From Actinomycetes bacterium (GTDB lineage Bacteria; Actinomycetota; Acidimicrobiia; Acidimicrobiales; RAAP-2), in the NCBI GenBank assembly GCA_021779855.1, contig JAJXZW010000006.1:40226-104225 (forward strand): 64,000 bases of DNA, in the 5' to 3' direction. The position numbers and the translations under genes are program-made. The notes below the pieces were generated by a model, which had not been told where the DNA came from, did not search any database, and saw nothing but the letters and a program-made list of their open reading frames with translations. Numbering within the stretch: position 1 is the stretch's first letter; each line of letters opens with the position of its first letter. Below are positions 1 to 64,000 of this stretch, piece after piece.

Positions 1-1271
1 AGACTGTCCGAGCCGAGGTAGTCGTTCATCTCGGCGACGGAGTGATGACTCGCCAGAAGCTCATCGCGCGTCGGGGTGTCGATGCCGAAGTAGCAGGGCC
101 AGAGGAACGGCGGCGAGCTGATCCGCAGGTGGACCTCGCGCGCGCCGGCCTCACGCAGCATGCGCACGAGGGCGCGGGTGGTGGTGCCGCGCACGATGGA
201 GTCGTCGACCACGACGAGGCGCTGGCCACGGATCGTCTCGCGCAGCGGGTTGAGCTTGCGGCGCACGCCCTCGGCGCGCGCGTCCTGGCCCGGGGCGATG
301 AAGGTGCGCCCGATGTAGCGGTTCTTCACCAGCCCGTGGGCGAAGGGCGTCCCCGAGGCCGCGGCGTAGCCCTCGGCCGCCGGCACGCCCGAGTCGGGCA
401 CGCCCATCACGAGGTCGGCCTCGACCGGGGCCTGGCGGGCCAGACGCTCGCCCATGCGCCGGCGGGCGGTGTGGACCTCGTGGCCGAGGAGGTAGGAGTC
501 GGGCCGGGCGAAGTACACGAACTCGAAGACGCAGAGCCGCTCGGGACCCTCGGCCGGCTCGAGGAGCTGGCGGGCCTCGACGCCGGACGCGTCGAGCGAG
601 ACCATCTCGCCGGGGCGAACCTCGCGCACGAAGGTCGCCCCCACGATGTCCAGGGCCGGTGTCTCGGAGGCGACGACCCAGCCCTCGGGCGACTCTTCGG
701 GTCCGAGGCGGCCCAGGCAGAGCGGGCGAAAGCCGTAGGGGTCCCGCACCGCGTGCACCCGTCCGGCCTCCAGCACCACCAGCGAGAAGGCGCCCTCGGC
801 CTTGGCGAGCACGACCCCGAGCGCCTCGTCGAGGGGGACGCCGGCCTCGACCTCGCGCGCGAGCAGCTCGGCCACGAGGTCCGAGTCCGAGAGCATCGAG
901 GCGACGAGCACCCCAGCCCCCTCGGCGAGGGCGGCCGTGTTGGTGAGGTTGCCGTTGTGCGCCAGGGCGAAGCCCGACGGGCCGGCCGAGCGGTAGACGG
1001 GCTGGGCGGCCGTCCAGTTGGCCGAGCCCGAGGTGGAGTAGCGGGTGTGGCCGATGACGATCGACCCGGTGAGCGCGCGCAGGGTCGACTCGGTGAAGAC
1101 ATGACTGACGAGGCCGTTGTCCTTCACGACGGTGATCTGGTGGTCGCTGAAGCAGGCCATCCCGGCCGACTCCTGGCCGCGGTGCTGCAGGGCGTAGAGG
1201 GCGTCGTAGCACAGTGGGGCCGCCGCCCGGCCCGGGGCCACGATGGCGACGACGCCGCAGGCTTCCTTCAT
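1..1271 (-). CDS. purF: Amidophosphoribosyltransferase PurF (3' end runs off window)
   Basis: Minus-strand translation from 1271: MKEACGVVAIVAPGRAAAPLCYDALYALQHRGQESAGMACF..., with PRPP motif VVVDDSIVRGTTTRALV; open at window edge so absent from the ORF track. Confidence 0.93.
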   Translation of the reverse strand, partial: MKEACGVVAIVAPGRAAAPLCYDALYALQHRGQESAGMACFSDHQITVVKDNGLVSHVFTESTLRALTGSIVIGHTRYSTSGSANWTAAQPVYRSAGPSGFALAHNGNLTNTAALAEGAGVLVASMLSDSDLVAELLAREVEAGVPLDEALGVVLAKAEGAFSLVVLEAGRVHAVRDPYGFRPLCLGRLGPEESPEGWVVASETPALDIVGATFVREVRPGEMVSLDASGVEARQLLEPAEGPERLCVFEFVYFARPDSYLLGHEVHTARRRMGERLARQAPVEADLVMGVPDSGVPAAEGYAAASGTPFAHGLVKNRYIGRTFIAPGQDARAEGVRRKLNPLRETIRGQRLVVVDDSIVRGTTTRALVRMLREAGAREVHLRISSPPFLWPCYFGIDTPTRDELLASHHSVAEMNDYLGSDS

Positions 1272-1354
1272 GCGCCCCCCAGCCTACGGGCCCGTCGACC
1301 CGCGATTCCCCAGTCAAGCACAGGGCTCTCGTCGGGGCTGGCTATCGTACGGCA

Positions 1355-2269
1355 ATGCTGGACCTGCACACCCACTCGACCTACTCCGACGGCTCCGACA
1401 CGCCCGACGAGCTGGCCGCCCGAGCGGCCGCGGTCGGGCTCAGCGCGATCGCCCTGACCGACCACGACACCACGGCCAGCCACGAGGTGATGCGCGCGGC
1501 CTGCGCGCGCGTGGGCGTCGAGCACGTGGGCGGCCTCGAGGTGTCCCTGCGCGACAACGAGTTCCCCAAGGACCGCGGTGGCCACCTCGGCGCGCGCAAC
1601 GTCCACCTCCTCGCCTACTACCCGCCCCTCGAGGCCACCCACCCCCTCCAGCGCGAGCTCGCGGCGCTGCGCGAGGACCGCGAGACCCGCAACGCCGAGC
1701 TCGTCACGCTGCTGCGCGCGAACGGCTTCACCCGGCTCACCCTCGACTACCTCGTCTCCCTGTCGGGGCGGCTCGAGTCGATCGGCCGCCCCCACTTCGC
1801 GCGGGCCATGGCCGAGCTCCACCCCGAGATCGTCGGCGCGCCGGGTGACGCCACGACCCAGCGGGTCTTCACCGAGTGGCTCGGCGCGTCCGGACGGGCC
1901 TACATCCCCAAGACGTCGATCGCGATCGAGCGCTTCGTCGAGGCCGGCCGCGGGTCGGGGGCGGTCTTCTCGATCGCCCACCCCCTCGACAACTACCTCG
2001 ACGAGCCCGGCGACCTCGAGCGCACGATGCCGCGCGTGCTCGCCTCATTGCGCGAGCGCGGCGTCGTGGGCGTCGAGGCCTACTACGGCTCGACCCCGGC
2101 CCCCACGCGCGAGGCCATGGTGCGCCTCACCCGCGCGGCCGGGATGGTCCCGACGGGCGGCTCGGACTACCACGGCACCTACAAGGTCGGCGTGGCCCTC
2201 GGCCGGGGCCTCACGGGCGATCTCGAGGTCCCCGACGAGGTGCTCGCCGAGTTGAAGGCGGCCCGCTAG
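1355..2269 (+). CDS. PHP-domain metal-dependent phosphoesterase
   Basis: MLDLHTHSTYSDGSDTPDELAARAAAVGLSAIALTDHDTT; classic PHP motif HTHSTYSDG. Confidence 0.88.
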   Translation: MLDLHTHSTYSDGSDTPDELAARAAAVGLSAIALTDHDTTASHEVMRAACARVGVEHVGGLEVSLRDNEFPKDRGGHLGARNVHLLAYYPPLEATHPLQRELAALREDRETRNAELVTLLRANGFTRLTLDYLVSLSGRLESIGRPHFARAMAELHPEIVGAPGDATTQRVFTEWLGASGRAYIPKTSIAIERFVEAGRGSGAVFSIAHPLDNYLDEPGDLERTMPRVLASLRERGVVGVEAYYGSTPAPTREAMVRLTRAAGMVPTGGSDYHGTYKVGVALGRGLTGDLEVPDEVLAELKAAR

Positions 2270-4521
2270 AGCCCGAGCGCCGCCGGCAGGGCGCTCGCGC
2301 GCCGCTCGGCCAGGTCGCCGACGGCGAGGTCGCACAGCTCGCCCAGGGTGAGGCGCCCTCCCCCGGCGGTCCCCAGAACGCTCGCCTCGACACCGGCCGC
2401 GGCCGCGGCCGCGGTCAGCGCCGCGGGGTCGCGCGTCGCCACGACGAAGCGGCCCGGGGCCTCGGTGAAGAGCTCGGCGTGCCCGCGCGGACGGGCCCAG
2501 GCGAGGCCGACCCCCGAGGCCGCAGCCATCTCGGCGAGCGCCACCGCCAGCCCCCCGGCGCTGACGTCGTGGACGGCGGCGACGGGCGACGCGCCCCCGG
2601 CGCAGACCCTCGCCACCTCGCCCGCGACGAAGCGGCTGGCCGCGAGGGCGCGCGGATCGAGGTCGCCCAGCCGACCCCCGGTCCGGCCCCGACGGCGCGC
2701 GAAGAGCGAGCCCGCCAGCGGGAAGGGGTCGGGGCGCGCCTCGCGCGGGCCGACCAGCACGACGGTGTCCCCCTCGCGCCAGGCCCAGCCGGGGGGCGCC
2801 GCGACCAGGCGCGCGACGAGACCCAGCACCCCGAGCACCGGGGTGGGGTCGATGTCGCGCCCGCCGGACTCGTTGTAGAGCGAGACGTTGCCCCCGATCA
2901 CCGGCAGGCCCGTCGCGACGCAGGCCTCGGCCAGGCCGTCGACGGCCTCGCTGAGCTGCCACATCACCTCGGGGTGCTCGGGGTTGCCGAAGTTGAGGCA
3001 GTTCACGACGGCGGCCGGGGTCGCCCCCACGCACGCCAGGTTGGCGACCGCCTCGACCAGCGTGAGGGCGGTGCCGGCGCGCGGGTCGAGCGCGCACCAG
3101 CGCGGGTTGGAGTCGGTGGTGAGGGCGAAGCCCCGCTCGCTCGCGGGCAGGCCCGGCCCCGCGAGGCGCAGCAGGGCGGCGTCGCGACCCGGGCCGACCA
3201 CCGTGTTCAAGAAGAGCTGGCTGTCGTACTGGCGGTGCACCCAGGCGGGGTCGACGAGCGAGGCCAGGACCTCGGCCCCGACGTCGCCGGCGGGCTCGTC
3301 GGCCGGGTCGTCGCTGAGGCGCGCGTCGAGGTCATCGGGGCGGGCCCGCGGCCGGTCGTAGAGGGGAGCGTCGTCGGCGAGGGCCGCGGCCGGCGCCTCG
3401 GCGAGCACCGGGCCGTCGAAGCCCTGGCGCACCCGCAGCATCCCCACCGGCCGCCCGGCGGCGTCGGGCACCGGGGCCGTCACCCGTCCGACGACGGCGC
3501 TGCGCACCTCCCAGCGCCGACACAGCGACTCGACCGCGGCGAGGTCCTCGGGGCGCACGATGGCGAGCATCCGCTCCTGGCTCTCGCTCGTCATGACCTC
3601 CCAGGGGGCCAGGCCGGCCTCGCGCAGCGGGACGGCCGTCACGTCGACGTCCATGCCCACGCCCCCGCGCGCGGCCGTCTCGCTGGCCGCGCAGGTGAGC
3701 CCGGCCCCCCCGAGGTCCTGGATCCCCACGACCAGGCCCTCGTCGAGCAGGGCCAGGCAGGCCTCGATGAGCCGCTTCTCCTCGTAGGGGTCGCCGACCT
3801 GGACGCTCGGGCGCTTCTCCTCGTCGAGCGAGGTCGCCCCGTCGGCCCCGGCGAAGCCGGCCGAGGCCAGCACCGAGACCCCGCCGATGCCGTCGCGCCC
3901 GGTGCGGCTGCCGAGCAGGACGGCGAGGTTGCCCACGCCGCTCGCGCGCCCGAGCACGAGGCGCTCGCGGGGCAGGGCCCCCACGCAGAGCACGTTCACC
4001 AGGGGGTTCTGGGCGTAGCCCTCGTCGAAGGTCAGCTCGCCGCCGATGGTCGGCACGCCGACCGAGTTGCCGTAGCCCGAGATGCCCGCGACCACGCCCT
4101 CGACGAGCCAGCGGGCCCGCGCGTCGTCGGGCGGGCCGAAGAAGAGGGGGTCCATCACGGCCAGGGGCCGCGCGCCCATGGTGAAGACGTCGCGCAGGAT
4201 CCCCCCGACCCCGGTCGCCGCCCCCTGGTAGGGCTCGATCGCCGAGGGGTGGTTGTGGCTCTCGATGCGCAGAGCGATCGCCACCCCGTCGCCGGCGTCG
4301 ATCACCCCGGCGTTCTCGCCCGGGCCCACCAGCACCTGGGGGGCGCTGGTGGGCAGGCGGCGCAGGTGGAGCCGTGAGCTCTTGTACGAGCAGTGCTCGC
4401 TCCACATGACGGCGAACATCGCGAGCTCGAGGTGGTTGGGCTCGCGATCGAGCACCCCCTCGACCAGCGCGTACTCGTCGTCGGTCAGACCGAGCGCGCG
4501 GTGCAGCGCCTCCTCGGTCAC
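2266..4521 (-). CDS. purL: Phosphoribosylformylglycinamidine synthase subunit PurL
   Basis: GTG start giving MTEEALHRALGLTDDEYALVEGVLDREPNHLELAMFAVMWSEHCSYKSSR; long conserved PurL protein. Confidence 0.95.
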   Translation of the reverse strand: MTEEALHRALGLTDDEYALVEGVLDREPNHLELAMFAVMWSEHCSYKSSRLHLRRLPTSAPQVLVGPGENAGVIDAGDGVAIALRIESHNHPSAIEPYQGAATGVGGILRDVFTMGARPLAVMDPLFFGPPDDARARWLVEGVVAGISGYGNSVGVPTIGGELTFDEGYAQNPLVNVLCVGALPRERLVLGRASGVGNLAVLLGSRTGRDGIGGVSVLASAGFAGADGATSLDEEKRPSVQVGDPYEEKRLIEACLALLDEGLVVGIQDLGGAGLTCAASETAARGGVGMDVDVTAVPLREAGLAPWEVMTSESQERMLAIVRPEDLAAVESLCRRWEVRSAVVGRVTAPVPDAAGRPVGMLRVRQGFDGPVLAEAPAAALADDAPLYDRPRARPDDLDARLSDDPADEPAGDVGAEVLASLVDPAWVHRQYDSQLFLNTVVGPGRDAALLRLAGPGLPASERGFALTTDSNPRWCALDPRAGTALTLVEAVANLACVGATPAAVVNCLNFGNPEHPEVMWQLSEAVDGLAEACVATGLPVIGGNVSLYNESGGRDIDPTPVLGVLGLVARLVAAPPGWAWREGDTVVLVGPREARPDPFPLAGSLFARRRGRTGGRLGDLDPRALAASRFVAGEVARVCAGGASPVAAVHDVSAGGLAVALAEMAAASGVGLAWARPRGHAELFTEAPGRFVVATRDPAALTAAAAAAGVEASVLGTAGGGRLTLGELCDLAVGDLAERRASALPAALGL

Positions 4522-5216
4522 GGCGCGGCGACGAGGGCGCGCGCGCCCGCGGCGTCGTCGGCCGCGGCGAGGAACCCCTCCAGCAGGACCCGGCCGTCGG
4601 CGCTGCCGAGCAGCGCGGAGAGGGCCCGCTCGGGGTGGGGCATGAGCCCCACCACGTTGCCGGCCTCGTTGGCGATCCCGGCGATGTCCCCGCGGCTCCC
4701 GTTGGGGTTGTCCCGGTAGCGCAGGACGACCTGATCGCGCTCGACGAGGGCGAGGTAGGTCGCGTCGTCGCAGACGTAGCTCCCGGAGAAGTGGTTGATC
4801 GGCACGACCAGCTCCTGGCCGAGCGCGGCGGCGCGCGTCAGCACCGAGCGCGTCGAGGCGACGACGAGGGTCGTGGGCTGACAGAGGAAGGTGAGGCCCC
4901 GGTTCTTCTGCAGGGCCCCGGGCAGCAGGCCGGCCTCGGTGAGGACCTGGAAGCCGTTGCAGATCCCGAGCACCGGGCGCCCCGCCTCGGCCAGGGCGGC
5001 GACGGCGCCCATGACCGGGCTGAAGCGCGCGATCGCTCCGGGGCGCAGGTAGTCGCCGTGGGCGAAGCCCCCGGGCAGGACGACCGCGTCGTAGGCCGCG
5101 AGGTCGGTCTCGGCGTGCCAGACGAGCTCGGCCCGGCCCCCGAGGGTGGTGAGGGCGCCCACCACGTCGTGCTCGCAGTTCGACCCCGGGAAGACGACGA
5201 CGCCGACGCGGCTCAC
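4518..5216 (-). CDS. purQ: Phosphoribosylformylglycinamidine synthase subunit PurQ
   Basis: MSRVGVVVFPGSNCEHDVV; class-I amidotransferase motif VLGICNGFQ; 4-nt overlap with purL. Confidence 0.95.
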   Translation of the reverse strand: MSRVGVVVFPGSNCEHDVVGALTTLGGRAELVWHAETDLAAYDAVVLPGGFAHGDYLRPGAIARFSPVMGAVAALAEAGRPVLGICNGFQVLTEAGLLPGALQKNRGLTFLCQPTTLVVASTRSVLTRAAALGQELVVPINHFSGSYVCDDATYLALVERDQVVLRYRDNPNGSRGDIAGIANEAGNVVGLMPHPERALSALLGSADGRVLLEGFLAAADDAAGARALVAAP

Positions 5217-5467
5217 GCGACCCCCACCACGGTGACCGCCGCGTCCTCGATGACCGGGTTGGAGAGGAGCCGGGTGGCGAGCGAGGTGGCGACCTCGCGG
5301 GCGCCCGCCTCGGAGTCGGACTGGATGACCAGGGCGAAGGCCTTGCCGGTACGCACCGAGTGCACGCCGGCGTAGCCCAGGGCCGGCAGGGCCCGCTCAA
5401 TGGTGGCGCCCTCGGGGTCCGCGATGCCGCGCTTCAGGGTCACGTCGACCCGCACCGCGTACTCCAC
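5213..5467 (-). CDS. purS: Phosphoribosylformylglycinamidine synthase subunit PurS
   Basis: 84 aa MEYAVRVDVTLKRGIADPEGATIERALPALGY; overlaps purQ. Confidence 0.92.
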   Translation of the reverse strand: MEYAVRVDVTLKRGIADPEGATIERALPALGYAGVHSVRTGKAFALVIQSDSEAGAREVATSLATRLLSNPVIEDAAVTVVGVA

Positions 5468-6364
5468 TCAGTCACCGTACCAGTCGCTCAACGGTCGCCC
5501 GGTCACGCGCTCGTACGCCTCGGCGTAGCGCTCGGCCGTCGCGTCGACGACCTCGAGGGGCACCGGCGGCGGCGGCGGGGTGTGGTCCCAGCCGAGCGCG
5601 TCGAGCCAGTCGCGGAAGGGCTGCTTGTCGAACGACGGCGGCACCCGCCCGGGATGCACCGCCTCGGCCGGCCAGAGCCGCGAGGAGTCCGGGGTCATCA
5701 CCTCGTCGCAGACCACGAGGCGCCCGTCGACGTAGCCGAACTCGAACTTGGTGTCGGCGAGCACCACGCCGACCTCGGCCAGTCGGGCCGCCCCGAGCGC
5801 GAAGAGGGCGAGCGAGGCTTGGCGCACCGCGAGGAACGTCCTCTCGCCCACCAGGTCGATCGCCGTGGCGTGGTCGATGTTCTCGTCGTGGCCGCTCGCG
5901 GCCTTGGTCGAGGGGGTGAAGAGCGGCTCGGGGAAGGGGTCGCACAGGGCGAGCCCGGCCGGCGCGGGCATGTGGTGCACCGTGCCCTCGTGTCGGTACT
6001 CCTCGTAGGCCTGGCCGAAGAGCCGACCGCGCACGATGCACTCGAGGGGCACCATCTCGGCGGCGCGCACCAGCATCGTGCGCCCGGCGAGCTCGGTCTC
6101 GGCGGCGAAGCCCGGCACGACGGCGTCGATCTCGGCCGGGTCGCAGGTGAGCAGGGCCGACTCACCGACCCCGAGGGCACGCGCGAGCAGCACCCAGTAG
6201 TCGGTGATCCCGGTGAGGACCCGGCCCTTTCCCGGGATCGTCTCGCCCATCACGACGTCGAAGGCGCTCAGCCGGTCCGAGGCGACCATGAGCAGCCGCT
6301 CGTCGTCGAGCGCGTAGACGTCGCGGACCTTGCCCGAGTAGACGTGGCGGAGCCCGAGGGTCAC
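5468..6364 (-). CDS. purC: Phosphoribosylaminoimidazole-succinocarboxamide synthase
   Basis: GTG start: TLGLRHVYSGKVRDVYALDDERLLMVASDRLSAFDVVMGETIPGKG. Confidence 0.94.
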   Translation of the reverse strand: MTLGLRHVYSGKVRDVYALDDERLLMVASDRLSAFDVVMGETIPGKGRVLTGITDYWVLLARALGVGESALLTCDPAEIDAVVPGFAAETELAGRTMLVRAAEMVPLECIVRGRLFGQAYEEYRHEGTVHHMPAPAGLALCDPFPEPLFTPSTKAASGHDENIDHATAIDLVGERTFLAVRQASLALFALGAARLAEVGVVLADTKFEFGYVDGRLVVCDEVMTPDSSRLWPAEAVHPGRVPPSFDKQPFRDWLDALGWDHTPPPPPVPLEVVDATAERYAEAYERVTGRPLSDWYGD

Positions 6365-7671
6365 GGGGCCGCCCAGTCCAGCGCGTCGAGGAAGCGGCGC
6401 CGGTGCGCGAGGAGCCGCTCGAGGTCGAAGGCCCGGGCCACCCGGGCCTCGTCGAGGTGGACCTCGGGGTCGTCGGCGAGCACCTCGCGCAGGGGGCGAT
6501 CCTCCTCGAGGGCGCGCCGGGCGAGGCGCTGGGTCAGCCGGTAGGCGTCGTCGCGGGCCATCCCCGACTCGACGAGGGCGAGCAGCACCGACTGGGAGAA
6601 GACGAGGCCGTGCGACCCCCCGGTCAGGGTCGCGAGCGCCCGCTCGGGGTGCAGGACCAGGCCCTCGGCGAGGCGGGTCGCCTGGCGCAGCACGTACACG
6701 CACAGGGTGAGCGCGTCGGGCAGCACCACCCGCTCGACCGAGGAGTGGCTGATGTCGCGCTCGTGCCAGAGGGCGACGTCCTCGAGCCCGGCGACGAGGT
6801 AGCCCCGCAGGACCCGGGCGAGCCCGCAGAGCCGCTCGGCCGCGACGGGGTTGCGCTTGTGGGGCATCGCCGAGGAGCCCTTCTGGCCGGGGCGGAAGGG
6901 CTCCTCGGCCTCGCCGACCTCGCTGCGCGCGAGGTGGCGGACCTCGAGGGCGAACTGCTCGACCGTCGTGCCGATCGCGGCGCAGGCGTAGAGGACCTGG
7001 GCGTGGCGGTCGCGGGCGACGACCTGGGTGGCCGGGGTCGGCGTGAGCCCGAGCCGCTCGCACACGTAGGCCTCGACGAAGGGGTCGACGTTCGAGTAGG
7101 TGCCCACCGCCCCCGAGAGCTTGCCCACGGCGATCGCCTCGCGCGCGGCGAGGGCCCGAACGCGGTCGCGCTCGGCCATGAGGGCGAAGAGCGCGAACTT
7201 CGCCCCGTAGGTCGTGGGCTCGGCGTGCATCCCGTGGGTCCGCCCGGTGATCGGCAGGTCGATCGTCTCTCTCGCGCGCGCGCCGAGCGCGTCGCGCAGC
7301 GCCACCACCGCGGCGAGCACGAGGTCCATCGCGCGGGTGAGCGTGTGGCAGAGGGCCGTGTCCACCACGTCGCTCGAGGTCAGCCCGTAGTGGACCCAGG
7401 CCGCCTCGGGCCCGCCGACGCGCCCCTGGACGACGTCGACGAAGGCGGCGGTGTCGTGGTTGGTCACCTCCTCGCGCGCGGCGACGGCCGCGACGAAGCC
7501 GGCGTCGACGATCGGCGCGCGCTCGCGCAGGCGCTCGACGGCCCCGCGCGGGGCGATCCCGAGCTCGGCCATCGCCTCGGCGGCGAGCAGCTCGACCTCG
7601 AGCATCGAGGCGAAGCGCGCCTCGTCGCTGAAGAGGGCCGCCACGTCGGCCGGGGCGTAGCGGCCGATCAC
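6361..7671 (-). CDS. purB: Adenylosuccinate lyase
   Basis: [38 protein letters not shown]; signature GQKGSSAMPHKRNP. Confidence 0.95.
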   Translation of the reverse strand: MIGRYAPADVAALFSDEARFASMLEVELLAAEAMAELGIAPRGAVERLRERAPIVDAGFVAAVAAREEVTNHDTAAFVDVVQGRVGGPEAAWVHYGLTSSDVVDTALCHTLTRAMDLVLAAVVALRDALGARARETIDLPITGRTHGMHAEPTTYGAKFALFALMAERDRVRALAAREAIAVGKLSGAVGTYSNVDPFVEAYVCERLGLTPTPATQVVARDRHAQVLYACAAIGTTVEQFALEVRHLARSEVGEAEEPFRPGQKGSSAMPHKRNPVAAERLCGLARVLRGYLVAGLEDVALWHERDISHSSVERVVLPDALTLCVYVLRQATRLAEGLVLHPERALATLTGGSHGLVFSQSVLLALVESGMARDDAYRLTQRLARRALEEDRPLREVLADDPEVHLDEARVARAFDLERLLAHRRRFLDALDWAAP

Positions 7672-8909
7672 GCGATCCCCCGCGCCACGTCGGGGCGCCG
7701 CTGGCAGCCCGCGAAGTCGACCCGGCCCGCACCCTCGTAGGCGCGCGCGCGCGCCGTGGCGAGGTCGTGGCCCGTCCCGGTCACCGCGAGCACCCGGCCG
7801 CCGGCGGTGACGAAGCGGCCCGCGGCGTCGCGCGCGGTGCCCGCGTGGAAGACGACGACCCCCTCGAGCGGCTCGGACAGCTGGCCGTCCTCGCCCAGGC
7901 CCTCGATGACGTCGCCCGAGCGCGGCCCCTCGGGGTAGCCGGCCGCCGCCAGCACGACCGTGACGGCCGCGCCCGCGGGCCGCGGCACCGCGGCGAGCCG
8001 GCCCGCCGCGGCCGAGGCCAGCAGGTCGACGAGCCCCTCGCGGTAGAGGGGGGCGAGGACCTCGGCCTCGGGGTCGCCGAAGCGCACGTTGTACTCGATG
8101 AGCTGGGGGCCGTCGTCGGTGAGCATCATCCCGGCGTAGAGGACGCCCCGGTAGTCGACGCCGCGCCGGCGCAGCTCGGCGACCGTCGGGGCGATGACCG
8201 CCTCGTCGATCGAGGCCAGCGTCGCGGCGTCCAGGCGTTCGACCGGCGCGTAGGCGCCCATGCCCCCGGTGTTGGGCCCGCGGTCGCCCTCGGCGAGCCG
8301 CTTGTAGTCCTGGGCGACGGCGAGGGTCGCGAAGCGCTCGCCGTCACAGAGCACGTGGACCGAGCACTCCTCGCCGACGAGCCCCTCTTCGATCACGAGG
8401 CGCCGTCCGGCCTCGCCGAAGGGGCGCCCCGAGAGCTTCTCGCGCGCGTCGGCGATCGCCGCCTCGAGCGAGTCGGTGACGAGCACGCCCTTGCCGGCGG
8501 CGAGCCCGTCGGTCTTGACGACGTAGGGCGGGCGGGCGCCGCGCAGGCGGGCCTCGGCCGCCTCGGGGGTGTCGACGGTGGCGTAGTCGGCGCTCGGCAC
8601 GCCGGCCGCCGCGAGGAACGCCTTCAGGTGGGCCTTGGACCCCTCGAGGCGGGCCCCGTCGGCGCCGGGGCCGAGGACGGCGACGCCGGCGGCGCGCAGC
8701 TCGTCGGCCAGTCCCTCGACGAGGGGCGCCTCGGGGCCGACCACGACGAGGTCGGCGTCGAGCTCTGCGGCCGGTCGGTCGCTCACCGCGAGGCCGTGGG
8801 CGGCGATCCCGGCGTTGCCCGGGGTCACGACGACCTCGGCGCCCCCCGCGAGCGCCCAGGCCAGGGCGTGCTCGCGCGCGCCGCGCCCGACGACCACGCA
8901 GCGGGTCAC
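7668..8909 (-). CDS. purD: Phosphoribosylamine--glycine ligase
   Basis: GTG start: [22 protein letters not shown]-grasp features ([24 protein letters not shown]). Confidence 0.94.
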
Positions 8910-10183
8910 TCGTTCACCACGAACTGCTCGCGCTCCGGCCCCACCCCGACCAGGCGGATCGGCACCCCGACCTCGGCCTCGAGGAAGGCCACGTACTCGA
9001 GGGCCGCCGGGGGCATCGACTCGCGGCTCGTCACCCCCGAGAGCTCGCTGCGCCACCCCTCGAGCGTCTCGTAGACCGGCACGGCGTCGTGCAGGGCCGA
9101 CTGGTGGAAGGGCATGTGGTCGTAGCGCACACCGTCGACCTCGTAGGCGACGCAGACCTTGATCTCGTCGAACTTGTCGAGCACGTCGAGCTTGGTGAGG
9201 GCGATCTCGGTGAGCGAGTTGAGGCGCACGGCCTGACGGGCCATCACCGCGTCGAACCAGCCGACCCGGCGCCGGCGCCCGGTGTTGGTGCCGAACTCGT
9301 GGCCCGTCTCGACGAGGTAGTCACCCGTCTCCCCGCCGATCTCGGTCGGGAACGGCCCGGCGCCCACGCGGGTCACGTAGGCCTTGGCGATCCCCACGAT
9401 CGAGGTGAGGTCGCGCGGGCCGAGGCCCGAGCCGACGCAGGCCCCCCCGGCCACCGGGTTCGACGAGGTGACGAAGGGGTACGTCCCGTGGTCGAGGTCG
9501 AGGAAGGTAGCCTGAGCGCCCTCGAGGAGGATGCGCCGGCCCGCCGCGAGGGCGTCGTGGACGAGGCCGACCGAGTCGCCGATCATGGGGGCCAGGCGGG
9601 GCGCGAACTCCTCGAGGTAGCGCGCGGCGATCTCCTCGGCCTTGAGGGCCGGGCGGTTGTAGACCTTGGTGAGGATGGGGTTCTTCTCGCCGAGGGCCAC
9701 CTCGAGCTTCTGGCGGAAGATCTTCGGATCGAGCAGGTCCTGGACGCGCAGGCCCACCCGGGCGGCCTTGTCGGCGTAGGCCGGCCCGATGCCGCGCTTG
9801 GTGGTGCCGAGGGCGTTCTTGCCCAGGTAGCGCTCGGTCAGCCGGTCGAGCTCTTGGTGGTAGGGCATGATCAGATGGGCGTTGCCGCTGAGCACCAGGC
9901 GCGAGACGTCGACGCCCTTGCTCGCCAGGCGGTCGAGCTCCTCTAGGAGAACGGCCGGGTCGACGACGACCCCGTTGCCGATCACCGTCGTGATGTGGGG
10001 GTAGAGGATCCCCGAGGGCACGAGCTGCAGGGCGTACTCCTCGCCCCCGACGACGATGCGGTGCCCGGCGTTGTGGCCGCCCTGGTAGCGCACCACGAGG
10101 TCCATCTCCCGGGCCAGGAGGTCGGTCAGCTTGCCCTTGCCCTCGTCACCCCACTGGATGCCGACTACCACGGTTGCGGGCAC
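8906..10183 (-). CDS. purA: Adenylosuccinate synthetase
   Basis: [38 protein letters not shown]-type motif; full-length. Confidence 0.94.
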
Positions 10184-10247
10184 AGCCTCTCCCTCGGTCG
10201 CTGTCCCTCTACGGGCCAAGCCTACCGGGCCCGCCCGGGTCTGGGAG

Positions 10248-10497
10248 AAGGTGAGGACCCCCTCGAGCGCGTCGACGCGAATCGTGTCGCCCTCGGTGTA
10301 GACGCCCTCGAGCACCGCCAGCGCGAGCGGGTCCTCGAGCCGGCGCTGGATGACCCGCTTCAAGGGACGCGCTCCGAAGTCGGGGTCGTAGCCCTCCTCG
10401 GCGAGCACCGCGCGCGCGGCGTCGGTGACGACCAGGGCCAGGCGGCGCTCGGCGAGGCGGGCGCGCAGCCGCTCGAGCTGGATGCCGACGATCACCG
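10248..10497 (-). pseudogene. Detached duplicate of the clpB 3' end (no start, no N-terminal part); left copy of a 250 bp direct repeat
   Basis: By-eye alignment to 12364..12613 (offset 2116) gives 247/250 identical; translation [83 protein letters not shown] is identical in both copies. Confidence 0.93.
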
Positions 10498-10607
10498 GAA
10501 GGTCCACGCGTGAGCACGTGCCTGGGTCATACCTCGACGCACCCCAACGTGGGACCGCCGGGGCCGGGCACGGGTTGCTGCGACCCGCCCCTCGGGCTAA
10601 TGACCGT

Positions 10608-11396
10608 CTAGAAGGCTGAGCACACGTTCCCCAGGTTGGTCCACGGGGAGCCTGTGCCCTTCCAATCGTTCCCGTTCCACACATTGGAGGCGTTCACCTG
10701 CATTCCCACGATGTAGGTGTTCCCCTGAAGCTGATCTTGGTTCACGCCGTTCAGCCCCGCCGAGCCCACAGAGCATGATTGCGCTCCCGCACCGTCAGAG
10801 CTCAACTCGACATGACCGTAAAAGGCAGGGGACGAGTTGTAGAACGACGTACACGCTCCGCCGGACCCGTTGATCGTGCAAGGGTACGTGCACTGAGTGC
10901 CGTACGAGGAACCGCCCCCCACCGACCCGCAGGTCGTACCTGTTCCTGGCGAAGCAGATGTGCTGACCTATCGGTTCGTCGCCAGCGCCGCACCCGACGA
11001 ACCCGCGGAGTCAATTGGGCAATTCAAGGTCATGGCGAACCCGTCCGCGGCGGACGTCCCGACACCAGCTGCTTTCGCTAGGGAACTCGGGACGCTGAGC
11101 GGCTGAAAGGACACAACGGGGCACACCGATCCGTTCCAGGTGGCAGTCTTCACTCCCCCTTGGAGCGCACCATTCCAGACGGTCGCGTAGTCGCTCCACT
11201 GCGTGGCCGCCGCCGACGCGCCGGGAGCCGGCGGTGTCGCCTGATTGAGAACGATTTCCAGGGGTGGGCTCACCGAGGTCTGCGCCCCGGCCGGCGCCAT
11301 GTTTGTGCCCACGATGACCAGCGCACCGGCCAGCGTGATGGCCCCACCGATCAACTTCGACCACATTCCCCAGTCCTTTATCCTCATGGTCCACAC
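10608..11396 (-). pseudogene. Secreted Cys/Gly/Ser-rich protein of unknown function interrupted by one in-frame TAG (10968..10970)
   Basis: ORFs 10968..11396 and 10608..10922 are in the same frame. N-terminal signal peptide (GGAITLAGALVIVGTNMAPAGAQ). Reading through the amber gives ...GAALATNR*VSTSASPGTGTTCGSVGGGSSYGTQCTYPCTINGSGG...NVCSAF. Confidence 0.6.
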
Positions 11397-11448
11397 CTTC
11401 CGTTGCGCCGAGCGAGCCCCCGCGGAGTCCCCCCGTAATAGTCGGAAC

Positions 11449-11460
11449 TCGATATATCGA
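11449..11460. promoter_or_regulatory. Perfect palindrome TCGATATATCGA in the divergent PadR/secreted-protein intergenic region; candidate PadR operator
   Basis: Sequence directly visible between the divergent starts at 11396 and 11513. Confidence 0.45.
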
Positions 11461-11512
11461 AACCGTAGTACTTCGGGTGTACGATGTCAAGGGCGCGGGT
11501 GCCGCGCCAGGG

Positions 11513-11836
11513 ATGGCGACCCACGAGGACCCCGGTGTGAAGCAAGTCTTTCTCGACCGCAAACTGCTCGTCCTGGTCAGCCTGCTAACGGGCCCCAAGC
11601 ACGGGTACGCCCTGATGAAGGACATCGAGGCGTCTTTTGCCGTCCGTCTCGGGCCCGGAACCCTCTACGCGTGTGTCGGCTCTCTCGAGAAGGAGGGGCT
11701 CGTGGAGGCTATGCCGTCGGTCGACCGACGTCATCCCTATCGGATTACACCGAGAGGAGATCTCGAAGTACGCCGAGCGATCGCCGAGGTGGCTCGCGTC
11801 ACCTCTGTCGCCCTCACACGAGTCTCAGCCACCTGA
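11513..11836 (+). CDS. PadR-family transcriptional regulator
   Basis: LLVLVSLLTGPKHGYALMKDIEASFAVRLGPGTLYACVGSLEKEGLVEAMPSVDRRHPYRITPRG; canonical PadR winged helix. Confidence 0.88.
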   Translation: MATHEDPGVKQVFLDRKLLVLVSLLTGPKHGYALMKDIEASFAVRLGPGTLYACVGSLEKEGLVEAMPSVDRRHPYRITPRGDLEVRRAIAEVARVTSVALTRVSAT

Positions 11837-11847
11837 TCGGACTGCTC

Positions 11848-12342
11848 GTGGCGGACGTGACCCCTCGACTGCGCATCCGGATCGTCCGCGCACTCGTGTC
11901 CGCGTTTCCCGGGGACGTCGCTCGCAGTTATCGAAGGAACGTCCTGCAGCTAGCAATGGACCTCGAGGATCGCCACGAGCTCCGTTGGAGTGACGTGGCC
12001 GGATGTGTCGTCGGTGGCCTGAGCCTTTACCCCCGCGTCATCTTCCGAGCGGTGCTAGCCGGTTCGATGGCTGTGGTGGCGTCGGTGGCCTTCGTCACGT
12101 TGTCGCCAACGCCCTCGACGTCGACTCGCACCACGTACGCCGCGGGGCCAGCGATCGTCGCGTACTCGTTCCGCACAGTCCAGTCGGGGGTGCAGAGGTC
12201 AACGGGCGTGTGCTACGCGGTACGCGGCCCGACGACGATTGAGCTGTTCGCCGTCGCACACCCATCGGATCACCCTCGAGTGTTTTCTATGCGCGGGACG
12301 TGTGCGCCGCGCCGCGCCGAGGGAGCGCGGACAAAGAACTGA
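11848..12342 (+). CDS. Small membrane protein downstream of PadR, unknown function
   Basis: GTG start: ADVTPRLRIRIVRALVSAFPGDVARSYRRNVLQLAMDLEDRHELRW... followed by hydrophobic AVLAGSMAVVASVAFVTL segment. Confidence 0.55.
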   Translation: MADVTPRLRIRIVRALVSAFPGDVARSYRRNVLQLAMDLEDRHELRWSDVAGCVVGGLSLYPRVIFRAVLAGSMAVVASVAFVTLSPTPSTSTRTTYAAGPAIVAYSFRTVQSGVQRSTGVCYAVRGPTTIELFAVAHPSDHPRVFSMRGTCAPRRAEGARTKN

Positions 12343-12356
12343 CGGGTCTCACCGAC

Positions 12357-14846
12357 TCATGAAAAGGTGAGGACCCCCTCGAGCGCGTCGACGCGAATCG
12401 TGTCGCCCTCGGTGTAGACGCCCTCGAGCACCGCGAGCGCGAGCGGGTCCTCGAGCCGGCGCTGGATGACCCGCTTCAAGGGACGCGCGCCGAAGTCGGG
12501 GTCGTAGCCCTCCTCGGCGAGCACCGCGCGCGCGGCGTCGGTGACGACCAGGGCGAGGCGGCGCTCGGCGAGGCGGGCGCGCAGCCGCTCGAGCTGGATG
12601 CCGACGATCACCGCCAGGTCCTCGCGCCCGAGCGCGCGGAACCGGACGATCTCGTCGATGCGGTTCACGAACTCGGGCCTAAAGACGCTCAGGGGGTCGC
12701 CCGAGAGGTTGCTCGTCATGATGAGGACGGCGTTGGTGAAGTCCACCGTGCGGCCCTGTCCGTCGGTCAGCCGGCCGTCGTCGAGGACCTGCAGGAGGAG
12801 GTTGAACACGTCGGGGTGGGCCTTCTCCACCTCGTCGAGCAGCACCACGGCGTAGGGGCGCCGCCGCAGCGCCTCGGTGAGCTGGCCCCCCTCCTCGTAG
12901 CCGACGTAGCCCGGGGGCGCCCCGACGAGCCGGCTGACGGCGAACTTCTCCATGTACTCGCTCATGTCGATGCGCACCATGGCGTGCTCGTCGTCGAAGA
13001 GGAACTCGGCGAGAGCCCGCGCCAGCTCGGTCTTGCCCACGCCGGTCGGGCCGAGGAAGAGGAACGAGCCGATCGGCCGGTTCGGGTCCGCCAGGCCGGC
13101 GCGACTGCGCCGGATGGCGTTGGCGACGGCTGCGACGGCCTCGTCCTGGCCGACGACCCGGCTGTGGAGGAGCTCCTCCATGCGCACGAGCTTGTCGACC
13201 TCGCCCTCGAGGAGCTTGGCGACGGGCACCCCCGTCCAGCGGCTCACGACCTCGGCGACGTCCTCGGCGTCGACCTCCTCCTTCAGGAGGGCGCCGGTGC
13301 GCTGGAGGTCGGCCAGCTCGGCGGTGGCGCGCTCGATGGTGCGCTCGACCTCGGGGACCACGCCGTAGCGCAGCTTGGCCGCACCCTCGAGGTCGCCCTG
13401 GCGCTCGAGGCGCTCGGCCTCGGCCCGACGGTCCTCCAGGTCCTGCTTGGCGGCGCGGATGCGCTCGATGGCCCCCTTCTCCGCCTGCCAGCGCGCGGCG
13501 ATCTCGTCGCCGCGCTCCTTCAGCTCGGCGTACTCGGCCTCGAGCCGGCCGAGCCGCTCGCGGCTGGCCTCGTCGGTCTCCTTCTCGAGGGCGAGGCGCT
13601 CGATGTCGAGCTGGCGCTGGCGCCGCACGACGACGTCGAGCTCGGTCGGCATCGAGTCGATCTCGATGCGCAGGCGCGAGGCGGCCTCGTCCATGAGGTC
13701 GATCGCCTTGTCCGGCAGGAACCGGTTGGTCACGTAGCGGTGCGAGAGCGTGGCCGCGGCGACGAGGGCGGCGTCCTGGATGCGCACGCCGTGGTGGACC
13801 TCGTAGCGCTCCTTCAGCCCACGCAGGATCGCGATGGTGTCGGCGACCGTGGGCTCGCCCACCACGACCGGCTGGAAGCGCCGCTCGAGGGCCGCGTCCT
13901 TCTCCACGTGCTGGCGGTACTCGTCGAGGGTCGTCGCCCCGATCAGGCGTAGCTCGCCCCGGGCGAGCAGGGGCTTGATCATGTTCGAGGCGTCCATCGC
14001 CCCCTCGCTCGCCCCGGCGCCCACGATGGTGTGCAGCTCGTCGACGAAGGTGATTACCCGGCCCTCGGCCTCGCGGATCTCGGCCAGCACCGCCTTCAGG
14101 CGCTCCTCGAACTCCCCGCGGTACTTCGCCCCGGCGATCATCGAGCCGAGGTCGAGGGCGACCAGGCGCCGGTCGCGCAGGCTCTCGGGCACGTCGCCCT
14201 CGACGATGCGCAGGGCCAGCCCCTCGACGATCGCGGTCTTGCCGACGCCGGGCTCGCCGATGAGGACGGGGTTGTTCTTCGTCCGCCGACTCAGCACCTG
14301 GATGACCCGGCGGATCTCCTCGTCGCGTCCGATGACCGGGTCGAGCTTGCCGGCCCGGGCGAGGGCCGTGAGGTCGCGGCCGTACTTCTCGAGGCTCTGG
14401 AAGGTCGTCTCGGGGTTCTCGCTGGTGATCCGGGCCGAGCCGCGGATCTGGCGCAGGGCTCCGAGCAGCGCCTCGCGGCTCGTGCCCAGCTCGTCGGCCG
14501 CGGCCACGATCACGTGGTCGACCGAGAGGTACTCGTCGGACATCTCGGCGCGCAGGGCGTCGGCCGACTCGAGCAGTCGGCGGCTCTCGGCCGAGAGCCC
14601 CGGCTGGGTGCCGCCGACGGCACGCGGCTCGCGCGCCACGCGATCGTTGAGCTGCGCCGTGACGGCGACCGGGTCGAGCTCGGCCGCGACGAGCAGGGGC
14701 CGTGCCACACCGTCGGCCTGGTTGAGGAGCGCGAGCAGCAGGTGGGCGGGGGTCACCGAGGGGTGGCCGGCGGCGGCGGCCTGAGTGGAGGCAGCCTGGA
14801 AGGCCTCACGGGTCTTCACGGTCCAGCGCTGGGGGTCGAGGGTCAC
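12357..14846 (-). CDS. clpB: ATP-dependent disaggregase ClpB
   Basis: 829 aa; Clp-N domain, two Walker A motifs ([27 protein letters not shown]), GYVGYEEGG pore loop. Confidence 0.95.
12364..12613. repeat. Right copy of the 250 bp direct repeat (functional clpB 3' end)
   Basis: See 10248..10497; three mismatches. Confidence 0.93.
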
Positions 14847-15235
14847 GGTCGTTCCTTGGTGGTGCGGTTCTTGCGGCGGTCGACGAAGACCGCGAGGGCG
14901 TTGGTGACCGGCACGAGGTCGCGCCGGTACTGGCGATGGGTCGCCTCGACGAGGCGATCGGCCTCGGTCGCCAAGCGATCGAGTTCGCGCCGGGTCGACT
15001 CGAGTTCGGCCTCGAGGGCCATGACGCGCTTCACGCCCTCTAGGTTCACGCCCTCGGCGGTGAGCTCCTGGATGCGGCGCAGGGCGACCAGGTCTTCGTC
15101 GGAGAAGCGACGCGAGCCGCCCGAGGTGCGCCGGGGGCGCAGCAGGCCGCTCCGCTCGTAGTTGCGCAGCGTCTGGGGGTGCACGCCGGCGAGCTCGGCG
15201 AAGACCGAGATCACGTAGACCGGACGCTCGCTCAC
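14843..15235 (-). CDS. hspR: HspR-like MerR-family heat-shock repressor
   Basis: [58 protein letters not shown]; position in dnaK operon. Confidence 0.9.
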
Positions 15236-16308
15236 GCGCTCGTCCCCTCGACCTCGCCGAGCGCCTCGGCCAGCTGCTCGGCCAGCTGGCGCTGGCGCCG
15301 GGTCAGCTTCGTCGGCACGCTGACCGCGATCGTCACGAGCAGGTCGCCCGCGCCGTGGTGACCGGAGGCGGGCACGCCCCGGCCCTTCACGCGCATCGTC
15401 GTGCCCGGCTGGGTGCCCGCGGGCACCTTCACCGAGACGGGCTCGTCGAGCGTCAGGACCTCGACCGTCGTGCCGAGCAGCGCCTGGGTGAAGGGGATGC
15501 GCACCGTCGTCGTCACGTGGCGGCCCCGGCGCTCGAAGCGGGCGTCGGGGGTGACGTGGACGTCGACGAACAGGTCGCCGGCCGCCCCGCCGTTCGCCCC
15601 GGGCGCGCCCTTGGCCTTCAGGCGGATCCGCTGGCCGTCGGTCACCCCGGGGGGGATGCGCACGGTGACCCGCCGAGCGCTCGGCTCGCGGCCCGACCCG
15701 TGGCACGTCGGGCACGGGGCGGCGAAGCGCCCGCCGCGCCCCTGGCAGACCGGACAGACGCTCGACATCGCGAAGGGGCCCTGGTCGTCGTTGATGACCC
15801 CGCGCCCCTGGCAGTGCTCGCAGGGCACGAACGCCGCGCCGGGCGCACCGCCGGTCCCCCGGCAGGTGGCGCAGGCCGCGTCGCTCGGCACGCTCACGTT
15901 GGTCGTGACCCCCTTCACCGCGTCGCGGAACGACAGGTGCAACGCGGTCTCTAAGTCCGCGCCGCGCTGAGTACGGGTGCGCCGGCCGCCGAAGAGGCCG
16001 CCGAAGAGGTCGCCCAGGTCGGAGAAGTCGCCGGTCGTGAAGTTGAAGCCGCCCGGCCCGCCACCGATGCCGCCCGCCATCGGCCCGAGGCGACGGACCT
16101 CGTCGTACTCCTTGCGCTTGGTGGCGTCGCCGAGCACGTCGTAGGCGGCCGAGATCTCCTTGAAGCGCTCCTCGCTGCCGGGGTTCGTGTCGGGGTGGTA
16201 CTCCTTGGCGAGCTTGCGGTAGGCGCGGGTGATCTCCTTGTCCGTCGCGCTCTTGGTGAGCCCGAGGACCTTGTAGTAGTCCTTGTCGAACCACTCCCGC
16301 TCGGCCAC
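15232..16308 (-). CDS. dnaJ: Chaperone DnaJ
   Basis: J domain [33 protein letters not shown]; four CxxCxGxG-type zinc repeats. Confidence 0.95.
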
Positions 16309-16312
16309 GGGC

Positions 16313-16842
16313 CTAGCCCCTCACCTGCACCATCGCGGGGCGCAGCACCGCGCCGCGCCAGCGGTAGCCGGCGCGCAGCACCTCGGTCACCTCGTGGGTC
16401 CCGTCGCCCTCGCCCTCGATCGGCACGTGGGCGACGGCGTCGTGGATGGTCGGGTCGAACTCGACGCCCTTCGCGTCGACGCGCTCCAGGCCGGCCTTCT
16501 CCAGGGTGTCGAGGAGCAGTGCCCGGCTCTGGGTCAGGGCCGCCGCCTCGTCGGCGGTCGAGTCCGCGAAGTGGGCCTGGGCGAGGTCGAGGGCGTCGAG
16601 GACCGGCAGCAGCTTGCCCGCGAGCTCGCCCGCGGCGCGCGCGGCCGCCTCCTCGGCGGCGCGCGCGACGCGCTTGCGGTAGTTCTCGAAGTCGGCCTGC
16701 AGGCGCTGAAGGGCGTCGAGGTACTCGTCGCGCTGGCGCTCGGCCTCGGTGCGCGGGTCCTCGACGACCCCCTCGGGAGCGACCGGGGTGTCGCCGTCGG
16801 CCGCGGACCCGTCGTCCGTCTCGGGGAGGGTCGGCTCGGTCA

Positions 16843-16843
<1 letters not shown>
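16313..16843 (-). CDS. grpE: Nucleotide exchange factor GrpE
   Basis: YLDALQRLQADFENYRKRVARAAEEA...VLDALDLAQ; C-terminal GYRWRGAVLRPAMVQV. Confidence 0.93.
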
Positions 16844-18761
<1,918 letters not shown>

Positions 18762-18850
18762 GTAGGAAACGCCCTACGCACCAATGGTTCCGGGGCGGCG
18801 GGCCCGCCCCCGACGGACGCCCCGAGCGGGGCCGGAATTACGATTGCCTC

Positions 18851-19603
18851 GTGCCCGACCTCGTCCTCCTGCGCCACGGACGCTCGGAGTGGAACGACGC
18901 CAACCTCTTCACGGGCTGGCACGACGTCGACCTCTCCCCCGAGGGCGAGGCCGAGGCGGCGGCGGCCGGACGTCTCCTGGGCGAGGCCGGGGTCGACCTG
19001 CGCATCGTGCACACCTCGGTCCTGACCCGGGCGATCCGCACCGCCGAGATCGCCCTGCACGAGGCGGGCCGGTCCTGGGTCGCGGTGCGGCGCAGCTGGC
19101 GGCTCAACGAGCGCCACTACGGCGCGCTCACCGGCGAGGACAAGAGGACGACCGCCGAGCGCTACGGCCTCGACCAGGTGAGGGTGTGGCGCCGCTCCTA
19201 CGACGTGCCGCCCCCCTCGCTCGCCCCCGACGACCCCCGCTCGGTCGCCTCCGACCCCCGCTACCGTGACGTGCCCGCCGAGATGATCCCGCTCGGAGAG
19301 TGCCTGAAGGACGTCGTCGCTCGCGCCACTCCCTACCTGCGCGACGTGATCGCCGACGACCTGCGCGCCGAGGGCGTGAAGGGCGGCGCCGTGCTCGTCG
19401 TCGCGCACGGCAACTCGCTGCGCGCCCTGCGCATGGTGCTCGAGGGCGTCGCCGAGCTCGAGATCGCCGAGCTCGAGATCCCCACGGGCATCCCCTACCG
19501 GCTGCGTCTCGACGACGACCTCGAGGTGATCGAGGCGGGCTACCTCGGTGACCCCGAGGCGGCCGCCCGGGCCGCCGAGGCCGTCGCCCGCCAGGCCGGC
19601 TGA
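18851..19603 (+). CDS. gpmA: 2,3-bisphosphoglycerate-dependent phosphoglycerate mutase
   Basis: PDLVLLRHGRSEWNDANLFTGWHDVDLSPEGEAEA; LNERHYGALTG; VVAHGNSLRAL. Confidence 0.92.
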   Translation: MPDLVLLRHGRSEWNDANLFTGWHDVDLSPEGEAEAAAAGRLLGEAGVDLRIVHTSVLTRAIRTAEIALHEAGRSWVAVRRSWRLNERHYGALTGEDKRTTAERYGLDQVRVWRRSYDVPPPSLAPDDPRSVASDPRYRDVPAEMIPLGECLKDVVARATPYLRDVIADDLRAEGVKGGAVLVVAHGNSLRALRMVLEGVAELEIAELEIPTGIPYRLRLDDDLEVIEAGYLGDPEAAARAAEAVARQAG

Positions 19604-19609
19604 TCCCGG

Positions 19610-19644
19610 CCGGAGCCGCCGCGGTGGGGGGACGGCGGCCCCGG
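19610..19644. terminator. GC-rich hairpin between convergent gpmA and PII genes, possible bidirectional terminator
   Basis: ccggagccgccg / cggcggccccgg arms (one mismatch) around an 11-nt loop; no clear U-tract. Confidence 0.4.
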
Positions 19645-19652
19645 CGCAGGCC

Positions 19653-19991
19653 CTAGAGGGCGTCGCCCCCGCGGTCGTTGGTACGGATGCGCGCCACGTG
19701 CTCGACGTCGGTGACCCAGACCATTCCGTCGCCGACGGTGTCGGTGCGCGCCGCCTGGATGATCGCCTCGAGGAGGGTCTCAACGTGGTCGTCGTCGCAG
19801 ACGACCTCGCAGCGGACCTTGTCGACGAAGTCGAACTCGTACTCCCGGCCCCGGTAGATCTCGATGTGGCTGCCGGTCCTCCCGAAGCCGCGCGACTGGG
19901 TGACGGTCATGCCCGAGAGTCCGGCGGCCTTGACGGCCTCTTTGACCTCGTCGAGCTTGAAGGGCTTGATGACGGCGGTGACGAGCTTCAC
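19653..19991 (-). CDS. glnB: Nitrogen regulatory protein PII
   Basis: KLVTAVIKPFKLDEVKEAVKAAGLSGMTVTQSRGFGRTGSHIEIYRGREYEFDFVDKV. Confidence 0.94.
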   Translation of the reverse strand: MKLVTAVIKPFKLDEVKEAVKAAGLSGMTVTQSRGFGRTGSHIEIYRGREYEFDFVDKVRCEVVCDDDHVETLLEAIIQAARTDTVGDGMVWVTDVEHVARIRTNDRGGDAL

Positions 19992-20002
19992 GGTCTCTCC
20001 AA

Positions 20003-21412
20003 TCAGACGTTGTCGGGGTGCAGGTGACTCGGCGAGGCCACGGGCTCGCCGAAGGTCGGCTCGGGGAAGGCCTCCTCCTCGTGGATCGCGAGGTCGCCCT
20101 CGCGCAGCGTGAGGTCGTCCTCGCGCAGGCCCACGAGCATCTTCACCACGTAGAAGATGATGGCCGTCCCGACGGCCGTGAAGCCGATGACCCACAGGGC
20201 CGCCAGGAACTGCTCCCAGAGCTGGTGGAAGGAGTGGGTGTAGAACCACCCGCCGACGCTGACGGCGCCCACGCCCCGGTAGTGGGCGCCGGCCACCCCG
20301 TACTCGACCATCTTGGGGTCGGCGAGCAGCCCCACGAGGAGCCCCCCGGTGAGCCCGGCGAAGCCGTGGGTGTAGACGACCCCGAGGGCGTCGTCGACCG
20401 CGGTGAAGGGCCGAAGCCTCGAGACGTAGTTCCACGCGACCCACACGATGCTCGAGGCGATGACCCCGACGAGCAGGGCTCCCACCCCGTTCACCCAGCC
20501 CGCCGAGGGCGTGATCGCGACGAGCCCGCAGATCATCCCGTTGATGGCCCCGAGGAAGGTCGGCTTCTTCTGGCGCGACGCGAACATGTCCCAGAGGAGC
20601 CAGGTGAGAAGCGCCGCCGCCGTGGCGACGTTGGTGTTGAGCACGGCCGAGGCCGCGTCGGCGCCCGCGTAGAACGGGTCGCCCCCGTTGAAGCCGTTCC
20701 AGCCCAGCCACAAGATCCCGGCCCCGATGGCCACCATCATCAGGTTCGAGGGAAAGGCGTTCTCGCGGTCCTGCCAGCGTCGCGGGCCCACGATCGCCGC
20801 CCCGACGAAGGCCGCCACTCCGGCCGAGAGGTGGATGACGTAGCCGCCCGAGTAGTCGACCGCGCCCTTCTGGGCGAAGAAGCCCCCGCCCCATAGGAGG
20901 GCGGCGTTCACGCAGTAGACGAGCGTGATCCACAGCGGCACGATCAGGAGCCAGGCCTTGAACTTGAGCCGACCGACCAGCCCCCCGAGGAAGAGCAGCG
21001 GGGTGATCGCCGCGAAGACGAACTGGAAGTAGGCGAGCGTCGCGGTGGAGAAGTGGAACGGGATGAGGCTGTTCGCCCCCGAGACGGCCTGGCCCTGCTG
21101 GCTGCCGGCGGTCGAGAGCGGGGTGAAGTGACCGATGAACCCGCTCCAGAACGAGCCGGTCGGCCCGAAGTGGCTGAGCGGCCCGAAGGCCAGGTTGTAG
21201 CCCCAGAGCATCCACACCACGAGGGTCAAGGAGAAGCCCGAAAAGACCATGAGCATGGTGTTCACGATCCACTTCTTGCGCATCAGGCCGCCGTAGAGCA
21301 CGGCGATGCCCGGCAGGCTCATCAGCCCGACCAGGGTCGCCGCCACCAGCTGCCAGGTGTTGTCCGCGGGGTTCAGCCAACTCGGGTACGGGACGTTCGC
21401 GGCCCAGAGCAC
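20003..21412 (-). CDS. amtB: Ammonium transporter
   Basis: NTMLMVFSGFSLTLVVWMLWGYNLAFG...; multi-TM Amt protein adjacent to PII. Confidence 0.94.
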   Translation of the reverse strand: MLWAANVPYPSWLNPADNTWQLVAATLVGLMSLPGIAVLYGGLMRKKWIVNTMLMVFSGFSLTLVVWMLWGYNLAFGPLSHFGPTGSFWSGFIGHFTPLSTAGSQQGQAVSGANSLIPFHFSTATLAYFQFVFAAITPLLFLGGLVGRLKFKAWLLIVPLWITLVYCVNAALLWGGGFFAQKGAVDYSGGYVIHLSAGVAAFVGAAIVGPRRWQDRENAFPSNLMMVAIGAGILWLGWNGFNGGDPFYAGADAASAVLNTNVATAAALLTWLLWDMFASRQKKPTFLGAINGMICGLVAITPSAGWVNGVGALLVGVIASSIVWVAWNYVSRLRPFTAVDDALGVVYTHGFAGLTGGLLVGLLADPKMVEYGVAGAHYRGVGAVSVGGWFYTHSFHQLWEQFLAALWVIGFTAVGTAIIFYVVKMLVGLREDDLTLREGDLAIHEEEAFPEPTFGEPVASPSHLHPDNV

Positions 21413-21606
21413 GGTCTCCTCCTCCTATCCGGGAGGACGACGCTGGCCTCGACGTGGCCCCAGGCTCCCAGTCACGGATTTCCGCGCCGTTAGCGACGTG
21501 TTTCGCCGGTGTGAACGCGCGCGCGACTGAGAACGCGCCCAGGACGAGGAGCCAATAGGTCCGAAGGTCCCGGGCGGCGCCCTTCCCCGGGGCGTACCCT
21601 CGGCGC

Positions 21607-21945
21607 GTGAGCGACCTGCCGCGCGACGAGGTGGAGAGGATCCGCGACTACTGCGACCAGCGGGTCCCCGGCGAGCTCGCCGACCAGGTACGCGTCGAGG
21701 CCCGCCCGAAGGGCCAGGCGGTCACCATCGTCGAGTCGCGCCCTCCGTGGCGCGGGGAGCGCGGTCCGGCGTGGCGAGAGGTGCGCATCGCTCAGTTGCG
21801 CTTCGACCCCGCGCTCGACGAGTGGACGCTCTACTGGTCCGACCGCGACGAGCGCTGGCACCGCTTCGAGGAGGCCTACCCCGGGCCCCTCGAAGAGGTG
21901 CTGGCCGTCCTCGAGAGCGACCCCACCGGCGTCTTCTGGGGCTGA
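21607..21945 (+). CDS. DUF3024-like small protein
   Basis: RIRDYCDQRVPGELADQVRVEARPKGQAVTIVESRPPW...LRFDPALDEWTLYWSDRDERWHRFE. Confidence 0.75.
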   Translation: MSDLPRDEVERIRDYCDQRVPGELADQVRVEARPKGQAVTIVESRPPWRGERGPAWREVRIAQLRFDPALDEWTLYWSDRDERWHRFEEAYPGPLEEVLAVLESDPTGVFWG

Positions 21946-22123
21946 CCAACCCGGCGAGCGTCGGAACCCGCGGGCGTCGGGTCGCGGCGACACCAACACG
22001 ACGTCCGAGGTTCACGGCCCGGTTCACGCAGCGCGTCGTCCACGGGCGGGATCCCTGCGGCGAGGATCGCCGGCAGACCCGCGGGCAGCGCGTGAAGGCC
22101 GCCCGACGGTCGGCTGGGCCCGG

Positions 22124-22300
22124 ATGAGACCGTCGACGGCGCCCTTCGCCGGGAGGCTCGTGGAGGGCAAGGGCGTCGTCGGGGTGGACGGGGCGACCGA
22201 GGAGCGCTGGTTCGTGGCTCCGCCGGTCCGAGCCCTGCGGGGAGTCCGCCCGGCGCCGGGCGGACCACCTTCTCGCCCGGGTGAGGGAGCGTCGCCCTAG
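22124..22300 (+). CDS. Possible 58-aa small protein
   Basis: [41 protein letters not shown]...; below ORF-track cutoff; stop shares CTAG with the convergent gene. Confidence 0.25.
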
Positions 22301-24375
22301 CCGAGGGAGCGCTCGACCACCTGGCTGATGTCGAGGACGTCCACGTCGTCGCCCCGCCCGGAAGCCTTCACGGCGTCGTCGAGCATGATCATGCAGAACG
22401 GGCAGGCCGTCGAGATCACGTCGGCGCCGGTGGCGAGGGCCTCCTCGGTCCGCTCGAGGTTCACTCGCTTGCCGATGGACTCCTCCATCCACATCCGCGC
22501 GCCGCCGGCCCCGCAGCAGAAACCCCGCTCGCGGTGACGGCGCATCTCGACCGTGGTGGCCCCGGGCACGGCGCCGATGACCGAGCGGGGCTCGTCGAAG
22601 ACCCGGTTGTGTCGGCCCAGATAGCACGGGTCGTGGTAGGTGACCGTCCCGGAGAAGTTGACCCCCGGGGTGAGCCGCCCCGTGGCCACGAGGTGGCCGA
22701 GCAGCTCGGCGTGGTGGATCACCTCGAACTCCCCGCCGAGGGCCGGGTACTCGTTCTTGATCGTGTTGAAGCAGTGGGGGCAGCTCGCCACGACCCTGGT
22801 GGCCTTCGCGCCCTTCAGGGTCTCGATGTTCGCCTTGGCCATCTCCTGGAACAGGTACTCGTTGCCCATGCGCCGGGCCGGATCGCCGGTGCAGGACTCG
22901 CGCGGGCCGAGGATCCCGAACGTGATCCCGGCCCGGTGGAGCATGCGTGCCGTCGAGACGATCTGGGCGCGGCCGCGCTCGTCGAGCGCTCCCGCGCAGC
23001 CCACCCAGTAGAGGTACTCGAGATCGTCGGGGATCTCGCCCTCGACGACGGGCACCTCGAAGTCGAGGGCGCCGAGCCACTCGGTGCGCTTGCTCGCCCC
23101 GAGCCCCCACGGGTCGCCCTGGTTCTCCATGTTGCGCAGCAGCAGTGCCGCCTCGCTGGGGAACCGGCTCTCCATCAGCACCTCGTAGCGGCGCATGTCG
23201 ATGATGGCGTCGACGTGCTCGATGTCGACCGGGCACTGCTCGACGCAGCTCCCGCAGGTCGTGCACGACCACAGGACGTCGGGGTCGATCGTCGTGGGCA
23301 CGAGGGTCGCCACTTCCCCCTGGGCACCGGAGAGGAGGCGGTCGGCCGAGGCGAACATCGTGTCGCGCAGACCCATCACGAGCAGCTTGGGGCTGAGGGG
23401 CTTGCCGGTGTTCCACGCGGGGCAGACGCTCTGACAGCGCCCGCACTCGGTGCACGTCGCCAGGTCCAGCAGCTGCTTCCAGGTGAAGTCCTCGATCCGG
23501 CCCGCGCCGAAGGTCGTGTCCTCGGTGACGTGCTCCATGTCCATGTCGGGGGTCTTGTCGAGCCCGCCGAGGGCCCGGGGCCGGCGCGAGAAGGCGACGT
23601 TGACCGGCGCCATGAAGATGTGCAGGTGCTTGGAGTACGAGACGAAGACCAGGAAGCCCGCGATCACCGCGATGTTCGCGAGCACGAAGACCGCCTCGAG
23701 CACCGAGTTCACCCCGACCCCGAGGGGGGCGAGCCAGCCCGCGACGACCTTGCTCGCAAAGGCCCAGGGCGACGCGAGCGAGGCGAGGGCCCGCGAGGCC
23801 TGGGCCGGGGCGTAGCCCACCCAGCCCGAGCGCATGAACGGGAAGTGGCCGGTGTCGATCTGGGCGCCCCGGTAGAGCAGGAGCGTGACGATTACGAGAC
23901 CGATGAGCAGCAGCGTCAGCCAGGCCGCCCCGGTGTGGCTGCCGTAGAAGCGGCTCTGGCGCTCCTTGCGCGCGGGGGCGTTCACCAGCCGGATGACCGA
24001 GAAGACGACGAGCGCCACGAGCACGGCCGTGGCGAAGAAGTCCTCCAAGAAGGCGAGCCAGTTGTCGGTGCCGATGAGCGGGATGTGGAAGTCTCGGTCG
24101 AACAGGGCCCCGTAGGCCTCGACGATGGTGGCGAGCAGGATGGTGAAGCCCCACATCGTGAAGAAGTGCGCGACGCCCGGGATAGTCCAGCGCAGGAGCT
24201 TGCGCTGTCCCGCGACCTCGACGACCTCGACCTCGGTCGCCCGCGCGAGGTTCGGACGACGATCCGGCGCGGGCCGGCCCGTGCGGATGAGCCGGCTCAG
24301 CCAGTAGAAGCGTCGACCGGCGACCGCGAAGCAGAGCGCGGTTATCGCGAGCCCAATGACGATGCGCGCGAGCAC
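22297..24375 (-). CDS. (Fe-S)-binding heterodisulfide-reductase-like oxidoreductase with N-terminal membrane domain
   Basis: TM segments, two CxxCxxCxxxCP ferredoxin motifs ([24 protein letters not shown]), two CCG domains ([20 protein letters not shown]). Confidence 0.9.
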
Positions 24376-24954
24376 TCAGCCCTCCTCTCGGGGCGCGAAG
24401 TTCTCCGAGTAGCGGCTCGGGGTGGGGCCGCGCTGGCCCTTGTACTTCGAGCCCAGCCCGCGCGCGCCGTAGGGGCGCTCGGCCGGCGTGGTCATCTGGA
24501 AGAAGGAGACCTGGCCGATCTTCATGCCCGGATACAGGGTGATCGGCAGGTTGGCCACGTTGCTGAGCTCGAGGGTGATATGCCCATCCCAGCCGGCGTC
24601 GATGAATCCGGCCGTCGAGTGGATGACGAGCCCGAGGCGCCCGAGCGAGGACTTGCCGTCGAGCCGACCCACGAGGTCGTCAGGCAATCCGATGCGCTCG
24701 GTGGTCGAGCCCAGCATGAACTCGCCGGGGTGCAGAATCATCGGCTCGTCCTCGCCTACATCGATCAGCTCGGTGAGATCCTCTTGGGCCTCGCGCACGT
24801 CGATCACGCGCTGGGTGTGGTTGCGAAAGACGCGAAAGTAGCGGTCGACGTGCACGTCGACCGAGCTCGGCTGGATGCAGTCGTCGCTCGTCGGCTCGAC
24901 GATGAGCCGCCCGCTCGCCAGGGCCTCCCTGATGGACCGGTCCGAGAGCACCAT
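24376..24954 (-). CDS. dcd: dCTP deaminase
   Basis: [21 protein letters not shown]...[41 protein letters not shown]. Confidence 0.95.
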
Positions 24955-25766
24955 CGGACCGACGATACTCGCTGGTAGGAGGGCCTCTCGTGGCCAGGCG
25001 AGGACTCGGTGGCGGAAGTTGCGCCGCCCGCTTCAGGGGAACACGGTGGCGAAGCCCACGAGGACCGCCCAGATCGCCTAAAGACGTGTGCGCGTCACGT
25101 CGGGACCGCCCGCGTCCGCTCGTTCACCTAGATCAGAGAGTGGGGAGGACGAGGGTCCGGAGTCAGCGGGAGTGGCCGGCCGTCGGCTCGTCGAGGAACA
25201 GGAGCCAGCCCGTGGAGGATGGCCCGGGCTGCCATGAGGCGCGGGCCAAGCCGCTCGAGAGCGCGTAGACCGAAGCCTTCGTTTACTGCGAGGAAGAGGG
25301 CCCCGAGCAGCAAGTCATCGCGCACGCGGCTATCACGCCCCCTAGACCGAAGAACCGCCCGTGGAAGTGCGGTTCTCCCAGACCGTGAACCGGCGACCGA
25401 GGATCTTCCGCCGCGAGACGATTCGCGAAGCCTGCGTCACCAGCGCGGTGTAGCGCACCACGTCGGCCCCCGCGACGAAAGCGCGGCCCGCCGTCGGCAC
25501 GACGCGTCGTAAGGATGCCGGCGTTGGTGGTCTCACCCGCCCCGTCCGAGCCAAGCGGGCAACACCTCACCAGCGCGCGCCGCGAGGCCGAGGCAGCCGA
25601 CGGCCCGGACGTCCGCGCCCACGCAGACCTTGATCAGACTCTCGTCACGGTCGCGTCGTCGACCACGATGCGCCCCTCGCTCGACGGCCGTCCCTACGGG
25701 GACGAGGGCCGCCCCGGGCCCGGGCCCGGCTTTCGGGGCGTCGAGGGCGGTTCGTACACTGGACCA

Positions 25767-26441
25767 GTGAGCCGACGCGACCCGCTGAACCTTCGCCACA
25801 GCGTGGCCCGCGAGTGGGTGGTCGGCTTCGTCGCCCTCGCCGTGACGATCGCCGTGATCGCCGTCGCCGCCTCGCTCGGGAAGATCGGCCACGCCCCCGT
25901 CCACCGGCAGATCATCGCGTGGACCGGCGCGGTCCTGGTGGTCGTCGTCGGCTCCTACGCCGTGCGCCACCTAGCCACCGCCCTCGGCCGGGTCGTCGCG
26001 AACGGCCGCAGCCTCGGGGCCGGCGCCTCGATCCGGCTCGTGGCGAGCGGCTTCGGCTACCTCATCATCATCTTCTCCTTCTTCGGGACGCTCGGCCTCT
26101 CCCTCACCCACCTGCTCGTCGGGGCGGGCCTGGTGGGCGTCGTCCTCGGCATCGCCGCCCAGCAGAGCCTGGCGAACATCTTTGCGGCAGTCGTGCTGCT
26201 CTTCGCCCGCCCGTTCGTGGTCGGCGACACCATCCGCATCCGATCGGGCGTCGTCGGGACGATGGACGTGACCGTCCTCGGCATCGGCCTTACGTACGTG
26301 ACAGTGAAGACCGAGGACGGCGTCCTCAAGATCCCGAACTCGATCATGCTGGGCTCCGGAATTGGCCAAACGATCGACGTAGGGGGAATGACCCGCTATC
26401 CCGAACCGACCTCGGAGGCCGACGACCCCGCCGGGGAGTAG
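25767..26441 (+). CDS. MscS-family mechanosensitive channel
   Basis: GAGLVGVVLGIAAQQSLANIFAAVVLLFARPFVVGDTIRI; canonical MscS core. Confidence 0.88.
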   Translation: MSRRDPLNLRHSVAREWVVGFVALAVTIAVIAVAASLGKIGHAPVHRQIIAWTGAVLVVVVGSYAVRHLATALGRVVANGRSLGAGASIRLVASGFGYLIIIFSFFGTLGLSLTHLLVGAGLVGVVLGIAAQQSLANIFAAVVLLFARPFVVGDTIRIRSGVVGTMDVTVLGIGLTYVTVKTEDGVLKIPNSIMLGSGIGQTIDVGGMTRYPEPTSEADDPAGE

Positions 26442-26485
26442 ACCCGCCATCCGCCCCCGTCACGCTTGGTACCATGGTGGGCCTT

Positions 26486-26559
26486 GCGGGTGTAGTTCAG
26501 CGGCAGAACATCAGCTTCCCAAGCTGAGAACGCGGGTTCGATTCCCGTCGCCCGCTCCA
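26486..26559 (+). tRNA. tRNA-Gly (anticodon CCC), CCA encoded
   Basis: GCGGGTG TA GTTC AGCGGCA GAAC A TCAGC TTCCCAA GCTGA GAAC GCGGG TTCGATT CCCGT CGCCCGC T CCA folds as a cloverleaf. Confidence 0.95.
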
Positions 26560-26784
26560 ACATCACTCCTGATCTTCAGGATGATTTCTCAAAGTCGTGC
26601 GTGACGCTCACGCTGTAACGACGCCGAATTGATCAGGACATTCACTTTCGATCCTGCCCAGAACCTGCCCAACGATGCTCGCAGATTGATCAATCCCTCT
26701 CGCCAATGAGTAAGTAGGTGACGGCCGCCGCAGATTCTCGGGCTTGCTCCTAACCAACGTACGCACTTTCGTCCATTCGTGTTA

Positions 26785-28011
26785 TCAGTGTGGGCGGTTG
26801 ATTTCGGGTTGCGCGGCCTGAACTCGTCGTCGCCCCGCACGAGTGGCGAAGGCGTCGACGGCGGCCAGGACATCGGGGGCACGCCACAGTCGATCGCGCT
26901 TCTTGTTGGTGAACTCGACGAGGACACCGGCCTCCACCAACGGCTCGATGACCCGGTAGGTGTTGGTCGATGCGATGTCGAGTTCGGTGGCGATCAGGTT
27001 GGCGTTGAGGACCGGGTGGCGCACGAGGAGGTCCGCGACTCGCCAGGCGTGAGCGTTGCGACGCGCGTGGATGCGCTCATTCCACTCCGCCCGAATGGTC
27101 CGAAGATCTTCGACCAGTCGACGGCCGTTATCGATGGCGGAGAAGGACGCCATGCCAAAGCGCTCGACAATCGGGATGAGGTCGCCGGCTCGATACGCGC
27201 TCAGCGCCGCGAAGTATGCATCAATGTCGGCGAGCAGACCAGCCGAAACCGGAACGGTCACGTGACGGGTCAAGCCCTTGTTGCGAAGCTGCGCGTGCAC
27301 CAGTGCTCGTCCCGTGCGACCGTTCCCGTCGGGAAACGGGTGAATCGTCTCGAACTGGGCGTGGGCGATCGCGGCGTGAGCGAGAACGGGGATGTCGTTG
27401 CGGCCGATGAAGGCAACGAGGTCGTCGATCAGAGCCGGAACGTGTCGCTCGTGAGGAGGAACGAAGGCCGCTCCGTGCGGACCGTAGTCCGAGCCACCGA
27501 TCCAGCCCTGCTCGTGGCGCCACTGTCCAGTGATTTCGGCACGAGTGTCGTGAAGCAACGCCGCATGCATAGCGAGGATGGCTTCAGCGTCAATTCGGTC
27601 TGCGAGCGCCAATGCCGCGGTCATGGCGCGTTGATTGGCGACGATCAACGACGCGTTGCGCGTTCCCACTCCCAGTTCGGCCTCGGCGATGGCGCGAGCC
27701 GACGCGGTCAGGTGCTCGATCTTCGACGATGCGGCCGACTCAGAGCGCAGGAGAACTGAGGCGAACGGGGCGATCTCGTGACCCATATCGGCATCGAACC
27801 GCGCGATCTCGGCTCCCGCGTCATCCGCCTGGGCGAGCAATTCCGTGGGCAGCTCGACCACGGCGTCTCGAATGCGGGGTACCAGCGCCGCCTCATAGGG
27901 ACCTCGATGACGATCTCGCATGCGACGGGACATGGCGTCAGTGGGCTGCGACTCCCACGGGAGGCTCTCGTATTCGAGCGGCGGCCATGCTGGACGACGT
28001 GATACCAACAC
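26785..28011 (-). CDS. Fic-family protein (AMPylation domain plus C-terminal winged helix)
   Basis: Fic motif HPFPDGNGRTGR; N-terminal Fic_N-like region; C-terminal ATELDIASTNTYRVIEPLVEAGVL wHTH. Confidence 0.92.
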   Translation of the reverse strand: MLVSRRPAWPPLEYESLPWESQPTDAMSRRMRDRHRGPYEAALVPRIRDAVVELPTELLAQADDAGAEIARFDADMGHEIAPFASVLLRSESAASSKIEHLTASARAIAEAELGVGTRNASLIVANQRAMTAALALADRIDAEAILAMHAALLHDTRAEITGQWRHEQGWIGGSDYGPHGAAFVPPHERHVPALIDDLVAFIGRNDIPVLAHAAIAHAQFETIHPFPDGNGRTGRALVHAQLRNKGLTRHVTVPVSAGLLADIDAYFAALSAYRAGDLIPIVERFGMASFSAIDNGRRLVEDLRTIRAEWNERIHARRNAHAWRVADLLVRHPVLNANLIATELDIASTNTYRVIEPLVEAGVLVEFTNKKRDRLWRAPDVLAAVDAFATRAGRRRVQAAQPEINRPH

Positions 28012-28018
28012 ACTCTCC

Positions 28019-28048
28019 TAGTATCAGTTAGATGACTAACTGATACTA
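28019..28048. promoter_or_regulatory. Perfect inverted repeat TAGTATCAGTTAG-ATGA-CTAACTGATACTA upstream of the Fic gene
   Basis: 13-bp perfectly complementary arms, 4-nt spacer, ends 8 bp upstream of the Fic start. Confidence 0.75.
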
Positions 28049-28317
28049 ACACCTCACCGAATTCTTGTATCGTGGATCAGTAAAGTGAGTCCCCGCCGTC
28101 TGATCGACAAGAACCGACTTCCGAACCAGTTGAGACTCTTCTGGGACCAAGGAGTGTCAGTCAACCGGTCCAACCGAACCGGGGCAGCCCCTTGAACTCA
28201 AGAGCCAAGGTGGACAAGAAACCCGGGGCGGGTCAAGATGTCAACTAAAGCGACAGCAGTCCCATGTAATGAAATGCCTCGTGCCGGGAGTAATCCAAGC
28301 GTGGGGATGAGACTGGG

Positions 28318-29756
28318 TTCAACCGGTGGAAGCAACACCTGCCTAAGGGAGAGATCGTAGATGCTCGTCGAGGGCCTCGGCGGGTGTTCGCCAGCCGAGG
28401 ATCTTTCGGGGTCGTGTGTTGAGGGTGTGGGCGACCGCTGCGAGTTCCTCGGCGCTCCAGCGCGACACGTCGGTCCCCTTCGGGAAGTATTGGCGCAGCA
28501 GTCCGTTGGTGTTTTCGTTTGTGCCGCGCTGCCAAGGACTGTGCGGATCGGCGAAGTAGACCGGTAACCCGGTTTCGACGGTGAAGGCGGCGTGTGCCGA
28601 GAGCTCCTTGCCGCGGTCCCAGGTGAGTGATCTCAACAACTCCCGAGGCAGATGGGTGATCGTGTTCGAGAGCGCGTTCTTCATGGTGATGGCGCCGTAG
28701 CCGGCGAGGGCGGGGCCGTTCTTCTTCGTCTGTTGGAAGCGATAGCCCTCTTCGCGGGGCAGGTGAACCAGCATCGTGAAGCGGGTGGTTCGCTCGACGA
28801 GGGTTCCGATGGCCGAGCGCTCTAGACCGATGATGAGATCGCCCTCCCAGTGGCCGGGCACGCAGCGATCCTCGGCCTCGGGCGGTCGTTCGGCGATCAT
28901 CACCTCGGGAGTCACGTGGGCCCACGAAGCCTGGCGCGCGCGGGCGCGCGGAACTCGCAGTGCCCGCCCCGTGCGCAAGCAGGCAACGAGCTCGCGCTTC
29001 AATGCGCCGCGCCCCTCGACGTAGAGGGCCTGGTAGATGGCCTCGTGGGAGATGCGCATGGTCTCATCATGGGGGAAGTCGAGCACTAGGCGCCTCGAGA
29101 TCTGCTCGGGGCTCCAGGCGAGTGACCACCGGCGGTCCTTGCGGTGCGGCTTGCCTCGGCCGGCCCAGGGTTTGGTCATAGGACCAGCGACGGTTCTGCC
29201 GTCGGGCAGGCGAACCTGACCAGCGAGGCGCTCTTGCACGTAGTCGCGCAGGGCCGGGTTCGACACCATCTTGGCGGTCTTGGGACGCTGGGCCTGGAGT
29301 TCCGCCTTCCACTGGGCGACCGACGCCCGGTAGTCGAGCTTGCCGCCCCGCGTCGCCGCGTTGCGACGCAGCTCGCGCGACACGGTCGAGGGGTGACGTC
29401 CGATCCGTCGTGCGATCAATCGCACGCCCTCGCCACGCGCCTTCAACAGCGCGATCTCTTCACGCTCGCTGAAGGACAGGTAACGACCGGACAGGGGTGC
29501 GAGATCGATGGACGCCATCCCTCCACGATGGCGGAACCACCGTGCCCCCACCGCCTGAGACGCACCCACTCGCGCCGCGGCCTCCTCGCTGGTGACTCCC
29601 TTGGCGATCTCCAACCAAAAGAGCCGCTCGATCTCTCGCCGGAACGTCGGAGCACCGGGAGACTTCATCATCTCCCGCCCCGTCAGTTCCTTCATCCACC
29701 CTGCTGGCCGTCCCATCAACACCCCCCTCATCGAGGCGTTGCGACGACCGATTGAA
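28318..29756 (-). mobile_element. IS30-family insertion sequence (ends approximate)
   Basis: Imperfect terminal repeats: left TTCAACCGGTGGAAGCAAC (28318..28336) versus reverse complement of 29738..29756 TTCAATCGGTCGTCGCAAC (15/19). Confidence 0.55.
28343..29731 (-). CDS. IS30-family transposase, apparently intact
   Basis: MRGVLMGRPAGWMKELTGREMMKSPGAP...; HWEGDLIIGLERSAIGTLVERTTRF; YFADPHSPWQRGTNENTNGLLRQYFPKGTD. Confidence 0.95.
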   Translation of the reverse strand: MRGVLMGRPAGWMKELTGREMMKSPGAPTFRREIERLFWLEIAKGVTSEEAAARVGASQAVGARWFRHRGGMASIDLAPLSGRYLSFSEREEIALLKARGEGVRLIARRIGRHPSTVSRELRRNAATRGGKLDYRASVAQWKAELQAQRPKTAKMVSNPALRDYVQERLAGQVRLPDGRTVAGPMTKPWAGRGKPHRKDRRWSLAWSPEQISRRLVLDFPHDETMRISHEAIYQALYVEGRGALKRELVACLRTGRALRVPRARARQASWAHVTPEVMIAERPPEAEDRCVPGHWEGDLIIGLERSAIGTLVERTTRFTMLVHLPREEGYRFQQTKKNGPALAGYGAITMKNALSNTITHLPRELLRSLTWDRGKELSAHAAFTVETGLPVYFADPHSPWQRGTNENTNGLLRQYFPKGTDVSRWSAEELAAVAHTLNTRPRKILGWRTPAEALDEHLRSLP

Positions 29757-30309
29757 TTCACCGAGTCCACGAAACTCACGGTGGAGCGCTCCGAACTCTT
29801 CTGATCAGACGTTCGAGGAGTTCTACCGGGCACACTACGTCGCGGTTGCGCGCTTCGTCGCGAGACGAGTTCCCTCCTCATCACGCGATGAGGTGGTTTC
29901 TCAAACGTTTGTCGTCGCATGGAGGAAGTTCTCGCACGCACCATCCCCAAGCCTCGCGTGGCTCTACAGAATCGCCAGCCACGAAGTTGCCCACGAGCAC
30001 CGCCGTCTCGCTCGCCATCCCACAGCGCACGATCCACATCCCGATTCGATCACCCATGTCCAGTCGCATGTCGACGTCATCCTCATCGATGCAATGCAGG
30101 AACTCTCCAAGAGCGATGTTGAGATTCTTCGACTCGTGCACTGGGAGCAATTGGCCCGATCAGACATCGCGTCGATGCTCGGAATATCAGTCGGTACCGT
30201 CAACGTCCGCTATCACCGTGCGACTCGCCGCCTCGTAGATGCACTGCGACGTCGAGAACACCCAATTGTCTTGCCCGATAGAGATTCCAGGAGAACAAAT
30301 GACCGATGA
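29752..30309 (+). CDS. Sigma-70 family (ECF-like) RNA polymerase sigma factor; start uncertain (TTG next to IS end)
   Basis: SDQTFEEFYRAHYVAVARFVARRVPSSSRDEVVSQTFVVAWRKF; LGISVGTVNVRYHRATRRL region 4. Confidence 0.82.
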   Translation: MNSPSPRNSRWSAPNSSDQTFEEFYRAHYVAVARFVARRVPSSSRDEVVSQTFVVAWRKFSHAPSPSLAWLYRIASHEVAHEHRRLARHPTAHDPHPDSITHVQSHVDVILIDAMQELSKSDVEILRLVHWEQLARSDIASMLGISVGTVNVRYHRATRRLVDALRRREHPIVLPDRDSRRTNDR

Positions 30310-31489
30310 CCTTCACGAGCTCCTTGATGAACTCTTCGACCAGCTCGATCCACTCGACTCCACCGCGGAGAGCCAGATCGCGCTATCAGAGGACTCCGTC
30401 TGGAGGACCGTGAGAGAGGAAGCTCGGACCGGTCGACGGAAGGTGGTGCTCGCCGGTTCGGCCGCCACTGCCCTCACGGTTCTCGCCGCAATGCTCCCGG
30501 TGCTGTTGACAAACACGGAGGTAACGAGCGCAGCGGCGGCGGTGCTCACCCGCGCTGCGGCGTCGAGCGCACGTTACAACGCGCTTACCCCTCTCGCGCC
30601 CGGTCAGTACTACTACCAAGAGAACTCGGTGTCGCTCGCCTGCACGTTCTCGAGCCCGGGACTTCCGACAGGGGACCAGATCTCGTACGTCTCGACAGGG
30701 ACGGTCCAGAGTTGGATCGGTGTCCACGGTGAAGGGCGAGTCTCAATCACGCCTTCCCCGTTGGGAGTGGACGGGAGCCACTTCTCGACGCCGGGTGACG
30801 AGTCCCTCTGGGTGGCCGCGGGTCGACCGTACATTCCCTGCGCTCTCAACAACTCGGCGAACTCGCTCGTCGGCAATTCGGCCAATCTGAACCCAAATGC
30901 GCAAGGGCAGATCGGAAAGTACGAGTCGTCGGGTTCGGGGTTCTTCGGCTTCGGGTTCACTCTCGCCAGTTCCAGCCTCTCATCCATCACTGGTGGCGCG
31001 GCCAATATCGACGCTCTCCCAACCAACCCCGATGAGCTGGGGCGCCTTCTCGCAGATGGTCAAGTCAACCTCGACGGCTCAATGGCCGGCTCTCCTCAGA
31101 TCTGCCCGGTGGGCGGAACTGCCGGGGAAGGCGTCGGTTGTTCCACGACGCAGGAGGTGCAGGTCCTCGAGCGACTCCTCCAACTGCCCGACGCGTCCGG
31201 AACGCTGGCACCAATTTTGTATCAGGTCTTGAGTCAGCTGCCAGGAGCGACGCTCACCGCGAACGTTGTCGATTCGATGGGGCGCAGTGGCAAGTCCGTC
31301 TCAGTCCCGATTGGCGGTGATGAAGTCCTTAGCGTCACCCTCAGCCCCTCAACCGGAACCCTTCTAGCCTGCGCGGTGTCTCAACTTCCCTCTCAGGGAA
31401 GGGCGCCGAGTCCTTCGTCACCCGCTGACCAGATTACGTACGGCCCCATCACCGTCGTCTCAGGTCTTGGCAATGTTCCCACAAGTTGA
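30299..31489 (+). CDS. Membrane-anchored protein with large extracytoplasmic domain, probable sigma-partner (CU044_5270-like)
   Basis: Overlaps sigma gene by 11 nt; single TM VVLAGSAATALTVLAAMLPVLLTN then ~320 aa exported region. Confidence 0.65.
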   Translation: MTDDLHELLDELFDQLDPLDSTAESQIALSEDSVWRTVREEARTGRRKVVLAGSAATALTVLAAMLPVLLTNTEVTSAAAAVLTRAAASSARYNALTPLAPGQYYYQENSVSLACTFSSPGLPTGDQISYVSTGTVQSWIGVHGEGRVSITPSPLGVDGSHFSTPGDESLWVAAGRPYIPCALNNSANSLVGNSANLNPNAQGQIGKYESSGSGFFGFGFTLASSSLSSITGGAANIDALPTNPDELGRLLADGQVNLDGSMAGSPQICPVGGTAGEGVGCSTTQEVQVLERLLQLPDASGTLAPILYQVLSQLPGATLTANVVDSMGRSGKSVSVPIGGDEVLSVTLSPSTGTLLACAVSQLPSQGRAPSPSSPADQITYGPITVVSGLGNVPTS

Positions 31490-31661
31490 AGGGACTGTCT
31501 CGTTACGGGAGTCAGCCTTCCGGAGTAGGGGTCGCGAGTTCGTTCCCCACTGTTCACATCACCTGGTCGCACTGCGCCATCGTCACGTGTCACGACCGTG
31601 ACGCCGCGGGACAGGCCCCGCCCATGCTCGACGCCGTCGACGGGCGGGTCGCCGACCCACG

Positions 31662-32315
31662 CTAGGAGCGGCGCCGGCGCGCGAGGCGCGCGAGCACCAG
31701 GGCCGCCACGCCCGCGACGGCGAGGGGCTTGAGGACCCGGCGCGCGAGCGAGGAACCGCCGGTCCCGAGCAGGTCGATCGGGGCCGCCCGGACCGGCTCG
31801 ACGTGGCGCACCTCGCCGTCGTCCCCGGGCGAGGGCGCGGCGCGCGTCGGGGCCGCGTCCCCGGCCAGTACCGTCGACTCGAGGTTGGCCACGAACTGGT
31901 CGAGCAGCTTGGCCGAGACGTCGGCCAGGACGCCGCGGCCGAACTGGGCGACCTTGCCCGAGACCGACAGGTCCGTCACGACGCTCACCCGCGTCCCGGT
32001 GTCGCTCGGCGTCATGGTCGCAGTGATCAGGGCACTCGCGTTGCCCTGACCGCGCGACTCGCGCCCCTCGGCGCGCAGCGACACGCGGTGGGCGACCTCG
32101 TCAACCTCGACGAAGCGCGCCGCGCCCTGGTAGGAGGTCGTGATCGGGCCGACCTTGACCTTGACCACGCCGCGGTACTCGTCGCCCTCGACCTCGCGCA
32201 GTTCGGCGCCGGGCAGGCACGGGGCGATCCTCTCCACGTCGGTCAGCACCGCCCACGCGCGCTCGATCGGGACGGCGACCTCGAAGTCGTTGGTCAGTTC
32301 CACAAGGTCTCCCAT
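31662..32315 (-). CDS. coxG: CoxG/SRPBCC family protein with C-terminal hydrophobic anchor
   Basis: MGDLVELTNDFEVAVPIERAWAVLTDVERIAPCLPGAELREVEGDEYRGVVKVKVGPI. Confidence 0.85.
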   Translation of the reverse strand: MGDLVELTNDFEVAVPIERAWAVLTDVERIAPCLPGAELREVEGDEYRGVVKVKVGPITTSYQGAARFVEVDEVAHRVSLRAEGRESRGQGNASALITATMTPSDTGTRVSVVTDLSVSGKVAQFGRGVLADVSAKLLDQFVANLESTVLAGDAAPTRAAPSPGDDGEVRHVEPVRAAPIDLLGTGGSSLARRVLKPLAVAGVAALVLARLARRRRS

Positions 32316-32872
32316 CGTTGCAGGTCTTCGCGGGTGTCGACGTCCTCGGGCTCGCCGGCGCACTCCACCTCAACCACCAGTTCGGGGTGGGCGCCCGCAA
32401 GGGACCGCGCGCCCACCTCGCCCTCGCGGGCCAGGCGGCCCCAGACCTCGGCGTCCAGGCGGACCGGATGCCCGCGCCGCCCGCCGTAGGTGGCCACGAC
32501 GATGGGCCCGCTCGGGGCCGCGCGCACCGCGCGCCACGCCGCCGCGGTGAGTCCGGGCTCGTCGCCCAGGGCGACCAGGGCCCGGCGATGTCCGCGCCGC
32601 GCACAGTAGTCGAGCGCCACGGCCAGCGAGCCGGCCTGGCCGCGCCACCACTCCGGGTTCGCCACGACGGTCACCGACTCGGGCAGGACACCGGCGAGGT
32701 CGATCGCTCCGGTGACCACGACGACCTCGTCGAGCCCGGCCTCGATCGCGGGGGCCAGCGCCCAGGTCACCAGCGGGCGGCCCCTCAGCTCCGCCAGCAT
32801 CTTGGGCCCGGCGCCGCTCTCCGCGAAGCGCGACCCGCCCCCCGCGGCCAGGAGGACGGCTGCGTCGGACAC
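32294..32872 (-). CDS. MobA/MocA-like nucleotidyltransferase
   Basis: AVLLAAGGGSRFAESGAGPKMLAELRGRPLVTWAL; in cox cluster. Confidence 0.85.
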   Translation of the reverse strand: MSDAAVLLAAGGGSRFAESGAGPKMLAELRGRPLVTWALAPAIEAGLDEVVVVTGAIDLAGVLPESVTVVANPEWWRGQAGSLAVALDYCARRGHRRALVALGDEPGLTAAAWRAVRAAPSGPIVVATYGGRRGHPVRLDAEVWGRLAREGEVGARSLAGAHPELVVEVECAGEPEDVDTREDLQRWETLWN

Positions 32873-32899
32873 CGCGTCACCCTAGCGGCGCCCGGGATC

Positions 32900-33715
32900 T
32901 CAGTGAATCGGCCCCGTCGCGTCGCGCAGCGGCGCCCGGGCGCCCACGCGCCCAGCGCGCACGGCGATGATCTCCGCGCAGATCGCCACCGCGGTCTCCT
33001 CCGGTGTGCGCGCCCCCAGGTCGAGTCCGATCGGGCTCATGAGCCGCGCGCGCAGCTCGCCCTCGGAGGCCCCGGCCTCGAGCAGGCGCACCCAGCGCTG
33101 CTCGTGAGTGCGCCGCGAGCCCATCGCGCCGACGTAGCCCACGGGGGTGGCCAGCGCGGCGAGCACCGCGGGCACGTCGAACTTGACGTCGTGGGTGAGC
33201 ACGCACACCGCGTCGCGCGGCCCGAGGGAGGGGCCGACGCGCTCGAGGTAGCGGTCGGGCCACTCGACCACCACCTCGTCGGCCCGTGCGAATCGCGCCC
33301 GAGTCGCGAAGACCGGCCGGGCGTCGCACACGGTGACCGCGTAGCCGAGGACCTTGGCCACCTCGACCAGAGCCCGCGTGAAGTCGACGGCCCCGAAGAT
33401 GATGAGGCGCGCGGGTGAGACGAAGGTCTCGAAGAACACCTCGACGTCGTCCCGGCGCGCCTCGCCGCGGGGCCCGTAGTGGCGCGTGGCCGACACCCCG
33501 CGATCGAGTACCGCGCGCGCGTCACGCTCGACGACGCGGTCGAGCTCGGGGTCGCCGAGGGAGCCTCGCGTCTCCGACCCCTCGCGCACCAGGAGCTTGG
33601 CGGCCAGGGCTGTCGCGGCCGTCGCCGCCTCGCCCACGCGGGTCACGGTGGCCAGGACCACGGGCTCGCCCGCGAGCAGCGCGGCGCGCAGCTCCTCGTA
33701 GAGCGGGCGACTCAC
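32900..33715 (-). CDS. XdhC/CoxF family protein (Rossmann domain)
   Basis: LIIFGAVDFTRALVEVAKVLGYAVTVCDARPVFATRARF...VGYVGAMGSRRTHEQR. Confidence 0.88.
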   Translation of the reverse strand: MSRPLYEELRAALLAGEPVVLATVTRVGEAATAATALAAKLLVREGSETRGSLGDPELDRVVERDARAVLDRGVSATRHYGPRGEARRDDVEVFFETFVSPARLIIFGAVDFTRALVEVAKVLGYAVTVCDARPVFATRARFARADEVVVEWPDRYLERVGPSLGPRDAVCVLTHDVKFDVPAVLAALATPVGYVGAMGSRRTHEQRWVRLLEAGASEGELRARLMSPIGLDLGARTPEETAVAICAEIIAVRAGRVGARAPLRDATGPIH

Positions 33716-34026
33716 CAGTCCAGTGGCTCGACCAGCAGGTGCACGGTCCCCCCGCACGTGAGGCCCACGGCCACCGCCTCGTCGTCGGAGTACCCAAAGG
33801 TGCAGCGTCGGGCCTCGCCGGTCGCGAGAACGTCCAACGCCTCGGTGACCACGGCCCCCTCGACGCAGCCGCCCGAGACGGACCCCGCCACGCGACCGTC
33901 CTCGCTCACGGCCATCGCCGCGCCCGGGTCGCGCGGACCGGAGCCCTCGACGGCGATGACCCGCGCGAGCGCCACACGCTGGCCCTCGGCCCGCCACTGG
34001 TCGATGCTCTCCAGGATCTCCCTCAC
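33712..34026 (-). CDS. XdhC/CoxI N-terminal-domain protein
   Basis: REILESIDQWRAEGQRVALARVIAVEGSGPRDPGAAMAVSEDGRVAGSVSGGCVEGAVV. Confidence 0.87.
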   Translation of the reverse strand: MREILESIDQWRAEGQRVALARVIAVEGSGPRDPGAAMAVSEDGRVAGSVSGGCVEGAVVTEALDVLATGEARRCTFGYSDDEAVAVGLTCGGTVHLLVEPLDW

Positions 34027-35156
34027 CGAGCGATCACCTCCGCCAACACTTCTAGCGCCTCGAGGGAGTTCCCCGCGACGAAGTCGTCCGTGTAGGGCAG
34101 AGCCGCAGCCATCCCACGCACCAGTGGCTCGTAGCCCTCCGAGGCCTTGAGCGGATTCACCCAGACCACCGAGTGCGCGACGCGCCAGAGCCTCGCCATC
34201 TCGGCGGCCAGCAGCGCCGGGTCCCCCCGGTCCCAGCCGTCCGAGCTCAGCACCACGACGGCCCCGCGCGCCAGCCCCCCGAGGCCCCAGGACTCGTTGA
34301 ACTCGCGCAGGCAGGCGCCGAGGCGGGTGCCGCCCTCGAGGTCCGGGGCCGCCGACGCGACGCGCGCGAGGGCGGCGTCCGGGTCTCTCCAGGAGAGTTG
34401 GCGCGTCACGCGCGTGCAGCGCGTGCCCAGCGTGAACGCCTCGGCGCGGCGCTGGGCGACCACGGTCGCGTGGGCGAAGCGCAGCAGGGCGCGCGCGTAG
34501 GGACGCATCGAGCCCGACACGTCGAGCAGCAGCACGACGCGACGCGCGCGCGACGCGCGCGTCCGGCGGATCAGGCGCGTCGGGTCCCCCCCGTGGCGGA
34601 GCGCGTCCCGCAGGCTCCGGCGAAGGTCGAGGGGCCCCTGGTCGGCCCCCCGCGAGGCGACGAGGCGCCGCGAGCGGCGCAGGGCCGGGCGTCGGCGCAG
34701 CCGGCTCATCACGCGCCCGGCCTCGGCGAGCTCCTCGTCGGTGCAGGCGGCGAAGTCCTTGGTGCGCAGCGACTCGGCGGGGCTGTAGGCGACGATGGCC
34801 CCGCGCGCGGCGCGGCGCGGCCCCTCGAGCGGCGCCCCGGCACCGTCGCCGGCGGAGGGCGCGGGGCTCGCGGCGGGGGTGGGCGGGACGGTCGTCAGCC
34901 GGCCGCGGCCCCGCGTCGGCGCACGCGACGTGAAGAACGCGGCGAAGGCCCGAGAATAGGGGTCGGCGTCCTCGGGGCCCCGGCAGAAGCACGCCCGGCC
35001 GGCCCAGTAGACGGCGTCGGGCCGACCCACCCCGACCAGCGCAAGGGCCTGGGCGAAGTCGAGCGTCGCGCTCGAGGGGACGTCGAGACCGACGCCGCGC
35101 AACGTGCGGGCGAAGGCGGTCGCCACCGCGGCGAGGTCCGCTCGGGCGCCGCTCAC
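34023..35156 (-). CDS. coxE: VWA-domain protein CoxE
   Basis: RRVVLLLDVSGSMRPYARALLRFAHA (MIDAS DxSxS); next to MoxR ATPase. Confidence 0.88.
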   Translation of the reverse strand: MSGARADLAAVATAFARTLRGVGLDVPSSATLDFAQALALVGVGRPDAVYWAGRACFCRGPEDADPYSRAFAAFFTSRAPTRGRGRLTTVPPTPAASPAPSAGDGAGAPLEGPRRAARGAIVAYSPAESLRTKDFAACTDEELAEAGRVMSRLRRRPALRRSRRLVASRGADQGPLDLRRSLRDALRHGGDPTRLIRRTRASRARRVVLLLDVSGSMRPYARALLRFAHATVVAQRRAEAFTLGTRCTRVTRQLSWRDPDAALARVASAAPDLEGGTRLGACLREFNESWGLGGLARGAVVVLSSDGWDRGDPALLAAEMARLWRVAHSVVWVNPLKASEGYEPLVRGMAAALPYTDDFVAGNSLEALEVLAEVIAR

Positions 35157-36073
35157 CGGCTAGCGGCCGCGGCGGCCGCGACGAGGCCGCCGAAGCCGGC
35201 CGAGCGCACCCGTTCGGCGTCCTCGCGGTACTTGACGACGGCGCCCAGCGTGCGCTCGACGGCACGCTCGTCGAGGTCGTTGGTCCCCAGGACGGCCAGC
35301 GCCTGGGCCCAGTCGATGGTCTCGGCGACCCCCGGGGGTTTGTAGAGGCCGCGCGAGCGCAGCTCGGCCGCGGCCCCGGCCACCGCGCGCGCCAAGCGCT
35401 CGGTCGCGTCCGGGACGCGCCGGCGCACGATGGCGACCTCGCGCTCGAAGTCCGGGTGGTCGACCCAGTGGTAGAGGCAGCGCCGTTTGAGCGCGTCGTG
35501 CACGTCTCGCGTGCGGTTGGAGGTGACGATCACGACCGGAGGCCGCTCGGCGCGGAACGTCCCGAGCTCGGGGACGGTCACCGCGAAGTCGCCGAGGAAC
35601 TCGAGCAGGTAGGCCTCGAATTCGTCGTCGGCGCGATCGATCTCGTCGATGAGCAGGATGGGCACCGCTCCGTCGCCCGCGGCTCCGGCGATCGCCCGCA
35701 GCAGCGGACGGCGCACCAGGTACGCCTCGGAGTAGACGGAGCGCTCGAGGGACGAGGGGTCCGCCGCGGCGGCCCCCGCCGCACGAAGGTGCAGGAGCTG
35801 GCGCGCGTAGTCCCACTCGTAGACCGCCTGGGACACGTCGATGCCGTCATAGCACTGCAGGCGCACCAGCTCGCCGCCGCTCCATCGCGCGAGCACGTTG
35901 GCGACCTCGGTCTTGCCGGTGCCGGCCTCGCCCTCCAAGAGCAGGGGCCGGCCCATGCGCAGCGCCAGGTAGAGCACGGTCGCGAGCGCGTCGTCGGCCA
36001 GGTAGCCGTGCTCGGCCAGGGCACGGCTGAGCTGGTCGGGGGCGTCGATGGCGGGGGCCACGGACTGGGTCAC
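35153..36073 (-). CDS. coxD: MoxR-type AAA+ ATPase CoxD
   Basis: LLLEGEAGTGKTEVANVLARW; ILLIDEIDRADDEFEAYLLEFL. Confidence 0.9.
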   Translation of the reverse strand: MTQSVAPAIDAPDQLSRALAEHGYLADDALATVLYLALRMGRPLLLEGEAGTGKTEVANVLARWSGGELVRLQCYDGIDVSQAVYEWDYARQLLHLRAAGAAAADPSSLERSVYSEAYLVRRPLLRAIAGAAGDGAVPILLIDEIDRADDEFEAYLLEFLGDFAVTVPELGTFRAERPPVVIVTSNRTRDVHDALKRRCLYHWVDHPDFEREVAIVRRRVPDATERLARAVAGAAAELRSRGLYKPPGVAETIDWAQALAVLGTNDLDERAVERTLGAVVKYREDAERVRSAGFGGLVAAAAAASR

Positions 36074-36891
36074 ACGCCCGCGTCCTCGAGCGCGCGGCGC
36101 ACGAGGACGCGCGCCACGTGCTGGCGATAGGCGACCGAGCCGTTGTTGTCGGCGGAGGGCTCGGTACCCTCGGCGGCCGAGGCCGCCGCGTCCGCGGCGC
36201 TCGCCCCGGCGGCCACGGCCACCTCGACGGCGCGGGCGCGCACCGGCACCGGACCCATGTTGATGAGACCGACGCCGAGGCCGTCGGCCGTCGTGACGGC
36301 GACCGCCCCGACGATCGCCCAGTCCTGGGCCCGCTTGGTCAGCTTATGGAAGCCCCACGGGCCGACCGTACGCGGGACCCTCACCTCGACGAGCATCTCG
36401 TCGGGCGCGAGGGCGACCTCGAAGAAGCCGCGGTGGAAGTCCGTGGCGGCGACCTCGCGGCGACCGCGTGGTCCCTGCACGACGAGCGTCCCGCCGAGGG
36501 CGACCACGACCGCCGGGAGGTCCGACGCCGGGTCGCCGTGCGCGAGCGACCCACCGATCGTGCCGCGGTGGCGCACCTGGGGGTCACCGATCTGTCCCGC
36601 CACGTGGGCCAGGACCGGGACTCCCGCCGCGGCCACCGGGCTCGTGGCGACGTCGTGGTGTCGGGTGAGCGCCCCGACGGCCACCTCGTCGCCCTCGTCG
36701 CGCACGTAGCTCAGCTCGCTCAGCCGGCCGACGTCTATCAGCACGTCCGGCGTCGCGAGACGCAGCTTCATGAGGGGCAGGAGCGAGTGCCCGCCCGCGA
36801 GGAGCTTGGCCGCGTCGCCGTGCTCGGCGAGCTTGGCCAGCGCTTCGTCGGCCGACTTCACCCGAACGTAGTCGAAGGGGGCGGGGATCAC
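36070..36891 (-). CDS. coxM: FAD-binding subunit, CoxM-like
   Basis: [64 protein letters not shown]. Confidence 0.9.
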
Positions 36892-37361
36892 GAGCGCGAC
36901 TCCGGGTCCGCGCTCGCCGCCAGCGCCGCCGCGACGATGTTGTGGTACCCGGTGCACCGGCAGAGGTTGCCCTCGAGGCCGAGGCGTACGTCGCGCTCGG
37001 TCGGCGCCGGGTTCTCGCGCAGCAGCGACGTGATCGCCATGACCATGCCCGGGGTGCAGAACCCGCACTGGAGCCCGTGGTGCTCCCGGAACGCCTGCTG
37101 GACCGGGTGTAGACGTCCGTCGGGCCGCGCGAGTCCCTCGATCGTCGTCACGTCGGCGCCGTCGGCCTGGGCGGCTAGCACGGTGCAGGATTTGACCGAC
37201 TCCCCGCCCATCAGGACCGTGCACGCGCCGCACGAGGTCGTGTCGCAGCCCACGTTGGTGCCGGTGAGGCCGACGGCCTCGCGCAGGTAGTGCACCAGGA
37301 GGGTGCGTGGCTCGACGTCGTGGGACTCAACGGTCCCGTTGACCGTGATCGTCACGCGCAT
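36888..37361 (-). CDS. coxS: [2Fe-2S] subunit, CoxS-like
   Basis: [42 protein letters not shown]. Confidence 0.94.
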
Positions 37362-37362
37362 C

Positions 37363-39642
37363 TCAGGCCCCCTTCCTCTCGGCCGCGTCGCGGATCGCGT
37401 TCCACACGCGTTCGGGCGTGGCGGGCATATCCACGTGCCGCACCCCCAGATGCGCCAGCGCGTCCACGACGGCGTTGTGCACCGCGGGCGTCGCGCCGAT
37501 CGTCCCGGACTCGCCGATGCCCTTGGCGCCCAGGGGGTTGACCGGGGTCGGCGTCTCGGTGAAGAGGGTCTCGAAGCTCGGCAGCTCGGCGGCGGAGATG
37601 AAGGAGTAGTCGGCCAGGTTCGCCGTCAACGGGTTCCCGTCCCCGTCGTAGACGACCTCCTCCAGGAGGGCCTGGGCAACCCCCTGGGCGACCCCGCCGT
37701 GCACCTGGCCCTCGGCCAGCAGCGGGTTCACGATCCGCCCGGCGTCGTCGACCGCCACGTGGCGCACCAGCGTCACGTGCCCGGTCTCGGTGTCCACCTC
37801 GACGACCGCCAGGTGGGTCCCGAAGGGGAAGGTGGGTCCGGGCGAGGCGAGGTCGACCTCGGCGAGCAGCGGATTGCCCCCGGCCGCGACGGCGGCCGTC
37901 GCCAACTCGGCCCATCCGCGCGCGAGCGCCGGCGTGCCCACGACATGGAAGACGCCGCGAGACTTGTCGAGCACGATGTCCTCGCGCGCGGCCTCGAACA
38001 GGTCCGCGGCTATGTCCTTGGCCTTCTCCACGACGTCGATCGCGGCCTGGTTGACCGCGTTGCCACCGGCCTGGAGCGAGCGCGACCCGAAGGTGCCCAC
38101 ACCGCGCGGGACGACGTCGGTGTCACCGTGGATGACCTCGATGTCCTCGATGGGCACGCCGAGCTGCTCGGCGACCAGCATCGACCACGCGGTCACGTGA
38201 CCCTGGCCGTGCGGCGAGGTCCCGGTGCGCACCACGACGGTGCCGTCGGGCCGCACCTCGACCGACCCGTACTCCCCCTCGGGGATGCCGTTGGTGATCT
38301 CGACGTAGCACGACAGCCCGACGCCCAGCTGACGCGGGTCGCCGGCGTCACGGCGGCGGCGCTGCTCGGTGCGCAGCTCGTCGTAGCCCGCCACGTCCAA
38401 GGCGATGTCGAGGGTGCGTCGATACTCCCCGACGTCGTAGACCGTGCCGACCGGGGTCGTGTAGGGGAACGCGTCGGAGGCGATGAGGTTACGGCGGCGC
38501 ACCTCGGCGGGGTCCATGCCGATCTCGGCGGCGAAGATGTCGACCATGCGCTCGATCGCGGCCGCGGCCTCGGGCCGTCCGGCCCCGCGGTACGCGGTGG
38601 TCGGCGTGGTGTTGGTGACCACCGACTCGAACGAGCACTCGGCCTTGGGAATCGTGTAGACGCCGGAGACCATCGTGCGGGTCATGAACGGCAGGACGGT
38701 CCCCATGCCCGGGTACGCCCCGCAGTCCTGGAGGACGGCGAGGTCGAAGGCGGTGATCGTCCCGTCACGCGACCCGCCGATCGTCGCGGTCTGGACCTGG
38801 CCGCGACCGTGGCCGAGTCCGAGCATGCTCTCCGAGCGCGTCTCGGTCCAGCGCACCGGGCGTCCGAGGTGGCGGGCGCACCAGCCCACGACGATGTCCT
38901 CGGTGTAGACGGTCGCCTTGGCCCCGAAGCCGCCACCCACGTCGGGCGAGATGACGTGGACGTCGTCGGGCTCGAGAGCCAGCGCGCGCGCCAGCGTGTC
39001 GCGCACGCCGTGGGGCGCCTGGGTCGACGAGCGGAACTCGACGCGGCCCTCGGGGGTCACGAACGCGGCGGCGGACCTGACCTCCAACGGGCACGGGGCG
39101 ACGCGCTGGTTCACGATCACCTGCTGGACGCGGACCTCGCAGCCGTCGAACATGGCCTCGTCGCGGCCCATGTCGAGGGTGAGGGCCGTGTTGGTCCCGG
39201 CGTCAGGGAAGAGGATCGTCTCGTCACGGCGCGCGACGCGCGGGTCGACCACCGCCGCAAGTGGCTCGTAGTCCACGACCACGAGCTCCGCCGCGTCCAC
39301 GGCCGCCTCGCGCGTCTCGGCGACGAGCGCCGCGATCGGCTCGCCGACGTAGCGCACGGTCCCCGCCGCCAGGATCGGCTGGGTCATCGCCTCGGGCGTC
39401 ATGCCCACCACCGTCTCCATGGGGGCGAGACCCAGGTCGTGGTGGGTGAAGACCGCGACCACACCCGGCGCCGCCTCGGCGGCCGACGTGTCGATCGACG
39501 CCAGACGCGCGTGAGCCATGCTCGAGCGCACGAAGACCAGGTGCAGGGCGCCCGGCAGGTCCAGGTCCGCCACGTAGGTTCCCCCGACGCTGAGGAACTT
39601 GGGGTCCTCACGCCGGACCACTCGGTTGCCCAGGATGCTCAT
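37363..39642 (-). CDS. coxL: Molybdenum hydroxylase large subunit, form II CoxL-like
   Basis: [42 protein letters not shown]; active-site-loop motif AYRGAGR. Confidence 0.9.
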
Positions 39643-40058
39643 CGGGGAGACCTTTCCGTGGCTGGTGCGCCAGCCCGGATGCCGGGGGACCGCACCGGCA
39701 TCAGGCCCGCACACTACCAACGCCCGGTGCGCGGCGCACCCGGCGCGAGCGGTCGTCCGCGTCTCCCCTAGTCGGCCAGACCCAACTCTGGGGGTGGGGA
39801 CGCACCGCGGGAGTCCTCTCCGAGCCGGGCCCCGACTCTCGGTGCGCGTTCGGGTGAGCGGGTGAAGCGGCGGCGATTTAAGCGAGGCGGAGCCCGCGTC
39901 ACCACCCACCGAGAGAGACGATCGAGGTGGTCGATCACCCCCGCAGGGGGACCCTGCGGCGTCGGCCGCGACGAGGGCTCAGCCGAGGGTGTCGCGTTGT
40001 GGCCGCCGGTTGACCGCTGCTACGATTGGCGAGCCTGTCCGCTAGAGGGAGGACGTCG

Positions 40059-40397
40059 ATGTCTCAGCCCGCTGAGTACCTTCCGGATGTCTACGTGCGG
40101 TTCCGGGAGTACTTCCCCCAGGTGGCAACCGCCCAGGACGCCTTGGCCCAGGAGGTGGCGGCGGCGTCGCCGTTCGACGAGCGCACCGCCAGGCTGCTCA
40201 AGTTGGCCCTCGGGATGGGGGCGCAGGCGCCGGGGGCGGTCCGCTCCAACGCCCGCAGGGCCCTGTCCGCTGGCGTCAGCCCCGGCGAACTGCGGGCGGT
40301 GGCCGTGATGGCGATCACCACGTGCGGGTTTCCCACTTCGATCGCCGGGCTGAAGTGGATCGACGAGGTAATTGGCGGCGAAGCGGAGCGGCCCTGA
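40059..40397 (+). CDS. Carboxymuconolactone decarboxylase family protein
   Basis: FDERTARLLKLALGMGAQAPGAVRSNARRALSAGVSPGELRAVAVMAITTCGFP. Confidence 0.82.
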   Translation: MSQPAEYLPDVYVRFREYFPQVATAQDALAQEVAAASPFDERTARLLKLALGMGAQAPGAVRSNARRALSAGVSPGELRAVAVMAITTCGFPTSIAGLKWIDEVIGGEAERP

Positions 40398-40865
40398 CCG
40401 GGGAGTGACCCTATCTCCCGGTCCGCCCCCTTCGGCCCGGGTTTCGTCGGTCCCGATCGGGGTGACGGGATGTCGTCGGCCGTGGTGACGACCGACGAGT
40501 TGGAGCTGGGCGACACCAGCGGATGGTCGACCGGTACGGTGGCGAGCGTGGCGACGGGACTGCTCGGGTCGTCGTGGTGGGTTCGGCGGAGTTCGCGGCC
40601 GGCCGGACTCCGGGCCGGCTCGGGCGGCTGGCTGTTCGCGACGACGGGTGCGATCGAGCGACGGTCCCCGGATCGGCTCCGACGACGTCGGCCGGCGTGG
40701 GCCGCACTCCAGTCGCGGACGGACGGCCGACGTGATCGATCGCTCCGCGGCGCGGCTCGTCTCGGCGCTGTCGTCGGTGATCCCTCGGGGTCGAAGGCCG
40801 CGTCCGTGGCGGGGAGGAGTCTTTCGCCCCCGGAGGGTCACCGTAGGTGGCGGTACGATGTCCCG

Positions 40866-41105
40866 GTGAGCGTTCCGGTAGAAGAGTGGTTGAGGGAGTT
40901 CGCGGCCGAGCTGGGCGTGGACGGGCCGACTCCCGAGCAGGTGGAGGCGTTGCTGTCCTTGGCGGGAACAGCGGCTCACAGTTCGGAGCGTACGGCGGCT
41001 CCGCTTTCGTGCTGGCTGGTCGGCCGGGTCGGGATCGATCCGGAGGCGGGGCGAGAGGCGGCGTCGCGGGTGGCGGACAGGCTGGGTCCCTCGGCCCAGG
41101 GCTGA
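40866..41105 (+). CDS. DUF6457-like small protein
   Basis: VEEWLREFAAELGVDGPTPEQVEALLSLAGTAAHSSERTAAPLSCWLVGR. Confidence 0.7.
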   Translation: MSVPVEEWLREFAAELGVDGPTPEQVEALLSLAGTAAHSSERTAAPLSCWLVGRVGIDPEAGREAASRVADRLGPSAQG

Positions 41106-42694
41106 GTCGGGCGCGGCTGGCTGTTCGCGTTGGCGCATCGGGGGCAGCGCCCGAGGGCGGCGATGAGGGCCGGGGGCTTGTCGTCGGCTTGCAGGCGGGC
41201 GATCACGGCGAGCGCGGCCGGATCGGGCTGGTACGGGGCACCGCAACTGGCGCAGGGTCGAGAGGGCGCCGCGACCGAGAAGGTTGAGGGGCCGCGGGTC
41301 AGGGACGCCAGGTCGAGACCGGCGGTCACGGTGAGGCACCGCTCCGGGCACACCGTGAGGCATCGGCCGCACCCGTTGCACGCGGCGGAGTCGACGGTCA
41401 GCTGCCGGGTGGCGGGGTCTACCGCGAGGGCGGCGCTGGGGCAGGCCAGCCCGCAGGCCCCGCAGGCGCTGCACGCGGTGAGATCGACGCTCAGGATGCG
41501 GGTGGCCGCGCCGCGCTCGACGATGGTGACCGGGCGGACGGGCGCCGGAGGGTTCTGCCCGCGGCCGCCGAGGCGCTGTGTCACGGCGTGGCTGGTGGCG
41601 ACCGGCTCCCGCCACCGCATGCCCTGGGGGGCGGGCGGTGGCGCTCCCGTGGTCTCGCGGCGGGCGGGCGGTGGCAGGACTCGAGTGAGGCTCTCGACGA
41701 GCCGTTCGTCGCCCTCCACGGTCGGGGCGCAGTGGCAGCTGGAGCACCGCCTGAGCTCGACGGTGGTGCCCCTCGCCGCCAGTTGCAGGCGGGCGCCGGC
41801 TCCGAGGACGGCCACGCAGGGCAGCGTGACGGTGAAGGCGGGCGAGCCGGCCGTAGCGGGGCCGCCGGCCGGTTCGCGCTCGCACACCAGGGTCGTGTGG
41901 GTGGCACCGGCGTCGAGGATGGCGTCGACCTGGGCGGCGAGGCCCTCGAGGTCGGCGCCGGGCATGGTGATGGCGTGGGCCGGGCAGGTGACGACGCAGC
42001 GTCCGCACCGGATGCAGCTGTCGGGGTCGATCTCGGCGGTGGCCGCCGACGTGTCGATGGCGGCGACGGGGCAGTCGGTGCTGCAACGGGTGCAGCGACC
42101 CGTCCCCCAGCAGCGCTGGGTGTCCACCCAGGCGGCGGTGTGGGTGACGCCCCGGACCACGGCGAGGAGTCCTCGCCGGTCTATCGGCTGGCCGGCACCG
42201 GGCCGGCGGCGCGGGGCGGGGGGCTGGCCGGCGAGGACGGTGACCCGTCGGGCCGCCGCCTCGCAGGCCGTGACCGCCCCGGCGGGGCGCGGGAGCTGGC
42301 CGCCCGCTGGGGGGTCTCCGGGCTGGTCGGCCCCGGCCGGGGTGACGGCCATGTAGGCGGTCCGGGCCAGGTCGACGCCACTCTGGGTCGCCTGGGCGGC
42401 GGCGGCAGCCGCCCCTGTCAGGTGGCAGGCGACGGCGACGACGGCGGCGGGCCGGCGGCGGGCGCAGTAGCGGCCCAGCCGTCCGGGATGGCGGCACAGG
42501 TCGCCGATGACGACGAGATCCACCTCGGTCCAGACGTCGCTAGCGCCCGCTCGCACCGACGCGGCCAACGAGTCGACGCCGCCGGGGGCGAAGGCACGGT
42601 CGCACACCGCCACCAGGGGGCGTCGGGCTCGGCCGCTCGGGCCGGGCGCGACGGTGAGCTCACGGAAGCGTCTTCTTCGGGCCCGCCATCTCAT
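40976..42694 (-). CDS. Polyferredoxin-like multi-[4Fe-4S] protein
   Basis: Four ferredoxin-type Cys clusters (CWGTGRCTRCSTDCP, CIRCGRCVVTCP, CSACGACGLACP, CNGCGRCLTVCP) plus CxxC..CxxC zinc-ribbon-like tail. Confidence 0.8.
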   Translation of the reverse strand: MRWRARRRRFRELTVAPGPSGRARRPLVAVCDRAFAPGGVDSLAASVRAGASDVWTEVDLVVIGDLCRHPGRLGRYCARRRPAAVVAVACHLTGAAAAAAQATQSGVDLARTAYMAVTPAGADQPGDPPAGGQLPRPAGAVTACEAAARRVTVLAGQPPAPRRRPGAGQPIDRRGLLAVVRGVTHTAAWVDTQRCWGTGRCTRCSTDCPVAAIDTSAATAEIDPDSCIRCGRCVVTCPAHAITMPGADLEGLAAQVDAILDAGATHTTLVCEREPAGGPATAGSPAFTVTLPCVAVLGAGARLQLAARGTTVELRRCSSCHCAPTVEGDERLVESLTRVLPPPARRETTGAPPPAPQGMRWREPVATSHAVTQRLGGRGQNPPAPVRPVTIVERGAATRILSVDLTACSACGACGLACPSAALAVDPATRQLTVDSAACNGCGRCLTVCPERCLTVTAGLDLASLTRGPSTFSVAAPSRPCASCGAPYQPDPAALAVIARLQADDKPPALIAALGRCPRCANANSQPRPTQPWAEGPSLSATRDAASRPASGSIPTRPTSQHESGAAVRSEL

Positions 42695-42703
42695 GGGCGC
42701 CGG

Positions 42704-43504
42704 TCACGACGGGTGGGGCGCACTGGACCAGACGGATCCGACGACCTCGAGGTAGGGGGTGCCGGTCTCGATGGTCAGATGGGCGCGCAGCAGGCCGACG
42801 AAGGCCCCGTAGCAGTCGCCGGGGGCGGCTCGGTCGACGGCGTCGCAGAACTCGCCGGCGAAGCGGCCGAGGTGGGCGGTGAGGAACTGCTGCTGTGCCG
42901 CTCTCAGCGCCTTGGCGTCCTCCGGGAGTCCCTGGCGCCAGGCCTCGGCCTCTCTCTCACACAGGTAGCAGACGAACTCGGCCTCGGTGGCCACGTGGTC
43001 GGGCAGGTCGTGGTAGTCCTCCGCGATGCCCACGCCCTGTTCGGCGTAGGCGGCTTCGACCGAGTCGGTCGAGGGACCGTGGATCACCGGCCGTCCCGAC
43101 ATGGGGTCGGTGTCGGTCCAGACCGACTCGTAGGGGGGTGCGGGGACGCGTTCCGGGCCGACGAACAGTCGGGCGTGCTCGACCGCCAGGTCCAGCTCGA
43201 CCTCGTGGGGGTCGCGGCCGGTCTGGGTGTCGACGAAGCGCTGCAGCCGCTCCAGCGGCGCCTGGTAGAGCTCCTGGTCGCTGTCGAGCCAGGACACCGC
43301 CCTGTCGAGATCGGCCTGTAGCGTGCCGTCCAGCAGGTCGGCGACCCACCCGCCGTCGGGGCCGTGGAACGCTTCGGCCAGCCGTCGCCAGGCCAGGCTG
43401 CGGCGTTCGGCGGCCTCGCCGAGGAGCTCCCACGCCTGGCGCAGGCCGCTCCCGGCGGTCGCCGTCGGGTCACCCGAGGGTGACGGGGCGGAGGCGGGTG
43501 TCAC
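42704..43504 (-). CDS. TorD/DmsD-like molybdoenzyme maturation chaperone
   Basis: ELDLAVEHARLFVGPERVPAPPYESVWTDTDPMSG; EAEFVCYLCEREAEAW; 4-nt overlap with NrfD gene. Confidence 0.78.
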   Translation of the reverse strand: MTPASAPSPSGDPTATAGSGLRQAWELLGEAAERRSLAWRRLAEAFHGPDGGWVADLLDGTLQADLDRAVSWLDSDQELYQAPLERLQRFVDTQTGRDPHEVELDLAVEHARLFVGPERVPAPPYESVWTDTDPMSGRPVIHGPSTDSVEAAYAEQGVGIAEDYHDLPDHVATEAEFVCYLCEREAEAWRQGLPEDAKALRAAQQQFLTAHLGRFAGEFCDAVDRAAPGDCYGAFVGLLRAHLTIETGTPYLEVVGSVWSSAPHPS

Positions 43505-44982
43505 TTCCACGGTCTGTCCTGGTAGCCGGGACCGCCGTGCGGCGGCCGGTCGGCTTCGAACTCGATGCGGGCCGCCTGGGCCAGGCCGGCCGGCGAGACG
43601 ACGGGTGGGGCGCCCACGCTTCTGGGCGCCTCCGCCGAGCCGGGGTTGAGATCGAAGTTGGGGTTGTCGGCCGCGCCCGGCGAGGGGAGCATCGGCAAGA
43701 AGCGCAGTCCGGCCATGACCAGCAGGCCCCACAGGGCGCAGAAGCCGATCACGATGGACCACTCCACCCACGTGGGGTTGTAGTGGGCTATCTGCACGAA
43801 GGAGGAGTTGGTGGGCAGGAACGGCTGCACCCCCGAGGCGACGCTCCCGCCGGTAGTCAACTGGCTGCCGGTGCCGAGCGAGATGCCCGGCGCGTAGCCC
43901 AGGTTGGGGTAGCGCAGACCTCCGACCATGAGCTGACCCCGCATCAGCATGGTGCTGACGATCACGGCCACCGCCGCGGCGGCGCTCCAGCGCTTGTCGG
44001 CCCTTCCTCTGGGGGTGACGATCAGCGCCAGGCCGAGGAGCAGGGTGCCGATCTCGCACCAGAAGATCCAGCCGTAGGAGCCGACCATCAGTTGTTTGAG
44101 GGCCGACCAGTCGCCGGGAACCCGGCTGGCGCTGATAGTGATGATCTCGACGGCGATGAAGAACACCTCCACCGCGATGGCCGTCGCCAGGAACCCGGTG
44201 AGCCAGCGGTGGGCGGCGTCCCCGATAGACAGGCGGCCCATCCGTTCGAGGACCAGCAGCACCACCACCACCAGACCGATGCCCGACACGATGGCCGAGA
44301 CGACGAACCACGGGGCCATCAGGGTCGAGTTCCAATACGGGTGGGACGGCTGGGTGGCGACGATCCAGGCGGTGATGGAGTGCAGGGCGACCGCCAGGGG
44401 CAGGGCCAGGTAGGCGCCGCCCACGATCAGCTTGTGGTCGCGGCGCAACGTGGCGGGCGTGTTCTTCGTGCCCAGCGCCAGCCAGTGGTGGCGCTCGGCC
44501 AGATCGGAGCGCATGTGCAGCCACAGGTAGACGATGTTGAAGACGGCGTAGACCAAGATGATGGTGACGTCCCATACCATCGGCGAGGTCCAGTGGGCGT
44601 AGTAGAACAGCTCCAGGAACCGGCCCGGCTGGCCCAGATCCGGCAGGATGAGGAGCCCGGCGATGACGATGGTGACCAGGCTGATCAGGATGGCCGTGCG
44701 GGCCAGGTGCTCCACCTTGTGAATCTTGAAGATGGTGGCCACCGAGGCGACGATCATCCCGCCGGCGGAGGCGCCGACGAAGAACATGAACGTCATGATG
44801 TACAGGCCCCAGATCTGCACGTTGCGCATGTCGGTCACGCCGAGGCCGTTGCCGACCTCGTAGGCCCACGCCCACATCCCGTAGCCCAAGATGGCGGCCA
44901 GGATCACCGCCGCGATGGCGCCCCGTGAGGACCGGCGGCTCCGGGCCCGGGATTCGGGGTCGTTCAACGTGGTTGTAGTCAT
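43501..44982 (-). CDS. NrfD/PsrC-type polysulfide-reductase-like membrane subunit
   Basis: Multi-TM: GLYIMTFMFFVGASAGGMIVASVATIFKIHKVEHLARTAILISLVTIVIAGLLILPDLGQPGRFLELFYYAHWTSPMVWDVTIIL. Confidence 0.9.
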   Translation of the reverse strand: MTTTTLNDPESRARSRRSSRGAIAAVILAAILGYGMWAWAYEVGNGLGVTDMRNVQIWGLYIMTFMFFVGASAGGMIVASVATIFKIHKVEHLARTAILISLVTIVIAGLLILPDLGQPGRFLELFYYAHWTSPMVWDVTIILVYAVFNIVYLWLHMRSDLAERHHWLALGTKNTPATLRRDHKLIVGGAYLALPLAVALHSITAWIVATQPSHPYWNSTLMAPWFVVSAIVSGIGLVVVVLLVLERMGRLSIGDAAHRWLTGFLATAIAVEVFFIAVEIITISASRVPGDWSALKQLMVGSYGWIFWCEIGTLLLGLALIVTPRGRADKRWSAAAAVAVIVSTMLMRGQLMVGGLRYPNLGYAPGISLGTGSQLTTGGSVASGVQPFLPTNSSFVQIAHYNPTWVEWSIVIGFCALWGLLVMAGLRFLPMLPSPGAADNPNFDLNPGSAEAPRSVGAPPVVSPAGLAQAARIEFEADRPPHGGPGYQDRPWK

Positions 44983-45031
44983 GGCATCATCTCCTCGTCC
45001 TCGTCCTGCTCTGCTCGTGCGGCGCCGGCAC

Positions 45032-45880
45032 TCACGACGTCACCGTCGTTCCCGACAGGTAGCGGCGCTCCGGGTTCACGAACAGCGGGGCCAGCGGCGT
45101 CCGCGCCCCGCCCGCGCCGTTGGTCCGGGGCGGTATGTAGTACACCTTCGGCTCGGTGCCCAGATCGGGCCGGACCTGGGTGACCGGCTCGTGGGCGATC
45201 AGTTGGGACACCTCGCTCCGGGGATCGTTGAGGTCCCCGAAGACGCGGGCCCGGGCCGGGCACACCTCGATGCAGAACGGCTGCATGCCGTTGTCGACCC
45301 GCTGGTAGCAGAAGTCGCACTTCTCCACCACGCCCCTGGGCCGGGGCGGCTTAGCCGGCGAGCCGACGTGGTAGTCGGCGGTGTTGGCCGGCACCTGGTC
45401 GGGCGTCGACCAGTTGAACACCCGCATGTTGTAAGGGCAGGCGATCATGCAGTAGCGGCATCCGATGCAGCGGCCCCAGTCGACCATGACGATGCCGTCT
45501 TCGCGTTTGTAGGTGGCCTGCACCGGGCACACGTTGGTACAGGGCGGGTTCTCGCAGTGGAAGCAGTTCACCGGCATGAACGCCAACGACAGGTTGGGGT
45601 ACTCGCCGACGGGCTCGTCGATGCCGTCGGTGGCCTGCGGGTTGAGCGCGCCCGCCGCGGCCACGTCCATACCGGTCGGGTCTTCCGCCACGGTCAGGAT
45701 GCGGTTCCACCATATTCCCAGTGGCTCGTTGTTGTTGGACTTGCAGGCGATGGCGCAGGTCCAGCAGCCGATGCAACGGTCCTGGTCGATCACCATCCCC
45801 CAGCGGGCCTTGGGGTTGGCGGCCTGGTCGTGGCGGCCGAAGGGATCAGCCGGGTAGTTAGCGGTCACAGTCTTCATCAC
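45032..45880 (-). CDS. 4Fe-4S dicluster electron-transfer subunit (DmsB/PsrB-like)
   Basis: RWGMVIDQDRCIGCWTCAIACKSNN; CENPPCTNVCPVQATY; CIGCRYCMIACPYNMR. Confidence 0.93.
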   Translation of the reverse strand: MMKTVTANYPADPFGRHDQAANPKARWGMVIDQDRCIGCWTCAIACKSNNNEPLGIWWNRILTVAEDPTGMDVAAAGALNPQATDGIDEPVGEYPNLSLAFMPVNCFHCENPPCTNVCPVQATYKREDGIVMVDWGRCIGCRYCMIACPYNMRVFNWSTPDQVPANTADYHVGSPAKPPRPRGVVEKCDFCYQRVDNGMQPFCIEVCPARARVFGDLNDPRSEVSQLIAHEPVTQVRPDLGTEPKVYYIPPRTNGAGGARTPLAPLFVNPERRYLSGTTVTS

Positions 45881-45887
45881 GCACCTC

Positions 45888-48467
45888 TCACACGTCGACC
45901 TTGCGGACCTCGACCAGGTTGTCGAAGAACGACCCGTTCGAGGTCAGCTTGTTGATCCAGTTGTTGGTGACGTCGGAGTAGCCCGAGTCGTCCTTGGTCT
46001 GGAAGCGCTGCCAGCCCTTGGGCAGATTGACCATCCCCGGGCGCATCTTGCCCGACACCCGCGCCACCGCCGTCGTCTTGCCGTGGTCGTTGAAGACCTC
46101 CACGTAGTCGCCCTGCTGTATCCCCCGGGCCCTGGCGTCGGCGGCGCTGATGTCGACGTACGGCTGGGGGTTGACCTCCCGCAGCCAGGGCTGGTCGAAG
46201 TAGGTGGTGTGTACCCGCCAGCGGGAGTGCTCCTGCATGTAGACCAGCGGATACTGGCTGTGCTTCGGGTTGTCCGGCCACGCCTCGATCGGCGCCTGCC
46301 AGTACGGCAGCGGATCGACCCCGGCGGAGACGGGGATCCATCCCTCAGGCGGGTAGTTGACGACCACTCTCTCTGAGTACGGCTCCAGGCGCCCGGTGGG
46401 CGTCGAGAACACCGGGTTGGGCCCCGGCGAGGCCACGAGGTCCGGTGGGAAGGCGGGTGCCACACCCTTCTGCAGATAGGTCGAGATGAACGTGTCCCCT
46501 GCCGACCCACCGATCAGTTTCTTGCCGATCGCCCGTACGAGCGTGTCGGCCATCTGGACCGGCGTCTTGGTGTAGTACTGGCCGAAGCCCAGCTTGGAGG
46601 CGACCATCTTGTAGATGTCGTAGTCGCCCTTGGCCTCGAACTGGGGCTGCACCGCCTGCTCCAGCTTCATGAAGTAGGGGTGCGAGCCGCCGCCGACCAC
46701 GTCGTCAGTCTCGAGCCAGTGCGCGGCGGGGAGCACGTAGTCGGCGTAGCGGACCGAGTCGGTGGGGAGCGAGTCCGACACCACCACCAGCTCCAGTTTC
46801 GACTCGTCGGTCAGGAGCTTCAAGAAGCGCTTGGACTGCTGCACGTTGGAGACGACGTTGATGTGGTTGAACCAGACGCCCTTGATGGTCCAGGGGACCG
46901 CGACGGGGTCCTTGGTGACTCCCTTGGACGGATCCTTGCCATCGAGCGGCGCCAGGATGTGCGTCGTGCCGGTGTCGATCGCTTCGAAGGCCTGCCACAG
47001 CGGCAGCGGCGCGGCGTAGGTGCCGCTCGGGGCGAAGAGCGTCGCCCCGCTGTAGTACACCAAGAACAAGGCGGCGGCACCGGTGCCCAGCGATGCCCCG
47101 GACTGGCCGAAGTTGTGGGTCAGGGCCGCCATCGTGGCCAGGTTTCGACCGTTCAGGAACCCGTTGTCCCACCGGTCGATGCCCATGCTCGGGTAGAGGA
47201 AGGACTTCTTGGTTCCGGCGTAGGTGCGGGCCAGCCATCGGACGTCAGCGGGGTCGACCTCGGTGAACTGCCGGGTGTACTCGGGGGTCCAGGTGGACAC
47301 CCGATCCGCCAGCAGCTGGAAGGCCGGCCGGACCGTCACTCCGCCAGAGTTGTAGGTTCCGGTCAGCACCGGTGAGGTCACGTGGTCGGCCGGCTGGGCG
47401 CTCTTGGTCGCCGGGTCCCATACCAGTATGTTGTTGGCGGCGTCTCGCAGGAACATGCCGTCGTCTTCTCGCACCAGGAACGGCAGGGTCGTGGACTTGA
47501 CGACGAAGTCCTTGTCGTAGAGCTCTTCGCCTATGAGCACGTTGAGCACGGACAGACCAAACGCCGGGTCCGACCCGGGTCGCAGAGGTATCCACTTGGT
47601 GGCCTTGGACGCCGCAGTCGAGAAGTTGGGGTCGATCACCACCAGCTGGGCCCCCCGATCCAGGGCGTCGGCCACGAAGTGCCAGCCCTGCACCCCGGAC
47701 TCGGTCATGTTGTTGCCCCACATGATCACCAAGTCGGCGTTGGAGATGTCCAGCGTGTCGTTGCCGGTTGCGAATCCGGAGAAGCCCACCTGGCCCTCGC
47801 CCAAGGTGACGGCCTGGTCCACCGCGAGCTGCAGGCTGGTCGCCTCCAGGATGTTGCCGAACGCGGTGGGCGCATAGCCGAAGGCGCCCTGTACCGCCCC
47901 GTAGTTGCCTGAGCCGGCGCACACCGCAAAGCCCTTCTTGCCGTACTTGGACTGAATCGCCTGTATCTTGTCGGCGATCTCGCTGGTCGCCTGGTCCCAA
48001 CTGATCCGTTGCCACTTCCCGGACCCCCGGGCCCCCACCCGCTTCATCGGGTACTTCAGGCGGGCCGGGTTGTACACCCACTGGGCGTGCGACAGCCCCC
48101 GCAGGCATATCCGGTTGTAACGAGTATTGGGCAGCGGGTTCATCGCCGTCTTGATCAGCCGACCGTTGAGCACATGGGACTCCAGATGGCAGGTCTGGCT
48201 GCAGTTGGGCGAGCAGACTGCGTTGTAGACCTGCTCGGTGACCGCCACCGTGCCCGACGACACCGGTGACGCCGCGCTCAGAGCCCGGACCACCCTGCCG
48301 GAAGCCGACGCCGGGGCCATCCGGCTGGCCAGCGCCGCTCCCGCTCCGGCCGCCGCGACCCCGCCCAGGAAGGTGCGGCGCCGGATCTTCGAGCCGAGGA
48401 ACCGCACCGGCTCCTGATCGGCCGTGGCAGGCTCATCCACACCAGCGGCTACGTCGATCTCAGTCAT
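45888..48467 (-). CDS. Molybdopterin-dependent oxidoreductase catalytic subunit (DMSO reductase family), Tat-type N-terminus
   Basis: SKIRRRTFLGGVAAAGAGAALASRMAPASA Tat-like signal; CSPNCSQTCHLESHVLNGRLIKT FeS motif; RICLRGLSHAQWVYNPARLKYPMKRVG. Confidence 0.92.
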   Translation of the reverse strand: MTEIDVAAGVDEPATADQEPVRFLGSKIRRRTFLGGVAAAGAGAALASRMAPASASGRVVRALSAASPVSSGTVAVTEQVYNAVCSPNCSQTCHLESHVLNGRLIKTAMNPLPNTRYNRICLRGLSHAQWVYNPARLKYPMKRVGARGSGKWQRISWDQATSEIADKIQAIQSKYGKKGFAVCAGSGNYGAVQGAFGYAPTAFGNILEATSLQLAVDQAVTLGEGQVGFSGFATGNDTLDISNADLVIMWGNNMTESGVQGWHFVADALDRGAQLVVIDPNFSTAASKATKWIPLRPGSDPAFGLSVLNVLIGEELYDKDFVVKSTTLPFLVREDDGMFLRDAANNILVWDPATKSAQPADHVTSPVLTGTYNSGGVTVRPAFQLLADRVSTWTPEYTRQFTEVDPADVRWLARTYAGTKKSFLYPSMGIDRWDNGFLNGRNLATMAALTHNFGQSGASLGTGAAALFLVYYSGATLFAPSGTYAAPLPLWQAFEAIDTGTTHILAPLDGKDPSKGVTKDPVAVPWTIKGVWFNHINVVSNVQQSKRFLKLLTDESKLELVVVSDSLPTDSVRYADYVLPAAHWLETDDVVGGGSHPYFMKLEQAVQPQFEAKGDYDIYKMVASKLGFGQYYTKTPVQMADTLVRAIGKKLIGGSAGDTFISTYLQKGVAPAFPPDLVASPGPNPVFSTPTGRLEPYSERVVVNYPPEGWIPVSAGVDPLPYWQAPIEAWPDNPKHSQYPLVYMQEHSRWRVHTTYFDQPWLREVNPQPYVDISAADARARGIQQGDYVEVFNDHGKTTAVARVSGKMRPGMVNLPKGWQRFQTKDDSGYSDVTNNWINKLTSNGSFFDNLVEVRKVDV

Positions 48468-49741
48468 CGATGACCTCCTTCACAACCCAACGTCGCTTCT
48501 TCTGCACTGCGGGCACCGCCGCCGGAGTCGGCGGCGGCCAACGGGAACCCGCCGGCTCGCTCGCCGTGCACGGTGAACGGCAGGCGCTTGCGGAACGCCG
48601 CCCGGCAGTGGCGTTCGACCTCCACCGCCAAACTCGCCAGGGCCGCCGCCGCCGGATCGTCGGGAGCGTCCAGCACGACCGGCCGGCCGTGGTCACCGCA
48701 GTCGCGGGCCTTGGCCGAGAGCGGGACCCGCCCCAGCAGGGGCACCCCCAGCCGTCCGGCCAGCTCCACGCCGCCGTCGCGGCCAAAGACGTCATCGACG
48801 TGGCCGCAGTGCGAACAGACCAGCCCGGACATGTTCTCCACCACCCCGGCCAGGTTCAGCTCGGCCCGCCGGGCCAACACGCCCGCCCGCTCCGCCACCC
48901 GGCTGGCCGCCTCCTGGGGGGTGGTCACCACGACCACGTTCGCCCCGGGCACCAGGGACGCCACCGACATCGCCGCGTCGCCGGTCCCCGGCGGCATATC
49001 CACGACCAGGTAGTCCAGATCTCCCCAGAACACGCCCGACACGAACTGTTCGATCGCCTCGTGCAGCATCGGGCCCCGCCAGATCACCGGCGACGCCTCG
49101 TCAGCCAAGAAGCCGATCGACACGGCCCGCAGGCCCCACCGGCGTTCGGGCAGCAGGAACTCACCGATGCCCATCGGGTCGCCGCTCGCGCCCAGCATGC
49201 GGGGCACCGAATAGCCCCACACGTCGGCGTCCAGCAGGCCGACCCGACGACCGGCCGTCGCCAGGGCGCACGCCAGGTTCACCGCCACCGTCGACTTGCC
49301 CACCCCGCCCTTGCCCGACGAGACCAGCACCACCTTCGTCGACCCGTCCGAGAAGAACGGTGGGTCCTTCGGCTGGCGGGCAGCCAGGACCGCCGCGGCG
49401 TGGCGCTCGCCCTCGTCGCTCATGGCTTCAAGGCGCACCTCCACCCGCTCCACTCCGTCCAGCTCTCCCAGCGCGGCCCCCACCGCATCACTGATCTCGT
49501 CGCCGGAACGGACCTGGGCCGGGGCCAGGGCCAGCCTCACCGACACCACCCCGGGCCCGGCCTCCACAACGTCACGCACCATGCCGAGCTGACCCAAGCC
49601 CAGCCCGGTCTCGGGATCCTCAACGGCCTCCACCACCGCGAGGGGGCCCAAGCGATCCGCCCCGTCGACTCCAGTCACCAGCAAACGCGTCACCAGATCC
49701 TCCGCGTCCTTCGCACCGACGATTATCGGTATCAAGGGCAC
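48464..49741 (-). CDS. Mrp/NBP35-family P-loop ATPase (start approximate)
   Basis: VVLVSSGKGGVGKSTVAVNLACALA; DYLVVDMPPGTGDAAMSVASL; ENMSGLVCSHCGHVDDVFG. Confidence 0.9.
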   Translation of the reverse strand: MPLIPIIVGAKDAEDLVTRLLVTGVDGADRLGPLAVVEAVEDPETGLGLGQLGMVRDVVEAGPGVVSVRLALAPAQVRSGDEISDAVGAALGELDGVERVEVRLEAMSDEGERHAAAVLAARQPKDPPFFSDGSTKVVLVSSGKGGVGKSTVAVNLACALATAGRRVGLLDADVWGYSVPRMLGASGDPMGIGEFLLPERRWGLRAVSIGFLADEASPVIWRGPMLHEAIEQFVSGVFWGDLDYLVVDMPPGTGDAAMSVASLVPGANVVVVTTPQEAASRVAERAGVLARRAELNLAGVVENMSGLVCSHCGHVDDVFGRDGGVELAGRLGVPLLGRVPLSAKARDCGDHGRPVVLDAPDDPAAAALASLAVEVERHCRAAFRKRLPFTVHGERAGGFPLAAADSGGGARSAEEATLGCEGGHR

Positions 49742-49982
49742 AGTGCCCGACAGGTCCGAAAGTCCCAACTTGACGGACGGCTCCCTCGAGGGGTGAGCGC
49801 CATACCGGTGACTCAGCGGCGGTGTGCCGAGCCGCTCGGAGCCATGGTGGGTGGTCCGCGCCGGTGCGCGATCGGAGCCAGTTGGCGTTTCGCCCGATGG
49901 TGAAGAGCGCGTCACTGAGGGACGTGGCCCGCCCGGCGACGGGGCACGAAGGAGGTCGAACGAGTGACACGGGTCCCGAGGA

Positions 49983-50265
49983 CTCTGCCCGACGGGCTCG
50001 TCCGACCGATCACGCGGGCCGGGGCCGAGAGATGCGCGAGCACCGGGGCTTCTCGGTCGCCACCGCCATCTCGATCTACGTCGGTGACCCGCACGGTCCC
50101 TACCGGCGCGGGTCCAACGAGGACACCAACGGGCTCCGACGCCGCTACCCGCCGGCGCGAGCGGGCCTCCCCACACGGCGCGACGGACCCGCGCCGCATC
50201 CCGCGCAGCCCCTGCGGACGCGATCGCGAGACGCTCGGGTGCACGAGACCACCAGTGACCTCCGC
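49983..50265 (+). pseudogene. Decayed IS30-family transposase C-terminal remnant
   Basis: LPDGLVRPITRAGAE + MREHRGFSVATAISIYVGDPHGPYRRGSNEDTNGLRRRY aligns with LPRELLRSLTWDRGKE...[21 protein letters not shown] of the intact IS30; the continuation GRDRETLGCTRP is in another frame. Confidence 0.78.
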
Positions 50266-50473
50266 CGGGCTCGTTACACCGACCCGTTGGGCCCGCCCAC
50301 GGTCCGCGAGTGGTCGAGGTCACCACCAGCGTCAGAACCCCGAGGCCGCTCGGCCGAGAGACGGGCGGCCTCGTGGGCCATTCGGCTCTCCTGAAGGGCC
50401 TTTCGCCCCTACCCTCGGGACCATCAACGGGTCGAGCCTGGACGAGGAGCTCTGTTAGGGGGTGCGCAAGTCG

Positions 50474-51319
50474 ATGGCTGCTGAAACGGCAACGGCGGAA
50501 GTTGTGGTGGGAGTGGACGGCTCGGATAACAGCCGACGGGCCCTTCGGTGGGGGCTGGCCGAGGCAGCCCGCCGGGGCTGCCCGCTGCGCGCGGTGTACG
50601 CCTGGTACATCCCGGCGGTCGCCTACGGCGACCCGGCGCTGCCGGTGGGCGACGGGCCGGACTTCGAACGCGAGGGCCACGAGATCCTCGAGAAGGTGCT
50701 GGCCGCCGTCGACGAGGTCCCGGTGGGCGTCGAGGTGCGCTCGGTGGTGACGGAGGGGCCACCCGCGGTGGTGCTGCGGGACCTGGCCGACCGCGACGAG
50801 GTCGCCCTGGTGGTGGTGGGGTCTCGCGGCCGGGGTGGGGTGGCCGGGTTGCTGCTCGGTTCGGTCAGCCAGTCCCTGGCGAGTCGCCCGCCCAAGCCGG
50901 TGGTGATCGTCCCCGGCCGTGACGGCGCCACGGCCGACGGGCCGATCGTGGTGGGCGTGGACGGCTCGCCCGGCGCCGACGCCGCCCTCGACTGGGCGGC
51001 CGGCGAGGCGGCGCTGGGCGGAGCCCGACTGGAGGTGGTCACGGCCCGCGCCGGCGGGGCCGAGCCGGCCCAGGACGCGCAGAGGATCCAGGACGCGGCG
51101 GCCGCTCGCCTCCCTGGTGGGCTGGCCGGCGTGGACCACGTGGTGGTCGAGGGCCGCCCGGTGGAGGCCCTGCTGGGTCGAGCCGAGCACGCCCGGCTGG
51201 TGGTGGTGGGCTGCCGGGGGGTGGGCGCCGTCCACGAGATGTTGCTGGGCTCGACCAGCCACGCCCTGGCCCACCTGAGTCCCGCACCGGTCGCCATCAT
51301 CCCCACCCCCGCGGCGTGA
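50474..51319 (+). CDS. Universal stress protein (tandem UspA domains)
   Basis: VVVGVDGSDNSRRALRWGLAEAARRGCPLRAVYAW...; second domain PIVVGVDGSPGADAALDWAAGEAALGGA. Confidence 0.92.
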   Translation: MAAETATAEVVVGVDGSDNSRRALRWGLAEAARRGCPLRAVYAWYIPAVAYGDPALPVGDGPDFEREGHEILEKVLAAVDEVPVGVEVRSVVTEGPPAVVLRDLADRDEVALVVVGSRGRGGVAGLLLGSVSQSLASRPPKPVVIVPGRDGATADGPIVVGVDGSPGADAALDWAAGEAALGGARLEVVTARAGGAEPAQDAQRIQDAAAARLPGGLAGVDHVVVEGRPVEALLGRAEHARLVVVGCRGVGAVHEMLLGSTSHALAHLSPAPVAIIPTPAA

Positions 51320-53079
51320 CCACGGGCAGCGGATCGTCGCCGCCGGCGACGGTGCGGCCCGGCTACAAGTGGGTGGCCCTGTCGAACACCACGCTGGGCG
51401 TACTGATGGCCAGCGTGAACGCCACGTCCCTGATCATCTCGCTGCCGGTGATCTTCCGGGGCCTGCACGTCAACCCGCTGGCCGCGTCGAGCTTCGACTA
51501 CCTGCTGTGGATGCTCATGGGCTACATGCTGGTCACCGCCGCCCTGGTCGTCACCCTGGGCCGCATCGGCGACATGTACGGCCGGGTCCGCATGTACAAC
51601 CTCGGTTTCGTCGTGTTCACCCTCGGTTCGATCGGGGCGGCCGCCACCTGGAGCCACGGCGGGGCCGGGGCGGTGGAACTGATCGTCATGCGCATGGTCC
51701 AGGCGGTCGGCGGGGCCATGCTCATGGCCAACTCGGCGGCCATCTTGACCGACGCCTTCCCCGAGGACCAGCGCGGCACCGCCCTGGGAATAAACCAGAT
51801 CGCCAGCATGGCCGGAACGTTCTTGGGCATCATCGTCGGCGGGCTGATCAGCCAGGCCGGATGGCGATGGGTGTTCCTCTTCAACGTCCCCATCGGCGTC
51901 GCCGGAACCATCTGGTCGTATTGGAAGCTCGAGGAGCTCGGGGTGAGGGTCCGGGCCCGCGTCGACTGGGCCGGCAACCTGACTTTCGCGGCGGGTCTGA
52001 CCATGCTCCTGGTCGGCATCACCTACGGCATCCGCGGCTACGGCGGGCATCTGATGGGCTGGACCGACCCGTTCGTCATCGAGATGCTCGCCGGCGGGGT
52101 CGCCGCCCTGGTCCTGTTCGTGGTGGTGGAGCGACGGTCCCCGCAGCCCATGTTCAACCTGGACCTGTTCCGCATCCGGGCCTTCACCGCCGGCAACCTG
52201 GCCGGACTGTTGTCGTCGATCGGCCGCGGCGGGCTGCAGTTCATGTTGATCATGTGGCTGCAAGGCATCTGGCTCCCGCTGCACGGCTACTCCTTCACCG
52301 ACACCCCCCTGTGGGCCGGTATCTACATGCTGCCCACCACCGTCGGTTTCTTGGCCGCCGGCCCCCTCTCCGGGCATCTGTCCGACCGCTACGGGGCTCG
52401 CCCCTTCGCCACCGCCGGCATGGTGCTGGCCGCCATCTCCTTCGGGCTGTTAATGGCCCTCCCGGTCGACTTCTCCTACCCCCTGTTCGCCCTGGTGCTG
52501 TTCGTGAACGGCGTCGCCTTCGGCCTGTTCGCCTCCCCCAACACCGCCGGCATCATGAACTCCCTGCCCGAACGCCACCGCGGCGTCGGCTCGGGCATGC
52601 GGGCCACCTTCCAGAACACCGGCATGCCCATCTCCATCGGCATCTTCTTCTCCTTGATGATCATCGGCCTGTCCGCTCATGTCCCCGCCGCCCTCTACCA
52701 CGGGCTCATCACCAACGGCGTCGCCCCCACCCAAGCATCCCGGCTGTCGCACCTGCCCGCCGTCGGCTTCCTCTTCGCCGCCTTCTTGGGCTCCAACCCG
52801 CTCCAGACCCTGCTCGGCCCCGGAACCCTCAACAGCCTGTCCGCCCACAACTCCGCCACCCTGATCTCCAAGCAGTTCTTCCCCCACCTCATCGCCGGCC
52901 CCTTCCACAGCGGACTCATCGTCGTGCTCAGCTTCGCCGTCATCATGTGCCTCATCGCCGCCGGCGCCTCCTGGATGCGCGGCGGCCACTACATCTACCG
53001 AGAACCCCAAGACGAAGGCACCGGCCAGCAGTCACCGCCCCCCGACGGCCCCACACCGCAGCGCGTCACGACCGGCTGA
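51316..53079 (+). CDS. MFS transporter (14-TM DHA2-like)
   Basis: YKWVALSNTTLGVLMASVNATSLIISLPVIFRGL; TLGRIGDMYGRVRMYNLGF. Confidence 0.9.
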   Translation: MTTGSGSSPPATVRPGYKWVALSNTTLGVLMASVNATSLIISLPVIFRGLHVNPLAASSFDYLLWMLMGYMLVTAALVVTLGRIGDMYGRVRMYNLGFVVFTLGSIGAAATWSHGGAGAVELIVMRMVQAVGGAMLMANSAAILTDAFPEDQRGTALGINQIASMAGTFLGIIVGGLISQAGWRWVFLFNVPIGVAGTIWSYWKLEELGVRVRARVDWAGNLTFAAGLTMLLVGITYGIRGYGGHLMGWTDPFVIEMLAGGVAALVLFVVVERRSPQPMFNLDLFRIRAFTAGNLAGLLSSIGRGGLQFMLIMWLQGIWLPLHGYSFTDTPLWAGIYMLPTTVGFLAAGPLSGHLSDRYGARPFATAGMVLAAISFGLLMALPVDFSYPLFALVLFVNGVAFGLFASPNTAGIMNSLPERHRGVGSGMRATFQNTGMPISIGIFFSLMIIGLSAHVPAALYHGLITNGVAPTQASRLSHLPAVGFLFAAFLGSNPLQTLLGPGTLNSLSAHNSATLISKQFFPHLIAGPFHSGLIVVLSFAVIMCLIAAGASWMRGGHYIYREPQDEGTGQQSPPPDGPTPQRVTTG

Positions 53080-53189
53080 AGCCGGACGGGAGGGTTGGCG
53101 AGCGGATCCTCCGAGAGGATCGACTCACGCCACGACAGTCCGGGGCGGCCCCGACCTCAGTTGACGTCACGGCCTTCCCCGGCCAGTCA

Positions 53190-54340
53190 CCCCACGTCGC
53201 GTGGCGAGGTCCGGCGGTTCGTTGCCTCAACGTCAACTCGAATTCGATTGGCACGACGTCAGCGAGGGGCCAGTGCCGCCGTGGCCGAATGGTGAAGACC
53301 CCGACGTCGTCGACGATCGCGTTGGTGAGTTCGAGACGGGTGCGCCTCCCGGTCCAGCCGCTCGATCCGCATGATCGACCGGAGGCTCTGCGCCGTCGCG
53401 CCATCGGACGCGTCGCCGACCGAGCCGAACGACGGCGGGACCCGCCGCCGACACCTTCTCGGTGCGGGACCACGAGGTGAACCCGCCCTGCACCCCGTGA
53501 TCGGCGTGGACGATCCCGCCCTGGCGGACCCCGCGCTGCGCGGTGGCCGTGTCGAGGACGTTCTCCACGAGTCGTGTCGGATCGTGTCGATGGACCAGGC
53601 GACGACGCGTCGGCCGCGCGTGTCCCTCACGCACCCGCAGAGGACCCGGCCTTCGCGTCCGGTCGCGCGGTGTCGGTCGCCCACGGCTCGTCGGGCTCGT
53701 CGCGGGCGACCGGCACTCAACGGGGTCGTCGATCGTGGGAACGCCCGGTTGCCGTCTCACCGTGGCGGGCCCCGGGAGCCCGGCGATCTCCGCGTCGCGT
53801 TGGAGGGGTGACGAGGTTGAGGCTCACCTCGATCCCGCCGCTCCCAAGCTGGCTCGGCGCGCACCCGACGCGAGCCGTAGGTGCCGCGGCTCGCCACGTG
53901 GATCCGTGATGAGGGCCGCCGGCCACTCGCGGCGCATCGTCGTGGGCGAGAGGGGACGTCAGCGGTAGCCGTCGGAGCCCGGGGAGACGTTGAGGACTCG
54001 ACGGCACCGTCGGACGGGGGACTCGGCGTCGACGGGGATGTCGATCACGGGTGGACCCCCGTGGGCGCGGGCCGCCCGATCCCAGGAGCTCGTTGGCCGG
54101 CGCCGGATCTCGACCTCGGCCTCGAGCTCGCGGCGGCGGCGCCTCGCGCCTCGGCTGTCGGGACTCGGCCGTCGTCCGCCCGGGGATGGGCCCTCGGTCG
54201 AGTCCGGCCGGATCCCGTGACAGAGGGCGCCGTCGGTGACGCCGAGATCGGCGACCGTCTTCGAGACGGCCCGTCCCGCTTCGAGAGAGCCGTCGCGCGC
54301 CATCGGAACTCGGCGGGTCAGGTTGTCCGCACGAGTGGGG
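53190..54340 (-). pseudogene. Decayed IS3-family element (orfA plus orfB/rve remnants, several frameshifts)
   Basis: orfA-like GRAVSKTVADLGVTDGALCHGIRPD...RRRRELEAEVEI; orfB-like CVRDTRGRRVVAWSID, RLVENVLDTATAQRG...GIVHADHGVQGGFTSW, PSFGSVGDASDGA, RLELTNAIVDDVGVFTIRPRRHWPLADVVPIEFE. Confidence 0.8.
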
Positions 54341-54532
54341 CAGACCCCGGTGGCCCCCGCCAGCGGGGCCGCGAGGGCCCGGGGGACCCGTGACGGGACC
54401 GGTCAGGAAGATTCGGGCGCGTCCCGAGTTGCATCGGGTGTATGGTCACGCCCCACCGAGTCCGATGCCGCACCCGAGCGTTCCGCTGCCCGTCACGGCC
54501 GGTCGCGGTCCCGGCGCGAGCGAAGTGATCCG

Positions 54533-55285
54533 ATGACGGACTGGTCCGACTTTCTGAGGGACTTCCACCAACGACACCCGGGCATCACCGAAGACGTGCT
54601 CGCCCACTCGCACTTCACCGGCCGCTCGCCCTACCAGTGGCTCGTGGAGGCCACGACGCCCTCCGCGCGCACCCTGGACCTCGCCTGTGGGAGCGCCCCC
54701 ATGGCCGCCGAGGGTCGGGGTCGCCCCTGGATCGGGCTCGACCGATCGCCGAGCGAGCTCTCGAGGGCCGCCCGGCACCCGAACACCGCCTACGTGGTGG
54801 GGACCGCCTCGCACCTCCCCTTCACCGACGCCGCGTTCGACGTGGTCGTGTGCTCGATGGCTCTGATGCTGCTCGAGCCCCTCGAGGCGTGCGTCCGTGA
54901 GGTCGAGCGCGTCCTCGCCCCCGGCGGGCGCCTCGTCGCCCTCACCCCGGGCGGGGGCTCCGTGCTGACGTTGCGGGACCAGGCGCGCTGGGCCCGCCTC
55001 CTCGTGCGACTGCGCCGGGCGCGCCTCACCTACCCCAACCGGTCCGCGCCCTCGTCCCTGGTCGAGCGGGCGTCCCGCGGCCGGTGGGCGCTGCTCGCGG
55101 ACGAGAGGCGGCGCTTCGCCTTCGAGATGGAGCGCGACGGGGACGCCCTGCGGCTCGTCGACTCCCTGTACCTCCCGGGAGTCGACCCCCGCCGACTCCC
55201 GCGCGCCCGCGCGCTCGCACGCACCTGGGTGGGCTCGGACCTGGGGATCCCCTTACGACGGGTCGTGATGGTCCGTCGCGGCTGA
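54533..55285 (+). CDS. Class I SAM-dependent methyltransferase
   Basis: TLDLACGSAPMAAEGRGRPWIGLDRSPSELSRA; LPFTDAAFDVVVCSMALMLLEPLEACVREVERVLAPGGRLV. Confidence 0.9.
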   Translation: MTDWSDFLRDFHQRHPGITEDVLAHSHFTGRSPYQWLVEATTPSARTLDLACGSAPMAAEGRGRPWIGLDRSPSELSRAARHPNTAYVVGTASHLPFTDAAFDVVVCSMALMLLEPLEACVREVERVLAPGGRLVALTPGGGSVLTLRDQARWARLLVRLRRARLTYPNRSAPSSLVERASRGRWALLADERRRFAFEMERDGDALRLVDSLYLPGVDPRRLPRARALARTWVGSDLGIPLRRVVMVRRG

Positions 55286-55596
55286 TCCGGCTACCCACGT
55301 CTCGGTACCCGGTCCGATGCCGTCCACTTGAGCGCGGTCGCCCGACCCGCCCGACCGCTCCAGGGCTCCCGAGTCCTCGGGAATGGGTGCGGCCGGGCGA
55401 GTTCCACCTCGGTGGAGGGAGCCGTGCACACGACTCGATCCAGACCCCACCGATCCCAGGACCGCCGGCGTGGGTAAGGGCGCCGCCCGAACGCGACGTA
55501 CCACCGCGCCCACGACGTCGCCAGGCCATCGCCGCGGCCTCGGCGGTCGTCATCGTGGGCGGGGCGATCGGCCTCGCGCTTCGCCACTCGGCGGCG

Positions 55597-55860
55597 GGGC
55601 CGGTGCGGGTGCCGTCCTGCTCGCGGTCTACACCGCGGGTCTCGGGCTGCCCTTCCTCGTTGTGGCCCTCTTCTTCGACCGGCTGCGCGCACCGCTGCAG
55701 GGGCTCAAGCGCCACGGGGCGGGGGTGACCGTGACCAGCGCCGTGGTCCTGCTCGGGCTGGGGACCCTGCTGGTGCTCAACCGGCTCGCCTTGATCACGA
55801 CCCTGGCCCAGCACCTCGCCCGAGCCGTCGCCCCCGATCGAGGGCGAGGGAATGACCTCG
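55597..55860 (+). pseudogene. C-terminal remnant of a CcdA-like cytochrome c biogenesis protein
   Basis: GAVLLAVYTAGLGLPFLVVALFFDRLRAPLQGLKRHGAGVTVTSAVVLLGLGTLLVLN; last two TM segments only, no start. Confidence 0.55.
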
Positions 55861-55922
55861 CGGTGAGCCGGGTTGCGTCAGCGAGGTCGACACGGCCGAG
55901 GACCCGGAAAAGGACGAATCAG

Positions 55923-56723
55923 ATGACGACAGCCACCACCTACCGCACCGCCGCCCTGGCGGCCCCACCCACCACCCGTCTGGTCCCCCGGGCCCTCGGC
56001 GCGGGCCTGGCCGGTGGCGTCGTGCTGGCGATGATCATGATGGTCGTGATGGCCGTCGCGGGCCAGGGCTTCTGGAGCCCGGTCAACCTCGGAATCCCGG
56101 CCTTCGTCTTCACGATCACCCCGCCCCTCACGATGCTGCCGTCCCTGCTGGGGGCCATGGGCATCTCACTGCCGGCGTCGGCCATGGGCCAGATGAGCGC
56201 GGCGATCGCCAGCGGCCACATCAGCTCGGCCATGGTCCAGCGCCTCGGGTCGCTGCTCATGGGGATGCACGTCCCCGCGGCCAAGGTCCAGCTCATGGGC
56301 CAGCTCATGACCGGCCACGCCACCAACTCGACGGTGAGTCAGCTGCTGGCGGGCATGCCGGCCTCGGCGCGCGACGCGGTGATGGCGGCCATGCCCGTGA
56401 GCCCCGGGCGGGTCGTGGTGGGGCTCATCTTGCACATGATGATGTCGCTGGTGTTCGGTGTGGCCTTCGCCGCCGTGATCGTGGGCGCCCGTCGCGCGGG
56501 CCTGACGGCGCTGCGCACGCGGGCCGGTGTGATCGGCACCTCGATGATCGGTGGGGCGGTGGTGTACGTGCTCATGCGCTGGGTCCTGCTGCCCCCGACG
56601 AACTCGATGATGGCCTTCGTGCCCCAGTGGTGGTTCTTCATCGCCCACCTCATGTTCGGTCTGGTCGTCGGGGCGATCCTGGCCTCGGCGCTCGCCCCGC
56701 GCTCGGCGAGGGCGGGGGCCTGA
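55923..56723 (+). CDS. Met-rich multi-TM membrane protein of unknown function
   Basis: MTTATTYRTAALAAPPTTRLVPRALGAGLAGGVVLAMIMMVVMAVAGQGFWSPVNLGIPAFVF...; hydrophobic segments at both ends. Confidence 0.75.
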   Translation: MTTATTYRTAALAAPPTTRLVPRALGAGLAGGVVLAMIMMVVMAVAGQGFWSPVNLGIPAFVFTITPPLTMLPSLLGAMGISLPASAMGQMSAAIASGHISSAMVQRLGSLLMGMHVPAAKVQLMGQLMTGHATNSTVSQLLAGMPASARDAVMAAMPVSPGRVVVGLILHMMMSLVFGVAFAAVIVGARRAGLTALRTRAGVIGTSMIGGAVVYVLMRWVLLPPTNSMMAFVPQWWFFIAHLMFGLVVGAILASALAPRSARAGA

Positions 56724-56727
56724 GCCG

Positions 56728-57249
56728 ATGGCGAGCGACACCCTCGGCCCCCCCGAGGGCGATGACGGCGCGTCGGGTGAGTCCCGGCGCGCCGTCACCG
56801 CGGTGCCGGGCCCCCCGTCGGTCACCGTCTACTGGCGACCGGGCTGCGCCTCGTGCGCGCGCCTGCTCGCCGGCCTCGCCCGGCTCGGGGTCGAGCGGAC
56901 CGAGGTCGACATCTGGCGCGACCCCGTGGCCGCCGCGGCGGTGCGTCGCGTCGCACGGGGCAACGAGACCGTGCCGTCGGTCGTCGTCGGCGGGCGCGCC
57001 CTCGTGAACCCCTCCCTCGACCAGGTCCTGACCGCCGTGGGCCGGTCTCCCGAGACGCCCGGCGGCCGCCCCCGCCGCGACGGCGTGCGGGGGGCGGTGG
57101 TCGCCGTCGCGATCCTCGGCTCCTTCGCCCTCGAGGCCTCCGGGCACCCGGGCCTCTCGTGGGCCTACGACGGCGTGGTGGTCCTGCTCACCGCCGCCCG
57201 CGCGCTCGGGCGGCGGTGGCGACGCGAGCGCCGGCCGCGCACGAGCTGA
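56728..57249 (+). CDS. Glutaredoxin/mycoredoxin-like domain with C-terminal hydrophobic segment
   Basis: SVTVYWRPGCASCARLLAGLARLGVERTEVDIWRDPVAAAAVRRVARGNETVPSVVVGG; CxxC. Confidence 0.83.
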   Translation: MASDTLGPPEGDDGASGESRRAVTAVPGPPSVTVYWRPGCASCARLLAGLARLGVERTEVDIWRDPVAAAAVRRVARGNETVPSVVVGGRALVNPSLDQVLTAVGRSPETPGGRPRRDGVRGAVVAVAILGSFALEASGHPGLSWAYDGVVVLLTAARALGRRWRRERRPRTS

Positions 57250-57262
57250 CGACGGCCCCGCC

Positions 57263-58107
57263 GTGACGACCGCGTTCGTCCTCAGCGGGGGCGGCAGCCT
57301 CGGCGCCGTCCAGGTGGGGATGCTCGGCGCCCTCGCCGAGCGCGGTATCGAGCCCGACCTCGTGCTCGGCACCTCGATCGGGGCCATCAACGCCGCGTGG
57401 GTGGCCACCCAGCCCGGGCCGGCGGGAGTCGAGGAACTGGCGCGTGTCTGGTGTCGGGTCCGTCGAGAGCACATCTTCCCGGGCCGACTGCTCGTCGGCC
57501 TGCGCGGGATCGCCGGACGGGCCGATCACCTGGTCCCCCCCACGGGCTGCGCCGACTGCTCGAGGAGAGCTTCGGGTCGGCACGGGTGGAGGAGTCCGCG
57601 ATATCCCTCGCGGTGGTCGCCGTCGCCCTCGACAGCGGCGACGAGACGCTCATCACCCGCGGCCCGGTCGTCGACGCCGTCATGGCCAGCGCCGCCCTCC
57701 CGGGGATCTTCCCACCGGTGTGGATCGGCGGCCACCCCCACGTCGACGGCGGCGTGGCCAACAACGCCCCGGTCTCCCACGCCCTCGAGCGCGGGGCGAC
57801 GACGGTCTACGTGCTGCCGACGGGCTTCGCCTGCGCCGCGGGCGCCACGCCGCGCAGCGCGCTCGGGGTCGCGTTCCATTCGCTCACCCTGCTGATCCAA
57901 CGCCGCCTCCGCGAGGACATCGAGCGCCACGCGGGGACGCTGGACCTGCGCGTCATGCCCCCGCTCTGCCCGCTCGCCGTCTCCCCGCTGGACTTCGCCC
58001 ACACGAGCGAGCTCATCGGGCGGGCGAAGGAGCAGACCGCGGCCTGGCTCGACCGGCCCGGGACCCTCACCGACGCAACGGCACGACTCGCCCCGCACCG
58101 GCACTGA
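57263..58107 (+). pseudogene. Patatin-like phospholipase with apparent -1 nt frameshift at a C7 run (57535..57541)
   Basis: FVLSGGGSLGAVQVGMLGAL, GTSIGAINAAW in frame 1; RRLLEESFG...LPGIFPPVWIGGHPHVDGGVANNAPVSHAL in the next frame. Confidence 0.8.
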
Positions 58108-58121
58108 CCCCGGGCCCCGGG

Positions 58122-58481
58122 TCAGAGGCGGTACGCGCAGCCGTCCCAGAGGGCGACGAGACGGCCCCGGCGCCCGCGTCGTTCGATGGCGATCTCGGTG
58201 GGGGGTCGGCGAAGTGCGCTGACGAGCCGGACCTCGACGCCCCCGACGCGCCACGCGCGCTCGGTGTCCCCCGGCGCGGGGGGCTCGGTGGTCGCGTCGA
58301 AGAAGGCGAGCGTCCCCGAGCAGCAACGCGACTCGCGCAGGCGCAGGTAGATGACGCCCCCGCGCGACGCCGCGAGCTCCGCGACTCCCTCGCCCAGTCG
58401 CACGCTGACCGGCGTCTCGGCGACCGCATCCGGCCGCTCGAGCAGCTCCCCGGGGGGCGACGGCACCGGGTCGCGGGCCAC
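58122..58481 (-). CDS. Small conserved-looking protein, unknown function
   Basis: VSVRLGEGVAELAASRGGVIYLRLRESRCCSGTLAFFDATTEPP; CC motif; overlaps neighbouring reading arrangement. Confidence 0.5.
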   Translation of the reverse strand: MARDPVPSPPGELLERPDAVAETPVSVRLGEGVAELAASRGGVIYLRLRESRCCSGTLAFFDATTEPPAPGDTERAWRVGGVEVRLVSALRRPPTEIAIERRGRRGRLVALWDGCAYRL

Positions 58482-58482
58482 G

Positions 58483-58785
58483 TCAGCGCCCCCGCGCGCC
58501 CAGCGCGCCGCGCAGCTGCTCGAGGGTCGGCGCACCGGCCGGACCCCGCGGGGTCCGGTAGATCCGACAGGCCGCCCCGACGGGCTCGCCCTCGTTGACG
58601 AAGGGGTCGCGCCCGTCGACGAGGATCGTCGGGGAGCCCCGGTAGCGGGCGGCGAGGGTCGGATCGAGGGTCGCGGACTCGCGTAGCTCGAGGGTGAAGT
58701 CGCGCTCGCCGAGCAACTCGGTGAGCTCGCCGGCGACCGTGCGCCAGTTCGGGCAGTCCTCGTCGTAGATCAGGTCCACCTTCAC
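58483..58785 (-). CDS. Thioredoxin-fold-like small protein
   Basis: MKVDLIYDEDCPNWRTVAGELTELLGERDF...GSPTILVDGRDPF. Confidence 0.65.
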   Translation of the reverse strand: MKVDLIYDEDCPNWRTVAGELTELLGERDFTLELRESATLDPTLAARYRGSPTILVDGRDPFVNEGEPVGAACRIYRTPRGPAGAPTLEQLRGALGARGR

Positions 58786-59537
58786 CGAGCGACCTCCCCT
58801 CCGGCGGCGAACCCACCGGGGACGGCCACCAGCGTCACGGTAGCGCCGAGCGCGCCGAGCGCGGGCGCGTCGAGCCCGGCGGCGGCGAGGGCGGCCCGCG
58901 GGACGCCCAGGTCGACCAGGTGCACCTCGCCGACCTCGGGCCGGTCGACCATCCCCCGCTTGGGCAGGACCAGGGTCGCGGTGAGGTCGGCGCGGGTGGC
59001 CGCCGGGTCGAGGACGCCCGTCGTGGCGTCGAGCCCGGTGGGCAGGTCGAGCGAGACGACCGGCGCCCCCTGGCGGCGGGTCCAGCGCGACCAGTCGGCG
59101 GCCCGTCCGCGCAGGGGCCCGGTGAGCGAGTACCCGACCAGCGCGTCGGTCACCGCGTCGCTGCCGAGCTGCGGCCGGTCGGTGACCTCGACGCCGCTCG
59201 CGACGAGGGCGCGCAGCTGGTGCGCGGTGAGCGGGGCGCGGTGGGCGTCGGGGTCGGTGACGACGCTCACCTCGACCCCGCGGTTGGCGAGGTGGCGCGC
59301 GCCGACGAGCCCCCCGCCCCCGTTGTGCCCGGCGCCCGCGAGGACCACGACCCGCCGGGGCGAGAGCCGCCCGCTGACGAGGTCCGCCAGCGCCCGTCCG
59401 GCGTTCTCCATCATCTGGATGACGCGGACGTGGTAGCGGCGCACCGCGACCTCGTCGACCCGGCGCATCTGGCTCGCCGACACGCAGGGCAACTCGATCA
59501 GCGCGCCGGCGAGGCCGGTCGCGCCGGGCGTGCTCAC
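58782..59537 (-). CDS. NAD(P)H-hydrate epimerase (stand-alone YjeF N-terminal domain)
   Basis: VSASQMRRVDEVAVRRYHVRVIQMMENAGRALADLV; VVVLAGAGHNGGGGLVGARHLANRG. Confidence 0.88.
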   Translation of the reverse strand: MSTPGATGLAGALIELPCVSASQMRRVDEVAVRRYHVRVIQMMENAGRALADLVSGRLSPRRVVVLAGAGHNGGGGLVGARHLANRGVEVSVVTDPDAHRAPLTAHQLRALVASGVEVTDRPQLGSDAVTDALVGYSLTGPLRGRAADWSRWTRRQGAPVVSLDLPTGLDATTGVLDPAATRADLTATLVLPKRGMVDRPEVGEVHLVDLGVPRAALAAAGLDAPALGALGATVTLVAVPGGFAAGGEVAR

Positions 59538-59869
59538 GCCTCCGCGGAGACGAGGCCCAGGTCGCGCTCGATGTCGCGCGCCGGCTTCGCGCCGACGCTC
59601 GAGGCGATCCAGCGGCCCGCCCGGAACAGGGCGATGGTCGGGATCGACTGGATCCCGTACTCGGCGGCGACTTCGCCGTTGCGGTCGACGTCGACCTTGA
59701 CGACGCGCAGGGCGTCGCCGTGGGCCGCGGCGAGCCGCTCCAGCTCGGGGGCGACCAGGCGGCACGGGCCGCACCAGTCGGCCCAGAAGTCCACGACGAC
59801 CGGAACCGGCGAGGTCAGGACGTCGCGCTCGAAGCTGAAGCGGTCATTGGCGTGGGTGATGGTGCTCAT
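59534..59869 (-). CDS. trxA: Thioredoxin
   Basis: VPVVVDFWADWCGPCRLVAPELERLA; YGIQSIPTIALFRAG. Confidence 0.94.
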   Translation of the reverse strand: MSTITHANDRFSFERDVLTSPVPVVVDFWADWCGPCRLVAPELERLAAAHGDALRVVKVDVDRNGEVAAEYGIQSIPTIALFRAGRWIASSVGAKPARDIERDLGLVSAEA

Positions 59870-60189
59870 GCCTGGGTAACCCGCTCGGCGTCGGGCGTAT
59901 TCCCGACCCCTCGCCGGCGGTGCGTCGAGAGGGCGCCCCAACTCGCCACCAGGAAGGGGACGACGAAGTTGACCACGAGCCGCGCGACGCCGGCCGCGCC
60001 GAGGCGGCCGGCCAGGATCGAGGACCCCTCGTTGGCCGCCGAGAGCACCGTGCCCACGACGGCCGCTACCGGGGCGGCGACCCGGGCCGTCCGGCCCCGC
60101 ACGAGGTGAGCGAGCGCCTCGCGCGGTCGTGACCAGGCGAGGCGTTCGCCCGCCGCGGACGGCGACCCGGGAGGCGTCGGAGCCCTCAC
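59866..60189 (-). CDS. NrtS-like (nitrate/nitrite transporter family) small membrane protein
   Basis: VAAVVGTVLSAANEGSSILAGRLGAAGVARLVVNFVVPFLVASWGAL. Confidence 0.6.
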   Translation of the reverse strand: MRAPTPPGSPSAAGERLAWSRPREALAHLVRGRTARVAAPVAAVVGTVLSAANEGSSILAGRLGAAGVARLVVNFVVPFLVASWGALSTHRRRGVGNTPDAERVTQA

Positions 60190-60269
60190 ACCGGGGCAAC
60201 GCCGCGCGCACCCGCGCTATTCCCCGGGGGGGTCGGGAATAGGGTCGCCCCGGTGACGGTTGCCCGATA

Positions 60270-61628
60270 GTGGAACGAGATCTGGTCGTCGTCGGCGGAG
60301 GCGCCGCGGGGCTGTCGGCGGCCGGGGCCGCCCGGCGGCGCGGGGCCGCGGTGACCCTCATCAACGACGGCCCCCTCGGGGGCGACTGCACCTTCCGCGG
60401 ATGCGTGCCCTCCAAGACGCTCCTGGCCTCGGCCCGGGCGGGCGGAGACTTCGCCGGCGCGATGGCCGACGTCGCCCGCGTCGTCGGGGAGGTCGCCGCG
60501 ACCGAGAGCGCCGAGACCCTCAGGGCCCAGGGCGTCACGGTGCTGGACGGGCGCGCCCGCTTCGTCGGCCCGCGGACCCTCGAGGTCGACGGCCGGGCCC
60601 TCGCGGCGCGCCGGGTCGTCCTGTGCGCCGGGGCCGGCGCGGCGCGGCCCCCCATCCCGGGGCTCGTCGGGCCGCGGACCGTGACCAACGAGGACCTCTT
60701 CGCGATCGGTCGGCGACCCGGGCACCTGGTCATCCTCGGTGGCGGGCCGATCGGGGTCGAGATGGCCGAGGCCTTCACCCGCCTGGGCAGCCGGGTCTCG
60801 GTGGTCGAGGCGGCGGCGCGCCTGCTCCCGCGCGAGGAGCCCGAGGCGAGCGCCGCGGTGACGACTTTCCTCACCCGGCTCGGCGTCGAGGTGGTCACCG
60901 GCCACGCCGCGCGCGAGGTCCACCACTCCGAGGAGGTCGAGGTGAACCTCGCCGACGGGCGTACCGTCACCGGTGACCTCCTCCTGGTGGCCCTGGGGCG
61001 GACGCCCGCGACGGCCGGGCTCGGCCTCGAGGCCGCCGGCGTCACCCTCGGGCCCAGCGGCCACGTGCGCGTCGACCGACGGCTGCGGACCTCCGCCCGG
61101 GGCGTCTACGCGGCGGGCGACGTCGCCACCCCCCTGAACCTCACCCACGTCGCCTACGAGATGGGGCGCGTGGCCGCCCTCAACGCCCTCGGTCCCGTGC
61201 CCGCGCTGCGCGCCCACCCCGAGTGGGCGCCCGCCGTCACCTACGGCTCCCTCGAGGTGGCCCGCGTCGGGGCGACCGAGGCCGAGGTCGACGACCCGTC
61301 GGCCCGGGTCGCCTTCGTGCCCCTCGAGGAGGTCGACCGCGCCCGCGCCACCGGCGAGACCGACGGCTTCGTCAAGCTGATCGCCGTCGCGCGACCCCTG
61401 TCGCGCCACCGGCTCGGGGGGCGCCTGGTCGGGGCGACGATCGTGGCCCCGCGGGCCGGCGAGATGATCGCCGAGCTGGCCCTGGCCCTGCGCGCCGACC
61501 TCGCGCCGGCGCGCCTGGCCCTCACCGCCCACCCCTACCCCAGCTGGTCGGTCGCGATCCAGCAGGCCGCCGCCCAGTTCTTCGGGGAGTTCGCCGGGCG
61601 CTCCGCGCGGCCCTCGTCACGGGAATAG
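60270..61628 (+). CDS. FAD-dependent pyridine nucleotide-disulfide oxidoreductase (MerA/Lpd-like)
   Basis: ERDLVVVGGGAAGLSAAGAARRRGA; redox GGDCTFRGCVPSKTLL; VILGGGPIGVEMAEAFTRLGSRVSVVE; VYAAGDV. Confidence 0.92.
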   Translation: MERDLVVVGGGAAGLSAAGAARRRGAAVTLINDGPLGGDCTFRGCVPSKTLLASARAGGDFAGAMADVARVVGEVAATESAETLRAQGVTVLDGRARFVGPRTLEVDGRALAARRVVLCAGAGAARPPIPGLVGPRTVTNEDLFAIGRRPGHLVILGGGPIGVEMAEAFTRLGSRVSVVEAAARLLPREEPEASAAVTTFLTRLGVEVVTGHAAREVHHSEEVEVNLADGRTVTGDLLLVALGRTPATAGLGLEAAGVTLGPSGHVRVDRRLRTSARGVYAAGDVATPLNLTHVAYEMGRVAALNALGPVPALRAHPEWAPAVTYGSLEVARVGATEAEVDDPSARVAFVPLEEVDRARATGETDGFVKLIAVARPLSRHRLGGRLVGATIVAPRAGEMIAELALALRADLAPARLALTAHPYPSWSVAIQQAAAQFFGEFAGRSARPSSRE

Positions 61629-61656
61629 CCCGGTGTGTGCGAGGGTTGCACCGGTG

Positions 61657-62220
61657 ATGGACGCCGAGGGCCACCGCCGGGCGGAGCGGGCGACTGCGTC
61701 GGACCCCTTCTCGCGCTACGTCGTGCCCGAGGTCCCGGCCCTGCTGCGGGTCGCCCGCTCGCTCAGCTCGAACCCCCACGACGCCGAGGACCTGGTCCAA
61801 GAGACGCTGCTGCGCGCCTACCGGGCGATCCACACCTTCGACGGCGCGCACCCGAGGGCGTGGCTCTTCACGATCTTGCGCAACGTCAACGCCAATCGAT
61901 TCCGCGCGCGCCGGCCCGAGAGCCTCGAGCGCGCCGAGGACGCCGAGACCGTGCCCGAGTCCCGGGTGAGTGATCCGGCCGAGCTCACCGAGTCGCGCGC
62001 CTTCACCGCCGCCGTGCGCGCGGCGATGGGTGAGCTGCCCGAGGCCCGCCGGCGGGTGATGGAGCTGGTCGACGTCGACGGTCTCGCCTACGCCGAGGCG
62101 GCGGCCGTCCTCGGCGTCCCCATCGGCACGGTGATGAGCCGACTGCACCGCGCGCGACGCAGCGTGCGCGAGCACCTCATCAAGGCCGACCTGGCCCCGA
62201 CGAAAGGTTCCCGACGATGA
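61657..62220 (+). CDS. ECF sigma factor, SigR/SigH-like
   Basis: PALLRVARSLSSNPHDAEDLVQETLLRAYRAIHTFDGAHPRAWLFTILRNVNANRFRARRPE; LGVPIGTVMSRLHRARRSVREHL. Confidence 0.92.
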   Translation: MDAEGHRRAERATASDPFSRYVVPEVPALLRVARSLSSNPHDAEDLVQETLLRAYRAIHTFDGAHPRAWLFTILRNVNANRFRARRPESLERAEDAETVPESRVSDPAELTESRAFTAAVRAAMGELPEARRRVMELVDVDGLAYAEAAAVLGVPIGTVMSRLHRARRSVREHLIKADLAPTKGSRR

Positions 62221-62519
62221 AGAGGCTCCAGCACGTGCGCGAGACCGTGGACGAGATGCGCACCTGTCACGCGATGGGACGCTGGCTCCAGCACTACCTG
62301 GACGGCGAGCTCGACGCGGCCACGGCCGAGCAGGTCCGCGAACACCTGAAGACCTGCGTGCGCTGCGGCATGGAGTTCGACACGTATCGCCGCATCGTCG
62401 ACGTGCTCCACGGCACCCCCGACGACGAGCCGGGCGTGATCGGCGACAACGACGCCCTCGAGCGGCTGCGCGCGTTCGCCGCCCGCCTGGCCGAGGGCGA
62501 CGAGGACGATGAGGACTGA
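62217..62519 (+). CDS. Zinc-type anti-sigma factor
   Basis: CHAMGRWLQHYLDGELDAATAEQVREHLKTCVRCGMEFDTYRRI; HxxxCxxC ZAS motif; 4-nt overlap with sigma gene. Confidence 0.9.
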   Translation: MKRLQHVRETVDEMRTCHAMGRWLQHYLDGELDAATAEQVREHLKTCVRCGMEFDTYRRIVDVLHGTPDDEPGVIGDNDALERLRAFAARLAEGDEDDED

Positions 62520-63921
62520 GCCCGCGCGGCGACCGACGCGCGTCGCCGAGCGGGTGAGGGACGCTCTGCGACCCGTCAGCCCCGCGGCCCGCGACGCCCT
62601 GGCGCGGCGCTGGGCGGAGCTGCCCGAGCACGTGCGCACACCCGCCCAGACCCTGGGGCGCTTCGGCGTCGAGTGCGAGGGGACCCACGGGGTCTTCCCG
62701 CGCTGCAACTTCTCGTGCACACCCTGCTACCACTCCTCCGACGCGAACCGCGTGCGGGTCGACGGGCCCCACACCGTCACCGAGGTCGAGTCGCAGATGG
62801 CCTTCTTCGGGGCGCGCGCGCCCCACGCGCACGCCCAGCTCATCGGTGGCGAGGTGACCCTGCTCGACCCCGACGACCACGCCGCGGCGCTCCTCGCCAT
62901 GCGCCGCCACGGGCGCGAGCCGATGAGCTTCTCCCACGGGGACATCGATCTCGACTACCTCGAGCGCCTGGTGACCGGGCCCGACGGGCGGCGACGGCTG
63001 GCGCGGCTCTCCTTCGCGGTCCACATCGACTCGACGATGCGCGGACGGCGCGGCCAGCGCCGGGTCGAGCGCGAGACCGACCTCACGCCGGAGCGCGTTC
63101 GGGTGGCCGCGATGTTCGCCCGCCTGCGCGAGCGCGGCGTGCGCACCTTCCTCGCCCACAACGTCACCGTGACCCCCGAGAACGTCGACCAGATCCCCGA
63201 CCTGCTCGCCGGGGCCCGCCGGCTCGGCTACGGGATGTTCTCCTTCCAGCCCGCCGCCTTCGTCGGTGACGACCGGCGGTGGCGCTCGGACTACTCGCTC
63301 CTCGACCCCGACCGGGTGTGGGCGCGGATCGAGGAGGGGGCCGGGGCCCGCCTGCCCTACCGGGTCCTGCAGGTGGGCGACCTGCGCTGCAACCGCACCG
63401 CCTGGGGCTTCTACACCGGCGAGCGCTGGGTGAGCCTGCTCGACGAGGACGACCCCCGGGACCTCGCCGCCCGCGACGCGCTCTTCACCCACCTCGGCGG
63501 CTTCCACTTCTCGGCCCCGGCGCCACTCGTGGCCCTGCGCCTCGGGGTCGTCGCCCTCAGCCACCCGCGGCTCGTCGGGACGGCCCTCGCCTGGGCCCGG
63601 CGCACCGTGCGCCGGGCCGGTGGGTGGCGCCGCGTGCTCACCGAGCGGCCCCGCCTGACGACCTTCGTGATGCACCGGTTCATGGACGCCGCCCAGGTCG
63701 CCCCGGCGTGGGCGCTGCTCGAGGCCGGCGAGGTCGCCACCGACCCCGAGGTCCGCGAGGTCCAAGAGCGCCTGGCCGCCTGCTCCTACCTGATGGCCCA
63801 CCCCGAGGACGGGCGCACGGTGCCGGCCTGCGTGCAGCACGGGGTCCTCGACCCGGTCGAGAACCTCGACCTGGCCCAGCGCCTCCCCCTGCCCCGACGT
63901 CGAGGGGCAGCGGCCGCCTGA
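62509..63921 (+). CDS. Radical SAM protein, unknown substrate
   Basis: GVFPRCNFSCTPCYHSSDANRV (CxxxCxxC); IGGEVTLLD; overlaps anti-sigma gene. Confidence 0.85.
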   Translation: MRTEPARRPTRVAERVRDALRPVSPAARDALARRWAELPEHVRTPAQTLGRFGVECEGTHGVFPRCNFSCTPCYHSSDANRVRVDGPHTVTEVESQMAFFGARAPHAHAQLIGGEVTLLDPDDHAAALLAMRRHGREPMSFSHGDIDLDYLERLVTGPDGRRRLARLSFAVHIDSTMRGRRGQRRVERETDLTPERVRVAAMFARLRERGVRTFLAHNVTVTPENVDQIPDLLAGARRLGYGMFSFQPAAFVGDDRRWRSDYSLLDPDRVWARIEEGAGARLPYRVLQVGDLRCNRTAWGFYTGERWVSLLDEDDPRDLAARDALFTHLGGFHFSAPAPLVALRLGVVALSHPRLVGTALAWARRTVRRAGGWRRVLTERPRLTTFVMHRFMDAAQVAPAWALLEAGEVATDPEVREVQERLAACSYLMAHPEDGRTVPACVQHGVLDPVENLDLAQRLPLPRRRGAAAA

Positions 63922-64000
63922 TGTTCGACGCCCGCCTGCGTCGCCGGCTGGCCCCGGCCCTCGACCGGGCGGCGGGCGCCCTGGAGCGCCGCGGCGCGCG
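63921..64000 (+). CDS. N-terminus of possible CDP-alcohol phosphatidyltransferase (truncated by window)
   Basis: MFDARLRRRLAPALDRAAGALERRGAR resembles CDP-alcohol transferase N-termini. Confidence 0.4.
   Translation, partial: MFDARLRRRLAPALDRAAGALERRGA

Follow-up and report, generated by a model that had tools for sequence, protein, structure and literature searches.

The 64,000-nucleotide stretch of DNA analysed here (the window) comes from a genome of 2.06 Mb in 51 contigs (G000). It contains the end of the chaperone gene clpB twice, with a small set of genes of foreign composition between the two copies. How did these genes come to lie between clpB and purA, and why would the end of clpB be repeated on their far side? 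The islet is acquired, and we lean towards describing it as a recombinase-less, CIME-like (cis-mobilizable) integrative islet. The main comparisons are with homologous islets at the same place in two related genomes, G033 and G153, and with an element of a third, G063, that carries the same three genes. The features of the locus are collected in Table 1.

Table 1. Features at the clpB–purA junction, in window coordinates.
Feature	Position	Strand	Remarks
purA	8906..10183	-	core gene downstream of clpB
TAGGCT	10219..10224	-	conserved -10-like hexamer, ~41 nt upstream of the purA start
Repeat copy 2	10248..10497	-	displaced clpB end; stop codon lost; joined to the ancestral clpB–purA spacer
Islet	10498..12356	.	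GC mostly 0.62–0.67 vs ~0.68–0.81 around it; GC3 0.71–0.77 vs 0.97 in clpB and purA
Secreted protein, Cys-rich second part	10608..10967	-	91–93% identical to G033
Secreted protein, first part	10968..11396	-	N-terminus resembles a signal peptide (by eye); terminated by an in-frame TAG
PadR-family regulator	11513..11836	+	PF03551, E 2e-11
Small membrane protein	11848..12342	+	47–49% identity to its homologues in G153 and G033; no Pfam/NCBIfam match
clpB, intact	12357..14846	-
Repeat copy 1	12364..12613	-	end of intact clpB

The duplicated clpB end and its cargo

An alignment confirmed the direct repeat reported in the earlier note: the two copies match over 250 nt in the same orientation, at a spacing of 2116, with three mismatches (CTC/CTG, GGC/GGA and CTC/CTG). 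All three are synonymous, as compared with the ~28% expected for randomly placed changes (p ~0.02). A weaker match extends the repeat to 10245–10510 and 12361–12626 (97%), and the 13 nt that it adds on the islet side have a chance probability of ~0.003. No second repeat resembling this pair was found in the 64-kb window. A tRNA-type att site was considered and rejected, the sole tRNA of the window being located at 26486.

From the synonymous mismatches it had been proposed that both copies evolved as functional clpB ends, probably in different genomes. This proposal is not sustained, as both copies belong to the lineage of the window's host. In the tree, the changes fall on the purA-side copy (branch of 0.012 vs 0). 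Its stop codon has become CAG at a position where relatives with an empty site show TAG or TAA, and it is therefore no working gene end now. Since this copy abuts the spacer that follows clpB in the empty-site relatives, it marks the original position. The second clpB end came at most from a very close relative, or else gene conversion has homogenised the two. The last codons of the intact clpB are TTT TCA TGA where relatives have TTC TCC TAG/TAA; both encode Phe-Ser-stop.

The displaced end sits just upstream of the TAGGCT hexamer. Nearly all of the congeners checked have TAGGCT or TAGACT ~40 nt before the start of purA, even where the DNA further upstream is not clpB, and the hexamer is likely a part of the purA promoter. 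If it has this role, the duplication would protect both neighbours.

The PadR regulator, membrane protein and secreted Cys-rich protein of the islet match the first description, with one difference: the secreted protein is divided between two ORFs of one frame. The stop between them is TAG in G000 (window 10968–10970) and in G153 (L135 8457–8459), while G033 has TAA plus a frame change (L036 6743–6751). In G000 there is no ATG, GTG or TTG near the beginning of the second part; readthrough or re-initiation is possible from the sequence. The Cys-rich second part is under strong constraint, with dN/dS of 0.02–0.09 overall and 0.02–0.04 in comparisons with G000. In G153 (L135 8493–8834), two of its cysteines are replaced by Trp and Tyr, and these two may pair as a disulfide in the other homologues. 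The structure predicted for the Cys-rich protein has a mean pLDDT of 39. Neither the membrane protein nor the secreted protein was assigned to a family in Pfam or NCBIfam scans, and PHROG matches were weak. As a guess, the trio may constitute a sensed, regulated secreted factor.

As noted before, the islet holds no recombinase: inspection of its ORFs together with Pfam/NCBIfam scans revealed no genes for integration, transfer or mobilisation, and the islets of G033 and G153 likewise lack a recombinase. A search of the non-coding ends for integrase or Rep remnants gave no similarity to the element sequences compared. Homologues of the cargo were absent from IMG/VR and from plasmids; in a scan of GTDB genomes they were found in G033, G153 and G063 only.

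The same junction in related genomes

Empty sites, which the earlier note had suggested looking for, are the usual state of the clpB–purA junction among the congeners examined. The gap between the two genes is 54–69 bp in the 14 congeners measured, and in G002, G030, G035 and G063 the flank matches overlap, indicating an empty site of the same kind. G033 and G153 contain homologous islets, each accompanied by a displaced clpB end of its own, 37 nt long in G033 (86% identity) and ~150 nt long, with amino-acid changes, in G153. If the promoter role of the hexamer is right, the 37 nt in G033 would be the part that is still needed. In frame continuation into purA after loss of the stop was observed for the displaced ends of G000 (CAG; window 10184–10250) and G153 (TCG; L135 ~9100–9310).

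In all three genomes, cargo of foreign composition follows directly on the clpB stop, between the intact end and the displaced copy. The three also agree in the position of the clpB-side junction and in having a split secreted gene. An assembly artefact, which would have undone the observation, is unlikely because two further MAGs share the architecture, with repeat copies that have diverged. Apart from the homologous islets, the spacer holds unrelated genes in G028 (Fic motif HPFKDGNGR; L043) and G013 (a membrane-protein gene), and these are not accompanied by clpB-end repeats. Such genes lend something to the idea that the repeat is an in-situ duplication or a large target-site duplication into which unrelated accessory DNA was pasted by chance repair; however, the recurrence of the same cargo, the same junction and a clpB-end duplication in three genomes makes it highly improbable.

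A further question is whether the three islets descend from one insertion. In the host tree built from clpB and purA, G000 and G153 are sisters (100/99), and the same genes reject a grouping of the three islet-bearing genomes as a clade (AU p 2e-53). Across clpB and purA, dS among the three genomes is 0.18–0.32. Between G000 and G153, dS is 0.92–1.54 in the islet versus 0.18–0.23 in clpB/purA; the codon bias of the core genes (GC3 of 0.97 versus 0.71–0.85) inflates this ratio, though not the order of the distances. That order contradicts the host tree, as the closest islets are those of G153 and G033 (0.52–0.64, with 0.95–1.58 for G000 and G033). The identity of G000 to G153 is 87–97% in clpB, 50–58% in the islet and 93–96% on the purA side, with a sharp break at the junction. 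The repeat copies pair by genome, and grouping them by position is rejected (AU p 0.005 and 0.01). Because gene conversion could likewise make copies pair by genome, the islet distances bear the most weight. An islet quartet tree with G063 as outgroup gave an AU p of 0.26, the sequences being saturated.

These data suggest repeated acquisition at one site as opposed to one inherited insertion, and the clpB site probably received different versions of the islet on at least two occasions. A single old insertion, passed on vertically with its repeats kept alike by gene conversion and cleanly lost through repeat recombination in G032, G001 and G004, would account for the common clpB-side junction and the split secreted gene in all three genomes. 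On the islet side, moreover, similarity runs on past the near-identical tract, which is the pattern expected of a conversion tract. On the other hand, it requires several clean losses and an islet evolving several-fold faster on the G000 branch, it conflicts with the islet distances when these are set against the host tree, and the second secreted ORF has no sign of relaxed selection. We consider such a history quite unlikely.

Integrase-bearing elements in the genus

The same trio was found in G063 within a 5.5-kb element that encodes a tyrosine integrase (PF00589) and RepSA (PF20199, E 2e-88); no tra gene was recognised in it. The element is flanked by a duplicated 3' end of an acyl-CoA dehydrogenase gene (acd; 76 nt, 83%), the integrase adjoins the intact acd end, and the secreted protein is intact at 276 aa. 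Relative to its target gene, the trio is oriented opposite to that of the clpB islet; thus the clpB islet is not simply the G063 element minus some parts.

Integrases of the same family lie directly beside acd in 11 congeners, G000 included, and displaced acd ends were identified in six genomes (G063, G010, G014, G081, G000 and G153). The acd-end element of G000 (L163 639–9177, C12) is ~8.4 kb in length and contains an integrase; its acd-end copies match at 59/60 nt, and an excisionase-like HTH protein and an MFS-type transporter were recognised by eye. In G153 (L164 13355–14431), a ~1-kb segment between two acd-end copies has no integrase and lies beside an integrase element. It encodes a toxin-antitoxin-like pair, with ribbon-helix-helix-like and Doc-like ORFs by eye. 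From the acd elements and this segment, it follows that elements which rebuild gene ends and integrase-less derivatives are both present in the genus. Their link to the clpB islet is suggested by the common cargo and architecture. Genome G000 gave no RepSA match. A tRNA gene lies close to many of the other RepSA loci in the genus, which is usual for elements of the RepSA type (PMC3218068).

The earlier note had taken the islet for an element that integrates into the 3' end of a gene and supplies a replacement end. Acquisition and the regenerated gene end stand, with the G063 element as the strongest support, whereas site-specific recombination at clpB itself is a step that we infer. In the proposed mechanism, a donor form of the islet would carry clpB-end sequence and recombine with the chromosomal clpB end. 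The most likely agent would be a tyrosine integrase, either supplied in trans or lost afterwards. One side of the insertion would then restore the clpB ORF, and the other would retain the old end, which abuts the likely purA promoter, so that neither neighbour is harmed.

Besides the opposite orientation of the trio in G063, the following counts against this mechanism. The 250-bp repeat exceeds the usual length of an att core, and no clpB-targeting integrase was found in a survey of the clpB-end copies in the genus and of the acd-type integrase family. No resident element able to mobilise the islet in cis was seen at clpB. The clpB end had no match in IMG/VR, and at record level its matches to phages (95 records) and plasmids (146 records) were weak, at <60% identity except for one plasmid record.

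The absence of a recombinase from all three islets also suits an integrase-free route, in which the clpB end of a near-identical strain, together with the islet on a circle or fragment, entered by a single crossover within the clpB end or by homology-facilitated illegitimate recombination. The repeat copies share 98.8% identity and both belong to the lineage of the host, and 250 bp is enough homology for RecA. This route is nevertheless unlikely, given that the G033 repeat is just 37 nt (though it may have eroded) and that the same gene-end architecture is served by an integrase at acd in the genus. A wider claim would be that a non-autonomous islet is transferred among species, entering the 3' end of one protein gene with no recombinase of its own, using a host-like gene end as its address and relying on an integrase in trans or on host recombination alone; this is possible, but we hold it tentatively.

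Known elements and significance

Prophage e14 of E. coli replaces a long 3' segment of icd and leaves a displaced copy behind; it differs from the islet in having its own integrase. Under the reading that we favour, the islet is closest to CIMEs, which have lost the genes for integration and transfer and kept attL and attR (PMC5704250). Like these, it has cargo without such genes, flanked by copies of the target-gene end; its repeats are candidate att sites, and no mobilising element was found at clpB. As for an origin from an ICE or IME, the trio does occur in the int/RepSA element of G063, but at another gene and in the opposite orientation. IMEs that use the 3' ends of housekeeping genes are known (PMC5704250), and the islet differs from them in lacking an integrase and a mobilisation gene. 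Through the integrase and RepSA of G063, the cargo trio also has a homologue on an element resembling AICEs of the pSAM2/RepSA type (PMC3218068), although int, rep and tra are missing from the islet. Among AICEs, those with a tyrosine integrase integrate mostly into tRNA genes (PMC3218068), whereas the targets here are the 3' ends of protein genes.

With these comparisons in mind, small integrase-less accessory islets, which appear in annotation as unexplained gene content, are linked to integrase/RepSA elements that rebuild the ends of protein genes. Cargo that recombinase-based element finders miss can be searched for by its signature, an intact gene with a duplicate of its 3' end beside it. 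The end of a conserved chaperone gene may serve as a safe landing site, and the suggested reason is that the end of the ORF and the likely promoter region of its neighbour are both kept.
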